From contig WHVA01000237.1 of the NCBI GenBank assembly GCA_015179125.1, forward strand, positions 62,001 to 126,000: a DNA stretch of 64,000 nucleotides, in the 5' to 3' direction. Shown here one piece after another: positions 1 through 64,000 of the stretch. The stretch is from Gautieria morchelliformis (Eukaryota; Basidiomycota; Agaricomycetes; Gomphales; Gomphaceae). Below the pieces are notes generated by a model that worked only from the letters and a program-made list of their open reading frames with translations, searched no databases and was not told the DNA's origin. How positions within the stretch are numbered: the stretch's first letter is position 1; each line of letters starts with the position of its first letter. The position numbers and the translations under genes were made by a program.

Positions 1-820
1 CCTTACCGGCGAAGCCCAGGAGTGGTTCCTTCAAAACGTAGAACACTTCGATCACCCGGTCCGCAGCTGGACGCTGGAAACTGTGTTGCAAGGCCTTCAA
101 AAAAGGTTCCTGCACACACTGATGTACCATCACGCATCAAATAAATTCGACGCGGTCATGCAGGGCATGAAAACCGTTCAGGAAATGCTGAACAAGCTCA
201 CAAAATACGCGGCATGTATGATACAGCTGCCAGACGATTACATGTTCCAGAGAGGGTTCATGTCGGCGCTGTGCGAAACGCTGTGCAGCGAAGTCCTCAA
301 AAAGGGCTATAATGCCAAGAGCAGCTCAATAGAGCAACTCTTCGAGACGGCCCAGATGATCGAGGAGGCATCCCGATACAACATGGGGATGCGCCGCACA
401 GAAAGCGCAGCAGCAACAGCAAGCGCTGCCTGGCTCACAGGGAGCAAGCTGTTGACACAAACGGGCCTGACCAGGCCCAGCCTGTTCTCAAGAAGCGGAA
501 CAGGACAACGGCTACCGCCCCCACGCCCAGCACAAGCTGGATGCCCGCCTGAAGCTAAACAGCCTCAAGTGTCAGGGTCGTCCCCACGACCTTCCCCACC
601 AACAAAAGCGTTGGGCCGGCCTAACGATCGGCCCAGCGGCAGCCAAAGCAGCACCATGTGCTTTGAATGCGGCCAACCTGGCCACAAGAGGGCGGAATGC
701 CCCCGGCTTAAGTCCAGTATCAGGACAGCGGCCGCGAGGCACGAAGAGGAGACCGAAGATCCGGAGACGGATCTTGGTCAAAATTCTCTCCATCAAATTG
801 ATGAAGAGGGAAAGGGTGAT
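1..820 (+). pseudogene. gag (capsid/nucleocapsid) of family-2 gypsy, 5' part outside window
   Basis: The frame is open from the window edge to the insertion at 820. The start resembles a gypsy capsid (LTGEAQEWF) and the end has a CCHC zinc knuckle, CFECGQPGHKRAEC, at about 658-700. A Pro/Ser-rich linker lies between. The frame resumes exactly at 9239 once the chromovirus and one copy of the GTGAT duplication are removed, so gag and protease formed one ORF before the insertion. The apparent ORF end at 910 is chance coding inside the inserted LTR. By family knowledge, Gag packages element RNA into virus-like particles. Confidence 0.85.
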
Positions 821-1517
821 TGTTACGTATCGAGATTTCCACTAAGTCGGAACTGGAAAGGACAGTGGCTTCAACTTATAGGTTGCGCCCCCGATGAACT
901 ATCGTCCTAAGTATTTCGGAACTGAGTCGGAAGTCGGAAAGTACTGAACCAAAGGTTTGGTCGGAACTTGGGTCGGAACTGAGGCGGAAGGTGGAAGGCG
1001 GAAGACGGAAAGCGGAGAGACTGAGATCTTACTAGACTCGCTGTGCTAAGAACAGGAGATGGAGCGAAGGAAATCAAGTATCGAAGGCGATTATCTGATT
1101 GCAGAATAAGAGACATACATGACAGGCTTTTATACAAAGAGCTGAGACAACAGGTAATGACATAGTACTAAGCAAATTCCGGGGGAAGCGGAAGTCGAGT
1201 AGACAATGCGTGGGAACTAACTATTGGGAACAATGGGACTACAAGGGGGGTTCAGGGTACGGTAGAACAATGGCAAAGAACAAGGGGTCGGGAAAACATA
1301 TCTGACAACGAATTACAAGGGTGACCGGATATGTGGTTTTGATGAACGATGAAACGGGTCCGGTGGGTCCAAGTAATAGAGTCGAAAGAACAAGGGAATA
1401 GAACAATGGGCGGAATGTCGGAAATATCGGAGGGGCGGAATGTGTTGTGGAAATATCGGAGGGGCAGAAGGTGTGGCGGAACTGAGGGTCGGAAGTCGGA
1501 AATGAACGGTCGTAACA
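821..1517 (-). repeat. 3' LTR of family-1 chromovirus
   Basis: Near-identical to 8537-9233. The left flank is GTGAT (816-820). The element side (1518-1531) reads on the minus strand as a purine-rich tract (AGAAGGGAGA) just before the LTR, a plausible polypurine tract. On the minus strand the LTR has TATAAAAG near 1128-1135. The pentamer CGGAA occurs roughly 18 times in 697 bp. Confidence 0.95.
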
Positions 1518-1640
1518 GTATCTCCCTTCTAAGGTCAAGCCCCGCGAGACCACAGGTTGGATCATGTGACCTGTGAACAAACGCGTCGGAGTTCTAAAAA
1601 ATTAGGCTGAGGAACAAACGCGTCTTCTGTCCATTCCATC

Positions 1641-2226
1641 ATGAGTGCTCCAGTAGACTTCTCTAAAATGTCCAGCGCCGAGATGAAACAGCATTTCGCT
1701 GATATGCTCGCGCAAAAGGAATTGGCCGAAAAACGCGAGGCTGAGGAAGCTGCGTGGAAAGAGAAGGAACGTCGGGAGAAAGAGCGGAAGGAGCAGGAGA
1801 GGAGGGAACGTGAACGCCAGGGGCGGGTTAGCACAGGTGGAACTAACCCACACCAAGCGCCCGTTTGGGATAACGCGAAGGGAGAGCCTCTGGTTCGAAT
1901 CCCCCCCCTCCACATTTGTAGCAGTAATTACTACAATGTTTCGCCCCACTGATAGGTGTTGACAAATGTTAGGATTACGAGGCTCCTGGACTTCCATACG
2001 GCATATAAGACCTACTGAAACTGACCGGTACTGTTATGTATCTAAGGTGATTAGGCATTGTAAACAAACAGGAAGTATCCTACGTTGGTGCCAGCATATC
2101 TCTGGCTTACTTCGGTAACTACAATACCCTAGCATGTAAAACACTTTGATTACTCTATTCCGCGTTCTGGGTAGAGACTGCCTATATAGGGCACGGCCCC
2201 AAGGTGGCAGTATAATAAACGGAATT

Positions 2227-2258
<32 letters not shown>

Positions 2259-2934
2259 GTGAACACCGCGAGGAGGAGGAACACGTCCGTGAAGAGAAAC
2301 GGAAATGGAATGTGGCACAGAAAGCTGCTGCAGACAAAGCTGCTGCAGAGAAGGCGGCTGCGGAGAAAGTTGCTGCGAAGAGGGCGGAAAAGGAACAGGT
2401 GAGTCGGGAATGTCCGGCGGAAAAAGTTCTTGAATCAACTAAAAGTTCTTCCAGAATAATGTTCAGGACGAGTCAGACTCAGACTCAGAAAGTTCGGCGG
2501 AAAGTACACCGTCTCCCAAAGGAAAAGGGAAGCAAAAGGAAATCGCTACTCCAGTGAACCTTGTGGCAGAACGGAAACGTCGGGCGGACGCATTCCAGAA
2601 GGCTCGGAAGGAGAAGTTGAATCGGATGTTGGAGCTGCGTGAACTAGGGCCGGAAAATCCTGCAACTAAGAAGCGGAAAACGCGGGACGGCGATGAGGAG
2701 GAAAAAGCTCCTTGCGACCCATGCGAGTCTAAGGGGGCGGATTGCACATGGTCGAGTAATCCATGGGAAATGTCGTGCAATCAGTGCCATGACAGGAAGA
2801 GACGCTGCGTTGTGGACGGGTGCGCTTCAAGGCTGGAGCGAAAGAAACAGAAGGTTGAGGAGTCGAATCCGAAGTCGGAACCGGGACCGAGTGGAGGGAG
2901 GGCCGAGGAATCGTTTCCGGTGACCGGAAAATAG
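1641..2934 (+). pseudogene. Antisense spliced ORF of the chromovirus (Lys/Glu-rich, Cys-rich), split by a SINE
   Basis: Reads opposite to gag-pol in the region between integrase and the 3' LTR. It starts MSAPVDFSKMSSAEMKQHF and runs into a long charged helix (Glu/Lys/Arg) interrupted by the SINE at 1819-2257. The helix resumes in frame after the duplicated target (Arg/Glu, then Ala/Lys-rich). A GTGAGT...CCAG intron fits 2398-2454. The second exon has an acidic Ser/Asp patch, a basic segment and a cluster CDPCESKGADC...CNQCHDRKRRC resembling a Zn2Cys6 DNA-binding motif, ending at 2934. Function unknown; a regulator or nucleic-acid-binding protein is a guess. The extra ORF is probably part of the family, because it occupies the whole pol-LTR gap and keeps coding character. 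Confidence 0.6.
1819..2257 (+). repeat. tRNA-derived SINE with poly(A) tail
   Basis: Box A-like TAGCACAGGTGG lies at 1829-1840 and a perfect box B GGTTCGAATCC at 1892-1902, the internal RNA polymerase III promoter of a tRNA head. A body of about 320 bp follows, with an A-run of about 30 at 2228-2257. Flanks carry a target duplication ACGTGAAC(G/A)CC at 1808-1818 and 2257-2267. It is inserted in the chromovirus antisense ORF, so it is younger than that element. Being non-coding, it would depend on a LINE for mobility. Confidence 0.85.
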
Positions 2935-2946
2935 GGACAGGCGGTT

Positions 2947-3342
2947 TTGAACCGATTCACCATGTCTTATCCCCTTCTCGATATTGCCGGGTCACTGAGG
3001 GCCATGCGGAAACAGCAACGTGAAATCCGGGATATCATGATCGAAATGGCCGAGGTTCAGCAGCATCAGGTTCTGTCAATTCAGAACCAGATGACTGTTA
3101 TGTCTACCATCCTGCAGCAGTTGACGCGGGAAATGCGGTGGCGGAACGATCTGGTCTGGGACCGAATGGATGCGCGGCTGCGGGAGCAGGGAATTGGGGC
3201 GGAAGCGGGTCCGAGCGGGGGGGCGAAAACAAGGGAAAGGGTGGAAACGGAGTTGGTGAGCGTCGAGGTAGGAGAGGCGGAAAGAGCCGGAAGCGGAAGA
3301 AGAGGTCGAGGCGGAGACAATGAGGGAGGAGTAGGGGTCTAA
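2947..3342 (+). other. Possible further exon/ORF of the antisense gene
   Basis: An open frame of 131 codons with a helical N-terminal half (repeated Gln/Met/Glu, coiled-coil-like) and a Gly/Arg/Glu-rich tail that ends at 3342, before the integrase 3' end. It lies 13 bp after the stop of the upstream antisense ORF. I could not find an intron that joins the two in phase. It may be a separate ORF, a downstream exon, or chance coding from the CGGAA-rich repeats. Confidence 0.35.
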
Positions 3343-3464
3343 GAGACTTGTAATATAATTTCTTGAAGTGTCGGAAATAAGCGTATCGGAATAATAGTCG
3401 GATTTTAATAATGACTTGAGAACTGTAAGAAAGCAATGGGTGTCGGAAACGAGGTCGGAAATGA

Positions 3465-6400
3465 CTAGGGCGCGGAAATGGGGCCAGGCTTATCAGGATA
3501 AGACTTGTGAAAATCAGAGACGAGGTCAGAGGCGTGATCGAGTTCCGTGGCGGAAATCCACGAGGTCTCTTCATTGGTGTTTTCATAGCCTGCCCACTTG
3601 ACTAGGTACTGGAGTTGGCAGCGGTATCGTCTGTCGAGTTTGGAGTTGAGAATTTCCGAGATCTCATATTCCGGTTCTCTGTCAATGACGACTGGCGGAG
3701 GCGGAGGTTGTTCTCGATTTGGAATTGTATTCGGAACTGCGGGCTCAAGCATGGAGACATGGAATACCGGGTGTACTGCGCGCATATTGTCAGGAAGTCT
3801 GAGAGTGAAAGAACGACTGCCGGCCTTAGCGATGATCTCGTAAGGGCCAAGGTATTTCTCAGAGAGCTTCTTCGAGGGACGAGTAGTGCAGAAGTTTTCC
3901 GCTTTGACAAAGACTTTGTCGCCAATCTCAAATGCCGGTTGCGGATGTTGTTTCCAATCGGTGGAGGTTTGGTATCTCTTTTGTGCAGCGGTAATGTTCT
4001 CTCGGAGGTGCTGGTGAAGGTCGTCAAGTTCCACAACGAAATCTCGGGCTCTTGCAGAGGCGAGGTCGCGTTCAGGGTGGATGGCGAGATTCGGGTGGTA
4101 GCCCTTGTTGGCGTAAAAGGGTGAAATTCCGGTGGTAGTGGAAGGCGCATTGTTGTAGGCAAATTCCGTGAGTGGAAGAAGGTCGGACCAATTGCTGTGT
4201 TGGTAGTTGCAATAGACACGGAGATACTGCTCAAGGGTCTGATTAGTACGTTCTGTTTGTCTGTCTCCTTCGGGATGATAACCGGAAGTGAAGTGGAGCT
4301 TCATGTCGAGAGCCTTGCCGAGTGTGCGGAAAAAGGATGACACGAATTCGGAACCACGGTCGGAAGTGACATGGGAAGAGATTCCGTGCTTGGAAAAGAC
4401 ATGGAGCACGAAGAGTTGTGCGAGTTGGGCGGAGGTGATGGTGTCGTAGGTCGGAATAAAGATGGACTGCTTTGTGAGGCGGTCAACAATCACTAGAATG
4501 GTATCATAGCCAGATGACTTAGGAAGTTTCTCAATGAAATCCATGGATATCGAATTCCACGGTTGTTCCAGGATCGGAAGTTGCTTCAGGAGGCTGTATG
4601 GTTTGTGACGTTGAGGCTTGGCTCGCATACAGGTGGTGCATGACTTGCAGTAGTCTCGGACCATCGTGCGGAGAAGAGGCCAAGTATAGGTACGTCGGAT
4701 TATGTCGAGGGTTTTGTTCTGGCCTTGGTGTCCTGAGAGCGGATGATCGTGGCTTTGCTGGAGTACGCGAAGTCATAGATCATTGGTATCCGGAACGTAA
4801 ATCCGGGACTTGTACCGGAGAAATCCGTCGGAATCGAGGGACCATCCAGGACTGGTGGGGTCATCGAGGTGGGTTGCGGAGATGGGGTCAGAACGGAGTG
4901 CGGAACGGATGTCGGAATGGAGAGACTCGGTGTCCATAATGATTGAGGCGTGGAGTAGCGGAAACTGCAATGCTGTGGCATGCAGGGACGATGCCAGTTG
5001 CTCAGTGGAGAATACTGGGCAGAAATTGTGTGGGTTAACGCTGGCATAGTCGCTACTTCCCTCTTTTGGGTAGACGTCCCAACGTCTAGTGAGTGCGTTG
5101 GGTTTTGCTCCGAGCTTTCCGGGGCAGAAGCGGATCACCATGTTGAACTGTGAGAGATATTCAGACCAGCGGACTTGACGGCGGGTCAAGATCTTAGTAG
5201 TCGCGAAATACTCAAGGTTCATATGATCCGTTACAACGTCGATCGGATAAGTTGGACCTTCGAGGTAGTGTCTCCAGATTTTGAAGGCTTCGAAAATCAC
5301 AAGTAGTTCCTTATTGTGGACGTCGTAGTTGAGTTCCGGGGCGGAAAAGGTGCGGGAATGAAAGGCGATCGGATGAATTTCTCCGTCGTCGGGGGAAATG
5401 ATGGAAAGAATGGCGGCTAGCGCATAGTCGGAAGCGTCGGTTTCGAGTACAAGTTGGGCATCAGGAATCCAGAAACCGAGTATAGGAGCCATAGTGAAGG
5501 CCGATTTGAGGGCTTCAAATGCGGAACGGCATTCCGGAGTGAAATTCCATGGGGCACCCTTCCTGGTGAGACGCGTGAGCGGAACAGTAATGTCGGAAAA
5601 ATTATAAATGAAATGCCGGTAAAAGTTGGCGAAGCCAAGGAAAGACTGTACATCCTTAACACGTCGGGGTTCCGGCCATTCTTGAATTGCCTTGACTTTG
5701 TCCTCTGCCATGGTAAGACCTGTTGGAGAGAGGATGTAGCCGAGGTATTCGACCGTGTCGCAATGCCATTCACATTTCTCTGCTTTTGCGTAGAGATGGT
5801 GTTTGCGTAGACGGTGGAGTACTTCGTGGACATGTTCCCGATGTTTTTCCAGTGTGTCGGAATAGATGAGGATGTCGTCAATGTAGACTAGAACGCATAC
5901 GTCGAGGAGGTTGGAAAATACGTCGTTCATGAATCGCTGAAAAGCGGCGGGAGCATTGGTTAGACCAAAAGGCATGACAACCCACTCAAAAGCACTGTAG
6001 CGGGTGCGGAAAGTGGTTTTCCACTCGTCACCTTCCCGGATGCGGACAAGGTGATAAGCGTGCCGGAGGTCAATTTTGGTGTAGATCTTCGCCCTGCGGG
6101 GAGTGTCGAGTAGGTCGGAAATGCGCGGAAGCGGATATTTGTCCTTCTTAGTAAGGGCATTGAGTCCGCGGAAATCGACGCAGAGGCGGAGAGATCCATC
6201 CTTCTTGTTGACGAAAAGGACCGGAGCGCCGTGCGGAGACAGCGAAGGGCGGATAAAGCCCATGTTGAGATGTTCATCGACGAACTCTCGGAGAGTTTGG
6301 AGTTCACTTTGCGAAAGAGAGTAGATTGGTCCAAGGGGCGGAGATGCTCCTTCTTCCAAATCTATCTTCAGATCGTAAGGTCGGTGTTCAGCAGGTTTAT

Positions 6401-7064
6401 AGGCTTTGGCCTTATTGAACACGTCCGGGAAGTCACGATATTCTTCCGGAACTGAGCTCATGTCAACCGGAGCGGAAGTCGAGGCGGAACGAGCCTTGAC
6501 TGAAGCCGAATTGGAAAGGTGAAGCTGGAAAACGGTCGTATCCTCTTGCCGTTGCAATACGCGGAAAGCGGTGGTGGAGACGAGCGCAATTCGAGGAGCT
6601 TCGAGGGTCGGAGGTGCTAAAGCGGGACCGGAGTGCAGAACTGAATCCACGAGCGGAGTTGCAGAAGAGGCCTGAGCCATCTTTGCAGATGATGTCGGAA
6701 TAGACGGAAGTTGATCCGGGGTACGGAACTGTATTTGACCCAATGCCCAGTTAATTGACGGATTATATCAGGTGAGCCAATTGTGTCCTAGTACAACGGA
6801 ACAGCTAGCATCTAGCGGAGTAACGTAAAACGTAACTTCATGGTTGTCCCCAGTAGCGAAACGGATAGACAGATCCACGACTTGGGAAATTGCCATGTTG
6901 GAAGATCCGTCGAAAAGGCGGAGCAGAATTGTCGGAAGTGAGCGGAACAGAGAGGGAGTCGGAGGACGAAAGAGCGGATGCGTTGAGTTTAACCTCATTT
7001 GTCGCATGAATGGGGTCAACACAGCCCTCAGCTCGTACGGAGGCCGGAGGACTGCTGACTATTT
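3465..7064 (-). pseudogene. pol of family-1 chromovirus: protease remnant, RT, RNase H, integrase, chromodomain
   Basis: The protease part (about 6780-7060) lacks its D-S/T-G core: compared with the family-4 copy at 21700-22180, sequence is missing near 6930 and the frame changes. RT follows, with the active site VYIDDILIYSD around 5860-5890. RNase H follows, then the integrase HHCC finger (about 4600-4760), the DDE core with SMDFIEKLP, SDRGSEF and GDRQTERTN, and a chromodomain near 3490-3700 (YLVKWAGYE). In-frame TGA codons at 6768-6770 and 4773-4775 both sit where the family has Arg, so they look like CGA-to-TGA changes. By family knowledge the protein reverse-transcribes and integrates the element, and the chromodomain steers integration to modified chromatin. 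Confidence 0.93.
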
Positions 7065-7068
7065 TTTT
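7059..7068 (-). promoter_or_regulatory. Gag-pol -1 ribosomal frameshift site (A AAA AAA UAG)
   Basis: On the minus strand gag ends ...TCA AAA AAA TAG. Seven A (7062-7068) abut the stop (7059-7061). Slipping back one base gives ATA GTC AGC..., the frame that contains the start of the pol polyprotein (IVSSPPAS). The same arrangement and the same downstream residues (IVSGPPAS) recur in the diverged family-4 copy at 22626-22635. Inference; no translation data. Confidence 0.6.
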
Positions 7069-8503
7069 GAATCCGCAGCGGGAGCCGCTTCGGATTTCTC
7101 TTCCGTCTTTGCTGCGCGGCCCTTGGCCTTAGCAGCGGAGGCGGAAGTGCGAGTGCAGTCGCGAGCGACGTGACCGCCTTTGACGCAGAAAAGGCAAAGG
7201 TTGTTGTCCATGCGACGCTGACGTTCTACAGGGGTTAGTTTTCCGTCCTTCCCAAGTTTGTCAGAAATGTCCGGAGTGCTCTTCCGGGCGTTGGCGTTGG
7301 AACCAGAGGCCTGGTTGTTGCGAGGGGTGGAGTTGTTGTTCCGGTTGCCGGAGTTGGATCCGGAACTGTTGTTGTTGTTGTTGTTTCCGGAGTTGTTGTT
7401 TCCGGAATTGGTCTTCTTCTTGTCTTTATCAGACTTCTTGTCGGAAGACTTGTTGTTCTTGCTCTGGGTGGAGGTTTCGCAAGCGACCTCAGAATGTCTT
7501 TCCCAGTAGCGCGAATCGATGGATTGGGCGAGGTTGCGGAGGTCGGTAAGGGTGGCGGGTTTTCCGACGCAGGCAATTTCATACTTGATGCGGGATGGCA
7601 AGCCCATGTAAAACTGGCGTCAGAGTGCGGCTTCTCCCCATTGGACTCGAGGAGCGAGCTGCTGGAACATGACAATATATTTAGCTATCTTATGAGTGTC
7701 TTTCGTTCGAAGCTTATCGAGTTCATTTTCCACATCGGCTTCCATATCAAATGGTCCGAAGTTGCTGCGGAGTTCGGAAACGAAATTGTGGTAATCGTCG
7801 GCCCAGTCGATGAGAGCGAACGGATCCATGAGGGCGGGTTCGAAGTAGTCGAGAGCCGTGCCTCGGAGATAGGAAAGGGCATAATTGACCTTTCGTTCGT
7901 CGTCGGGAAAGGCGTCGGGACGATCACGGAAATTGAGTTGAAGCTGGACCAGAAATGGCTGGAGCTTCTTGGGGTCGGAACCGTCGAACTGATCTGGTTG
8001 GCGGACCTTTGTCTTAGGGCGTGGTGGTGCTTGGGCTGGGTGCTGAAGTTGTCTGGCTAGCATGGCGATGGCTTGTGCAAGATCCGGAACTGGTGCGGGC
8101 GGAACTGGGTTGGTGGGAATCTGAGGTGGAATTGGAGGTGGGGAATCTGAGGTGGAATTGGAGGTGGAGGACCGCCTGGGGGACCGCCGGGTGGGCCGCC
8201 ATGAGGGCCGTCTGGAGGGCCGCCTGGAGGGGGTCCTGGTGGAGGAGGTGGTGGTGGAGCTGGGCGTCGGAATGATGCTGCTGTTTGTTCGCCGCTGCTA
8301 CTCGTCGAATTCCCATCATAGTCGGGATTGTCGTCGGGAACTTCTTCGAATCGTTGTGGAAAAGCATCGGAGAGCTCATCGTCAGCACGAGAGCTGCCGG
8401 AGGGTTCCGCGTGCCTTGGTGCTGCGGATCTAAGACTGCCAAAATAAGAGAGAGCTTCGACAGCTCCTGCTCAAGCTGAAGTAGCTGTGGTACGAGGAGG
8501 CAT
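7059..8503 (-). pseudogene. gag of family-1 chromovirus
   Basis: It starts at ATG 8501-8503 (MPPRTTATSA) just inside the 5' LTR. A stop TGA at 8471-8473 replaces an Arg codon present in the paralogue at about 20300. A Gly/Pro-rich linker (8020-8280) is frameshifted. The capsid core follows (7620-8063; DQFDGSDPKKLQPFL and the family signature ALDYFEP), with a TGA at 7620-7622 where Arg is expected. Then come an Asn/Ser/Lys-rich stretch and a CCHC knuckle (CLFCVKGGHVARDC) near 7150-7210. Gag ends on the slippery A7-UAG site. Its product would form the virus-like particle. Confidence 0.88.
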
Positions 8504-8523
8504 AGTGATAGTTATCGGGTGGG

Positions 8524-8534
8524 AATCAGATAAT
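8524..8534 (-). promoter_or_regulatory. Self-complementary primer-binding site
   Basis: On the minus strand the LTR end is followed, after two bases, by ATTATCTGATT. This is the exact reverse complement of AATCAGATAAT inside the same LTR (8806-8816), about 34 nt downstream of the first T of TATAAAAG (8843-8850), where the transcript should begin. No match to the usual initiator-Met tRNA 3' end was seen. The arrangement is that of Tf1/sushi elements, whose mRNA 5' end folds back to prime reverse transcription. Confidence 0.65.
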
Positions 8535-8536
8535 AC

Positions 8537-9233
8537 TGTTACGTATCGAGATTTCCACTAAGTCGGAACTGGAAAGGACAGCGGCTTCAACTTATAGGTT
8601 GCGCCCCCGATGAACTATCGTCCTAAGTATTTCGGAACTGAGTCGGAAGTCGGAAAGTACTGAACCAAAGGTTTGGTCGGAACTTGGGTCGGAACTGAGG
8701 CGGAAGGCGGAAGGCGGAAGACGGAAAGCGGAGAGACTGAGATCTTACTAGACTCGCTGTGCTAAGAACAGGAGATGGAGCGAAGGAAATCAAGTATCGA
8801 AGGCGATTATCTGATTGCAGAATAAGAGACATACATGACAAGCTTTTATACAAAGAGCTGAGACAACAGGTAATGACATAGTACTAAGCAAATTCTGGGG
8901 GAAGTGGAAGTCGAGTAGACAATGCATGGGAACTAACTATTGGGAACAATGGGACTACAAGGGGGGTTCAGGGTACGGTAGAACAATGGCAAAGAACAAG
9001 GGGTCGGGAAAACATATCTGACAACAAATTACAAGGGTGACCGGATATGTGGTTTTGATGAACGATGAAACGGGTCCGGTGGGTCCGAGTAATAGAGTCG
9101 AAAGAACAAGGGAATAGAACAATGGGCGGAATGTCGGAAATATCGGAGGGGCGGAATGTGTTGCGGAAATATCGGAGGGGCGGAAGGTGTGGCGGAACTG
9201 AGGGTCGGAAGTCAGAAATGAACGGTCGTAATA
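8537..9233 (-). repeat. 5' LTR of family-1 chromovirus
   Basis: 697 bp, ending ...CGTAATA (a transition from CGTAACA) before the right-hand target duplication GTGAT at 9234-9238. Read on the minus strand it holds TATAAAAG at 8850-8843 and the presumed transcript start near 8816, so it is the promoter LTR for gag-pol. Confidence 0.95.
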
Positions 9234-9238
9234 GTGAT

Positions 9239-9955
9239 CCCCAACCCAACGACACTCCGGACAACGGAGATGCGCCCGCTGAAGAGTGGGACCCCAAGCC
9301 GTCCCAATACTATGAATGGGATGAGGAGGTGGAAGACACCACCTGCAGGTCCAGCGCGATCAGATTCGCGCTGGAGGACGAAACCGCCACGAAGGTCATG
9401 GCGGCACGCACAGCAGTCACACCAGACAAGGCGGCCGAGCCGGTATATCGCCACCGAAGCAAACACAGGATGCGGCCAACACACCCGCGCAGTGAGAACC
9501 GTACCCTATCGGGGTACTGGGAAATAAATGGCGTAAAAGCCCACTGCCTGCTAGATAGTGGCAGCGAAGGGGTACTGCTATCCCCCGAATTCACGCGAGC
9601 TACAGGGATGAAGACATTCTCCCTGGAGCAGCCAATCGCACTGCAGCTAGCCTGCATAGGCAGCCATTCCACAATCAACTATGGAATGAACACGACCATC
9701 AAATTTGGTCGTGAGACATACGACGAATATTTCGATGTAGCGAACGTCGAATATTACAACGCTATCTTAGGGACACCGTTCCTAAGGAGATTTGGCATAA
9801 CCCTGGACTTCTCGAGCCCAGGGACAATCTGCAAGGGGAACGAAGTGATCCCCACGGGCAAGCTCTCGTTCGACGACGACGGATCGACGAACAAGGACAA
9901 GGGGCCACGGGTGAGCAGGATCACCTGGGCACCAAAGCCTAACCTGGCTCTTTGA
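9239..9955 (+). pseudogene. Gag-linked aspartic protease of family-2 gypsy
   Basis: In frame with the gag ORF that was cut at 820. The protease has the active-site motif HCLLDSGSEGVLLS (about 9540-9580) and the second conserved block AILGTPFLRRFGI (about 9760-9800). By family knowledge it cleaves the Gag-Pol polyprotein. The ORF ends at TGA 9953-9955, and the same frame stays open on the far side into RT. A perfect 12-bp hairpin begins six bases after the stop. The TGA may be a readthrough signal or a decayed CGA. Confidence 0.85.
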
Positions 9956-9961
9956 AGCCAG

Positions 9962-9990
9962 GAGGATGAGTCGCGGGACGACTCATCCTC
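9962..9990 (+). promoter_or_regulatory. Hairpin downstream of the gag-pro stop codon
   Basis: Arms GAGGATGAGTCG (9962-9973) and CGACTCATCCTC (9979-9990) pair perfectly (12 bp) around a five-base loop, starting six bases after TGA 9953-9955. Upstream and downstream frames are the same and open, the geometry expected of a stop-codon readthrough or pausing element. It may also reflect coding constraint; untested. Confidence 0.45.
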
Positions 9991-10033
9991 GAACTCACCC
10001 TACAACCGTAGGGAGAGGCGCTCTCACCTAACG

Positions 10034-11931
10034 GTGAAAGCGATGGGGAAGAGGAAAGCGGTTCCGCGCACTGCGGGACCTAATAAACGCCAACAGCGCC
10101 TAATGGCTTCTAAGCCAACCACCACCATCATCCTCACGGATGATGACCTTCCTCGCCTCCACGAGGAATGGAGGGAACAAATCACTGACTTAGTCAGTGG
10201 AATTCCATTAGAACTCCCGCCACTACAGGAGATCAACCATGAGATCAACCTCATTGATCCCAGCAAGCACATGCGGTATCAACTACCAAAATGCCCCGAA
10301 CACTTCCGAGAGGAACTGTCAGCTAAGATAGAACGATACACCACTGCAAAGTGGTGGATTCTGGCAGTCGCGCAGCAGGCCGTGCCCATGCTGTGTGGGC
10401 CGAAGAAGAATGGTACATTGCGAACCATCTTCGATCTGCGCCAGCAGAACGAGAACATGGTGAAGGACATCACGCCCTTCCCGGATCAGGATATCATCCG
10501 CAGCGACATGGCTCGCTGTCGGTATCGAACAAAACTCGATATGTCAGAAGCATATGAGCAGATCCGGATCCATCTGGATCACGTAGCAAAGACTGCCTTT
10601 GCCACGATCCTTGGCACCTTCAGGAGCCAGGTGATACAGATGGGGGACTGTAACGCCCCATCAACATTCCAACGGCTGATCACAGCCATTTTCTGTGACT
10701 GCATAGGTCGCTTCGTCTGAGGAAGAATCACCTTTTTCTGAGCAAGAAAAAGGTGGACCTCTATTCCATCCAAATGGAGTGTCTTGGCCATATCATCGAT
10801 GGCCGAGGGGTACATGCCGACGAGGACAAGATGCAATGCATCTGCGAGTGGCGTAGGCCACGGACGTTCAACGACATCCAGCGTTTCCTCGGGCTGGTAC
10901 AGTATCTGGCACACTACATGCCAGATGTTAGCACATATACCACCCCACTATCGGGATCTGCGTGTAATAACCGTCCATTCGAATGGACTCCACCACTAGA
11001 CAAATGCTGGCAAAGCATTAAGGTGTTGGCCTGTAAGGCCCCGATCCTGCGTCCAGTAGACGCACGGTGCCCAGAGCCAATCTGGGTGATCACCGATGGG
11101 TTGAAAGCCGGCGTCGGTGCGGTCTACGGCCAAGGTCCTGACTGGAAAACCTCTCGACCTGCCGGCTTCTTGTCAAAGAAGTTCAGCATTGCTCAGCAAC
11201 ACTACCGGACTCACGAGCACGAGACGATTGCGGTGCTCGAGGCTCTCATGAAATGGGAGGACAAACTGCTGGGGCGAAGGTTCACCCTCGTCACAGACCA
11301 CAAAGGGCTCGAGTACTTCGAGACCCAGAAGAGCCTATCTGACCACCAGGTCAGATGGTGGGAGTTTCTCTCCCGGTTCAATTTCAACACCGTTCATGTT
11401 GACGGTGTAGAGAACAAGGTAGCGGACTGCCTGTCGCGCTACTATGAGAACGACACGAGTGATGACAATCACCTGGACCACGTCTTTGTGAATGCAGATG
11501 CGCGTTTAGACCCGGACGGTGAGTTATTGTCCACCGACCGGTATATCGAGCTGCGAACAGTGGCAACAAGATGCTCTAAACGCCTCGCTGAGAAGACAGA
11601 GGTGAGAGTAACGGAATCCGCCGCATTAAACGAGGGCTCACCAGAGCCTGCGAATGTCGCCGCGTCACGTGACGACGATGACGATGACGTCAGAGTCATC
11701 GCCGCAGGGAATGACGGCGTGCCCCTGCGCCAGGTCATCGAGCAAGGTGTAGACCTGTCTAAGGTCCTACGAGACGCGTACCACAGGGACACCATGTTCA
11801 CAAAGATCATGGCGCACCTGGACGCGCACCCGATATTTGGGATCCAGGATGGGCTGATTTGGACTAAGAACCAGCTCAAAAGAGACGTCATTGCCATCCC
11901 CTGCTCGGTTCTTCAAGGGGAAGGAAGCTGA
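10034..11931 (+). pseudogene. Reverse transcriptase and RNase H of family-2 gypsy, RT active site deleted
   Basis: RT fingers/palm are recognisable (LRTIFDLRQQNENMV, YRTKLDMSEAYEQIRI, GDCNAPSTFQRL). At about 10716-10722 the frame hits TGA and the sequence jumps from GRFV to LRKNHLFLSKKKVD, so the segment that should carry the catalytic YxDD box is missing and the frame is shifted. The thumb and RNase H follow (CLGHIIDGRG, WVITDGLKAGVGAV, FTLVTDHKGLEYFE). The ORF continues to 11931 into a linker with an acidic Asp run. The deletion alone makes the enzyme inactive. Confidence 0.9.
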
Positions 11932-13237
11932 TCGAAATCATCATCGATCGGGCACATCAGATAGTCGGCCACTATGGCCATCTGAAGACTTCGAACTATG
12001 TTCGAAGAGCATATTGGTGGCCGGGCATGAGCCCAGACATAGAAGCGTTCTGCACATCGTGCGCAAGGTGTCAGATGACGAAAACCGGACCACAACGGCC
12101 CAAAGGCCTACTACACAGCCTACCCATTCCGGATAGGCCATGGCAGTCGATTGGCATCGACTTCATGGGGCCCCTGCCCAAATCCAACGACTGTGACTAC
12201 CTGATGGTAGTCATCGACCGACTAACATTGCTCGTACACCTCGTACCAACCACGACGAGCGTGTCAGCCAAGGGAGTAGCCTGGCTGTTTCTGAAGGAGG
12301 TCGTGCGACTCCACGGAGTTCCCGACTCCATCGTCTCGGACAGAGACTTGAAGTTCACGTTGATCTTCTGGCGTGAACTACAGTGACTCATGGGGACTAA
12401 GCTCCTCATGTCAACTGCCTTCCATCCCCAAACGGATGGAGCCACCGGGCAGGCAAACCGCTCGATCAGCCAGATATTACGCGCGGTTGTCAGAGACGAT
12501 CAGAAGGATTGGGCATGAAATGCCCAATGGTTGAGGTCGCCCTCAACAGCAACGTCAGCGTGACCACAGGGTTCACACCTTTCGAGCTGAGCCATGGCTA
12601 TATGCCGCGGATAGACCTCCCCATAGCCGTGGACACCCCGTTCAAAGGGGTAGCCCGGTTCGCACATCAGGCAAAATGGAACCTGATGGCGGCACACGAT
12701 GCAATCATAGAGCATCGAGTGACGTAAACGTTTCATGCAAACAAGAAACATATGGCGAGCGACAGGTACGCGGCCAACGACCGCGTCTACCTTTCGACAC
12801 AAAACCTAACTCTCCCGAAAGGAAGAGCCAGAAAACTAGTCCTGCGGTACATCGGACCGTACCGCGTCGTCGAGGCTCACAACGACGCCTCAATGGTGAC
12901 CCTTGATCTTCCCGACGAGCTGAACAGCCGTCGCATTTCGCCAGTCTTCCATTCAAGCCTCGTACGGCGATACGAGGCTAACAACGACAAATTGTTCCCT
13001 CGTCGTGAGGCCAAGTCATTTTATGACTTCGGAGCGAATGACAACAAGGAGTGGCTCGTTGATGAGATTATTGCACATCTATGGATAAACTCGACGGACC
13101 TGGAGTTCCAGGTCCGTTGGACCCTAGGCGACGTGACTTGGGAACCCATGTCATCCTGCAAGGACCTTGAAGCCCTAGATAGCTATCTAGAGCTTCAGGG
13201 GGGGAGCAAGCCATGCGACCTCCCCAGATGCCGCTAG
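11911..13237 (+). pseudogene. Integrase with C-terminal chromodomain, family-2 gypsy
   Basis: The HHCC zinc finger is visible (AHQIVGHYGHLK ... FCTSCARCQ, 11950-12080), then the DDE core (SIGIDFMGPLPKS; GVPDSIVSDRD). The third catalytic residue is lost: the block that normally reads DGxTExxN reads TDGATGQANRSI here, and copy 2 at 17300 has Lys at the same place. Stops or frame changes occur at 12384-12386, near 12515 and at 12725. The C-terminal part (12752-13237) has the GPF-like domain and a chromodomain-like end (EWLVDEIIAHLW...DVTWEPMSSC). Not functional in this copy. Confidence 0.9.
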
Positions 13238-13361
13238 ACGCATCTGTCACGTGCAGACCACGTGATGCGCCAGCCACGGCGCGGTTAAATTTTCACCTTG
13301 GATCTTTCCAAGGGTGCATCGCTTCTTGGAAGCTAACCACCATCATCCCCACGAAGATGAT

Positions 13362-16300
13362 GCCCCCCAAAGATGGGATGGACGTTGATCCGTCAATGTC
13401 CAAAACGCGAGCAACGGCCCCGAGACAGGGGGCCGCAGATATTCTCTGTGCTCCAGTAGACCAGGAGCACTGGATGATCGTGGGATGGGAGGACACCCTC
13501 GCCATCGTCCACCCAGACGATTGCGCAACGTGCGCGGACTACGCCGCGCACTTAAGGGCCGCGACAGTGTTTTGGAACCCTTCAAGACTTTGGTGTTATT
13601 GCTAACGCCTCTGTCTATCAGAACATGTCGTTTACACGACTAGTAGAATACCAGTTCAATGCAGCAGTACAACTCCAGAAATAATTTAATATTTGTACCT
13701 TGGTTGCAATCTGTGTAATAACTAGTCCAAGTTATTACAGCTGGAAGGCAATGCGTTTCTTAGCTGCACTGAACAATAAACTAAACGAGTGTGTAGGTTC
13801 AAGGACACTATCGGGGTCCAAGAGTATTCCTTTTAATAAAGAGGGAATAGGCTCCGCAGGAGAGTTTGTAAGTGGATTGGGTCGACCAACATCAATGCAC
13901 TGCAATAACGAGAGAGTAATGTGAAGTGGCTTTCGCGCACAACTTGACTTGACTTGTGAAAGTCACTGAACAGGAAAATCAACTGAACAGCTCATCTTGG
14001 GTATTGGAGTGCTAATTGACAAGAAAATCGATTGCCAACCTCACTCTGTAGAGTTTCACCCAGCGTGTTAGGCTAAGTGGCTAAGCAGTAAAGCAACTAC
14101 TTAACTAAGAATAGTTACTCTAAGCAAGAGTAGTATTCTAGTTCGGGTTAGGAACTTAGGTAAGATGTGCAAGTCACACAAGCTGTGTAGGATAGAAGAT
14201 GGGTAGATTGATTGCTCAAAGGGCAGGCAAAGGGCCTCCTTTTATATTGTAATGTACAAGAGCTTAGTAAGCAGGTAGAACCTTCTATCTATTAATGGAA
14301 TGGGGGAAGAAGCTTGTGGAAGATGGAAGAAAGGGTTGGAAGAAACTGGCTGTTTCCAGGGGACTCTACCATGCTTCCTACCAATCAGAGCTTGATTTGT
14401 CAGGAATGACTCACTGAAAGGGGTCATGTGCCATAGCACAGCTTGGCTGAGTCATGTACTCCTGACTCACCAAGGTGTGCCTGGATTGGTTGAGCCATTG
14501 AGGCTGTATCTCCAGATAACCATGTATTTGGCACTCAGAAGCTGAGTAAGTAGTTCTGAGTCAATTAGGGCTCTGTAGCCATAATGACTAAGAGCACTGC
14601 TTAGCACAGCTGAGCATAGCCTGGTACAGCCTAGTTGTCATGACTGACCATGGTCCCCATTGTTTGGTGAAGCCAAACAGGCTGCACAGTTGCTATGGCT
14701 GCATATAGCAACTGTTTGGGACTCAGCTGGAAATACTGAGAGAGCCATCCTGCTGGACTTGTGGGTGCTTGGGTGACCATAAGTCCGAAAATGCGGCCAC
14801 CGCCGAGGTGCCCGGCGGAGTTTGAAAATAGAGCGCCCGGAACAGAGTTGTGGGTGCTAGAGGATCCACAACTCTGTAATGACAGAAAAATGGTAGTTTG
14901 AGCCATGGAGACTTTGGAAAAATAAGGAAAAATATAAGACAACTAGAGGAATGTTTGAAAAGCCTTTCCCCAGTTACATTAACAGCACGCAGATACTGTT
15001 AATTCTTCAAATGTGTTTTTTACATATTGTCAAGACAAAAAGGAAAAGACTAGGGCTGGTTGAGCAGCCTTCCTTGGCTGGTTGAACAGCCGTTCCCCTA
15101 CAGACAGGCACCCGCAAGGTCAAATTGCGGGATGAAGACATCGGCGACGCCGTCGATGCAGCCTGGGGATGGTTCCCAAGGGGCATCACACGTGACGCAC
15201 GGGAGGAGCCCCTCCAGGACATCCATGACCTCAAGAAGGAGGTCAAGGAGTTGGAACGCATGGTCAAAGACCGCGACAACGCGCTTGAAACCGAGCGCAC
15301 CAGAATAAAAGAACTTGAGGAGCAGCTGAGTGCAGCCGCTCCAGCTCAAGTTTGCCCACGCAGCCTCAAAAAGGCCACGCCATGACCCAGCCACTGACCC
15401 AGTGGCTGGGCCATCATCACCTCGCGTGACGGCGCCTTTGCCGGCGCGCGCAACATCAGTGCTAGCGTCCCAATTGTCGGCACCGACCCCGATGACGACA
15501 ATGACAGAAGGGTATAGCGCGCCTTCCGACTCTGCGTACGGTGTCCCAGAAGGATGGGAGTCAGGCTCATCTGTCTGGAAGACGTACAACCCGGAAAGGG
15601 CACAGCGGCTGGCAGAGCAGCCAAAGAAAAAGCGCAAGAAATTGCGCGGCACCCCCAACACCGTCAATGGGCTAACCATTGCGAGGGAAAGCGCGATTAG
15701 CGCTTACCTAGCGGCGTCATCGTCGCACACTGTCAACGACCCCGCCCTTCAACGGCGGATAGCACAGGTCGAGGCCCAGTACATTGGGCCTGGCGTGGCC
15801 CTGCCTCCACCGGCGGGGACAGTTCACCCTCCCTACCCGGGGGAGGGGACGCTCATCCCACTCGGAGATCCACCGATCTCCGAGACGGGCCTCCTACCAC
15901 AGCCGGTAGGGAAGGCCCAACAGCGTCGTACTCAATGGTATGACGTCTGCCCGCTCGACGAACCACGCTTCGTCGAACTCCTAGCGCGGGCAAAAGAAAC
16001 GCCACAGCTCGCGCATACGCGCGAGATGATCGGCGTATTTAAACGCATCGAGCGCGAACAACGCGCTCGCAATCCCAAAAGGGATTGTCTCGTGATAGCG
16101 GGCGGTACCCTGCACGATATTGCGGCCATCCTAAAGGGTTGGATATACAACCCTGAAGGAATCCCATCCGCCATCCGTGACAACGCGGATGGCACCTTCA
16201 ACCTAGACGACATGGACATCTGGATGTGGTTGAAGGCCCTTGCACCCCGGGTCAAAGGGGTCGCATCACCTCTCAGGGCGAGGCTACTCGACCTATTCGG

Positions 16301-16880
16301 CTCGACAGACCAATGGTCGAGCCTCGTCGATGCCAGGGAAGTGCTGACGCCTCAGAGCACCACCCTGTGGCTCTCCATCACGGGCCCATTCCCTGTGGAG
16401 GGCCGAACCGGCCCCGACATCCCCCTCACCGAGATCGTGAGATGGTTGGCCCGCTATGCGGGGGTCACTCGCGAGTGAGTGGCATGCATTGAACACTATG
16501 TTCAACGCAGCATCACCGGTGCGGCATTCAGTGCTGCCGCCCATGAGGGCCAACAAAAGGTCCTCGAGACCAGCCATGTGAGGGCCACAGTGCCGCGACC
16601 CCTCACTCACGCTCAGCTCGACCAAGAGCTGGCACACTTCCGGCCCCCTCCTCAGACTGAGGACCCGGCCGTTGAGGCCATGCTCCGCGAGGACGCTGGC
16701 CTCATCACCCAAGCGGATACCGCCGCTAGTGGCAAGGCCGACCAGCCTCACCCCATCACCACCGATGACGTGGAGGTGCCCCCGGAGGAGTCACACGCTC
16801 CACCGGCCCCGTACAACGACAATGTCATCGTATCGGCCACTCTAGAGGACTCCATTATGGATGACCTCTATGAGTCGTAG
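13362..16880 (+). pseudogene. ORF3: extra 3' ORF of family-2 gypsy, split by a solo LTR
   Basis: Downstream of pol on the same strand lies a further long ORF with no domain I recognise. The N-terminal part (13362-13562; WMIVGWEDTLAIVHPDDC) is cut by the solo LTR 13568-15102 and resumes at 15108 (KLRDEDIGDAVDAAWGW). A coiled coil of heptad-like Glu/Leu/Lys (15215-15330), a basic Pro/Ser-rich linker with PKKKRKKLRG (a likely nuclear signal) and a C-terminal globular region up to 16478 follow. After TGA 16476-16478 the same frame continues to 16880. Copy 2 (18215-18980) has the same N-terminal, coiled-coil and linker parts, so ORF3 belongs to the family. An envelope role is unlikely: no signal peptide or membrane segment was seen. 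Confidence 0.7.
13568..15102. repeat. Large solo LTR (about 1.5 kb), unrelated to the other LTRs here
   Basis: Begins TGTTTTGGAACCC and ends CCGTTCCCCTACA, with a perfect 5-bp target duplication GACAG at 13563-13567 and 15103-15107. Removing it restores ORF3 as seen uninterrupted in copy 2 (18400-18440). No coding capacity was seen. The TG...CA ends and 5-bp duplication indicate a solo LTR; a terminal-repeat element with decayed internal sequence is the alternative. Confidence 0.8.
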
Positions 16881-16900
16881 TTGACCCCTATAGTTGTCTA

Positions 16901-16913
16901 TAGAGGGGGAGGG
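16901..16913 (+). promoter_or_regulatory. Polypurine tract of family-2 gypsy
   Basis: AGAGGGGGAGGG immediately precedes the 3' LTR start TGTAAATAACC and follows the ORF3 stop by about 20 bp. It is the expected plus-strand primer of reverse transcription. Confidence 0.75.
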
Positions 16914-17128
16914 TGTAAATAACCTATGTATCTACATGTACAATAGTTATTACATAATCCCAGTGGGCCCCTTAGGGACCCACTGTATAGTTTATGCGTG
17001 GGAACCGGCCAGTGGTTCCCATCGCATCTTACTCTTACCTGTCACTATGTAGCATTCAGAATACCACTCATTGGTCAAGTTCTGTAGTGCCCTTGTGATA
17101 CAAGGTCCTAAGATCGACATCCTTTACA
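16914..17128 (+). repeat. 3' LTR of family-2 gypsy
   Basis: 215 bp, TGTAAATAACC ... CATCCTTTACA. It directly adjoins CCAAGGGAGTAGCC of copy 2 integrase (the same sequence as 12268 onward), which fixes its right end. The short length suits the compact LTRs of this group. Confidence 0.8.
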
Positions 17129-18982
17129 CCAAGGGAGTAGCCTGGCTGTTTCTGAAAGAAGTCATCCGACTCCATGGAGTCCCAGACTCCATTGTCTTGG
17201 ATAGAGACTCAAAGTTCACATCTATCTTCTGGCGTGAACTACAGCAAGTCATGGGGACTAAGCTCCTCATGTCGACTGCCTTCCATCCCCAAATGGATGG
17301 AGCGACCAAGCGCGCAAACCACTCGATCGGACAGATATTGCATGCGGTAGTCAGGGACAACCAGAAGGATTGTACATCGAAATGCCCAATGGTCGAGGTC
17401 ACCCTCAACAGCAACGTCAGCGCAACCACAGGGTTCATGCCCATTGAGCTGAACCACGGCTATATGCCGCGGATAGACCTGCCCATAGCCACGGACACCC
17501 CATTTAAAAGGGTAGCCCAGTTCACACATCAGGCCAGATGGAACCTGATGGCGTCACACAATGCAATCAACGAGCATCGAGTGACATAAACATTTCATGC
17601 AAACAAGAAACGTACGGCAAGCGACAGGTACGCGGCCAATGACCGCGTATACCTGTTAACCCAAAACCTGACTCTGCCAAAAGGAAGAGCCAGAAAACTT
17701 GTGCCACAGTACATTGGACCATACCACGTTGTCGAGGCACATAATGATGCCTCAACGGTGACCCTTGAACTCCCTGACAAGCTGAAAAGCCATCATATAT
17801 CACCGGTCTTCCATTCAAGCCTCGTACAACAATACGAGGCTAACAACGATGCTATTTCCTCGTTGGGAGGCCAAGTCATTCTATGACTTTGGATCAAACA
17901 ATGACGAGGAGTGGCTCATCGATGATATTATCGCACATCGATGAATAAACTCGATGGACCTGGAGTTCCAGGTCCACTGGACCCTAGGCAATGTAACATG
18001 GGAGCCCATGTCGTCATGCAAGGATCTCGAAGCTCTAGATAACTATCTAGAGCTCCAGGGTGGGCAAGTCACGTGACCTCCCCAAGCACCACTAGATGTG
18101 TCAGTCACATGCACACCACATGATGCGCTGGCCACAGTGCGGTTAAATTTTCACCTCGGATCTTTCCGAGGCAGATCGCTTCTTGGAAGCACCCACCACC
18201 ATCATCTGCTAACGAAGATGATGCCATCCAAGGATGGAATGGATGTTGATCCGTCAACGTCCAAGCCACATTCAACGGCCCCGAGACAAGGGACCGCCGA
18301 CATCCTATGAGCTCCAGTGGATCAGGAACACTGGATGATCGTAGGATGGGAAGACACACTGGCAATTGTCCACCCGGATGACTGCGACACCTGCGCGGCT
18401 TACACCGCGCACTTACGGGCCACAATGGGCACCCGCAAGGTGAAGCTGAAGGATGAGGACATTGGCGATGCTGTCGACATGGCCTGGGGATGGCTCCCAA
18501 GGGGCATCGCGCGTGACGCGCGAGTGGAACCCTTGCAGGACGTCCATGACCTCAAAAAACAGGTCAGGACTTAGAACGCATGGTCGAAGCCAAGCGTGCC
18601 AAAGTAAAAGAGCTTGAGGAGCAGCTGAAGGCACTCCAGCTCACACATGCAGCCTCAAAAAAGGCCGCACCATGACCCGGCCACAGACCCAGTGGCCGGC
18701 CCTTCATCACCTTGCCTGATGGCACCCTTGCCAGCATGCGCAGCGTCAGGACTGGCTTCCCAAATATCGGCTCCCACCCCAACATCAACGGAGGGACAGA
18801 GCGCACCGTCCGACACAGCGTATGACATCCCGGACAGATGGGAGTCCGACTCCTCCATCTGGAAGACGTACCACGTGGACAGAGCTCAGTGTATGGCTGC
18901 GCAGCCAAAAAAGAAGCGCAAGAAATTGCGTGGCACCCCCAATACCTACAATGGCCTGGCCAGAGCATGATCAGCGCATATG
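17129..18982 (+). pseudogene. Family-2 gypsy copy 2: integrase core, chromodomain and ORF3 fragment
   Basis: Parallel to 12268-15700 of copy 1 and diverged from it. The integrase (17129-17586) keeps SIVLDRDSKFTSIFW, but Lys replaces the catalytic Glu (MDGATKRANHSI). The C-terminal part (17600-18075) and ORF3 start (18215-18970) follow with frame breaks, for example one extra A in the Lys run near 18655. It ends near 18982, where family-1 gag in the other orientation begins. It was the target of copy 1. Confidence 0.88.
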
Positions 18983-20303
18983 TAATCATCTTCCCAGTCG
19001 ACAACGGCGTAGGGGTCCATAAGGGCGGGTTCGAAGTAGTCGAGAGCCGTGCCCCTGAGGTAGGAGAGGGCGTAGTTGACCTTTCGCTCATCATCGGGAA
19101 AGGCATCGGGACGATCGCGGAAGTTGAGCTGAAGCTGAACCAAAAAAGGCTGAAGCTTCTTGGGGTCAGAACTGTCGAACTGATCAGGTTCACGAACTTT
19201 TGTCTTGGGGCATGGAGCTTGGGCTGGACGCTGGAGTTGTGTTATGACCGTTCATTTCCGATTTCCGACCTTCAGTTCCGCAACACTTTCCGCCCCTCCA
19301 ATATTTCCGACATTCCGCCCATTGTTCTATTCCCTTGTTCTTTCGACTCGATTACTCGGACCCACCGGACCCGCTTCATCATTCATCAAGACCATATGTC
19401 CGGCCCTCCTTGTGTTTCGTTGTCAGATATGTTTTCCGGACCCCTTGTTCTTTGCCATTGTTTTACCTTACCCTGAACCCCCCTTGTAGCCCCATTGTTC
19501 CCAATTAGTTAGTTCCCACGCATTGTCTACTCGACTTCCGCTTCCCCCGGAATTTGCTTAGTACCACCCCATTACCTGTTGTCTCAGCTCTTTGTATAAA
19601 GTCTGTCATGTATGTCTGTTATTCTGCAATCAGATAATTGCCTTCGATACTTGATTTCCTTCGCTCCATCTCCTGTTCTTAGCACAGCGAGTCTAGCAAA
19701 ACCTCAGTCTCTCCACCTTCCGTCTTCCGCCTCAATTCCTCCCCAAGTTCCGACGAATCTTCAGTTCAGTACATTCCGCCTTCCAACCCATTTCCGAAAT
19801 ACCTAGGACGATAGTTCATCGGGGGCGCAACCTACAAGTTGAAGCCGCTGTCCTTTCCAGTTCCGACTTAGCGGAAATCTCGATACATAACAAGTTGGCC
19901 GACCAGCATGGTGATAGTCTGTGCAAGATCTGGAGCTGGAGCGGGCGGAACTGGGTCGGTGGGATTCGGAGGTGGAGGTCTGCCTGGAGGACCACCATGA
20001 GGGCCTCCAGGAGGAGGTCCTGGTGGTGGTGGAGGTGGTGCTGGGCGTCAGAATGACGCTGCTGTTTGTTCGCCACTGCTACTCAATGAGTTTCCATCAT
20101 AGTCGGGATTGTCGTTGGGATTCGCATCAGAAACTTCTTCGATGTGTCCTGGCGGAACATTGTCAGAGAGCTCATCGTCGGCTTGAGAGCTGCTAGAGGG
20201 TTCCGTGCGTCTTGGTGCTGCAGATCTAAGATTTCCAAAGTAAGAAAGAGCTTCGACAGCTCCTGCGCGAGCTGAAGTAGCTGTGGTACGAGGAGGCATA
20301 GTG
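18983..20303 (-). pseudogene. gag of a truncated second family-1 element, interrupted by a solo LTR
   Basis: The minus strand starts with MPPRTTATSARAGAVEALS at about 20301 and ends near 18983 in the capsid signature (ALDYFEPALMDP; RDRPDAFPDDERKVNYAL). The solo LTR at 19240-19892 sits within it. Unlike the full element, Arg is intact at the tenth codon. Pol and the 3' LTR are gone, apparently by deletion against copy 2 of family 2. Its 5' LTR is 20333-21466, with the same primer-site sequence between (ATCAGATAATAC before the LTR). Confidence 0.88.
19240..19892 (+). repeat. Solo LTR, family 1, sense on +
   Basis: TGTTATGACCG ... GATACATAACA, 653 bp, target duplication AGTTG at 19235-19239 and 19893-19897. 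Inserted in gag of a related element, so it is younger than that element. It contains the TATAAAG and CAATCAGATAAT blocks. Confidence 0.92.
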
Positions 20304-20499
20304 ATAGTTATTGGGTGGGTATCAGATAATACTGTTACGTATCGAGATTTCCACAAGTCGGAACTGGAAAGGACAATGGCTTCAACTTATATGTTGCACC
20401 CCCAATAAACTATCATCCTAAGTATTTCGGAACACAGGTCGGAAGTCGGAAAGTATTGAACTAGAGATAAGTCAGAACTTGAGTCGGAACTTGAGTCGG

Positions 20500-20569
20500 A
20501 AGGCGGGAGGGGGAAGGCGGGAGGGGGAAGGCGGGAGGGGGAAGGCGGGAGGGGGAAGGCGGGAGGGGG
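20500..20569. repeat. 14-bp minisatellite, five copies
   Basis: The unit AAGGCGGGAGGGGG is repeated five times without error inside the LTR, at the place where other copies have only a few GGCGGAA blocks. It is a recent local expansion of a G-rich, strand-asymmetric tract. Confidence 0.95.
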
Positions 20570-20963
20570 AAGGCGGAGAGTCAGAGGTCTTGCTAAACTC
20601 GCTGTGCTAAGAACAGGAGATGGAGCGAAGGAAATCAAGTATCGAAGGCGATTATCTGATTGAAGAATAACAGACATACATGAGAGGCTTTTATACAAAG
20701 AGCCGAGACAACATGTAATGAGGTAGTACTAGGCAAATTCCAGAGAGAGCGGAAGTCGGATAGACATATGGGGTAATTGGCTAATTGGGAACAAGGGGAC
20801 TACAAGGGGGGTGCAGGGTAAGGTAAAACAATGGCAAAAGAACAAGGGGTTGGAAACCATATCTGACAATGAAACTACAAGGAGGACCGGATATAAGGTC
20901 TTGCTGGGCTGGGAGGCGAGTCCAGTGTGTCCAAGTAATAGAATCAAAAGAACAAGGGAATAG

Positions 20964-21375
20964 TGTAATTGATATATGAGAAGGGTTGGCGTCGCTGTGG
21001 CGAACGAAGCCAGAATAAGAAAACGCAAGTTAATGCAAACACGAGTGAGGGAAGGATAGCCAATCTCACAACAAGAACAAACCGAAACACTAGGAATGAG
21101 GACACTGTTAACTCAGAGCTCAACAACCGGACTCCTCATGGGAGTGATGGGCTAAAAACCATTAGATTGTGTGTAACTAATGATCTAGTACTTGTATATG
21201 ATGGACATAGGGGTGGAAACCAGTAGAATGTCATGGAACACCGGAATGGCAATCACCAGTGTTAGCAATGGTGACAGGTGACACAAGCGTAACAAGCAGA
21301 AGAATACTACCTAGAAGGCTGGGAAAAATAGTAGAAATAGCAGGAAAAATGCTAGATGATCCTCACTTCATAACA
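20964..21375. repeat. Nested solo LTR (412 bp) of another family
   Basis: TGTAATTGATATATGAG ... CTTCATAACA, flanked by AATAG at 20959-20963 and 21376-21380. The host LTR is continuous once it is removed (GGGAATAG|AACAA...). No coding content. Confidence 0.85.
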
Positions 21376-21466
21376 AATAGAACAAGGGGTGGCATATCGG
21401 AACTATCAGAGGGTCAGAATGTGAGCGGAACTGAGTGGCGGAAGTCAGAACTGCATGGTCATAACA

Positions 21467-22625
21467 ACATCCTTGAGATCCACCGGTTTGGATTGCATGG
21501 AGGCTGAATGGGCCAAAGCCTTGGATTCAGGTTGTGCCAGGTTTAGCTGAAAACATCGGGAACCCTCTGGCCGTAGAGGCACGAGCTGCAGCCAGCAGAG
21601 GTTCCACAGGACTTCCCAGGAGGGTAGTTTGGAACATAATACTGCCCAGTACCCAGTCAATCAACAGATTGTAGTGAGTGAGCCAGTTGTGTCTGAGAAC
21701 TACTGAAACAGATGAATCAAGGGGGTGACATAAAAATCTACGGAATGGGTGTGACCATCAGGAAAACAGATAGGTAGCTCTACAGCTTCAGTAATTACCA
21801 AATTTGTATAACCATCAAATAAGCGGAGTGGGATTGGGTCTACGGATTGGGTTGTGAAAATATTTCTACTTACAAAAACTGATTTGATAAAACAATGAGT
21901 AGAACCAGACTCTACTAGAGCTTTAAACTTCTGGTTTGGGACAAGAGATGAAGACAAACTAACTACAAGAGAATTTGGAGAACAAAGAGCAGAAGCATTG
22001 ATTCTTACCTCCCCTATGTTACGATACGATCCGTCGTAAGGTTGACCGAGGTCGGGGGTGAAACCTGAGGTAAGGTCCGAGGTTACGGGGCGAGGTTTGG
22101 ATGGGGAAGTCAGAGAGGGACTAGGCTTCAGCTTATGTGCTGCGCCGACCCTATGCACGAGTCCCAACTTCGGAGGCAAACGAATAAGAGGCGAGGTTGG
22201 CTTAAGAGGCGAGGCTTAGAAACTAACTAGGGATCAAAGTTATACGATAGTTGATTTTAAGACTGAGGAGTAGGAATGCATACAGGGGGGTTTATATACA
22301 AGCGAGGGTACGAGTCAGGGGTGAACATATTAGTGGAGGTCAGGGCTAGGTCAGGGGAGGTAATATATGAATGATGCGTGATGGAGCGGAATCAGTAACT
22401 AAGGGGATACGGGCATGGCATCCAGGTCGGATATGAGCTCTAGCTCTAGCTCGGGCTCGGGCGCAGGATAAGAATCATATGTACTCGGGCACGAGTATCA
22501 CAAGGCTCAGGCTCGGAAGAAAGTTATACCAGTAAGTAACCGGCCAAAGACCGGGTTCTTACACCCTAATGCACAAGCCAAGTCAACCTGACCCTCAGTA
22601 TGTGTGGAGGCTGGAGGGCCACTGA
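21467..22625 (-). pseudogene. Family-4 pol N-terminus: protease and pre-RT linker, split by a solo LTR
   Basis: The frame after the slippery site reads IVSGPPAS, is cut by the solo LTR (22017-22563), and resumes with NASALCSPNSLVVSLSSSL. The protease core is VESGSTHCFIKS; the normal catalytic Asp would precede Ser-Gly, and here Glu stands before SGS, so it may be inactive. The downstream block HNWLTHYNLLIDW is conserved with family 1. It ends at the 21466/21467 insertion junction before RT proper. Confidence 0.8.
22017..22563. repeat. Solo LTR (547 bp), distinct family
   Basis: TGTTACGATACG ... GGGTTCTTACA with target duplication CCCTA at 22012-22016 and 22564-22568. Contains TTTATATAC-type TATA sequence near 22290 and GGGCTCGG-type repeats. 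Inserted between the frameshift site and protease of family 4. Confidence 0.88.
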
Positions 22626-22635
22626 CTATTTTTTT
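22626..22635 (-). promoter_or_regulatory. Conserved gag-pol -1 frameshift site, family 4
   Basis: The minus strand reads GGC GCA AAA AAA TAG: seven A at 22629-22635, stop at 22626-22628. The -1 frame continues ATA GTC AGT GGC CCT CCA, matching family 1 (7059-7068) in sequence and position although the proteins have diverged. Confidence 0.6.
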
Positions 22636-23870
22636 GCGCCCGAAGCTGAGCTATCGGCTTTATCATCCAACGTCTTCCTGTCGGAAGCCGTGGCTGCCTG
22701 GGCCAATGTGGCTTTCAGACACTCTTTTGCACAGTGGCCACTCTGCGCACATACTAAGCAGAGGTTGTTATCCATGCGGCGTTGGCATTCCGTGGGCATG
22801 AGTTTGCCGTCCTTGCCAAGTTTGTCTGGTTTGGGTTTTTTCTGACCCTCGGACTGATTATTCCCTTTTGGCTTATCTTTACCTTTGCCTTGGTTATTAC
22901 TGGCATTAGCATTAGAATTGCCTGAACCTTGACCTTGATGTCAGTCGTTGTTCTGGGAACCTCGGTTTTGGTTGGCGGACCTGTCGTTCTTGGCCTTGGG
23001 TTTGGGAGCGGAATGGGTCTTACAAGAGACTTCACTGTGACGTTCCCAATACCTCTGGTCGATTTTCTGAACGAGGTTTCAGAGGTCGTCAAGGGGTTTG
23101 GGCTTTGTTGAAGTGCACCATCTCATCTTTGACTCGCTTCAGCAAAACCGAATTATTGCACTGGAGGACAGATGCAAGCCTGTAGAAATCAACAAAAACC
23201 CGAGTTGCCTTGTGGTTATCCTTCATGACTAGGTTCTCAAGCTCAATTTCAGCATCGGCAACCTGATTGTAAGGGCCGAAGTTCAAATAGAGCTCTTCCA
23301 TGAATGCCATATAATCCAAAGCCCATGCAGGTTCATTGGCAGGGTCATCTGCAAGGTAGGGCTCGAAATAGTCTAGAGCTGTTCCCTTGAGGAAGGACAA
23401 AACATAGTTCACTTTCATAGAACCATCTCGGAAAGCTTGGCATTTGGCACAGAAATTTAACTTGCACTGGAGGAGAAATCCTTGGAGCTTCTTTGGGTCT
23501 GAGCCGTCAAACTGGTCGGGTTCCCAGAGTTTCACCTTTGAGTCATTCCGGTCTCCACCACCAAGTCCATTATTGGTGAGCCTTTCAAAAGCAGCGAGCA
23601 TTCACCCAACCTGTTCCTCACCATTTGCCGCTGCATTCAGGTTGGGATTAGGTCTCGGGTCTGCTGCATTGGGATCAGAATTATGCTCAGAGTTGGAGTC
23701 ATCGCCACCTCCACCACAATCACCAGGATCACTAGGTTCCAGGGGTTCAGCACTTGGTTCATCGGGAACTTCACTGATACACCCTCAGCCAGCACCGATA
23801 ACTCAGCACCAGGGCACGGGTTGAGCTGACGGGGGATTGGAATACCGGTGATGGAACAGGGGGTTTTCCA
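22626..23870 (-). pseudogene. gag of family-4 gypsy
   Basis: Capsid core at 23089-23601 (starts MLAAFERLTNNGLGGG after a stop) and CCHC knuckle at about 22700-22770. The N-terminal acidic/Pro-rich part (23637-23870) and the segment after the capsid are in shifted frames. Same architecture as family-1 gag. Confidence 0.82.
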
Positions 23871-23982
23871 GGACACTCGAAGCACCTTGTGCACACCAAG
23901 CTTTGATTGTCAGTGTTACATGGCTGCCTTCGGCATGGTTGTATGAACAGGTGATTGGCATTCTGAACAACTGAGTGCAGGA

Positions 23983-23992
23983 GTTCAGATAT
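23983..23992 (-). promoter_or_regulatory. Self-complementary primer-binding site, family 4
   Basis: The minus strand after the LTR reads GT ATATCTGAAC TCC. Its reverse complement GTTCAGATAT occurs in the sense LTR (plus-strand ATATCTGAAC at 24193-24202), about 36 nt downstream of the sense TATATAAA (plus-strand 24231-24238). Same geometry as family 1 but a different sequence. Confidence 0.6.
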
Positions 23993-23994
23993 AC

Positions 23995-24430
23995 TGTTAA
24001 GGCTATGTGTCGTACTGAGGTTCAGCTCTAAACCAGAGCCAAACCAGGATTTTGGAACAGAGGGCTTGGCTTCAACCTTGTAGGTTGTACCCACTCAGTG
24101 CTCCGCCCTAATTTCAGGAACATGTTTGGCTATAAGCCAAGGATCAGGAACACTATCAGGCAGGAGAGCTTAGTGTATGAGGAGCTAAGTTGATATCTGA
24201 ACTGAGGAACTAGGATACAATATTGAGGGGTTTATATAGTAAAGTAGTATGCAGGGTCAGGGGGATCAATGACCAGAACTAGCGGACAAGGGGAACAAAG
24301 GGTTGAACATACAGGGAACTAACTAAGAAGGGGAATCAGGGGTGATGGAAAGGTACAAAGAAAACCCGAAGTTCCTGAGCGAGTACTGAAGCCGAGGCTT
24401 CGGGACCGAACTCGGGAATGGATCGTAACA
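23995..24430 (-). repeat. 5' LTR of family-4 gypsy
   Basis: 436 bp, TGTTAAGGCTATG ... GGATCGTAACA. The sense strand carries a TATATAAA box and the presumed start site described for the primer-binding site. Only one LTR of this element is present. Confidence 0.82.
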
Positions 24431-24602
24431 CTGACAGATTCACCATTGACCAGGCCATCAGGTATGCAAAAGAGTTCCATACCATGCTCCAAAGTAATAC
24501 AGCCATCATGTATGCTGAAAGTGTTGTACGTGTTGGGCTCAGCCTGTATCTGTTAGCAACTCGGGGTTATGGCAGGGAAGGTTCGGTAGAGTTCTTAGAA
24601 AG
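24431..24602 (+). other. Short coding-like remnant
   Basis: Between the family-4 LTR and the hairpin repeat, a 57-codon frame (TDRFTIDQAIRYAKEFHTML ...) ends at a TAG that is also the CTAG end of the repeat at 24603. Composition looks coding, but I recognise no family. It may be the tail of a gene or transposon in which family 4 inserted. Confidence 0.3.
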
Positions 24603-25038
24603 CTAGAATCAAATACACTCTCTCAGTGAATTTATTGTCACTGTGTTATATTAATACAATACCTAGAATCAAATACACTACATGATTTTCAGTCAACATG
24701 CTATGTAAATATGAAAGATACTACTCGCCTCTCTCAGTGAATTTATTGTCACTGGGAGAGGAGTATTATTCTGTCTCAGAGAGCATATACGTGCACCCGG
24801 CCCTTTAGCGCCCAAGGGCTCGCGCGTCGAAGTCATTTCAAACTCCGCTTGGTGCAGCCGCCTGTGAAAATAGAAATAACAGAATGAAATGGAGAGGTAG
24901 AGAGTGACTAGAAAATTTCGAAAATAAGCAGAGAAGTGAATGCATGGTACAAGAACAATATGAGAAGAGATTGAAACACCATACAATAAATCGAACATAT
25001 TATGCTTGATTTTGGTGCAGGAGCATAAATGCACCCAA
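24603..25038 (-). repeat. Hairpin-ended repeat, copy A (Helitron-like)
   Basis: On the minus strand it begins TTGGGTGCATTTATGCTCC, carries a GGCCCTTTAGCGCCC-like core and ends with a stem-loop (CAGTGACAATAAATTCACTG) and then ATTCTAG. The hairpin-plus-tail block is duplicated (24603-24640 and 24662-24770). Related to copies at 27472-27938 and 33735-34162. No ORF; it must be non-autonomous. Confidence 0.6.
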
Positions 25039-25071
25039 CAGTATCTTACTGAAGAACTTATCTTACCTTTA

Positions 25072-25801
25072 TGTTACATATCGGAAATCCCAGAGAACGG
25101 ATCTGGAAAGGACAGTGGCTTCAACTTATGTGTTGTGCCCCTGATGAAATATCATCCTAGGTATTTCAGACTTGAGTTCCAGAGATAGGATGAGGCAGAG
25201 GTCGAGAAGATTCAGAAGTTGACCTTGACTGGAGTGTCGAGAGTCGAAGGTCAGAGACCAGATGATGGAAGAGGCAGAAAACAGAGTATCAAAGGCAGAG
25301 AGAGACAGAGTACTTGCAAGGCTCGCTGTGCTAAGAACAGGAGACGATGCAAGGGGATTCACATATCGAAGTCATTTATCTGATTGCAGAACGGAGGGCA
25401 TACATGAGGGGGTTTTATACAAGGAACTGAGACAACAAGTAATGTGGTAGTACTAAGCAAATTTTGGAGGGAGCGGAAGTCAGATAGACATACAGGGTAA
25501 GTAACTAATACAGAACAAGGGGACTACAAGGGGGTGCAGGGTAGAGTCAAGAACAATGGGCAAAAGAACAAGGGGTGCATAAGTCTAATAGACAGTGGAA
25601 CAAATGGAATTCCTGATGGACCAGGAATGGTATCTTGCTGTACTAAGGGTCAAGCAAGGAGGGCGGATGAATAGAGTCGATCAGGGGTGTCGAAGAACAA
25701 GGGGGAGAGGTCATGGGCTGTGGAGGTTGCGGAGTAGAGTTGGAGGTGGCACGGAAGTTTTCTGGAGGTGGCGGAGATGGTTGGGCAGCATGGTTGTAAC
25801 A
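25072..25801 (-). repeat. Solo LTR, family-1 variant
   Basis: TGTTACATATCGG ... GGTTGTAACA, 730 bp, target duplication CTTTA at 25067-25071 and 25802-25806. Contains the shared GGACAGTGGCTTCAACTTAT, TATA and GCAGA blocks. Confidence 0.9.
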
Positions 25802-25806
25802 CTTTA

Positions 25807-26195
25807 CCATATAGGCTCTGTAGGCAGTCCAGAAACTCCATGGATACAACCTTACAAATGGAGGTGGTGCATATTGTTCATCATCCTCTGCTATTGGTAA
25901 AACGACCAGTAGTGGATGTTGATATCCTCATCTGGAGGACTTGAAGGGGATCAATCATCTTCTGCGGTGCAAGTGGCTGGTTTATTTCCCATGGTGCAGA
26001 CCAGCTTGGGATCGTGCCCACAGGGCCATTGCAGAGGTACTGTTTTTATGTTTTCCTTGAACTTTTCTTATTATTTTGTGGTACCTTTAGCAGCACCATG
26101 CGGGCTTCTTCACTGAATGGGGACCCCTCTGGCAGAGTGGTCATCTAGGTGGGTGGCATGCACAATTCTTGTGCATGTACTCATCCTTACCGCTT
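25807..26195 (+). other. Unassigned segment with coding-like remnants
   Basis: Plus-strand text from about 25905 reads like degraded protein (VVDVDILIW, then GSIIFCGASGWFISHGADQL after a TGA), and a GTACTG...TTAG intron-like gap fits 26038-26090. No family recognised. Probably an old transposon or gene fragment isolated by flanking solo LTRs. Confidence 0.3.
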
Positions 26196-26200
26196 GTCCA

Positions 26201-26919
26201 TGTTACGTATCGGAATTCCCAGAGGTCGGAACTGGAAAGGACAACAGCTTCAACTTATGTGTTGCGCCCCTGATGAACTACCGTCCTAAGTATTTCAGAG
26301 TTGACTTGTGGATATCGGAGAAGGCGGAAGTTGGGAGCAGAGTACTGAAGGTCGAGGGTCGATGGTTGGAGGGCAAAGGTCGGAAGAGGCGGAAGAGGTG
26401 GAGGACAGAGGTTTGAGGACTGAGGGAGACAAGACTAGCAAAACTCGCTGTGCTAAGAACAGGAGACAGTGCGAAGGGAATCACGTATCGATGTCGATTA
26501 TCTGATTGCAGAAACAGAGACATACATGAGGGGGTTTTATACAAAGAGCAGAAGCAACAGGTAATGGTATGATACTAAGCAAGTTCCGGAGAGTGCGGGA
26601 ATCGGATAGACATACAGGGCAAGTAACTAGTGCAGAACAATGGGGTGACAAGGGGGGTGCAGGGTAGGGTAAGTACAATGGCAAAGAACAAGGCGAGTAA
26701 GTACAATAGGCATCAGAAGAAGCGGAACTACAGAAATGGTATCTTGCTGTGTTGTACGGGGGCCGGTATCTGGAGGTGGCCAGGGGTACTGAAAGAACAA
26801 GGGGTCGAGGTAGAAGGTTGCGGAAGTTGCGGATGTCGGAATAGAGTCGGAGGTGGTACGGAGGTGGTGCGGAGGATATGCGGGGGTGGCGGAGATGGTT
26901 GATCGGAACAGTCGTAACA
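26201..26919 (-). repeat. Solo LTR, family-1 variant
   Basis: TGTTACGTATCGGAATTCC ... CAGTCGTAACA, 719 bp. Flanks GTCCA (26196-26200) and GTCCG (26920-26924) match in four of five bases, a decayed duplication. Confidence 0.88.
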
Positions 26920-26924
26920 GTCCG

Positions 26925-27471
26925 TCTGGAGCCATGTGTCATGACCTGTCTATTTCCCTTACCCCGCTGTCTCTACATTCCCCCTCATCACTCTCTCTGC
27001 ATCTTCGCCTGAGTTTGCCCCACCCTTCAACCACTCTTCCTCTACGTTCACTCCATTCGCTGTTTGCCCCATTCTCCGAATGACTATTCGCTGCTCGCAT
27101 ATTTCGCCAGCAGGCACGCCATCAAATACGATCGATACCATTTACCCAGTGTGATGGTTCATCACTAACCCCATCACCTTCTCAATCCAACCCCTTTAGG
27201 TGATTCATATGGCCGGGATGCATTCGTGGGACATCCTACCCGTAGGTCGTGTGGGATCAACCCAGCAGACGAAGAGTCCATGCAGGGTGGTGTATATATG
27301 GGTCCCAAGGCGTATTTCCGTACATAGGTGCCTTCTCCCTCTTTCCTCTCTGTTGTTTCATGTTTGCACCCTTCTTTCGTTCTATTGTATGTTTATTGTA
27401 GAAACTCGGTTTGGGCAAGTAGGAAGTTATATGCCAGATATGAACGATGGGACTTGCAGGAGATTAATAAA
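26925..27471. other. No gene seen; pyrimidine-rich and unassigned sequence
   Basis: 26940-27080 is C/T-rich on the plus strand. 27200-27320 has a short open frame (MIHMAGMHSWDILPVGRVGS) without a recognisable family. Nothing else supportable. Confidence 0.3.
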
Positions 27472-27938
27472 CTATTTAATGTTCTCCTCAGTGATAGTCA
27501 ACACTGAGTAATATAAAGGAATGCTACCTATTTAATGTTCTACATGTTTTTTCAGTTTCATACTATGAAAGTACACTATTACACTCACCTCCTCAGTGAT
27601 AGTCAACACTGAGGAGGGGAGGCTGCGCATGGGCTTGTTTCACTCGCATATACGAAGTTCCGGCACTTAAGCGCCCTTGAGGCACTGGTGTGCTGTGCTA
27701 AGCGCCCATAGAACGTAACATGTTAGTGAACAGCCGCAGCTCAAAAAGGAAACTTGTCCACAAGCACCCACAAAGGGTCGGTTGGACAGAACATGAAAAG
27801 AAGTAGTAATACAGCCTCGAAAAAATCAAAGAAAATTGTGAAAGGCATAGAATGAATGTCAGCATAGTTTCAGGTCAAAATCGAGAGAAAGAACAACAGA
27901 AATGTTAGGTTTGTAGTCTGGTGCACATATGCACCCAA
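27472..27938 (-). repeat. Hairpin-ended repeat, copy B
   Basis: The minus strand begins TTGGGTGCATATGTGCACC and ends with a repeated hairpin block CTCAGTG-TTGACTAT-CACTGAG (27486-27510 and 27590-27615) and a tail ending ATAG. It is more diverged than copies A and C, and both hairpin arms have changed together, so pairing is kept. Confidence 0.55.
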
Positions 27939-28341
27939 CATTTACTCCATCTATTTGTATCATGACTGCACACCCCTATCCAGCCCTGACTCATGATGGC
28001 CTCTTTCCTATTCGCTGTTACCATACGAGCATTCGATATAAGTAGTTTACATTCGCATGTATATTCTCCAGTTCAATTATCATATGTCCATCTTGTGCAA
28101 ACTTGACCTCACTGTGACTATCGTCTTGAGCCTTCTCCTGTAGATCTCTATCTTCGACCAGAAGAGGACTTAGGCATCACTGGTGAGTTCTCATACTTCA
28201 TCTTCGTTACCTTAGCCTTCGAACTATTTTCTGTGCTGTCGGCGAAGGGCTCCGAAGGAGCGCCTTCGCCGGCGAAAGGATTGTCGATACTTAGACAACC
28301 TTTCCAAGACACCTTGCACATTACATCGTCAAGTGTCACGG
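27939..28341. other. Unassigned; short minus-strand ORF fragment cut by a solo LTR
   Basis: A minus-strand frame from the LTR junction to 28148 reads VTLDDVMCKVSWKGCLSIDN, then a Ser/Lys-rich end (stop at 28148-28150). Upstream of the LTR a stop occurs three codons back, so the original start is not clear. No recognised family. Confidence 0.3.
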
Positions 28342-29032
28342 TGTTACGACCGTTCATTTCCGACTTCCGACCCTCAGTTCCGCCATACATTCCGCCTCTC
28401 CAATAGTTCCGCCACACGTTCCGCCCCTCCGACATTTCCGCCATTCCGCCCCTTGTACATTTCCCTTGTTCTTTCGACTCTATTACTCGGACCCACCGGA
28501 TCTACCTCGCCATTCATCAAAACCATATATCCGGGCACCCTTGTAGTTCGTTGTCAGATATGTTTTCCCGACCCCTTGTTCTTTGCCATTGTTCTACCTT
28601 ACCCTGAACCCCCCTTGTAGTCCCATTGTTCCCAATTAGTTAGTTCCCACACATTGTACTCGACTTCCGCTTCCTCCGGAATTTGCTTAGTACAACACCA
28701 TTACTTGTTGCTCTGCGCTTTGTATAAAACCCCCCTCATGTATGTGTTATTCTGCAATCAGATAATCACCTTCGATACTTGATTTCCTTCGCTCCATCTC
28801 CTGTTCTTAGCACAGCGAGTCTAGCAAGATCTCAGTCTCTCTCTCAGCCTTCCGTCTTCCGCCTTCCGCCTCAGTTCCGACTCAAGTTCCGACCAAACCT
28901 CTGGTCAAGTACTTTCCGACTTCCGGCTCATTTCCGAAATACCTAGGACGATAGTTCATTGGGGGCGCAACCTATAAGTTGAAGCCGCTGTCCTTTCCAG
29001 TTCCGACTTAGTGGAAATCTCGATACGTAACA
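28342..29032 (+). repeat. Solo LTR, family 1, sense on +
   Basis: TGTTACGACCGTTC ... CGATACGTAACA, 691 bp, perfect duplication CACGG at 28337-28341 and 29033-29037. Close to the full-length element's LTRs, with intact ends. Confidence 0.94.
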
Positions 29033-29185
29033 CACGGGCTATTTTGCTACAACTGTAGATAGGGTGAGCTCCGTTCGGGCAGCCCTCTTATCTTGTGAAC
29101 ATTTATTGGTTCGCACTCTTCGCCAAACAGCATACTTATTCGCACAAGTTATTCGGGCATTCGCTGTGTTCACTAATACATGATA

Positions 29186-31286
29186 TTAACACCTAAAAAC
29201 CAATCTTGACACCATGTTGGAGGCTTGTGGACCATTTTTGGCCTGTTCTGCCTTAGTCAGCACTGCAATCTGCAGGTCCACCTCACCCTTCACCTCAGCT
29301 CCCATGATGAGGGGACAAGAAAGGCTTTGCAGCGAGGTAGGGAACTCAGGTGCATCATCCTCATGGATATATTCAGAGTCAGCCCAGACTATTCCCAAGC
29401 TTCATTGCTGTAGATGTGTAAGAGTGCATCTGCAAATATATTGTTAGGACCCAGGATGAACTTGATCTCACAGGTAAAATCACTTAGCAGGTCTATCCAG
29501 TGCTGTAGACCTACTGATAGATTCTTCTGCTTCATGAGGAATTTGATCGGTTTGTGATCTGTGTAGATGTTGAAGTGGATACATAGTAACAGGTATCTGT
29601 AGCATCTGAGGGATTTGACCATAGTGAGTAATTCCCTTTTGTATATAAGGTAATTTTGCTGTGCTGAATTGAATTTTCCTGACCAGAACACGATGATATT
29701 GACGTTCGGAGGTTTGCCTTGTATTACTACACCTCCTCCCCTAGTCTGACTTACATCTATAGTCAGACTTACAAGATTCTTTATAAGATTGGCTTTGTAG
29801 TCAATCAGTAGACAATATGGGTTGTGGTACTTCTGTATTGAGGTTTTAATATCCTCAAAGGCATGCTGTTCCATAGGGCCCCACCTCCACACTCTAGTTG
29901 CTCCACTGAGTGTACTTAGTACAGCACTGCTGAGCTGTAATCCAGGGCAGTTATCTGAGAGGTAACCAGTGATGCCCACAAATTGTGCTAGCAGCGCTTT
30001 GTTCATGGATGTCTTCCAGTTCACGATCTGATCTACCTTGTGGGGGTCCATAATGATTCCTTTGTCATCTATGACATGCCCCAGTATGTTCAGCTGTCTC
30101 ACAAAGAGCTGAAGCTTGTGGACACCAGCTAAGTAAATTTTTGCTCTGTAGAGTAGGCACATTGCAAGATGGCAATGCTTTATATGTTCTTTGATTGTAT
30201 CTGAGTAGACCATGATATCATCCAGGTAAACATCAAGGCATACTCCAATGTATGGGGTGAAAATGTGTGTCATCAGTGTTTGGAAGGTTGTAGGTGCCTT
30301 GCAGTCTTGCTGTTGCATTACTAGGCTGACCATCATTCCATCTGGTGTATTGAACAGCATTTTCCATACATTGTCTGGTTCAACTCACACAGATTCAAAG
30401 GTGTCTCTGCAGTCAATGAGGGAGCAGTAACGTCGGCGGCTCACATTGATCAATATATTCTGCTGATCTGGGATAGGGCTAGCCATTTTCTTCATGTTGT
30501 TACGACCGTTCCGCTCAACCATCTCCACCACCTCTGGATTTCCTCTGCACCACCTCCGACTCTATTCCACAACATCCACAACATCCGCAACCCTCTACCT
30601 CGACCCCTTGTTCTTTCAGTACCCCTTGCCACCTCCAGTTACCAGCCCCCGTACTCGACCCTGAACACAGCAAGATACCATTTCCGTACTTCCGTTTGTT
30701 CTGATGCCTATTGTACTTACGCACCTTGTTCTTTGCCATTGTACTTACTCTACCCTGCACCCCCTTGTCATCCCCTTGTTCTGCATTAGTTACTTACCCC
30801 GTATGTCTATCCAATTCCCGCACTCTCTGGAATTTGCTTAGTACCATACTATTACTTGTTGCTTCAGCTCTTTGTATAAAAACCCCCCATGTATGTCTCC
30901 GTTTCTGCAATCAGATAATCGACTTCAATACGTGAATCCCTTCGCACTATCTCCTGTTCTTAGTACAGCGAGTTTTGCTAGTCTTGTCTCCCTCCGCTCT
31001 CAATCCTCTGTCCTCCGCCTCTTCCGACCTTTGTTCTCTGACCCTTGACCCTCAGCATTCTGTTCTCGACTTCCGCCTTCTCCGACATCTGGAAGTCAAA
31101 TCTGAAATACTTAGGACGGTAGTTCATCAGGGGCGCAACACATAAGTTGAAGCCGTTGTCCTTTCCAGTTCCGACCTCCGGGATTTCCAATACGTAACAC
31201 ATGTTTGCATTGCGCTCACGTTCATTGAAGACAGTACGTAGATGTGGAGTGCCATCTGCCACTGGCTTTTTATTAATCATCATCAT
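29186..31286 (-). pseudogene. Reverse transcriptase and RNase H of family-3 gypsy
   Basis: The N-terminal RT block (VADGTPHLRTVFNERERNAN) lies at 31280-31205. After the solo LTR the frame resumes with KKMASPIPDQQNILINVSRR, a stop near 30385, then MLFNTPDGMMVSLVMQQQDC, the intact active site VYLDDIMVYSD (about 30190-30225) and RNase H with IYTDHKPIKFLM. The ORF 30360-29389 is open. The tail past a TAG (29389-29186) still aligns to the usual linker before integrase. Dead because of stops and missing integrase. Confidence 0.88.
30498..31199 (+). repeat. Solo LTR, family-1 variant, sense on +
   Basis: TGTTACGACCGTTCC ... CAATACGTAACA, 702 bp, perfect duplication CATGT at 30493-30497 and 31200-31204. 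Splits the RT of family 3. Confidence 0.93.
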
Positions 31287-34200
31287 AGTATGACATTGTG
31301 GTTAACACAGTATTCCCAGCATCCGGTTTTCAGGTACTTATCACACTTCACGTGCCACTAATCCTTCATGTGCCACTGATCCCCCATGGCCTCAGGACAT
31401 TTGGGCCAGCCAGTAAGCATATATATTTTAGATTCATCTATAATATGAATCTTATGATTGATAGCTCATAGTGATGGAAGTGGCATGTCTTCTGCAGGAA
31501 AATATCAGCTGCTTCTTCCCCGAGATGCTCATGCAGCTTTTCTAGCTGATATTCAACAAAATCTGCAGCCATAGATGATATTTTGCAACATCTGCACCAG
31601 TTATGGGTACCACATATCACTGCCTATGACCACCTTGGAGGGGTTGAACCTGAGTAGAATTTTGTGCTGCCACAATAAAGGAGTCCCTAGAATGATGTCA
31701 TGATTTCCTAGGTTGATCATGTGAAATCAGTGACATTCATGAATGCTCTGGTAAGTGAATTCATCCTCTACACAGCTTGTAATCATAGTTATAGACCCCA
31801 AAGCAGCCATTTGATATGGTATCGGCTTTGCCAGGTGTTGTATGGGCAGCTTAAGTTAATCTACAACCATTGTAGAGATGAAGTCTGAAAGAGATCTGCT
31901 ATCAAGCAGGGCCCAGACTGCTTTGCCAGATAAGTGGCATTCCACTATAATTGACTTTGGTACTTAAAGTCCTTAGGTTTCGATGTGTTACACTCTAAGC
32001 TATGCATGTTGTCTGGGTAGACCTCAGTCTCTGGCACCTGGTAAGCCCATTTCTTTTTGGTCACAGATATGCCTACCACATCACAAGATAGGTGGGCAGG
32101 GGATGATGGCAAGTCATATCCTGGTGACTCGCATTGTTCAGCACATGCATTCTCCTCTGATGCGTCAGCAATGTCTTTTCCAGGATCAGTAAGGTCTATC
32201 AAAGCCTTCCTGGCTACTTCTTCCAGTTCATTGCACCAATTATCAGCTCATTCCAACCAGAGTTGGTCCGTTGAGTCAGGGAATAATTCCGGGGGAGTGG
32301 TGCAATTATGATGATGCATCCACTGAACATAGTAGAATTCTGGTTTGAATACATGGCCAATTTTGACTGTGTATGTCTGTCTAAAGAATCTATTGATGAT
32401 CAAAACCAATTTCTCATCAATGTTATCTGTGAGTGGGATTGCATTGTAACTTCTAGGCCAGTCCTGTTCGTCAGGGCTCTCTATGCCATCATGGGGCATG
32501 GTGTTAGAGATTCCCAAGCAAAGATCATCATAGAAACATTGCTCAAAATCATTCACATGGACTGACTGTAAGAATTCTTCCTCTGAATCTCCATCTGACT
32601 CATCTGCTGTGTTCTCAAAGGATATTTCAGACAGAGAATTGTTGGCATCAGCAGCACCGGTAGCAACTGTGCTGCCTGTTGGTAAGTCTAGACCCATGAA
32701 GTTCAGTTGTAGCTCCATTTGATCATGGGCTGTGTCTGAACCTTCTGCGGCTTGGCGAAGTTCACGGTCACAGCCTGGATACCAGGGGGCTTCACTGGGA
32801 GCAGCAAGGGCGATCTCAAGATAAGTCCCCCTTCTGCTCACAGATGAAACATTGATTGTTTGCATGCAGTTCATCACACTTTTCTGGCATCATCTGGGGC
32901 TGTTGCACATGAGGCATTGTTGCAGTAGTTCGAGGATCGTACAGTTTAGATTGTGTAAACACAGAGGTGGAACACATGCTATCCTTGTTGATGGGTTGAA
33001 GCCATGCCAGTGGGTGCTCTGGATGGTGAGTGCATGTTTATTTGCAGCTCTATCTGTCCTCTGACCTGATCACACCCTTCCAGTCACCATTGGGTGGTCT
33101 GCATGTGTTGTTGTGGACACTTGCAGATCCTTGCCTGCCCGACATGATTCATACAAATGTAAGCTTTCTGCATTCTCATATCATTCCGCTGACAGTTCCA
33201 GTTCATCTAGTGTCAAGAAGTTGGGGGTAAATCCATTATCAGTCCACTTCAGATGCAGGTATGAGTGTACACCATCCCAGAACTGCTGTATCAGCTGGAA
33301 CTCAGTGATGTCGAACAATTGTGCTGCCATAGAGCACAGCAGGCAAAGGTATTCTTTTACAGTGTGTTTCCCTTGCATGAGGTCATTGAAGTGTGTTCTC
33401 ATCTGCCTTCTAAAGGCAGGGGGAAAGCAATAATTCAATAAATTGAATAAACCGTGTCCTATGGATCCGACAGTCCAGTCCTTTATGTCTAGTGCAACAA
33501 ATATTGCTGTGCCTTTCCTGACATGAAGGCTAGCATTTGTTTGACATGGTGTTTCTTGGGAAGCCCATAATTTCAAACCACATGTTTACAGAGTATGACC
33601 AATTCTCAAAGGTGTCAAAGTCAGGTGTGCCATCATGGGTGGTGGGTGTATCAATCTTAACTCTAGTCACTGTGTCCTTCTCAGACCTCCACTGTTCACA
33701 GTGATCATTCTTGGCAGCACAGAGTGTCCTGCTATTGGGTGCATTTATGCTCCTGCACCAAAATCAAGCCAAATAAATTCCACCATCCGTATTTCTTTCC
33801 AATTTCTTTTCAGATTGTTCTACTATGATCACTTTATTTTTCTGAAATTTTCTGAAATTTTCTATCAAAGATTTGTATTTCTATTTCTATTTGTTTTTCT
33901 TCTTTTCACCACCGGCACCCTTATGTAATCATTTTGACGTGCGCTGCCATGGGCACTAAAGGGCCGGGTGGTAGTATATGCACAGTAAGACACATTTCCC
34001 CCCTCTCTCAGTGACCACTAAATTCACTGAGAGAGGCAAGTAAATTAGTCTTATTTTCCTTTGATTTGTTGACCCAGAAATCTTGTAGTGAATTGATTTC
34101 TAGGTAGTGTATAATATATTCAGTGACCACTAAATTCACTGAGAGAGTGAATTGATTTCTAGTCCATTCTTTTGAATCTAAAGTCCAGTCCTACTGCCTA

Positions 34201-35385
34201 TAATTCCTGTCCTCTACACCTCCTGCTACTGGACAAACTGGAGTCAGACAAGTCTCATCTGGGTCTGATCATCTAGCAAGGGCAACATTCTTTGCGAAGT
34301 AGCTCATTGGAGGAGCTTGATCCACTGCTTTGTGCATCTCACGTGGCATGCTAGACTTCATGACATTTCCACCCAATGTTATACCTCACAATCTGATGAT
34401 GTCTGGCATTTTGGATGACCTGGTATGATTACAGGGTAGTTCAGTGCTCACAGTGGATTCATCCATTGAGCTGGTGTCATTCAAGGTAATACTTCTGATT
34501 GACTGTGGCAAGGCTTGAGATTTCTGTACTGATCTGTGCTCATTGATGTGCTCATCAATTATCTCAGAGGGGGTGACACTACTTCCTGTCTGACACATGT
34601 CTCTCATATGAGAGGACTCTGCTATGCCATGGTGTAGGGCAGTTGTGCAAGCATGTAGGAGGAGACTATGCTACATGTAGTGCTGGAGTCTAAGTCCATT
34701 GTGCATTTAAGGTTTTTGTATCTTTTAGCTCAAGCGTACATCATGAATTCCATGTAGGAAGCATGTGAGTCTGTATCACATTCATGAAATTCACATCTAG
34801 TATGTGTCAACTGTATCAAGTCGTTACTAGGCTTGGTCGCTCCCCAACCAGTTGGTAGGGGGCTGTATGGGTGTTCTGAGCCATTGAAGTCTTCCCACTT
34901 GACGGAGGTATTCACCTCATCATTGGGAGGGGCAACACCACTATCGCTGGCTGCGGCTTCCACTGGGTTGCACTTAGTGCCCCCAGGAGCATTTACTGCT
35001 TCCACCTCAGCCATTTGAAGGCCCAAGGGAGCATCGACATGTTCAGAAGTAGAAAGAACATCTGAGATGGAAGGAGGGAGTGGTACATCCTCTGCTCTAA
35101 TCTCATTGGGGACATCCACAGAGGTCATGGATCCCTCATGGGTGGTGACGTCTGGGACAGTGGGTGCATTATACCCTGTTTGTCCCCTTGTTGTCTACTC
35201 AGTGCATGGAATGCTGTTGGGTATGAGTAGTATTGAGGGTATGTACCACCCGAGACTATAGAATAAGGGTAATATACACCAGGCAGTGGAACACAACTCC
35301 CATAACAATTGTACATGTGGACTTGGACAGGAGATGGCAGCACACTGCGGGCACGTCGCTTGTTGGTATGTTTGGCCGGTTCATG
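31287..35385 (-). pseudogene. gag and protease region of family-3 gypsy
   Basis: Open stretches on the minus strand are 35343-35125 and 35128-34730 (N-terminal Gag, acidic/Pro-rich), 33576-33181 (capsid, containing FPPAFRRQMRTHFNDLMQGK) and 32877-32248 (acidic linker). A protease-like LLDSRSLSDFISTMVV lies at about 31905-31855, with Arg where Gly should follow Asp-Ser. Between these are stops and frame changes. Start taken as ATG near 35383. Confidence 0.65.
33735..34162 (+). repeat. Hairpin-ended repeat, copy C (Helitron-like)
   Basis: Begins TTGGGTGCATTTATGCTCC and ends with a 12-bp perfect stem CTCTCTCAGTGA (34003-34014) with TCACTGAGAGAG (34024-34035), then a second hairpin (34120-34148) followed after about 11 bases by CTAG (34159-34162). 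The tail TGAATTGATTTCTAG occurs twice. Inserted in family-3 gag. The stem-loop, short spacer and CTAG are Helitron-like, but the left end is not TC. Confidence 0.65.
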
Positions 35386-35768
35386 TTGACATAATAATTC
35401 TTGATTAGTTATATGAATTTGTGCAATGTGCTCACTGGTTGATCAGGCCAGGGAGTTTCAAAGGGTATTAGATTTTGAAGATGGGTTAAAAAATGTAAGA
35501 GGGTTAGAGAGGACTTTCAATAATGTCTTAGCAGACAGGATAACCAGTTGTAACCAAGTATATCTTCGGGGTAGGTTCTCTCTCTCTGGTACATGTACAT
35601 ACTTGTAGATTACTTATGAAGAGACATGGGCCTAGGTGCCCGTGTCTCACCTTTGGTGTACATAGGTTGTCATATTACGTCTGCTTATGTCCGTTGTGTT
35701 CCTTACACTTAGGTAATGCAACAACGTACACCCAATGAATTAGAGTTATATGACCTCCTAAAGGCCAC
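35386..35768. other. Possible 5' LTR or leader of family-3 gypsy; no boundaries found
   Basis: Lies just upstream of family-3 gag. TGTTGACATAATAATTC-type sequence flanks the gag start, and a T/C-rich stretch is present at 35575-35590, but I could not identify a repeat partner or TG...CA ends. No ORF of substance. Confidence 0.25.
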
Positions 35769-36460
35769 AGAGGGGGGGGTCATATATCCCCACTCCAACA
35801 CTTCAGACTCCGACGCACCCCTCACCACCCACAAGGCTTCGTGTACATGAGTACTAGACAAATACCAAATAAAAGAGTAGAAAAATTGTTGAGCGTAAAT
35901 TTTACTGTTTCTCCCGGGCGCACAAAGAGGACCGACTATTCACCGACCCTCCCCTCCCTCGCTTCGCTCAGGGGGTCCCCCGAACCAGGTCGGTTCAGGT
36001 CGGCACACTAAAGCCTCATTCGTGCATCCAAAATAGTATATGTGTATGGTGAATTTCATAGACCAACAATTAAAATGCCACATTGAGTTATAGAAAAAAA
36101 TAGCAAATATGGCCACTTAACCATTTACAAAATAAATGCAAGCACTAAGAAAATTTCACACTAAGCAGGGCTTGAACCCACACCCAACTGTAAATCCAAT
36201 AACTTAACCACTGCACTAAACAGACTTCAGGATGAGATGTCCTTTAAACATTATGTATTCAGATCTGAGACGCTTATATTTACAATAAGTGTAACATGTT
36301 TTAATCTTTCAGAATGTTTCTACCCCATTTAATTGCCATTATATTATGCTTTTGTTTATAAATAAACCTCTTTGCGATGTGGAGAGCTTACGCAAGCGTG
36401 AGCGTGCGTCGGAGTCTGAAGCGTCGGAGTGGGGATATATGGCTCCCTCCACAGAGGGTG
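35769..36460. mobile_element. Inverted-repeat (MITE-like) element, about 0.69 kb
   Basis: Arms CATATATCCCCACTCC... (35781-35818) and its reverse complement (36404-36441) match at 36 of 38 positions; a looser purine-rich outer part extends each arm. The interior has no ORF but holds a tRNA-like pol III promoter (minus, 36159-36222) and a GGTCGGTTCAGGTCGG repeat. The target duplication is not clear. Non-autonomous DNA transposon is the best guess. It marks the border between the transposon block and the genes. Confidence 0.6.
36159..36222 (-). repeat. tRNA-like SINE head inside the inverted-repeat element
   Basis: The minus strand has box A-like TAGTGCAGTGG followed, 35-40 nt on, by box B-like GGGTTCAAGCCC (36168-36179). 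The acceptor and anticodon stems do not pair, so it is not a tRNA gene but a pol III promoter relic. Confidence 0.5.
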
Positions 36461-36790
36461 CAGAAGATCAATAGCCCAGAACACACATTGTTACTCCACT
36501 CTATCCAGCTCTTTGATTGTTATTCCATGCTGTACTTGCTACAGAGTCCTATCACCGCCAGTCCAATATCAAAACATGTCCGAGGGTCAAGTTGGGAAAG
36601 TGAGGAAGGGCAGATGCAGGGATTTCTTTATGATAGCTATGGGCATTATGCGCAGGACGTTGAGGTCCCAAAGATGCTTAAGAGCTGTGTTCTCACTAAG
36701 GTCGACGAAAATACATCGGTACGGGCGCCGCGACTCCGAACTCACCGACGGGTGGCTCACCGAGCCCTGTATACATCCAGGTTACCCCGT

Positions 36791-37880
36791 CTACTCCGTT
36801 TTCACCTTCTCTCGATTTACGGTCCATCGTCCTAGTGCATAATTTGCCCGGAGGACGAGCAAATCCTTGAGCATGCCAAGCGAGTCTGACATGAGGGATA
36901 GTTTGCTCCCTGGCACCTCATGCCACGTAATCGGCACTTCCACTACAGGCATATCGAGTGATTGGGCCATGATGAGTAGCTCAACGTCGAAGACCCATGT
37001 CCTGAGATGCTGATATGGAAATAATCGTTGTGCGGCCTTGCGAGAAAATAGCTAGGGAGTTATCAGTCAGGTGAAAGGACGTGCAATCCTCGCCAGTTAA
37101 TTTACTTTGAACCCACACTGTGTGTCTCGGATATGACCGACGCCCAGTGTCCGCAATACAAGATGAAAACCGTGCATGAGGAAATTCCGCACAGCGGATC
37201 GCTAATATATAAGGTACTTCAGGGAAGCGAACTCGAGGATTCAACAAAAGCAATGCGTACCTTGACGACAGCCTCGGTCTGAACCATATGCGCGCGACTT
37301 CCAACTGCCACCGCATACCCATCCTGCTCTACTCGATCCATCTCTTTCCAAAGGAGTTCCAAATCTTCGAACTGGCTTGCACCATCCGCATCAACCATCA
37401 GTAAACGCTCCCCCCGCGCGTGCATGAACCCATGCCTAACAGCGCCGCCCTTGCCAACATTCTTGTCCAGTTTTATGATGCGGATGTCAGAATCACCCTG
37501 CGCCTTTGCAAAAGAGAGAGCGAGCGAGACAGTATCATCCCTGGAGCCATCGTCGACAATGAGGAGCTCAAACGAGCGAGAGGGATATGAGGCAAGGTGG
37601 CCGAGTGTGGCCTCCAGCATGGGTGTAAGCCGCTCGACCTCATTATAGGCGGGGATGACAACTGACAGGTCTAGCGATGCTGAATCGGAAAGAGATGGAA
37701 GAGGTAAACCCGTGGACGGGGATTTTGCACAAAGATACTGTTTCTCGGTAGGACTTGCGACGAGGAGGTGTGGTGAGACAATAATGATAATGAAATATAT
37801 CTGACGGTGGTTGAATATCAGTCCGAGCCTGCGGAAATGTACACAAGAAAGGAGATCGAGTCAGAAACAGGCGAAGCCAT
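36791..37880 (-). CDS. ALG5: Dolichyl-phosphate beta-glucosyltransferase
   Basis: Transfers glucose from UDP-glucose to dolichyl phosphate at the ER membrane, giving the donor for the last steps of N-glycan precursor assembly. Four exons: 37845-37880, 37261-37800, 37106-37201, 36791-37051 (introns 44, 59 and 54 nt, all GT-AG), 310 aa against about 334 in yeast. An N-terminal membrane anchor ([19 protein letters not shown]) spans exons 1-2. The family-2 glycosyltransferase fold shows as [36 protein letters not shown] and the metal-binding DADG. Downstream, TQCGFKLF and WVFDVELL are typical of ALG5/DPM-like enzymes. Intact. The start is the first ATG before the anchor. The 3' end lies about 330 bp from the inverted-repeat element. 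Confidence 0.93.
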
Positions 37881-38459
37881 GCCCGGCGTTGTCGTCGCAG
37901 CCACAGCGGACACCACAACTTCAAGTGAAGGATGCCTGTGGCTCTAAGAACAAGGATGATCGGGTGCTCATCACGGGAAACAAGACAATGACTTCCAAGA
38001 CGTTGGACTCACCGTTCCTAAAAGGCCTAACACTAGAATAAAAGCCATTGTGAACATCTCTGTGAGCAGCGCCATTAGCCTTGCCACTTGCCCCGTCCCT
38101 TCGACGAGGAATCGAATACTTTTTAGCTGTAACGGCCCATTTGAAACCCAGTTAGACGCACACGAAGGTGGTCTCCAACCTCATCCGCGCTCAGCGAACG
38201 GGCTCATGGCAGCCAGCTTTCTAGTGGACCATGTTCTGTCCTGCATAGGTCCTGCACATCTGGCACTCCCGAATGTTTGAGCGATGAGGTCATGGACACA
38301 AATTGAGTTGGTCTGTCGCGCCCTTAGTATCAACGCAGCTGTCTGAGTTGTCAGATGGCTCGCGGTGCCAACCTGAGCTTCTCCGTGGTCCCACATTCAT
38401 GAATACAATGGCTACTCAAGGAACCCTCATAGGAGAAGGCCATCAGCGATGTCTCCACA
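37881..38459. other. Intergenic, ALG5 promoter and NAXD 3' side
   Basis: No gene seen in either strand. ALG5 and NAXD are both on the minus strand, so this holds the NAXD terminator and the ALG5 promoter; I see no convincing TATA box. Confidence 0.4.
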
Positions 38460-39817
38460 TCATAGACTTGCTTTCCTCCCAATCTCTTCCCCAAACACTT
38501 CGGCAAATGCACCACCAATATCTGGCAGAATATCCTGAGTGACCAAACCTCGTCCGTACCGCTCAAATGCTCTTCTCGACGCAGTGCGAGTCACCATAGA
38601 TCCGCCTACGGAAGCAAGCAAAGGTATGAGGCATGGCGATACTTTAGTTTCACCTTCGGAACTGAGACAGCCCTTTAGAAGTGTCACGAATAAGTTAGTC
38701 AAATACATACTTGAAGGCTCCTTGCTCGTAATCCATGCCCCAAGCAAGCATTGTACCTGTCACGCCAGATAAAATGTCACCTTGGCCGCCACATCTCTTC
38801 AGGCCGCCCTGCGTGTCAACTTCAACGGTCATTTCGACATCTTCATTGTTCCCTTGGCTCTCAAAATCAGAATATGACACAATATCTCTGGGGCCCTTTT
38901 GAAGGACTGTCACGCCGCCTAATTTACGAGAGACGATAGCCGCCAGTGAAGACGGCGGTGAGTCTGGGGGAACCCCCTACTTCCCTCGTTATTTAGAGTA
39001 ACATCTGTCGGATTTTACAAACGTACCACACTTTCTGAAAGTCTTTTGAACTCGACAATGTTTGGCGTCAGCACAGCTTTGCGGTATCCTTTCACAATGT
39101 CGGGATCCTTTTGCACCATCCACAATGCATCAGCGTCCAGAACCACATACATGTCTTGCTCCTTCGCCAATTTTATAGCGAGCCTCGCATACTTCTGCAT
39201 GTAATCTTCACGCCCCAGACCGGGTCCAATGACCAGAACATGGAGGCGTTCCAGAACACCATTTAACTCTGAGCGTACAGACTCTGTTGGTCTGCATCAA
39301 TCGCTGTTAGACGGATGAAACAACTGAGCTGAATGTAGCGAACCGTCCTTCACATAATATGGGATGAACAATGAGATCAGGAGAATAGCTCTTGATTGCG
39401 CCCGCAGCAGTAGGTGAGCATATTACATGTGAGAGATCCGCTCCCTGCTCAAAACTGGCATCAGCGACCATCCCACCCCGTCCTCGAACCCTCACCATGC
39501 GAAGAGCGGAGATCGCGGCAAAAAACGGGGCCCCAGTATAGCTACAGAATGACCCTCGATTCATACAGATAAACCATTTGGGGTACTGCTCACTCTTGTG
39601 CACCTCCGACTACTCCTACCCGACCTGGAAATATCGAACAAGACACCTACATAAGAAGACATACTTCTGGAATCTTTGAACACAGTATACCAGATTGCCC
39701 TTTATGTAGCTTCCCTGTTAAAGGAGGAATCAGCAGCTTCACTTTACTGAGAATTTCCTTTGGGATTGGCATAGACGTGAGGAGTTGAGACGAGGATGAC
39801 TCAGCCGTATACGTCAT
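38460..39817 (-). CDS. NAXD: ATP-dependent (S)-NAD(P)H-hydrate dehydratase
   Basis: Repairs hydrated NADH/NADPH (NADHX/NADPHX) back to the cofactor using ATP; ribokinase-like fold. Seven exons: 39691-39817, 39594-39624, 39496-39541, 39344-39444, 39032-39291, 38711-38963, 38460-38661, 339 aa (yeast homologue about 337). Motifs: GTLHKGQSG-like [59 protein letters not shown] and the ATP-site [12 protein letters not shown]. Exon 5 was ended at a GTGTGG donor because it alone keeps phase; that junction is less certain. Start is ATG 39815-39817. A hAT transposon begins 33 bp upstream, so promoter or leader sequence has been displaced. Confidence 0.92.
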
Positions 39818-39850
39818 GCATGAAGCCCGGCCGATCTTCCGGCCATTCAC

Positions 39851-40767
39851 TAGTGTCATGGGCAGAATGAAATTTATTCTGCCAATTGCCGGCAATGGCA
39901 GAAATGGCAAAAGGGGTATTCTGCCGAGTGTGGCAGAATACGGCAGAAAGTTTTTCATGCTAATTTTACATGGTAAACCATTAGGAGACACCAGCCGCAC
40001 TTATTACTGCCTCTGGATCCCACTCAGATGCTGACCCATCCCTACTTCAGTGCATATGAATATCTTCTTTGTATGCCTGTGGTGCTTGGCCTTGATCAAC
40101 ACCGTTGAGTGCTTCAAGATCATATACCTGTGCCGCTGTAATCTCATTCCTGTCCAGCTCAGGATCAATGATTGACAATCCAGCACCTTGCCTCTCTAAT
40201 TCACCAAAACCGGCCTCAATTTCATCCAGCAGAATAGAGTCAGGGCCTTCCAGAGGTGCAGTCCAGTCCACTGCTGTTACAAACATGCCAAAGATAGTTC
40301 TGGTCACGATGCTCCACAAGTGCTGCATCACTGGGGCAGTGATTGCATCGCCATTTCCACCAATTAGAGTTATTGGAAAGTTTTTCAACCTGAGTGAAGT
40401 TCCTCTCAACCAAACCATTGGCACTGCAACCCTTTGGCTTTTGCTTAGGCTTCAAAAGTCCTCCGCGTACTGGCGAAGACATGGAAAAGGGCACAATTCA
40501 AGCTAGCATGATTTATATTACATCAGACTAGTCAATACACTGAGCTTACTTAATTGAGAGTTGTGTGCTCCCAAACACATTTATGCCCGCATATTTGATA
40601 GTACACTCTGGCAGTCAATTCACATAGCCTAAACAGAGCCTAGAGTAAGCTATTCTTATTTCTGCCATATTCTGCCAACACTATTCTGGAGACCTGCCAT
40701 CTGCCATGGCAATTGCCGGTCGGCAGAATGGCACGGCAGAGTGTGGCAGGAGTTGCCAACAACACTA
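39851..40767. mobile_element. hAT-type DNA transposon, internally deleted (917 bp)
   Basis: Perfect 8-bp target duplication CCATTCAC at 39843-39850 and 40768-40775. Imperfect terminal inverted repeats TAGTGTCATGGGCA / TAGTGTTGTTGGCA. Subterminal regions are dense in TGGCAGAAT and its complement, as transposase-binding arrays are in hAT elements. It retains a minus-strand transposase fragment. It lies immediately upstream of NAXD. Confidence 0.88.
40047..40494 (-). pseudogene. hAT transposase N-terminal fragment (BED zinc finger)
   Basis: Minus-strand frames 40494-40240 and 40424-40047. The first shows a BED-type finger (NWWKWRCNHCPSDAALVEHR, then YLWHV). The second, in another frame, continues an acidic helical region (TAPLEGPDSILLDEIEAGFG). 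The catalytic RNase H-like domain is absent, so the element cannot move itself. Confidence 0.65.
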
Positions 40768-40839
40768 CCATTCACGCTATGAAACAGTATCCTATTCTAA
40801 AACACTGCTACCAGTATTGCTACAAACAGTCTGCGAGGG

Positions 40840-42128
40840 TCATTGGTAAGTTGCGACATAATTAATCTTCCACTTGGCATTCGTGAAATTGTTCGGGTCT
40901 GCAACGTGCTCCGCACAGGTACCGGGGCATCCACTGCTGGGATATAGACTCCCCGCAAAGTCCCTACATAGCGTGTTAGTACGCAGTGCCGTTGTCACCT
41001 AAACAATTCTTTTAACCCACCCGCACAGGCTTGTGTTGATTACGATTTGATGCCCCTGGAAGAACTGGTTGACGGGACATGTAGCGGTGCTCCAGAACGC
41101 AGATGGAGCGGGCCATGTAGAAGGGTTGGGGGCGCCGGCAGTGAGATCGGCTGGCGTGTTTGAGCGATTGAAGTGCCAGACACGAATGCCAATACTATCC
41201 CATAACATGGCGAAGACCGCACCACCACCTGCCTCGACACCTGCGCCAAATGACTTGGGGTCGGGGTCCGTGATGCCGCATCCAGAGTTGGAATTAGCGC
41301 GAGCGTCGCATGTCGTGCTTAGCACCTTACCCGTAAATGCTTTCGCAAGCTGGTTTATTGGCGGAGCGGTGGCGTCAAGAGTGCAACCTGGAGCTGTGTG
41401 GAGTGTCATCTGATTGTTCGTCTGGGTATTGACTCCTTCAACAATATCTATTTCGCCGTTTTTGGGCCAGTCCTGACCAGCCACCGTCCAGAAAGCGGGC
41501 CAAGTGGCACAACCGGAGCTAAATATCATGCCATAAGTAATCATGTCACTGTCTTATTCAAGTTGACAACTCACGGCATTGCATTTGCGTCCAGCACAAA
41601 GAGCCCCCCGGTATATGATTTCTGAGAGGTAATGCGCACCCTGACGAAGTACCATTAATTGATCTAAGATATGGTAACCTTGAGGTAGACTCTTACGACT
41701 TGCGATTTCCACCAACAGGTACCGTAGATGTGTCGTCAACAGCCATGACTGCAACACTGTCGTTGCCAACGGAAGCGAGCCCCGAAGCCATGGCCTCTTG
41801 CTTACTCACGTACTGAACGTTGCCGTGCGTAGGATCCGGATCAGTGAAGAAGTCCCATTGACTAGTGGTGGTATTACAAGACATGCGAAAGTGAAGAACA
41901 CGACACGCACTCGAAGAAGGTCTTCCCGGAATACTTGTCAACTAATTGCATGGGGCCAGTCGAGGCTTTAGGCGCACCGCGAGACGTCAAATTGCGAGGA
42001 ACATTGTGTTGTAAGTGTCTATGATGTTTGCGAGAGCGCGCAGGCATATTATGGAAAGGGTTGGTAGCGAGGGCATGAAGAGAAACAAAGGATAGGAGGA
42101 GGAAGATTAGTGATTGAAGAGGGAACAT
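40840..42128 (-). CDS. GH16 endo-beta-1,3(4)-glucanase, secreted
   Basis: Five exons: about 41905-42128, 41697-41861, 41575-41640, 41021-41518, 40840-40963, about 358 aa. The first residues (MFPLQSLIFLLLSFVSLHAL) are a signal peptide. The mature protein has WDFFTDPDPTHGNV, SYTGGLFVLDANAMP, WPAFWTV and the GH16 catalytic block GEIDIVEGVN, in which the two Glu are nucleophile and acid/base. Conserved C-terminal parts (WPAPSAFW, Cys pairs) follow. Family knowledge: hydrolysis of beta-1,3/1,4-glucans in fungal walls or plant material. Every junction used is phase 2. The first donor is uncertain (GTGTCG is the better-looking site but breaks frame; GTCGTG two bases on keeps it). No break seen. Confidence 0.9.
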
Positions 42129-43282
42129 AATAGTGAAAGGTAGAATAGTGTAGGAAAGATGAGGTGGAAAGCGGGGTGCACCAGGCAAGTGATTTCCATC
42201 GCCAGTCTGAGGTCACATAAATACTTTTAAGACAGTGTGGCGGTGGCAATCCGATCAGACGCCCTGACGATATGCTGTTGTATGTGCCACCGCACATTGC
42301 ATATGCCCGGGAACTTGCAATTGGGGCCCACAATTTATAAATCCCCTACTTATAAGCTATGCATTGAGTGATCAATTTTTGGGTACTGGTAAAGGTCATT
42401 GAAGTGGATTTCTGCGAGCGACGACAGTCTGCACACAGAGCTCCCAACATCCTCCTTATTGTCCACTAGATATTGCTATATTTGGAACTACTTATTACAG
42501 TATGTATCGATCGAGCTCAGGCTATTGTGTGGCAATCGGAGTATCAATGCACATGAGGCTAGACGATCTACAAGGACCCATAGTCTGCATTTGTGCTTTT
42601 GTGGAGACACCTGTTTTCCCTGCGGAGCACTCTATCCCACCTAACTGAGCGCCCAATCTGCAGTGTCGCTGGTAACTGCCTTTTACTGCTTTGTGTTCTC
42701 TAATTATGTGGCGCTTCGCCATAGCGCCATCAACAGCTGGTGGATCGAACGCCGATGTAACCCCATCTCGAGTGGCAACTTCACCAGCCTTACTATAGCT
42801 TGTGCGCTACAGGCTGCTGCTCCCATGCATGCACATCGTCTTTCTAGGCCGAGTGTCCATATAACGGCGTACGCCCGAAATCAAGTACAGCTCTAGCGCC
42901 AGACACGCTATCTCTGGAAGGTTTCATAACTTCCGCTGTACTTCCGAGTCCCAGCTTCGGGACACGAGATCCTCCACATGCATCCCCAGACTGAGTCGAT
43001 AATCGATAACGGCCCATTTTGGGCTGGTATGGGATTCATTTGTTATGAGCTTCCACGATCTAGGGCTTACATCGAATCAGCAAATCTAATAATATCTGTC
43101 AGACTAGCCTCGTGTTTGTATTTGTTTTTCGCTCGGCGGGACGGCTCTACTCTTAGAGCTTAGAGCGTTTTGCTTGCGGACCACTAGCTGCTTGTTCTCT
43201 CCTTCTCCCAAGACACCGTTGCTTTGTACCTTGATCCATCGTTCGCGACAAGCATCTCACTGGAATCACGGTAGCGTTCCGA
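42129..43282. other. Intergenic between divergent GH16 and P450 genes
   Basis: 1.15 kb shared upstream region. TATAAATC at about 42337 and CTTATAAGC at about 42350 are TATA-like. No convincing gene: the short frames have no coding pattern. Confidence 0.4.
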
Positions 43283-45525
43283 ATGATGCAGCTAGTGTTT
43301 TTACCAACCATTGTGACCGTTGTCCTCTCCTTCCTTGTCTACTTCCGTTGGAAGAAGCGAGATCGCTTGCCCCCTGGACCAGCGCCATGGCCTATCATAG
43401 GCAACGCTCTTGATATGCCAAAGGAGAAGGCTTGGCTTAGATACACCGAATGGGGGAAACAATACGGTTATATTTCATGCGCACCTACCACTTCAAGTTG
43501 TCTCAACTGTCTTTTTTTCTACAGGCGACATGGTCTCTTTGTCGATTTTTGGTCGCAATATTGTGATCCTCAACTCTGCTAAAGCCGCGGTTGATTTGCT
43601 TCACAAACGGTCCTCAATTTATTCTGATCGCCCATACATGGCCATGGGTGGTGAACTGTAACTAACGCTATGTGCTTCCGTCCAATAATATTCCCCTCAT
43701 GCTTCCATCTTCTGCAGAGTTGGCTGGGACCATGCGCTGTCTCTGACTCCTTATGGAGAATACTTTCGCCAGCGGCGTAGACTCATGCATCAAGTTTTGG
43801 GTCAGCGTCCTGTCCAGGTATTCTGGCCAGCAGTGGAACAGCAAACTGCGAAATTCCTCAATCGCCTGCTAAATACACCAGAGCAGCTTGCACATCATAT
43901 TCGACAGTTCGCACCTTCTCTCTTCTTGTGACTAAGCTAATTAACATCTCTTCTGGGTCCAGCACTGCAGCTGCCATAGTTCTGAAAATATCGCATGGCT
44001 ATACCGTCTTGGAGACGGAGAAAGACCCTTTTGTCACGCTTGCAGAGACTGCCTTGGAAGAATTCTCGATATCTACAGTTCCCGGAGCATTTCTTGTCGA
44101 CGTTTTACCTTGGCGTGAGTCCAAGGCATGGTGACCTACACGATCATATCCTTTCCTTGATAACAATCAGACAGTCAAATATGTTCCGAGCTGGTTTCCC
44201 GGCGCCGGCTTTCGTCGCACGGCCGCAGCGTGGCGGAAGGACCTCTTCCACACGGCGGATGCAGTTCACACCTATACCAAAGAAGAGATGGTGCTTCTTA
44301 TTCTTCTTCTGTTGCTCATGACAAAGAGGTAACTCTGTGCAGGCAAAAGGCACCGCTGTAGTATCCTTCACATCAGAACATTTGAGCGTCCCACATTCTC
44401 CAGAAACAGAATTTGCAGTCAAGTGGACAGCATTCTCGATCTATGGTGGTAAGCAATACTCTGTTCATGTCCCGAGGTCGTGCCCAGTCGCTCATCGTTT
44501 TTACACGGCCTTGTCACAACCTATCAAGGCGGGGCGGACACTGTGCGGTTCAAAAACTGAAGATATCCTGCTAACCTAAATGCATTGTCTCAGACCGTCT
44601 CCGCAATCACAGCTTTTTTCCTCGCCATGTGCATTAATCCGGACATCCAAAAGGCTGGTCAAGTTGAATTGGATCGAATAGTGGGAAACGAACGACTGCC
44701 GACTATGGCAGATAGGCCATCTCTCCCATACGTGAATGCCATCGTAAAAGAGGTCATGAGGTGGGGCCCAGTAGTTCCGGGAGGTATGTCTTGCATATAC
44801 TAGTCAACATATTCTATATCTTACTACTCCATAGGAGTACCTCATCGCTTGATAAAAGAGGACAGCGTGAACATCGCTCCCGTTCTCATTTCATCACTGC
44901 TTTGACACGTACCACCAGTACCAGGGATATCGACTTCCGGCAGGATCTATTGTTATATCCAACATATGGTAACAAGTCTTCTTCACTCACTCACGTTATT
45001 CGGTCACCGAGTTGAAGCAGGGGGATGACACATGACCCTGATCTGTATCCTGAGCCTAATGAGTTCCGTCCTGACCGGTTCGTGGGGCCCAACAAGGTTG
45101 AAGGTACGTTCAGTGATCCAACTCAACTCGTATTCGGATTTGGACGAAGGTGTGTGATTTCGTACTCTAAAAATCGCAGAAGGAATTTAGGTCTGTGCCG
45201 CTGGTAGGATCTGCCCTGGTCGACACCTGGCAGAGCCATCCCTATTCCTTTCCATTGCGATGACTCTTGCGACACTGAACATTTCAAAGGCGCGCGACGA
45301 GCTTTCCGGGAGGCTGATTGAACCTGACTCTGAATGGCTCCCTGGAACAATCAGGTATGCCGCTTCCTCTTTAGAAGGATCTTACACTTAACACCCCATA
45401 GTCACCCTAAGCCATTCCGTTGCGAAATCAAGCCTAGGTTCCCTACAACTCCAGATCTGATCAAGCAGACCATTGGGGAATATAAAGCATCAAAGCCACC
45501 GGAGAAGGGTTTTTCGCCGCTCTGA
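43283..45525 (+). CDS. Cytochrome P450 monooxygenase
   Basis: Thirteen exons: 43283-43466, 43525-43657, 43718-43927, 43963-44114, 44175-44290, 44343-44448, 44529-44542, 44594-44783, 44835-44866, 44919-44968, 45021-45149, 45208-45354, 45402-45525, 528 aa, the usual length. An N-terminal membrane anchor (VFLPTIVTVVLSFLVYF) and PPGPAPWPIIGNALDMP hinge precede the I-helix (A/G)GADTT, the K-helix EVMR, the PNEFRPDRF block and the heme loop FGFGRRICPGRH. Exon 7 is only 14 nt and encodes the I-helix oxygen-binding core. By family, an ER-bound, heme-thiolate, NADPH-reductase-dependent oxidase; the substrate cannot be told, and the family (CYP) number is not assigned. All motifs intact. Divergent neighbour is GH16; no biosynthetic cluster is seen. 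Confidence 0.93.
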
Positions 45526-46261
45526 GATACGTTGCTTGGCTAGCGCATTAATCCAGCCCAAGATCAATGGGGATATTGCTCACTTGACCAAGTCCGTAGT
45601 CACTGTAACATGGGGAGCTGACAGTACTTAGTACTTATATATGCATCCATGGGTCATGAATTGAACTATTTAATCGCGCTGCCAACTCAAGGATCGTATT
45701 ATTTTGTTGGAATGTATATACAGTACAGTAGACGTGAAGGCTGCCCATTGCACCCGTTCATCAATATCGTCGAATGGCACGCAGCCAGCTCCATCAGCTT
45801 GAGCGCTGCTGAGCGCTTGAGTATTCGATGTGTCAACCGGGGCCCGGATTGAACGGCTGCACGACGCAATGATTCAAGCTACATAAGTACACCGAAACAG
45901 TTAGGCTGAGAAAGTTCGTAACCATGCCTTCTATCATACCTGAATGTACGTCTAAGCTTGATTATATGGACTTATGTTGGTAAATGTCACAGATAGTTCT
46001 ATTTATAATACAACTAACTATACAAATAAATGCATGGAGGAGAATGGCGAGGAAAGGCGTTCGGGGCAAGTAGCGATGCGGATATGTGGATTCCGTGTCC
46101 GATATGTGCAGAGGGTGACGACAAAACAAAGACAAAACATGTGGTGAACAAGAGGACTTGAAAGTTGAGAGCGATCGATAGCAAAGAAAATTAAGAACGA
46201 CTGCGAGTGTTACGGGAGTCGGAGTACCATGGCAACGACAACAAGCTTAGCACGGAGACGT
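45526..46261. other. Intergenic between convergent P450 and Zn2Cys6 gene
   Basis: Nothing supportable. Both genes end into this 736-bp stretch, so terminators are expected but no motif is distinctive. Confidence 0.35.
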
Positions 46262-47700
46262 TTACTCTTCTGAACCATCAGAGACCGGGCGTGTGCGCAT
46301 GTGACTAGTCAATGCCGAGACAGAGAGGGAGAAGCCAATGGAAAAGGGTGAAAGGACATCGGGAGAGACGGCACGGGTGTGAGTCGACAGGTGGACCTGA
46401 GGCCTGTCGTAGGGATCGAAACTAGCGAAAGTGGATAATCTGTGGGGGGGTTCCAACCTGTTATTGAGCGTCACTGCCGGCTCATACCTAGACTCGGCAT
46501 CATCGATAGGCGAGGAAGAGCGTGTATGTGGTTTGGCTGCTCCCTGGGCGTCCGCCGACAATACAGTGTAGGTAAGGGGCGAGGTCGGAGACGAGGGGAA
46601 CAGCCCAGAGAAATTGTCATTCTCTTCTGTCAACGTGGGATTAGGGTTCGAAGAAACCAGAAGGACGACAACAAGATTACCTTCCGAGGAGGCTGTAGAA
46701 CTCGTTTCACACTCCTCACGATCCAAGTTGTCTTGTCTTGTGCAAGACGCACACTTCCCGTCTCCTTTCGCCAAGCAAGCATTACAGTCCCTTTCCATGC
46801 ATTCTACGTTTTTCTTCTTGCAGCCACCACACGGCCGTCTGTCAGGGAAGTGTGGTCAGTGAGAAACAAAAGAGCCAGGGGGTGAACTCACGCCTCCTCG
46901 CACTGAATTTTATCCGCACGACAACCTACACACGCCCTTTTCACTCTCGTGCCCCTCCCCACACCTTTCCTCGGTAAATCGATGCACGGGACATCAGCCC
47001 GAACACAATGCACGCACGGACGCACGTGGTCGCACTTCTTGTTTTTCGTGCGACACAGGGCGCAGCGTTGTTTGACGAGCTTGGGTGGTCGGGAAATATA
47101 TATGCACTTTTCTCCGAGTTCTGTACAATGACGACAAGTCATACCGCCTGTACATCTCGTGTTGTCTCTCTTACATGCGACACACCGCAGCTTCGAGCGA
47201 GCGTGTGACGAAGGGATGGAGATGCGAGGACGTGGCTTGATTCTTCGAGGTGTGGCCGATGCAGACACGGGGCTTTTTTGCCTCTGATGTGAGGCGGCGA
47301 TTGCGCTAGGGTCGTCTTCAATGCATTCGCGACCGTGTTGAACGCAAGAAATACAGGGACGACTCCCATCGCAGCTAATTGCGCGGATGGGAACGATTAT
47401 TGACTGCCTCTAAGGTCAAAACATTGAAGCACTTCACCTCAATTTGCCCCGTCGGCATGCCACACAGCCGTCGAAGCATGCATAAACTCGGCCTTTCCGC
47501 ACGCAACCGTTACACGGCCTAGCCCTATCACATCGAGACTTGTCGCGACGGCACTGGGTACATGCTTTCGGTACACGTTTGTACGAGATGAGGGATGCGG
47601 AGGCTTCGCTTATTTTTTGCTCGGGGTGTACAGGCCGAACTGCCGCTTGGCACGGACTGACATCGATGGGGTTGAGGATATGTGCTAGAGGGGCAGGCAT
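46262..47700 (-). CDS. Putative regulator with five tandem Zn2Cys6 motifs
   Basis: Three exons: 47438-47700, 46892-47374, 46262-46838, both introns GT-AG and phase 2, 440 aa. The N-terminal half is an array of Cys motifs of the C-x2-C-x6-C-x5-C-x2-C-x6/7-C type: ACTQCRRDKSRCDRARPCNG, GCVACRRGKLSCDGSRPCIS, RCVACKRDNTRCTGGMTCRH, RCALCRTKNKKCDHVRPCVH and ACVGCRADKIQCEEARPCGG, plus a half motif (CNACLAKGDGKCASC). Basic linkers lie between. The C-terminal half is Ser/Pro/Thr-rich and acidic, with no fungal-specific transcription factor domain. Typical Zn2Cys6 activators have a single cluster, so DNA binding is probable but unproven. Start is the first ATG in frame; an upstream exon is possible. 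Confidence 0.8.
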
Positions 47701-49390
47701 CTCGTGTTGGAGTGCTCAGGCGAGTGGGGGAGGACAACGGGTGAAGGTGGACATCCGAGAAATTATAATACTTGACCCTGGCTTTCCCAATTCCGATTCC
47801 AAACACCGCAACTTGAGTGGAAGGAAGCGTGTGGGAAGTGGAACAAAATCATTCCGATCAAAACTTGCCTTCTATGCGATTAGCCTTTCCATGCTAGCGT
47901 CGGGAGTTGGATCGACGTCGGATCTGCAACATAGTTTATTCCATCCCGGCTCCATCCGCAGCTATACGACTTGAGGCTTGGGCTGGCGGGTCAACTATTG
48001 AAGGTCACACCATCAGCTTTAGAGGACTCGGCTTGCGAGAAAAGTGTCTGAAATATTCAGGATAATGACTGATTTTGAGATTGTCGATCCTGGGCCTTGT
48101 TCAATTGCTTCGAAAAGCTCTTGTTCTTGACGTGCAATTATATTGGCTCACAGCCAAGCAACCGGCTTAAGCAAAACAGGGTGTGCAATACGTTGCCATG
48201 ACGTGGGGCGCTCAATAGGCGACATTAACGATGAGTTAGAGTGGCTGGCGTCCAAGAAAGTAATAGTGTCCTGGAGGGGAAGATTGTGCTGCTTTCAATG
48301 TACATGGATATTGGATTGGTGGTTTGCGGTGTGAAAATTGCAGCTAGATCAAAAAATAGTGTGGCAATAACAGAAGAGAAAATCTATCCGTTCATAATGT
48401 ATGGGCAGCGGTCAAAAGTATCTGGATAGACACCCTTTGACAAGATAAGACAACGCACGCTGTGTCAAGCACGCCCAAGAGAACGGTGGTACACCTGAAA
48501 CCCTGGAGATGTCCTGCTGTATCAGTGTAATGTGCCAGAGCGTCGGTTGAACTATATCACACACCAGCACCTTCATAATGCCAGCAAGTATCACCGACTT
48601 GGAAGCACACCTAGACTCAGTTGTTGGTTGCCGGACCGTAGACGCATATTTCCAGTGTCAGCAATCACAATCGTAGCAATATCCTTCATGATAATAAGAT
48701 TCAATCGAGAGAGAAAAGCAGAGTCCAGGGATTCGCAGAACTACAGGGAGATTGCGAACAAGAATCGACGAGAAAACTGAATTATCAGCAACAACGATGG
48801 GATGGCGAGTGAGTCTTGCCGTAACCACAACAGCTCTTTACCTACCTATGCGTCCCTCTCGCGAAAAAGGCCTGGCATGACGGTAGTAAAAGCCAATGGC
48901 CAACAAAAGTGCTTAATTGATGATCTGGCACGATGATCAACTGGTCCAAATCAGTTTCGTTCGCAGGAACAGCTGAACCATTGAAGTAGTTGGTTGCCTT
49001 CAGTGACCATTACTCTTCTTCAATCTGTCATTCCTGCGAATTAGTCGGATTGAGATATGTTGAGCTGGATAACTTGATGATCATGCCCGCTTCATCATTT
49101 AAAGTTTAAAGTGACATTTACCGTACTGTCCCGGTATTGGTCAGAAGTTACCGTGTTACGTCCATGCCGTAAACAGCGTCCGTTGCAGAGGCAATAACTA
49201 GCTACGTATATTTACAAAATTTACTGAAACTTAGTGCCCAAGCAACATTATGACATGCTAGTTTGAAAAGATGGATAGACACTGTATATCTTGTATCAAC
49301 GCTACCTAATTTGGCCAAGTACAGGCGCGGGAAATTCAAGACAAGTAGGTGGCAGCCACCGACGACAGAGACGCAGACGCTTGCACAACA
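47701..49390. other. Long intergenic region, no gene supported
   Basis: 1.69 kb between the divergent Zn2Cys6 and PEX7 genes. Short frames (48143-48334, 48241-48429, 48532-48780) lack coding pattern or splice support. No tRNA or repeat pair was seen. Confidence 0.35.
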
Positions 49391-50583
49391 ATGAACACGC
49401 CTGGGTCATTACACACCCCCGCTTTCTCTCATTATTCTTTAGCGTGGTCTCCATTCCATAACGCTCGCCTGGCGCTTGCTTCAGCCGCGAACTTTGGTCT
49501 AGTGGGCAACGGTCGGCTCCATATCGTTTCTCTCGTTCCCCCTACTTTACAACTCGATAAAGCTTACGACACGCAAGATGGACTATACGACATTGCCTGG
49601 TCGGAGATTCATGAGAACCAGATTGTGACGGCCTCGGGGGATGGATCGATCAAGCTGTGGGATGTGATGCTTAACGTGAGTCGTCTGTCTGCAAGCCGGC
49701 AATCATGGTGGTGACGTGAAATGCGGACGCGCAAGGACTAGGATCTTCCTATCCGAGCTTGGCATGAACACACTCGTGAAGTTTTTTCTGTTGACTGGTC
49801 GAACCTCGATAAGGAGTTCTTCATATCTTCGTCTTGGGACGGCACTGTGAAACTCGCACGTTCTCGTTCCTTTGCCCTATCATCAATAACTTACGTGTCC
49901 TTTCAGTGGACACCAAGCCGCCCCCATTCCGTACAGACGCTTCATGCACATTCTGCCTGTATCTATCAAGCCATATTCTCACCTCATCATCCTTCCACCC
50001 TTGCCACCTGCTCCTTTGATGGCACAATGAAAATTTTTGACCTTCGTACCCCTCTTTCCCCTCTACATCAGCTCCGAGTCTTCCCGATACCCCGCATCCC
50101 CCTGCCCATGCTGCGCTGACTGTCCCGGCCAGTGTGACCGAAGTTCTCACTTTAGATTGGAACAAGTACCGGCCATTCAACATTGCCACGGCTGGAGTTG
50201 ATAAAAACGTCAAGATTTGGGACTGCAGAATGGTCAAGATGGGTAGCACAGCCGAGGTGGGCGGCATATGTGAGAGGGAGTTGAGAGGCCACGAGTACGC
50301 GGTACGCAAGGTGCAATGGAGTCCCCATAGGGCCGATCTTATTGCAAGTACGAGTTACGATATGACGTGTCGAGTGTACGTGATTTTTTTTCTCTGCTTG
50401 GGATTCGGACTCGACGAACCTCCCTCCAGGTGGTCCGCGAAGCCTAATCCCCCAGCGCCGTCGCTCTTGCACGTCCATGACGCTCATACAGAGTTTGTTG
50501 TGGGTTGTGCCTGGTCACTGTACGATGAAGGTTTACTCGCCAGCTGTAGCTGGGATTGTAAAGTAAACGTATATCGGGTTTAA
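49391..50583 (+). CDS. PEX7: Peroxisomal targeting signal 2 receptor, WD40 protein (frame break in exon 3)
   Basis: Cytosolic WD40 receptor that carries PTS2 cargo to the peroxisome. Exons: 49391-49675, 49742-49855, 49907 to about 50110, about 50110-50375, 50430-50583. The start (MNTPGSLHTPAFSHYSLAWS) and ASAANFGLVGNGRLH are typical of PEX7. WD repeats show as SGDGSIKLWDV, SSSWDGTVKLW, CSFDGTMKIFDLR, GVDKNVKIWDCR, ATSYDMTCRVW-like and CSWDCKVNVYRV. Intron 2 (49856-49906) needs a GC-AG donor (GCACGT). In exon 3 the frame ends at a TGA near 50118 while the homologous text (LTVPASVTEVLTLDWNKYRP) runs one base out of step; no canonical intron repairs it, so it is a true frameshift, an unusual intron, or a sequence error. 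Start could also be the in-frame ATG at 49349. Confidence 0.88.
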
Positions 50584-50715
50584 TGATTTATTTTATCATA
50601 GACGTTATGTTAAGATTCCCAATCCATCACCCTCACAGACGATGGTTATAATCTTTGTCCATATTCAATCTGTTTTGTAACGGTTGTCTAGTGCACAGCC
50701 CAATATTGACACTTA

Positions 50716-51452
50716 CAGAATCAGCAGTTTTTTTTTTTTTTTTATAATCCAATTTATTGTCTTTTGGGGCAATGCCCTATGTAAGACAAGGTATACATAT
50801 CGCCGGTCACGAATTATTTCTATCTGCCCTATATTTCTCGGTCTCTACTTGCGCTCTTGGGCGAAGCCCGGAGCCTGTCCGTGCCTGTGTGGGCGGGGAA
50901 AAATCTTCTTTGCTTCGCTGTTGTGCTCCCTGACCCCCTCTCAGTTGCCGTCCCCGCCTGCCTCTCCCCGTAGGGTTAGATCGCCGTACGCTTCTTCGAA
51001 CCTTCTCGTGGCCTGGATGTACCTGAACAACGGCTTCATCGCCTTGGGTCTGACCAGCAAAACCTTCGTCGAACTTGCCCCTCTGCGTAGCTCTTGGTTC
51101 AACTCTGCCCTCTGTTTCGCGTAACTCGGGCATCTGAACAGGTAATGGTGTACCGTTTCATCGGCTCTCTTGCACGCGGGGCATCTGGGTGACGGCGCCT
51201 TGCCGATTTTTGCTAGGTGTTTGTTCAGCGCTACATGCCCTGTCCTGAGCTGTACTAGCAGCGTCGCGTGCTTGCGCGGCATCCTTTCTGTGAGTCTGGC
51301 AAAAGCTGCGGAAGGTAGTGAGGGGTCTGTTTTGTGTGCGATGGCTGCGCGCGGGGACTTAGCAAACATTGCCTTCGCTTGTCCTCTGAGCTCCTTCTGG
51401 TATCTCTGCAGCTCCGCCGCTTTGCTCGCCGGCATTCGCCAGAATCAGCAGT
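50716..51452 (-). mobile_element. 5'-truncated LINE with target duplication
   Basis: An insertion of about 0.71 kb (50728-51439) flanked by CAGAATCAGCAG at 50716-50727 and 51440-51451. Minus-strand 3' end with an A-run of about 18 (T-run 50728-50745) preceded by a non-coding tail. It retains only the last part of ORF2. Truncation at the 5' end is typical of target-primed reverse transcription. Located 130 bp after the PEX7 stop. Confidence 0.88.
50941..51435 (-). pseudogene. LINE ORF2 C-terminal domain (zinc-finger tail)
   Basis: 164 codons open to the truncation point. It contains LLVQLRTGHVALNKHLAKIG and CPACKRADETVHHYLFRCP, the C-x2-C...H...C motif that ends the ORF2 of Tad1/L1-like fungal elements. 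RT and endonuclease are abs ent through truncation. Confidence 0.8.
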
Positions 51453-52991
51453 AATTGTATAGTATACCGCTCCCTTCTCTTTTTGATGCAGACACGAGAC
51501 CTGACTCATATTACAAACATGTGAATGTCCAAAATTTACACATTTCCCTGATAACCCAGCGCATGGTGTTTCTGGTGCTTCTTTGCGTGTATATATATAG
51601 GAGCGAACCAATGAGGATGCATGGAATTTCACGCCCTAGAGTAAGATGGATTGCAGCGAGGCTAGCTTTGCATACACTGGAAGCAGTAGGTCCAGGCGCA
51701 CATTAAGACCAGTCGAGCACAGGACATAATAGAAACCTGTAAGTCGTGTTACTTCGAGCCACAGGAGTTAGCAATAAGTATACCGCATGAAGGCTTACTG
51801 GTTCCGAGCTAGCTTTCCGCCTAACACGTTGAACATATATATAGTACCGGGAAAGCTTGTTGGGGAGGAATATCGAGGTCACTGATCGATACAATCAAGT
51901 CCCGTTTCGGGGTGCTTTGAGATTTTGATCGATATGGGGGGGAAGCAGTGCATGCATGAGTGAGACGCTACCAGAAATCCATATCCCTTGTGCTGGGGAG
52001 TAAGTATTCGCTGACAGTGCTCACGGCAGGGGCTCACGATAAAGCCTGGATGAGTAATCGACTGTAACGCTGTTTATACGAAGTGAGGCCACTATAGGCA
52101 GCATCCGGGGGATATACCTCAGCACATAGTACACTAGAACAGTAAATCGTACATGAGAAGTTCCCATCACTCACCATGTTCAGGGATGAAAAGCTTCTGT
52201 CCCCCGATAGCATAGAAGCACATGATCTTGATTACAAAGTGCGTCTGACCTTCCATTTGGCTTGTGTGTCTATGATTAACCATTGACCATACAGCCGTGG
52301 TTAAAACAACCCCGAGGGCAGTCCTACGTTTCTCGTAGATGTTGGGCTGGGGAACGTAAGCATATATCAGGCTTGTGACTAGGGGGATGCGCATGACCAG
52401 GTTATGGAGTATTTACTCGACTTTCGACTCGTAGATCAGAAGGAAAGTTAACACCAAACACGAGCTCAAGGGCTCTACAACTTGTACAGGTGACATCTTC
52501 GCTACAATTCCATAGCAGTGCACATGCGTGGTAATCAGTTCCACCCAAATAGTGAACAGTACGTGAGGCAGGAAACATCTCCAGAGTTTGTGGCCGCGCG
52601 CTGCTGGGTGACCGTTCGGCAATCGCCGACGGAGCAGCGGAGTTGTAGCTTTCCCAGGGAACGCGCAGGCGTTCTTCCTCCGTCCTCCCCCTCAGCCAAA
52701 CGCAGTCGCTCTCGAAGTGGCACAGGTAAGAACAGTTTATATTCACCCCCCTTCATTCTCGTACATTAGCTCCCCCTCATACGTCGTGTCCAACAGTAAC
52801 TTGCCACCCCCTCTACAACCAACTTTGATCTTCACATCATCACAGCGTAGATACCCTTCAACGTGAACTTCGTTTCCCCCTCACTCCCCCTCCCATTACA
52901 GCTTCTTTACCTTCATTTTCCTCGTTTATTGGCTTATCTGGCTCTCCCCCCCCCTTCCCTCCTCCCCTCCCTCCCTTTACTCCAGGTTGCA
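51453..52991. other. Intergenic, no gene supported
   Basis: 1.54 kb upstream of the Cys-repeat gene. It includes C/T-rich stretches at 52740-52990 that look like a fungal core promoter and leader. Minus-strand frame 52402-52746 has no recognisable product. Confidence 0.35.
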
Positions 52992-55900
52992 ATGGCCTCA
53001 CTGCAGGAACGGCAGCAGATGCTCCTCGATGACCCAGATATATCCGTAGTAGAGCCTCACCGCGTCTTTTGCAATCGCTGCGACAAATGGCTCAAACTAG
53101 ATGAGACTAAACTGTACGCTGCTTCCGTCTGGCGATGCCACAGAAATACAAAGACACAGTAAGTATACGCGACATAGTAACGCCCTTACTCGGAGTTTCT
53201 TTATCTAACGCTGAGCGCTCTCGTATTTAGCAATATACGACCGCCCAATGCCACTGCCCCAGCGCCACACCTGTTAAAGGACGGGAAGATAATAGGCCCA
53301 ACTAACCAAAGGAGTACACAAGAACTCCATTTTGTCGTTGAGAATCCTTCATCTGCTTCTGCACCTGCAGCATTGCCAACGATGCTGTAATATATTTCCT
53401 CAAACTTTGCGCGCATAACAATACTCACAAACTATGTACAGGAGCCTTGGCGGGGACACGATACCCCAGGAAGTTGAACCTGATCACCAGTCGGCAAATT
53501 TATCTGCTCAGACTGTCGCTACTTTCGACCACTATCGTACCGACGCACAGTCGAATGAACCTCCTTCGCCACATCACGGTCAGCCAAAGATGTCACAAGA
53601 GTCAATGCCACCCCCACCCCCACCTCCAGTCGCCCAGAAACCGCCTTTGTTATCAGCCGCGCGATCCAACTTCTTGGGGTCGCCTGCCCAATCTGCAGGT
53701 CAACCTCGAGCCCCTAGCACGCCCCATCACATTACTCGTGCACGCGCTATCTCTATTTCTGCGAAGGACGGGGTGATACCCTCGGCCATTATGCCCACGT
53801 CGCGGGCGACAGCCCTTTCCCTAGAGCGACTCTCTCCCCACCGGAAAGCGAGCTATAAAGCGCTCATGGGAGAACATTACATTGGTGAATTAGAACCGTT
53901 TCGCGCGTTCTGTACGCTGTGCCATCGCTGGGTTGATCTGTCATCTCGAACCCCGTACAGCTATGGCGTTTGGAAAGGTCACGTAAGGAAATCAGACAAA
54001 CAGTAAGTGCCATCATGCCAAGCATTGTATCATCTCCCTTTCTCTTCACCGCTTTCTCTGCCCGTAGGCTCACGTACTTTTCTTCGCCTCAGCAACCGCC
54101 TTCGTATTGGCAACACCGAAGACGGTTATGACACAACAAGCGATCGCTCTCAGGAAGATTCTGGAGCTCCTGCAGCACCCGAAACTGCCCGTGATAATAG
54201 ACGTGGCGTGGTCAAAACTCCAGCAACAAAGGGACATAATGAAACACTTAAAGTCTCCAGCGCTCCCCCCTCAAAGGTGGAACCCACCATTCACTCCACA
54301 CGGAATCAGAACAACAACACCTGTAGTCCAGGTTCTTCCGCCGTCAAGAACGATCTTGTGCAAGCACGAAATGTTGCCTTAACTCCAGACCTTCAGAGCC
54401 CCATAGCTCCAAAGCTTCCGGCCGAAGCCAACTCTTTATCTGCCATCAGTAAACCCGTCCTTACCACGACCATAGAGGATAGAGTCGGTCGTCATAACCG
54501 CTTGGGACTAGGGGATTTACTTGCTAATGGTCATGATGGCAACCACATGTCAGTTAACGCCTCTCCAAGGGATATTAAGCAGCAATCTCGCAGAGAAAGT
54601 CCAGTTCACGACGCGGTCGACTTTAGACGCCGCAAACTGCTAGAGGATCCGGATGCATTGGACCCGGACCCGCGGTCTGTGGTATGTCGAAGATGTCAGT
54701 CCCGGGTCGAGTTAGAGGGTCCCGATGCGTATATGATCGAGAAATGGCTCGCACACAAGGACAAATGCCTTGACCAAACAACTCAAGCTGGGTGTGTCTG
54801 TTTTATTCGTTTTATCCCTGTGGTCGTTAATTCGATCGGCAGTGGTGCGCGTGGTGCTGCTCGCCAAAATACAAATCGAGTCATAAAGACGCACACTACT
54901 GAAATACATCGGGATGCAATCCCTCGAGCCATCCGTCCGCCTCCAAAAGGCAAAGGCAAAGCCGCAGGTTACAGGAGGGCACCATCTGCGATAACATTAC
55001 CACCTTTGCCGTTGCGACCAAGGTGGCCTGGCGAGGACGAGCGCAAACAACAGTTCATTGATGATCCTGATGTTCAGAGAATCGAACCTCATCGGCTGTT
55101 GTGCAAACACTGTAACTGCTGGATCAAGCTTCACCCCATCATTCGTTATTCTCAAAGTGTATGGCCACTACACAAAACGTCATGCAAAGACATTCAGCTG
55201 GTAGTGTGCGTTTTCACATCTGGTTTTCAATTATCTTGTTCCCTGAACAACCCTCGTAGTCCCGGGGACGCCAAGATTCGGGCCAAGAGCGAGAAAGAAG
55301 ACTCGAGAAAGCAACTGCTCGACGACGACGCCTATGCCACGGATGTCAGCCCTCATCGTGTGACGTGCAAAGCTTGTGGGACAAATATACGACTCGACAC
55401 GACATATAAGTACGAGGGATCACATTGGCGGGCCCATCGAGCTCGCTGTCCACGCATTCCATTCCAAGACCGCATATCATCAAAGAAACGCAGGATATCA
55501 GAACGGCGTGTTCGGGACAACCTCCCGCTGGACAACCCCAGCCAGGCGCAAGTTGCGGTCACTGACTCAAGTGACAGCGATGACTCCGACGCGGCTTCCG
55601 CCCCTCGGCCCCGGCCAACTTCTTTTTTCACTGCACCTCTGGAGATTAATATTTCTCATATGTTCAAACGTCGCTCGCGGGTCATTCGGCCTCCTAAAGC
55701 ATCAGTCATAGCTGCAGCAAAGGCGCAGGCTGAAGCTGATACAGCTGCTCATCTTCGGGCGGTTGCTGCAGATCTCGCCACCTCAGATCGCCTGGTCACC
55801 ATAATTGAGTCGGCGGGGGATGGTGTCATCTCTCAGAATCAGCTGGCGTCCGCGATGCAGGACATCATAGCTACATCGCGGGCGGACGATAATACCATTC

Positions 55901-56103
55901 AGCCTGAAGAAACTGTGAAGGTATTGTCAACGCACAGGTCACCACCGGCGCCTGATCCAGAAACGTGGATCCCGCGCAAAAGAACCCGGGAGGAAGAGAT
56001 GGAGTTTGACTATTTCTTCAATAAGATACCGCCTTCACCCACGCCACCCAACGAGCTGCGGTTGTGCAACCTCGGTAAGCAGGCTATGCAGGTGGTGGAT
56101 TAA
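52992..56103 (+). CDS. Uncharacterised protein with five Cys-rich repeats
   Basis: Six exons: 52992-53158, 53231-53386, 53442-54002, 54093-54791, 54843-55205, 55260-56103, 929 aa. All five introns are phase 2. Five copies of a module of about 50 aa occur at residues about 6-55, 247-295, 473-520, 595-645 and 662-710. Each reads LLxDP...P-x-R-x2-C-x2-C-x2-W-(I/V)-x-L ... W-x2-H-x3-C (examples PHRVFCNRCDKWLKL, PHRLLCKHCNCWIKL, PHRVTCKACGTNIRL), a likely C2HC zinc site. Repeats 1, 2, 3 and 4 end at or close to exon ends. Linkers are disordered and Pro/Ser-rich, and the C-terminus is Ala-rich then acidic. Introns at 54792-54842 and 55206-55259 are multiples of three and stop-free, so retention is tolerated. 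I do not recognise the family; nucleic-acid or protein binding is a guess. Confidence 0.75.
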
Positions 56104-56530
56104 TCGATGAACCAGAGGAAGCCGCCACCCGCGCATCGCCACCCCTCGACAACCGACCAGGTCTAGACATACAACCGGTATATGGCCTTCTTGCACCGTT
56201 ACTGATCTATGAAGATTTACAATGATTACAATTGTTCAGCATTAACCTTCTTGGCGGAATTGCTACCTTGTTTTGAAGATCTCGATGGTTTTGGAAATTC
56301 TTGATATTTGATATCTGGCGTAGTTACGTGACCACTGTGATATTATGTATATGAAACGTCTTATACATAGCTGTAAGCAATATTTCCATAGTGCTGCGTC
56401 AGGATGTGACTTAGCGGAGTTCTGCCACAGTCACGTGAGGTGGCGTCGCGTCGCGTCGCGTCCTCAACGCTCTGAGCTATAACTAGGCTCTGTTTGACAC
56501 CACGACTTCGTAGAATGCTCGGTCTACGTC

Positions 56531-57159
56531 GTGCAGCCTGCGCAAAAATGCAGTTCTGCCCTGGCGGAAAATCCGGACAATCAGACGGCATCTGCAGTGG
56601 GAATCTCGGATGCTGAAGCCCTAGAGCTCACGGACACTAATCACGTCGAAAATGATACCGGAGACAGTTTGGATGGTGAGGTTGATGCTAATTCTCTCCT
56701 CCGATCCAGAAATCCTTCCGGACAACTACATCCTGGATGTTGACATGAGGGAGACACAAGAAATAAAGGGCAGTGACCTCTATTCATATGGCCAGGATGA
56801 TGATGGAGGTGACTGGTGTGGCTCTGAGGCATATGGATCACTCTTGGACAAGCATCAACTGCCTGTTCGTCAGTTCGCACTCGATGACTTTGAACCTCTT
56901 CTGCTCTGTTCTCTTGGCCTAATTCTCGGGAGCACCTCACCACCTGGCATGAAGATGATGAATTAACACCATCTATTTCTGATAGTTCGCCAGAGGAATC
57001 TGACTCTGACTCCGAGGTTCCGTATATCCAAAACGATCCTTCGTTTATACCACGCACCCAGCTATTCTCTTTCTGCGGACCAGGCAACAAACAAGAGGAC
57101 CCTAACCCAGCCCCTGCTATAGCACCACCATTTTCCTCTGAGCACCGCATTGTTTGACA
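56531..57159 (+). pseudogene. Broken ORF, Ser/Asp-rich, unknown
   Basis: Coding-like pieces in shifted frames: 56531-56743 (AEALELTDTNHV-like acidic), 56820-56945 (PVRQFALDDFEPLLL) and 56930-57159 (REHLTTWHEDDELTPSISDS ... ending SSEHRIV). The acidic and Asp/Ser-rich text resembles N-terminal regions of fungal transposon-associated proteins, but there is no diagnostic motif. Confidence 0.35.
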
Positions 57160-57323
57160 GGCATACATAAGCGCCTCGAAGCACGGTCATCTACGTCAAA
57201 TGCGTTGCTCTCTCCTGCCTACTACATATCTGAGATCGGCGTCTGCGTAATGGTGTGAGTGTAAGTACGGGCCTTACCCGCTCGCGCACTGCGCGCCGTG
57301 CGTGCAGCCCTTCGACTTTACCA

Positions 57324-57817
57324 TGTTCACCCTCGCGCCGATGGTCTTGCCCCACCTCTGCACCCTCATCCTCACCTCGCTCGTCCGCACGCCCGCACTC
57401 ATCGTCCTCGCCGCCGCATTCTTCGCCCTGGTGTGGTGGACCGTCGATACCAGATCGCGTTCCAAGACGAGCGGCTGGGTCCGCCCCCCCCTCTTTCCCT
57501 GCTCTTCTCTATTCTATCTGACGCATATCCCCACGCAGACGCACACCTACACCGCGCACGGCGCTCCTTCCCCCCGCTCCTCCACCACCTCCTCCACACT
57601 CCGCGCTTGCCCCGCTCCCGCCCTTCATCGCCGTACCCCGCACCTGCGCCCGCACTCCCACACCAGTCCGCCGACTTTCGCTTTACGAGCGCACATGCCG
57701 CGCCCGTGGCGTCGAGCACGTCCGCGTCTCCCCCAAATACCGCCCCCTGTAATATTGGTGCGTGCACGCAAAGATTGTATATTGGGGACTGTACTGATAT
57801 GGCAATACATGGCATAA
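57324..57817 (+). CDS. Doubtful ORF with one N-terminal membrane segment
   Basis: Starts MFTLAPMVLPHLCTLILTSL and has one hydrophobic span (TPALIVLAAAFFALVWW), then Pro/His/Ser-rich low-complexity sequence in a C-rich stretch. Other frames are open here too because of the base composition. It may be the first exon of a small membrane protein or chance. No family recognised. Confidence 0.2.
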
Positions 57818-57840
57818 AAGCAGCGCGACGTCACACCTAG

Positions 57841-58489
57841 AGGGACTGGGGATTAGGCGACCGGATCTAGCTCCCCCACTGCATCTGCGAATTGCTCAGC
57901 GCGCCGCGGTGAGGGGCAACGTATATATGGTAATCTCAATATGTTATGGGGCCCTGAGCTTTTGCAGGTATCGAGCAGTGTGTATATTTATTCCTAATGC
58001 TATTTTACGCTACTATATTCAAGGCGGGGGGAACCTGCACGCGCCCCAGTAAAAGCATACCTAGCGACATTTGGGCAACATCTGGGACGACATTTGAATG
58101 ACATGATGAATATATTTGGAACAAACAGTCAAAGATCGCAAAGGAGGTATTTGCGTAACGGCTGGATGACTTGCGGATTATTTTTGGGAAGTCATCGAGA
58201 TATCGAAGCGCAGTGTAATGATTAGTTGAGCACAACTGCGATCTAGTTTGAATAACACTCTAGGACGGCAAGGACAATCCTTGTGAATACAAGCCATATA
58301 TATCTCCAAACTCGTAATTTTATCATAGCATCGACCGTTATGGCATACTGACAAGAACTCCACAGCTATAGTTACAGGTATCCCGTATCATACACTTCGA
58401 ATACCGTGAAGTTCTTCTATACTTGACAGACACTCGGAGCCCAGAGATGTGTGAGGTGCCAGTGGACCGAGAGACGTCAGTGAAGCACA
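57841..58489. other. Intergenic, no gene supported
   Basis: 3' side of the BCS1-like gene. Short frames only. The terminator is expected near 58400-58480, but no motif is distinctive. Confidence 0.35.
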
Positions 58490-60746
58490 TCAGAGGGTCG
58501 ACAGTTTTTCCAAAGACTCCGGGTTCGTCGTCAAAGCACCACCTGGAGGAAGGTGTTCAGATTGACCTTCACCGTGATCCAGGTTTGGCGTCAGCACTGG
58601 TGGTGAAGACATGGCCTCCTCCCGCGGTGACCGACGTCCAGATCTGAGCAGTTGTTGCTGCCATCGCTCGGCCTTACGTAGTTTTCCAAGAGCATCCAGG
58701 TCGCCTTTAGCTTTAAGCTCGCGCGTGACCCATGCTTGTATGAGGCGTGCGGCTTCGAGGGGTCCAGCAGTCTTGTGCTGAATGAGATAACCTTGCAGTT
58801 CTGCCATGCTGAACGCGCCCGGTGGTATGGCCGATGAGAATTCATCCGCCAGTCGCAAGGTTTGTGACTCTTTAGTGACAGGAGACTCCTCAGTCGTGCT
58901 GCTCACAGTCGGAAACATAAATTCCGGGAAGAATCTCAGGAATAACCCTTCAGCCTGCTGTCGAGTAGCAAACCGATACTCGATTCTGACATCAATTCTA
59001 CCTGGCCTTATGAGAGCAGGATCGAGGCGGTCAATGTGATTGGTCTGTGACAAATAAGTTCGCATCATAAGCTGAACGCCAGGACAGAGAAACATACGGT
59101 TGCAAAGAATATCTTGCCCTCCTCTTAAGTAGATCCCGTTGTTAGACTTATTCTCAGCAATACGAATGTCATTTACCTGAACCAATCCCATCCAACATAT
59201 TCAATATACCGGACATTGTGACTTGCGAAGTCCGCGGCTTGTTTGGAAGGTGCCAGGGTTTGGCTCTAAATTCGTCTCCATCCCAGTCACTCCTGGACGG
59301 GAAGGCACAGTCAATGTCTTCGAGCACCAAGATTGCCCGCGTAGGGAGAAATGAAACTGCCCTAGCTAGGCGAGTGTCGTCCATTCTATAAATAGATAAC
59401 TTCAGCACGAGGGGACTATGCATCCCAGAAGGAACTACGCGCGATTTTGATGACAGAGACAGGACAAAAAGCTCCAACCCCAATTCTCCAGCCTGCACAT
59501 TAGTCTGCTCAGCCTCATCAGTTATTAAAGTTCATAAGAAGAGCTCTATACCACGGTGTATATAGTTGAAGCTTGATAAGTGAGCCGGGGGTAAACGTTG
59601 GGGGAGAAACAACTGCTCACTTTTTCCTGTTCCGGGAGGCCCATGAAGCAAATAACCTCGGCGATGCGGAATGCCTGCCTTGGTATACCTTCAGTGGATA
59701 TAAACTGACTGTTCTATTATCCCGCCGCCATTTACATACCAAGTTTTTGCGCTAAGGAATTCCCGTGCATCGTCTAGAAGAGAAGTAATGGTGTTTTTGT
59801 CCAGCAGGAGCGAGTCCAACGGTCTCCGACGCATCATGTTGACATGGCTCCATCCGGAACGGCTCATAAGATCAGATCCCTGGAACTCCATTTAAAATGA
59901 CACCCAAGTGCGTCGGCCGGCCGCGTGCCACGTCACGTAATAAACTCAGTACGTACTGTGTAAACAGCAACTTCAGATTTACTGTAAGAATGTTAGATAA
60001 AGGTGAACGGGGAGACTTGTCTACCACTCACGTATCCTCAGCATACTTCAGACGGCATTCCTCCACAAATGCGTACAGGACAGACACGTCCAGCGTGAAG
60101 ATGCTATAAAGGCATCAGGATGACTTGACGAGACGATATGTTCGGACGCATGACTTACGTCAAAGAAATAAACCACCCTCGGCTGTCAGCACGATCCTGT
60201 ATGTATCTCATAGTAGGATCAACCTGGGTCTTGAGTCTGCTGACTTCCAACCAATATCCTCTCCAACGAAAGAACTGGACAGACCCATACTCTGGGATAA
60301 AATCTACTTGGTCGTTCTCGGTGCCAGTCTGAAGTTTCCATTTCCTCTTGTTGCTCTTCATTCTGACCCACATATTGCGCGGTGTGCTCCATATGTTCTC
60401 TTTGACCTGAGGCACCAGCCCGCATCAACCTTTCTCGTCATAATACAACTATGATGAGAGGGCGCGCACCAAGTAATTGACAAGCCACTCTTGGCAAATG
60501 TCTCCAGCACCGAATTGAGCGGAAATGGACCAGCCTGTGTTATAACGTGGTATGTGTTCGTTGCATCCTCGAGACAAGCAACCTACGAAGTTTAAACCTG
60601 TCGATGAGCCAATAGAATATCTTGCGTGTGGTTTCAAGGACAGATCCCAGTACAAGAAGCTTGAGACCATCCCAGAGAATAGGGGTCAGCACCGAGACGG
60701 TGAGGCCACCCATAAGAGCAGCGACATCAATAGACCATGGCAGCAT
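58490..60746 (-). CDS. BCS1-like AAA ATPase, paralogue A
   Basis: Twelve exons: 60587-60746, 60470-60534, 60406-60159, 60032-60103, 59957-59981, 59740-59885, 59621-59688, 59552-59571, 59443-59492, 59177-59385, 59098-59123, 58490-59044, 547 aa. The N-terminus has the BCS1 membrane/import-type segment and domain ([35 protein letters not shown]). The AAA domain has Walker A HGPPGTGK-TST, split by an intron and completed by a 20-nt exon, Walker B ILVLEDIDCAF, sensor [17 protein letters not shown], and C-terminal AAA helices. BCS1 proper inserts the Rieske protein into complex III; fungi carry many BCS1-like relatives of unknown role. Intron 9 (59386-59442) needs a GC-AG donor. Intact. Confidence 0.88.
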
Positions 60747-61408
60747 ACTAGTAGTAGACCGTTGGACGATGGAGAGGATCCGAGTGGCATTTTATGCTTT
60801 TAAGTATGGTGGCTTTCCGGTGGAAGTCCGACCTCCGGGTGAAACGTGCCTGTGGCTGCGAAGAATTTCATTTGCCACCAGACCACGAAGCTCTGATCTA
60901 GACTTTCTTCTGCGTGTGATCAATGTGAAACGAACTTGATCTTCTGCGATCTCGAAAACGTAGCTTCGGCTATGACTGTGCTATGGAAAACCAACTAATG
61001 GCTCCTGGTCGACAAGCATGTATTCCCAGGAGAGACATATGTTTGCAAGTGCTATACTGGCACCTGAAGATAACTTGCCCAGTGCTGCTCACATCGGGGT
61101 ACTTAGCCTAAGTACCCGATGTGACTGTTGCCAAGACGCCGAGAATTCAATTGAGATACAGAAGCGCGTGGTTTTAGGCTATTGTACCGAACTGTCGGAA
61201 CTCTAAAAATATTTCGCAAGATTGCCGGTGTCTTCAGCTTTAGGTGACAGAAACAGGCTCCAATATATCGAGCTTCTGATGCAATCAGAGCCGTAAGGGT
61301 TCGAATCACGCCCCCATTCCAAGGAGTCGTTTCTGTTCAGCCCGGGTTATAAAGCCACTCTGCATCTAAAGCCATTGCCACTTTTCACCCTCTGCTGTCG
61401 CCACCGCA
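60747..61408. promoter_or_regulatory. Shared upstream region of the divergent BCS1-like pair
   Basis: 662 bp between two start codons facing away from each other. GTTATAAAGCC (about 61347-61357), 52 bp before gene B, is TATA-like. No long inverted repeat was seen. The pair may share regulation; inference. Confidence 0.4.
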
Positions 61409-63664
61409 ATGAGTTCGAATGGATCTCTCCCAGAACCCTCATGGACAAGTTTACTCAGCTGGGTCGCCGCTCTTATGGGCGTTTCGACTGGTTTTGCTTC
61501 TGCGTCCTCCAATTTTGCCTTCGATGGCCTCAGAATCCTGGTCATTGGGTCCATCATTGAGACCGGGAGGAGGGTACTTCACTGGATGGTCGAACGTTTC
61601 GAGTTCCGCAAGTCGATTAAGTCCTGTGTTATAAACATTAATAGTGCTTACAGCATTGCAGGCTATAGGGTTTCGGCTGAATTCGAGTATGAGGAACACT
61701 CTTATGGATGGCTTGTAAACTATCTGGTAAGAGCATAGCTATCGCTTCACAGCATTCCCCGACGTAAAGTGGTAGATGACAGAAGACGTGTGGCACACGC
61801 CACGCAAGTTTTCCATTAAAGGCAATCGGAATTCACAGCGAAAATGGAAGCTTCGGACCAACGTCGAGGACAGCCAAGTGGATTATGTGCCAGACTTTGG
61901 AGCTGTCCATTTCTTTCGCTGGAAGGGATATTGGCTAGAAGTTAGTAGGCTCTCTGCGGGTGTCCCCTACATGGAAGCATCCGACAGACACGAATTTGAA
62001 GACACGGAGCTCTGTATCCATGCATCCATTGCCTTGAGGTCAGTGCTAATTCCAAGCGTGCCATGAAACATCCCATAACGTGCAGTTTCTTTCAGCATTT
62101 ACACGCGTGACAAGTCGGTGCTATTCGCGTTCGTCGAAGAATGTCGTCTGAAATATCTCGAGAATACGTGCGTGAGCTGCACGGCTGATGTCCTCACTAT
62201 TCGTTGAAGATTTGTTACAGTAAATCTGACATCACCGTGCATTCCCATGACGTGGTAAGTGTGTTATCGTCGAGCTTAACTACTCTTAGGAACACCACAT
62301 TCCAGGATACTGAAAGGTGGACGGAGATAAAGACGAAACGCCGTCGCCCATTAGACTCACTTTTACTAGATGAAGGCAGGATTGAATCCCTTCTGGCGGA
62401 CGCCCGTGAATTTTTGAAGATGGAAGACTGGTTAGTGGCCATCAGAGACATTGTGAGATATTGCCTCTAAGAAACTCAAGTACAGGTATTTTCAGGCTGG
62501 TATCCCCCATCGTCGAGGTTATCTACTTTATGGACCTCCCGGAACTGGGAAAAGTGAGTGATGTCCGGTCTTACTGCATGCAATGTGTTTTAACAATTAT
62601 TATAAGCATCTACGGTATACACACTGGTGAGTTTTAGACCTGGAGAGTCACATCATCTCCGAGCATTTCTTGTGTAGGCCGGAGAATTGAGTTTAGAGGT
62701 CTACACGCTTTCTCTTTCAGCCTCAGGGTAGGTATCTTCATTCCATAACTGTTACTATTTGCTACAACTACGCTGCATTATCTAGCATGGATGATGAGGT
62801 ACTAGCTGCATTAGTTTCTTATCTCCCTCCAAAGGCAATTCTTCTTATCGAAGACATCGACTGTACCTTTCCATCGAGAGAAGAATTGGACGAAGAGGGG
62901 AGGTATCAAGAGTACCAGGCATCTTCCCATGGGAAGTCGGAAGTCACGATGTCTGGTTTGTTGAATGTACTGGATGGGCTCGGTTCAGGTAATGTAGCTA
63001 CAGGTCATGGTTGGGAGAACCCCGGGACTAACAACAGAACACGTGTAGAGGAGGGAAAATTATTTTTTGCGACGGTAAGCGCCGGATATACTGCGTTTGA
63101 AGAGTGTCAGCCTAACGTGCCCTTATTCTAAAGACCAACCACATCGACCGCCTGGACCCTGCACTCACGAGACCAGGTCGAATAGACCGCAAGATAGAAT
63201 ACAACCTCGCAAGTCGGAAGCAAGCTCATGGATTGTTCATGAGATTTTTCTCGGCATTCAATACTGGCGCTTCTTTTAGTCCAGAAGGTAAGGAATCGCA
63301 AAACATGCACGAATTGGCCGACGAGTTCGCCACATCTATCCCGGATAACGAATTCAGCATGGCGGAGCTCCAAGGATATCTGTTAAATTGGAAGAGAGAT
63401 CCCGCTGGGGCCGTGCATGGCGTTGACTTATGGGTCGAGAGCGAGCGAGCAGCCAAGCAGGAAACGGAGGCACGTGAGCAGCTTCGAAAGGAAAGAGCAG
63501 CAGCGACGACGAAAACGCCGAAAAATGACGTCTCTAATGACCCGATGACTGAAGACAGTGGGAACAATATGGACCTTGGACTAAATCCAAGACCAGGCCA
63601 CCTGTCTCCGGCATCTTCTGGTGACGTATCGGACGCGGACTCGGATCCTGGAACACAAACCTAG
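61409..63664 (+). CDS. BCS1-like AAA ATPase, paralogue B
   Basis: Twelve exons: 61409-61607, 61662-61726, 61776-62038, 62096-62167, 62221-62254, 62306-62430, 62486-62553, 62607-62626, 62678-62727, 62786-62988, 63049-63074, 63134-63664, 551 aa. Exons 2, 4, 7, 8, 9 and 11 are exactly as long as in paralogue A, and all intron phases agree. Motifs: [69 protein letters not shown]. The C-terminus is charged and Ser/Asp-rich. The first intron (61608-61661) has GCAAGT at its donor, the canonical GC-AG form. Intact; role as for A, probably mitochondrial, not proven. Confidence 0.9.
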
Positions 63665-64000
63665 CAAGTCAAGCGTCATCCAAAGACAGGTATCCCTTTG
63701 TCCCAGCTTGCTCGTGACTGGTGCCAAAGATTATCCTCGGGTGTTTTGATATCGTTCTATGAAACTTGATAAACGGGGCCTCCTTCCTAGATTCTCGGCT
63801 ATTGGGCGGGCTCCAGCTATACCGTAGTGTTCTTTCGCTATTTGAACAGAGTGTAACTATGGGTCTTTTCCAGAGCGTGGCCGGTCTAGCTCACAGTTGT
63901 ATCTTGGGGCAAAATTTGCGTTTACTGAGCTCGGCCTCTCACAGCCAGGCCAGGTGCGATTTTGACGATTTGCAGTGGTTATGTCTGTTGGCAACCCTTT
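63665..64000. other. 3' flank of paralogue B, no gene seen
   Basis: Contains terminator-like T-rich stretches but no gene or repeat. The window ends here. Confidence 0.3.

What the first reader, a model, noticed from the sequence alone, without database searches (positions are those of the whole stretch)
8524..8850. Two gypsy lineages keep self-complementary primer-binding sites with different sequences
In family 1 the sequence next to the 5' LTR (ATTATCTGATT, 8524-8534) is the exact complement of AATCAGATAAT within the LTR, 34 nt from the TATA box, where transcription should start. In family 4 the pair differs (ATATCTGAAC with GTTCAGATAT; 23983-23992 and 24193-24202) yet sits in the same positions. 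Paired change in a diverged relative argues for function. Known Tf1/sushi elements prime reverse transcription this way instead of with a tRNA. Seen: the pairings and positions. Inferred: use as primer.
Basis: partly seen in the sequence, partly recalled or inferred. Interest (0 to 1): 0.75.

Follow-up and report, generated by a model that had tools for sequence, protein, structure and literature searches.

The report
Self-priming retrotransposons in a fungal genome
Several families of jumping genes in this fungus appear to start copying themselves with the first 10-11 letters of their own RNA instead of a borrowed tRNA, as yeast Tf1 does; the mechanism is already known, and here two sister families show primer and binding site changed together.

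Summary
Confirmed. Both pairs are at the stated places; family 4's is 11 nt like family 1's, and both primer blocks lie 34-35 nt below a TATA box. Genome-wide the exact paired patterns occur at 328 and 59 places (reversed-pattern controls 0). Two further families, found through protein domains and not through the site, show the same layout with other letters: AGACTTTTCT (665 places) and AGAGTTTTCT (53). These two are homologous and differ by one swapped base pair, C:G against G:C. Family 1 and the 665-place family share 41.5% pol identity, so the layout outlasts its letters. In families 1 and 4, sequences on both sides of the binding site can pair with the LTR, as in the Tf1 'pretzel' RNA; covariation is fair in family 1, weak in family 4. 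No example site shows TGG.

Best reading: Tf1/sushi-type self-priming, known in kind. Transcript start, primer cleavage and priming are inferred. Paired change need not be two lucky mutations: copying the primer into the new site would produce it. Against: computed folds do not favour the primer pairing in family 1, the flanking helices were not found in the other two families, and tRNAs were not scanned.

The parts
821..9233 (-). Family 1 LTR retrotransposon, gag-pol with chromodomain; coding region in several stop-to-stop frames
   Evidence: LTRs 98.4% identical over 695 nt, 5-bp duplication GTGAT at 816-820 and 9234-9238; frames; Pfam gag, RVT_1, RNaseH, H2C2, SH3_Tf2-1, Chromo, and rve just under its cut-off
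8537..9233 (-). 5' LTR of family 1, 697 nt
821..1517 (-). 3' LTR of family 1; primer block copy at 1090-1100
8844..8850 (-). TATAAAA, 34 nt before the primer block
8806..8816 (-). AATCAGATAAT, presumed first 11 nt of the transcript and self-primer
   Evidence: start site inferred
8535..8536 (-). 2-nt spacer GT between LTR end and PBS
8524..8534 (-). ATTATCTGATT, primer-binding site
8785..8791 (-). GATTTCC downstream of the primer block, can pair with 8550-8556
8550..8556 (-). GGAAATC near the U5 end, upstream of the PBS
8606..8619 (-). U5 GATAGTTcATCGGG, can pair with the leader 8507-8519
8507..8519 (-). Leader CCCGATAACTATC just downstream of the PBS
20321..20330 (-). PBS of a second family-1-like copy; 10 nt pair with 20651-20660, the primer's first base (20661) is mismatched
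24193..24203 (-). Family 4 primer block AGTTCAGATAT, 35 nt after TATATAAA (24231-24238)
23982..23992 (-). Family 4 PBS ATATCTGAACT, 2 nt (GT) after the presumed LTR end at 23995
   Evidence: the LTR end is taken by likeness to family 1 (...AACA), no LTR pair was examined

Best explanation
These are chromodomain Ty3/gypsy elements that prime reverse transcription with the 5' end of their own mRNA. Transcription starts at the A of the block 33-35 nt after the TATA element (inferred). The first 10-11 nt fold back onto the PBS, 2 nt beyond U5; in families 1 and 4 two flanking duplexes may help (complementarity shown, compensatory changes fair in family 1). RNase H is then expected to cut after the primer and RT to extend it (inferred from Tf1). 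Plus-strand DNA later copies the primer, so the next PBS is templated by the primer block; this would keep the two ends complementary while the letters drift (inferred).
For: Four families with different primer letters, a 2-nt spacer (LTR pairs seen for family 1 and F5; by likeness for family 4 and F6), TATA-like distance 33-35 and an initial A after a pyrimidine in the examples. Exact paired patterns at 328, 59, 665 and 53 places, reversed-pattern controls all 0. Cross-family complements of the PBS at most 8 nt against 10-11 within family. Homologous families F5 and F6 differ by C:G to G:C; the mismatched combination F5 primer with F6 PBS at 5 places, control 0. F6 came from gag hits, not from the PBS: in 16 of 20 loci both blocks were located, 11 of 16 pair 10/10 and 5 of 16 pair 9/10. 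Flanking helices in family 1: 95.9% of cells paired, 33-52% when slid, 0 of 500 shuffles reach the covariation score or the number of cells changed on both sides. No TGG. Chromodomain and SH3_Tf2-1.
Against: Computed pairing probability of primer with PBS is 0 in family 1 and 0.01 in its second copy, where the primer pairs locally; at most 0.42 in family 4; 0 and 0.08 in two of four F6 copies; about 0.65-1 in two F5 copies and 0.6-0.98 in the other two F6 copies. The family 1 and 4 alignments were chosen for perfect primer pairs, so that helix is not independent. The flanking helices were picked by position from 15 and 10 conserved helices of 6 bp or more. In family 1 the number of pairs changed on both sides is reached in 51 of 500 shuffles; in family 4 the cells changed on both sides in 145 and the pairs in 487 of 500. 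No such flanking helices seen in F5 and F6. Some copies depart from the promoter spacing: in L084 the TATA lies 24 nt off, L093 lacks it. The TATA elements of F5 and F6 are only TATA-like (TATAAT, TATAG). The fourth cell of the F5/F6 table did not complete. No transcript data; no tRNA scan. Some chromoviruses lack any such complement (SM-Tcn1, Skipper: PMC2864245, PMC5006619, passages).
Confidence: 0.88

Rival explanations
1. The PBS is used by a host tRNA (3' end or an internal cut) and the match to the LTR is incidental or serves another end.
For: Most LTR elements use tRNAs; half-tRNA priming exists and would lack TGG (PMC6317226, passages). The genome's tRNAs were not scanned here.
Against: No TGG in the first 15 nt after the LTR in one example of each of four families; four families have four different sites; the LTR partner changes with the PBS.
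Confidence: 0.04
2. The inverted pair is an RNA structure for packaging, dimerisation or translation and not a primer.
For: The 5' ends of LTR element RNAs are structured (my knowledge); in two F5 copies the pair is formed in the computed fold.
Against: It starts at the presumed first transcript base and ends 2 nt from the LTR end in four families; a structural helix need not sit at either place.
Confidence: 0.05
3. Shared ancestry and chance: related LTRs inherited a match without function.
For: Families 1 and 4 share the core TCAGATA; F5 and F6 are sisters.
Against: Pol identity of family 1 and F5 is 41.5% with unlike primer letters; the F5/F6 base pair changed on both sides; 92 of 100 listed family-1 junctions keep the PBS intact though the search left it free.
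Confidence: 0.03

Closest known systems
Tf1 and Tf2 of Schizosaccharomyces pombe (Tf1/sushi chromoviruses)
   Same: First 11 bases of the Tf1 RNA complementary to the PBS, chromodomain, three-duplex 5' RNA (PMC7175516, PMC10085805, passages seen)
   Different: Host differs and sequences were not compared; priming is demonstrated for Tf1, only inferred here
Tj1 of S. japonicus, Tosmo and Tcry elements
   Same: Self-complementary PBS; pretzel potential reported (PMC4600332, PMC10085805, passages seen)
   Different: Other fungi; sequences not compared here
Tcn1 of Cryptococcus neoformans
   Same: Basidiomycete gypsy element proposed to self-prime (PMC7175516, passage seen)
   Different: Sequence not compared here
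Lyophyllum shimeji proteins named tf2 155 kDa protein type 1-like
   Same: Among the 120 listed rows, up to 78% identity to the F5 pol region
   Different: Only proteins seen; their LTRs and PBS were not available

Membership tests
Tf1/sushi group | Ty3/gypsy pol order with C-terminal integrase chromodomain | tested here: met
   Family 1; F5. Not tested for family 4 and F6
Tf1/sushi group | PBS complementary to the mRNA 5' end | tested here: inconclusive
   Complementarity to an LTR block 33-35 nt after a TATA-like element met in four families; that the block is the mRNA end is inferred
Tf1/sushi group | Pretzel: two further duplexes beside the PBS | tested here: inconclusive
   Family 1 fairly supported, family 4 weakly, not found in F5/F6
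Tf1/sushi group | RT phylogeny inside the group | not tested
   No named reference set was at hand; F5 pol matches two frog proteins at 47-50%, in line with a fungi/vertebrate clade
Tf1/sushi group | RNase H cleavage that frees the primer | not testable with these tools
   Needs RNA
tRNA-primed Ty3/gypsy | PBS starts with TGG and matches a tRNA 3' end | tested here: not met
   No TGG in the first 15 nt after the LTR, one example of each of four families; tRNA genes not scanned

The most novel reading that the evidence does not exclude
The primer and its site evolve in concert because self-priming copies the primer into the PBS of each new element. Families living in one genome thereby drift to distinct, mutually non-matching primer sequences, which could keep their RNAs from priming each other.
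Probability: 0.3. Interest if true: 0.6.

Novelty: new member of a known kind. Interest (0 to 1): 0.42.

Why it matters
It extends self-priming to several abundant families of one fungal genome and supplies a natural base-pair swap between sister families, the kind of evidence usually made by mutation. It also makes a simple question testable by sequence alone: whether a self-primed element repairs its own PBS from its primer.

Tried and rejected
Counting inverted pairs alone: 11-nt pairs occur by chance several times per 64 kb, so position and copies were needed. Nested folds as proof: rejected, since primer pairing is absent from the computed family 1 ensemble. Within-family covariation of the PBS in family 1: the site hardly varies (of 100 listed rows 92 intact, 7 with one change, 1 unrelated), so the comparison had to be between families. 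LTR pairs were found in 6 of 10 stretches; 5 of 6 showed the F5 pair; in L047 the detected repeat seems to stop short of the LTR end, so I do not count it as a test. A survey of two 200-kb stretches was not possible. Naming the host from the elements and a neighbouring gene piece gave best named relatives in several mushroom-forming fungi, no species. Rfam at gathering scores and a tRNA scan of the window: nothing.

Full report
The window is part of a 122-Mb genome in 1113 contigs. The best named relatives of its element proteins and of a BCS1-like gene piece are in mushroom-forming fungi, so the host is probably an agaricomycete; no name is given.

What was claimed is there. Family 1 is an element on the minus strand, 821-9233, with 697-nt LTRs that are 98.4% identical over 695 aligned nt and a 5-bp target duplication GTGAT. 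Its frames give gag, reverse transcriptase, RNase H and integrase pieces with the Tf2-type SH3 domain and a chromodomain (the rve match is just under its cut-off). The PBS at 8524-8534 is the exact complement of the LTR block at 8806-8816, 34 nt below TATAAAA. In family 1 the PBS begins 2 nt (GT) after the LTR end ...AACA. In family 4 the same letters AACA-GT precede the PBS, but no LTR pair was examined there, so its LTR end is taken by likeness. In the window eight blocks, with up to two mismatches allowed, lie 33-35 nt after a TATA box.

Copies. The word AATCAGATAAT occurs 1437 times forward and 1487 reverse in the genome, 23 and 20 for the reversed control. The paired pattern occurs at 328 places and the family 4 pair at 59, controls 0. 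The junction of 25 nt with up to three mismatches matches 465 times, control 0. When flanks were fixed and the 11 PBS positions left free, 400 junctions matched, control 4; of the 100 listed, 92 had the intact PBS, 7 one change, 1 was unrelated.

Other families, found without choosing on the PBS. Integrase SH3 hits (150 scored of 3407 candidates) led to F5: of ten fetched stretches six showed an LTR pair and five of these the pair AGACTTTTCT with AGAAAAGTCT, 2 nt after ...TTACA. With a gap of 115-145 it occurs at 665 places, control 0. Gag hits (150 scored of 2048) led to F6: I fetched 20 of the first 23 rows; both blocks were located in 16 of 20, by a search that allowed 9 and 13 mismatches but whose template held the blocks; 11 of 16 pair 10/10 and 5 of 16 pair 9/10. 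In L053 only the junction was found, in L049, L063 and L066 neither. The exact F6 pair with a gap of 115-145 occurs at 53 places, control 0; copies with a shorter gap are not in that count. The LTR end of F6 is taken from its likeness to F5.

Same layout, different letters. In one example of each family the blocks lie 34, 35, 33 and 33 nt after a TATA or TATA-like element (TATAAA, TATATA, TATAAT, TATAG) in families 1, 4, F5 and F6, each begins with A after a pyrimidine, and the longest primer-end-anchored complement is 11, 11, 10 and 10 nt in the own LTR but at most 8 in another family's; shuffled LTRs reach this in 1, 1, 4 and 3 of 5000 trials (for families 4 and F6 about 500 nt upstream of the presumed LTR end were used). 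Among the 22 and 21 sequences printed most keep the promoter spacing, but L084 has only 24 nt and L093 lacks the TATA. Family 1 and F5 share 41.5% over 597 aligned pol positions.

Paired change. F5 and F6 can be aligned through R and U5 (alignment in parts gappy). Their primers differ at one base, C against G, and their sites differ at the partner, G against C. Matched combinations: 665 and 53 places; F5 primer with F6 site: 5 places, control 0; the fourth combination was asked six times and not answered. This is a cleaner case than families 1 and 4, which differ at several places.

Flanking duplexes. The Tf1 RNA is said to need, besides primer:PBS, two duplexes between sequences beside the PBS and the LTR (PMC10085805, passages seen). 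In family 1, GATTTCC after the primer can pair with GGAAATC at the U5 end, and GATAGTTcATCGGG in U5 with CCCGATAACTATC after the PBS. In 22 sequences (two from the window, 20 picked by eye for divergence among the listed part of 328 places, and all with perfect primer pairs except one window copy) 95.9% of cells of these two helices pair, against 33-52% when slid; four cells change on both sides, at two pairs; 0 of 500 shuffles reach the covariation score or the four cells, 51 of 500 reach the two pairs. In family 4 (21 sequences, 20 picked from the listed part of 59 places) the corresponding helices pair in 93.0% of cells against 23-45%; the score is reached by 6 of 500 shuffles, the cells changed on both sides by 145 and the pairs by 487 of 500; the window row is misaligned by one base in the leader. 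These helices were chosen afterwards from 15 and 10 conserved helices of at least 6 bp, so their position, not their length, is the argument. In F5 and F6 I found no such flanking pair. The duplex after the PBS crosses the primer helix, which ordinary folding cannot show; the computed primer pairing is 0 and 0.01 in two family 1 copies, at most 0.42 in family 4, 0.65-1 in two F5 copies, and at most 0.98, 0.82, 0.08 and 0 in four F6 copies.

Not a tRNA site as far as tested: no TGG in the first 15 nt after the LTR in one example of each family. The tRNA genes of the genome were not scanned, so half-tRNA priming is disfavoured, not excluded.

Mechanism. Shown: complementarity, positions, copy numbers, one compensatory pair between sister families, possible flanking pairing in families 1 and 4. 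Inferred from TATA distance: transcript start. Inferred from Tf1 (passages of PMC7175516): RNase H cut after the primer and extension. Inferred from the general scheme of LTR reverse transcription (my knowledge): plus-strand synthesis copies the primer, so the new PBS is written from the primer block. That makes paired change a consequence of self-priming, needing no two independent mutations kept by selection. It also predicts which side leads when a young copy is mismatched. The few mismatches seen in F6 (four with a changed PBS, one with a changed primer) do not test this, since the copies were not dated; taken at face value they lean the other way from nothing more than five cases.

Known or new. 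Self-priming is described for Tf1, Tj1, Tosmo/Tcry and plant Tcn1-clade elements and proposed for Cryptococcus Tcn1 (passages of PMC7175516, PMC4600332, PMC10085805, PMC6317226). For SM-Tcn1 and Dictyostelium Skipper no such site was found (passages of PMC2864245 and PMC5006619). Two of the original papers were looked up and not held. In my searches (listings and passages only) I saw no report of a natural compensatory swap between primer and PBS of sister families, but the library lacks most subscription papers. I therefore call these new members of a known kind.

Noticed in passing
window 9062-11931 (+): Another gypsy pol remnant (aspartyl protease, RT, RNase H) lies directly beside the family 1 element, whose right LTR ends at 9233 within the reading frame 9062-9955, as if nested.
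   Followed up: partly
L050, L061, L062: F6 copies lacking one unit of a tandem duplication (CTTTGGATCCCCCTTCGCCA) between primer and PBS, which shortens the distance from about 132 to 76 nt; the pair is 10/10 in two and 9/10 in L050.
   Followed up: partly
P0243, P0282: F5 pol is 47-50% identical to predicted frog proteins (Ascaphus, Dendrobates), in line with a fungi-vertebrate chromovirus clade.
   Followed up: no
window 50941-51435 (-) and 58490-59191 (-): A zf-RVT piece and a BCS1-like AAA lid piece.
   Followed up: partly
window 8785-8816: In family 1 the primer's first six bases can also pair with a nearby LTR stretch (AATCAG with CTTGATT), a local hairpin that competes with the PBS in the computed fold.
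   Followed up: partly
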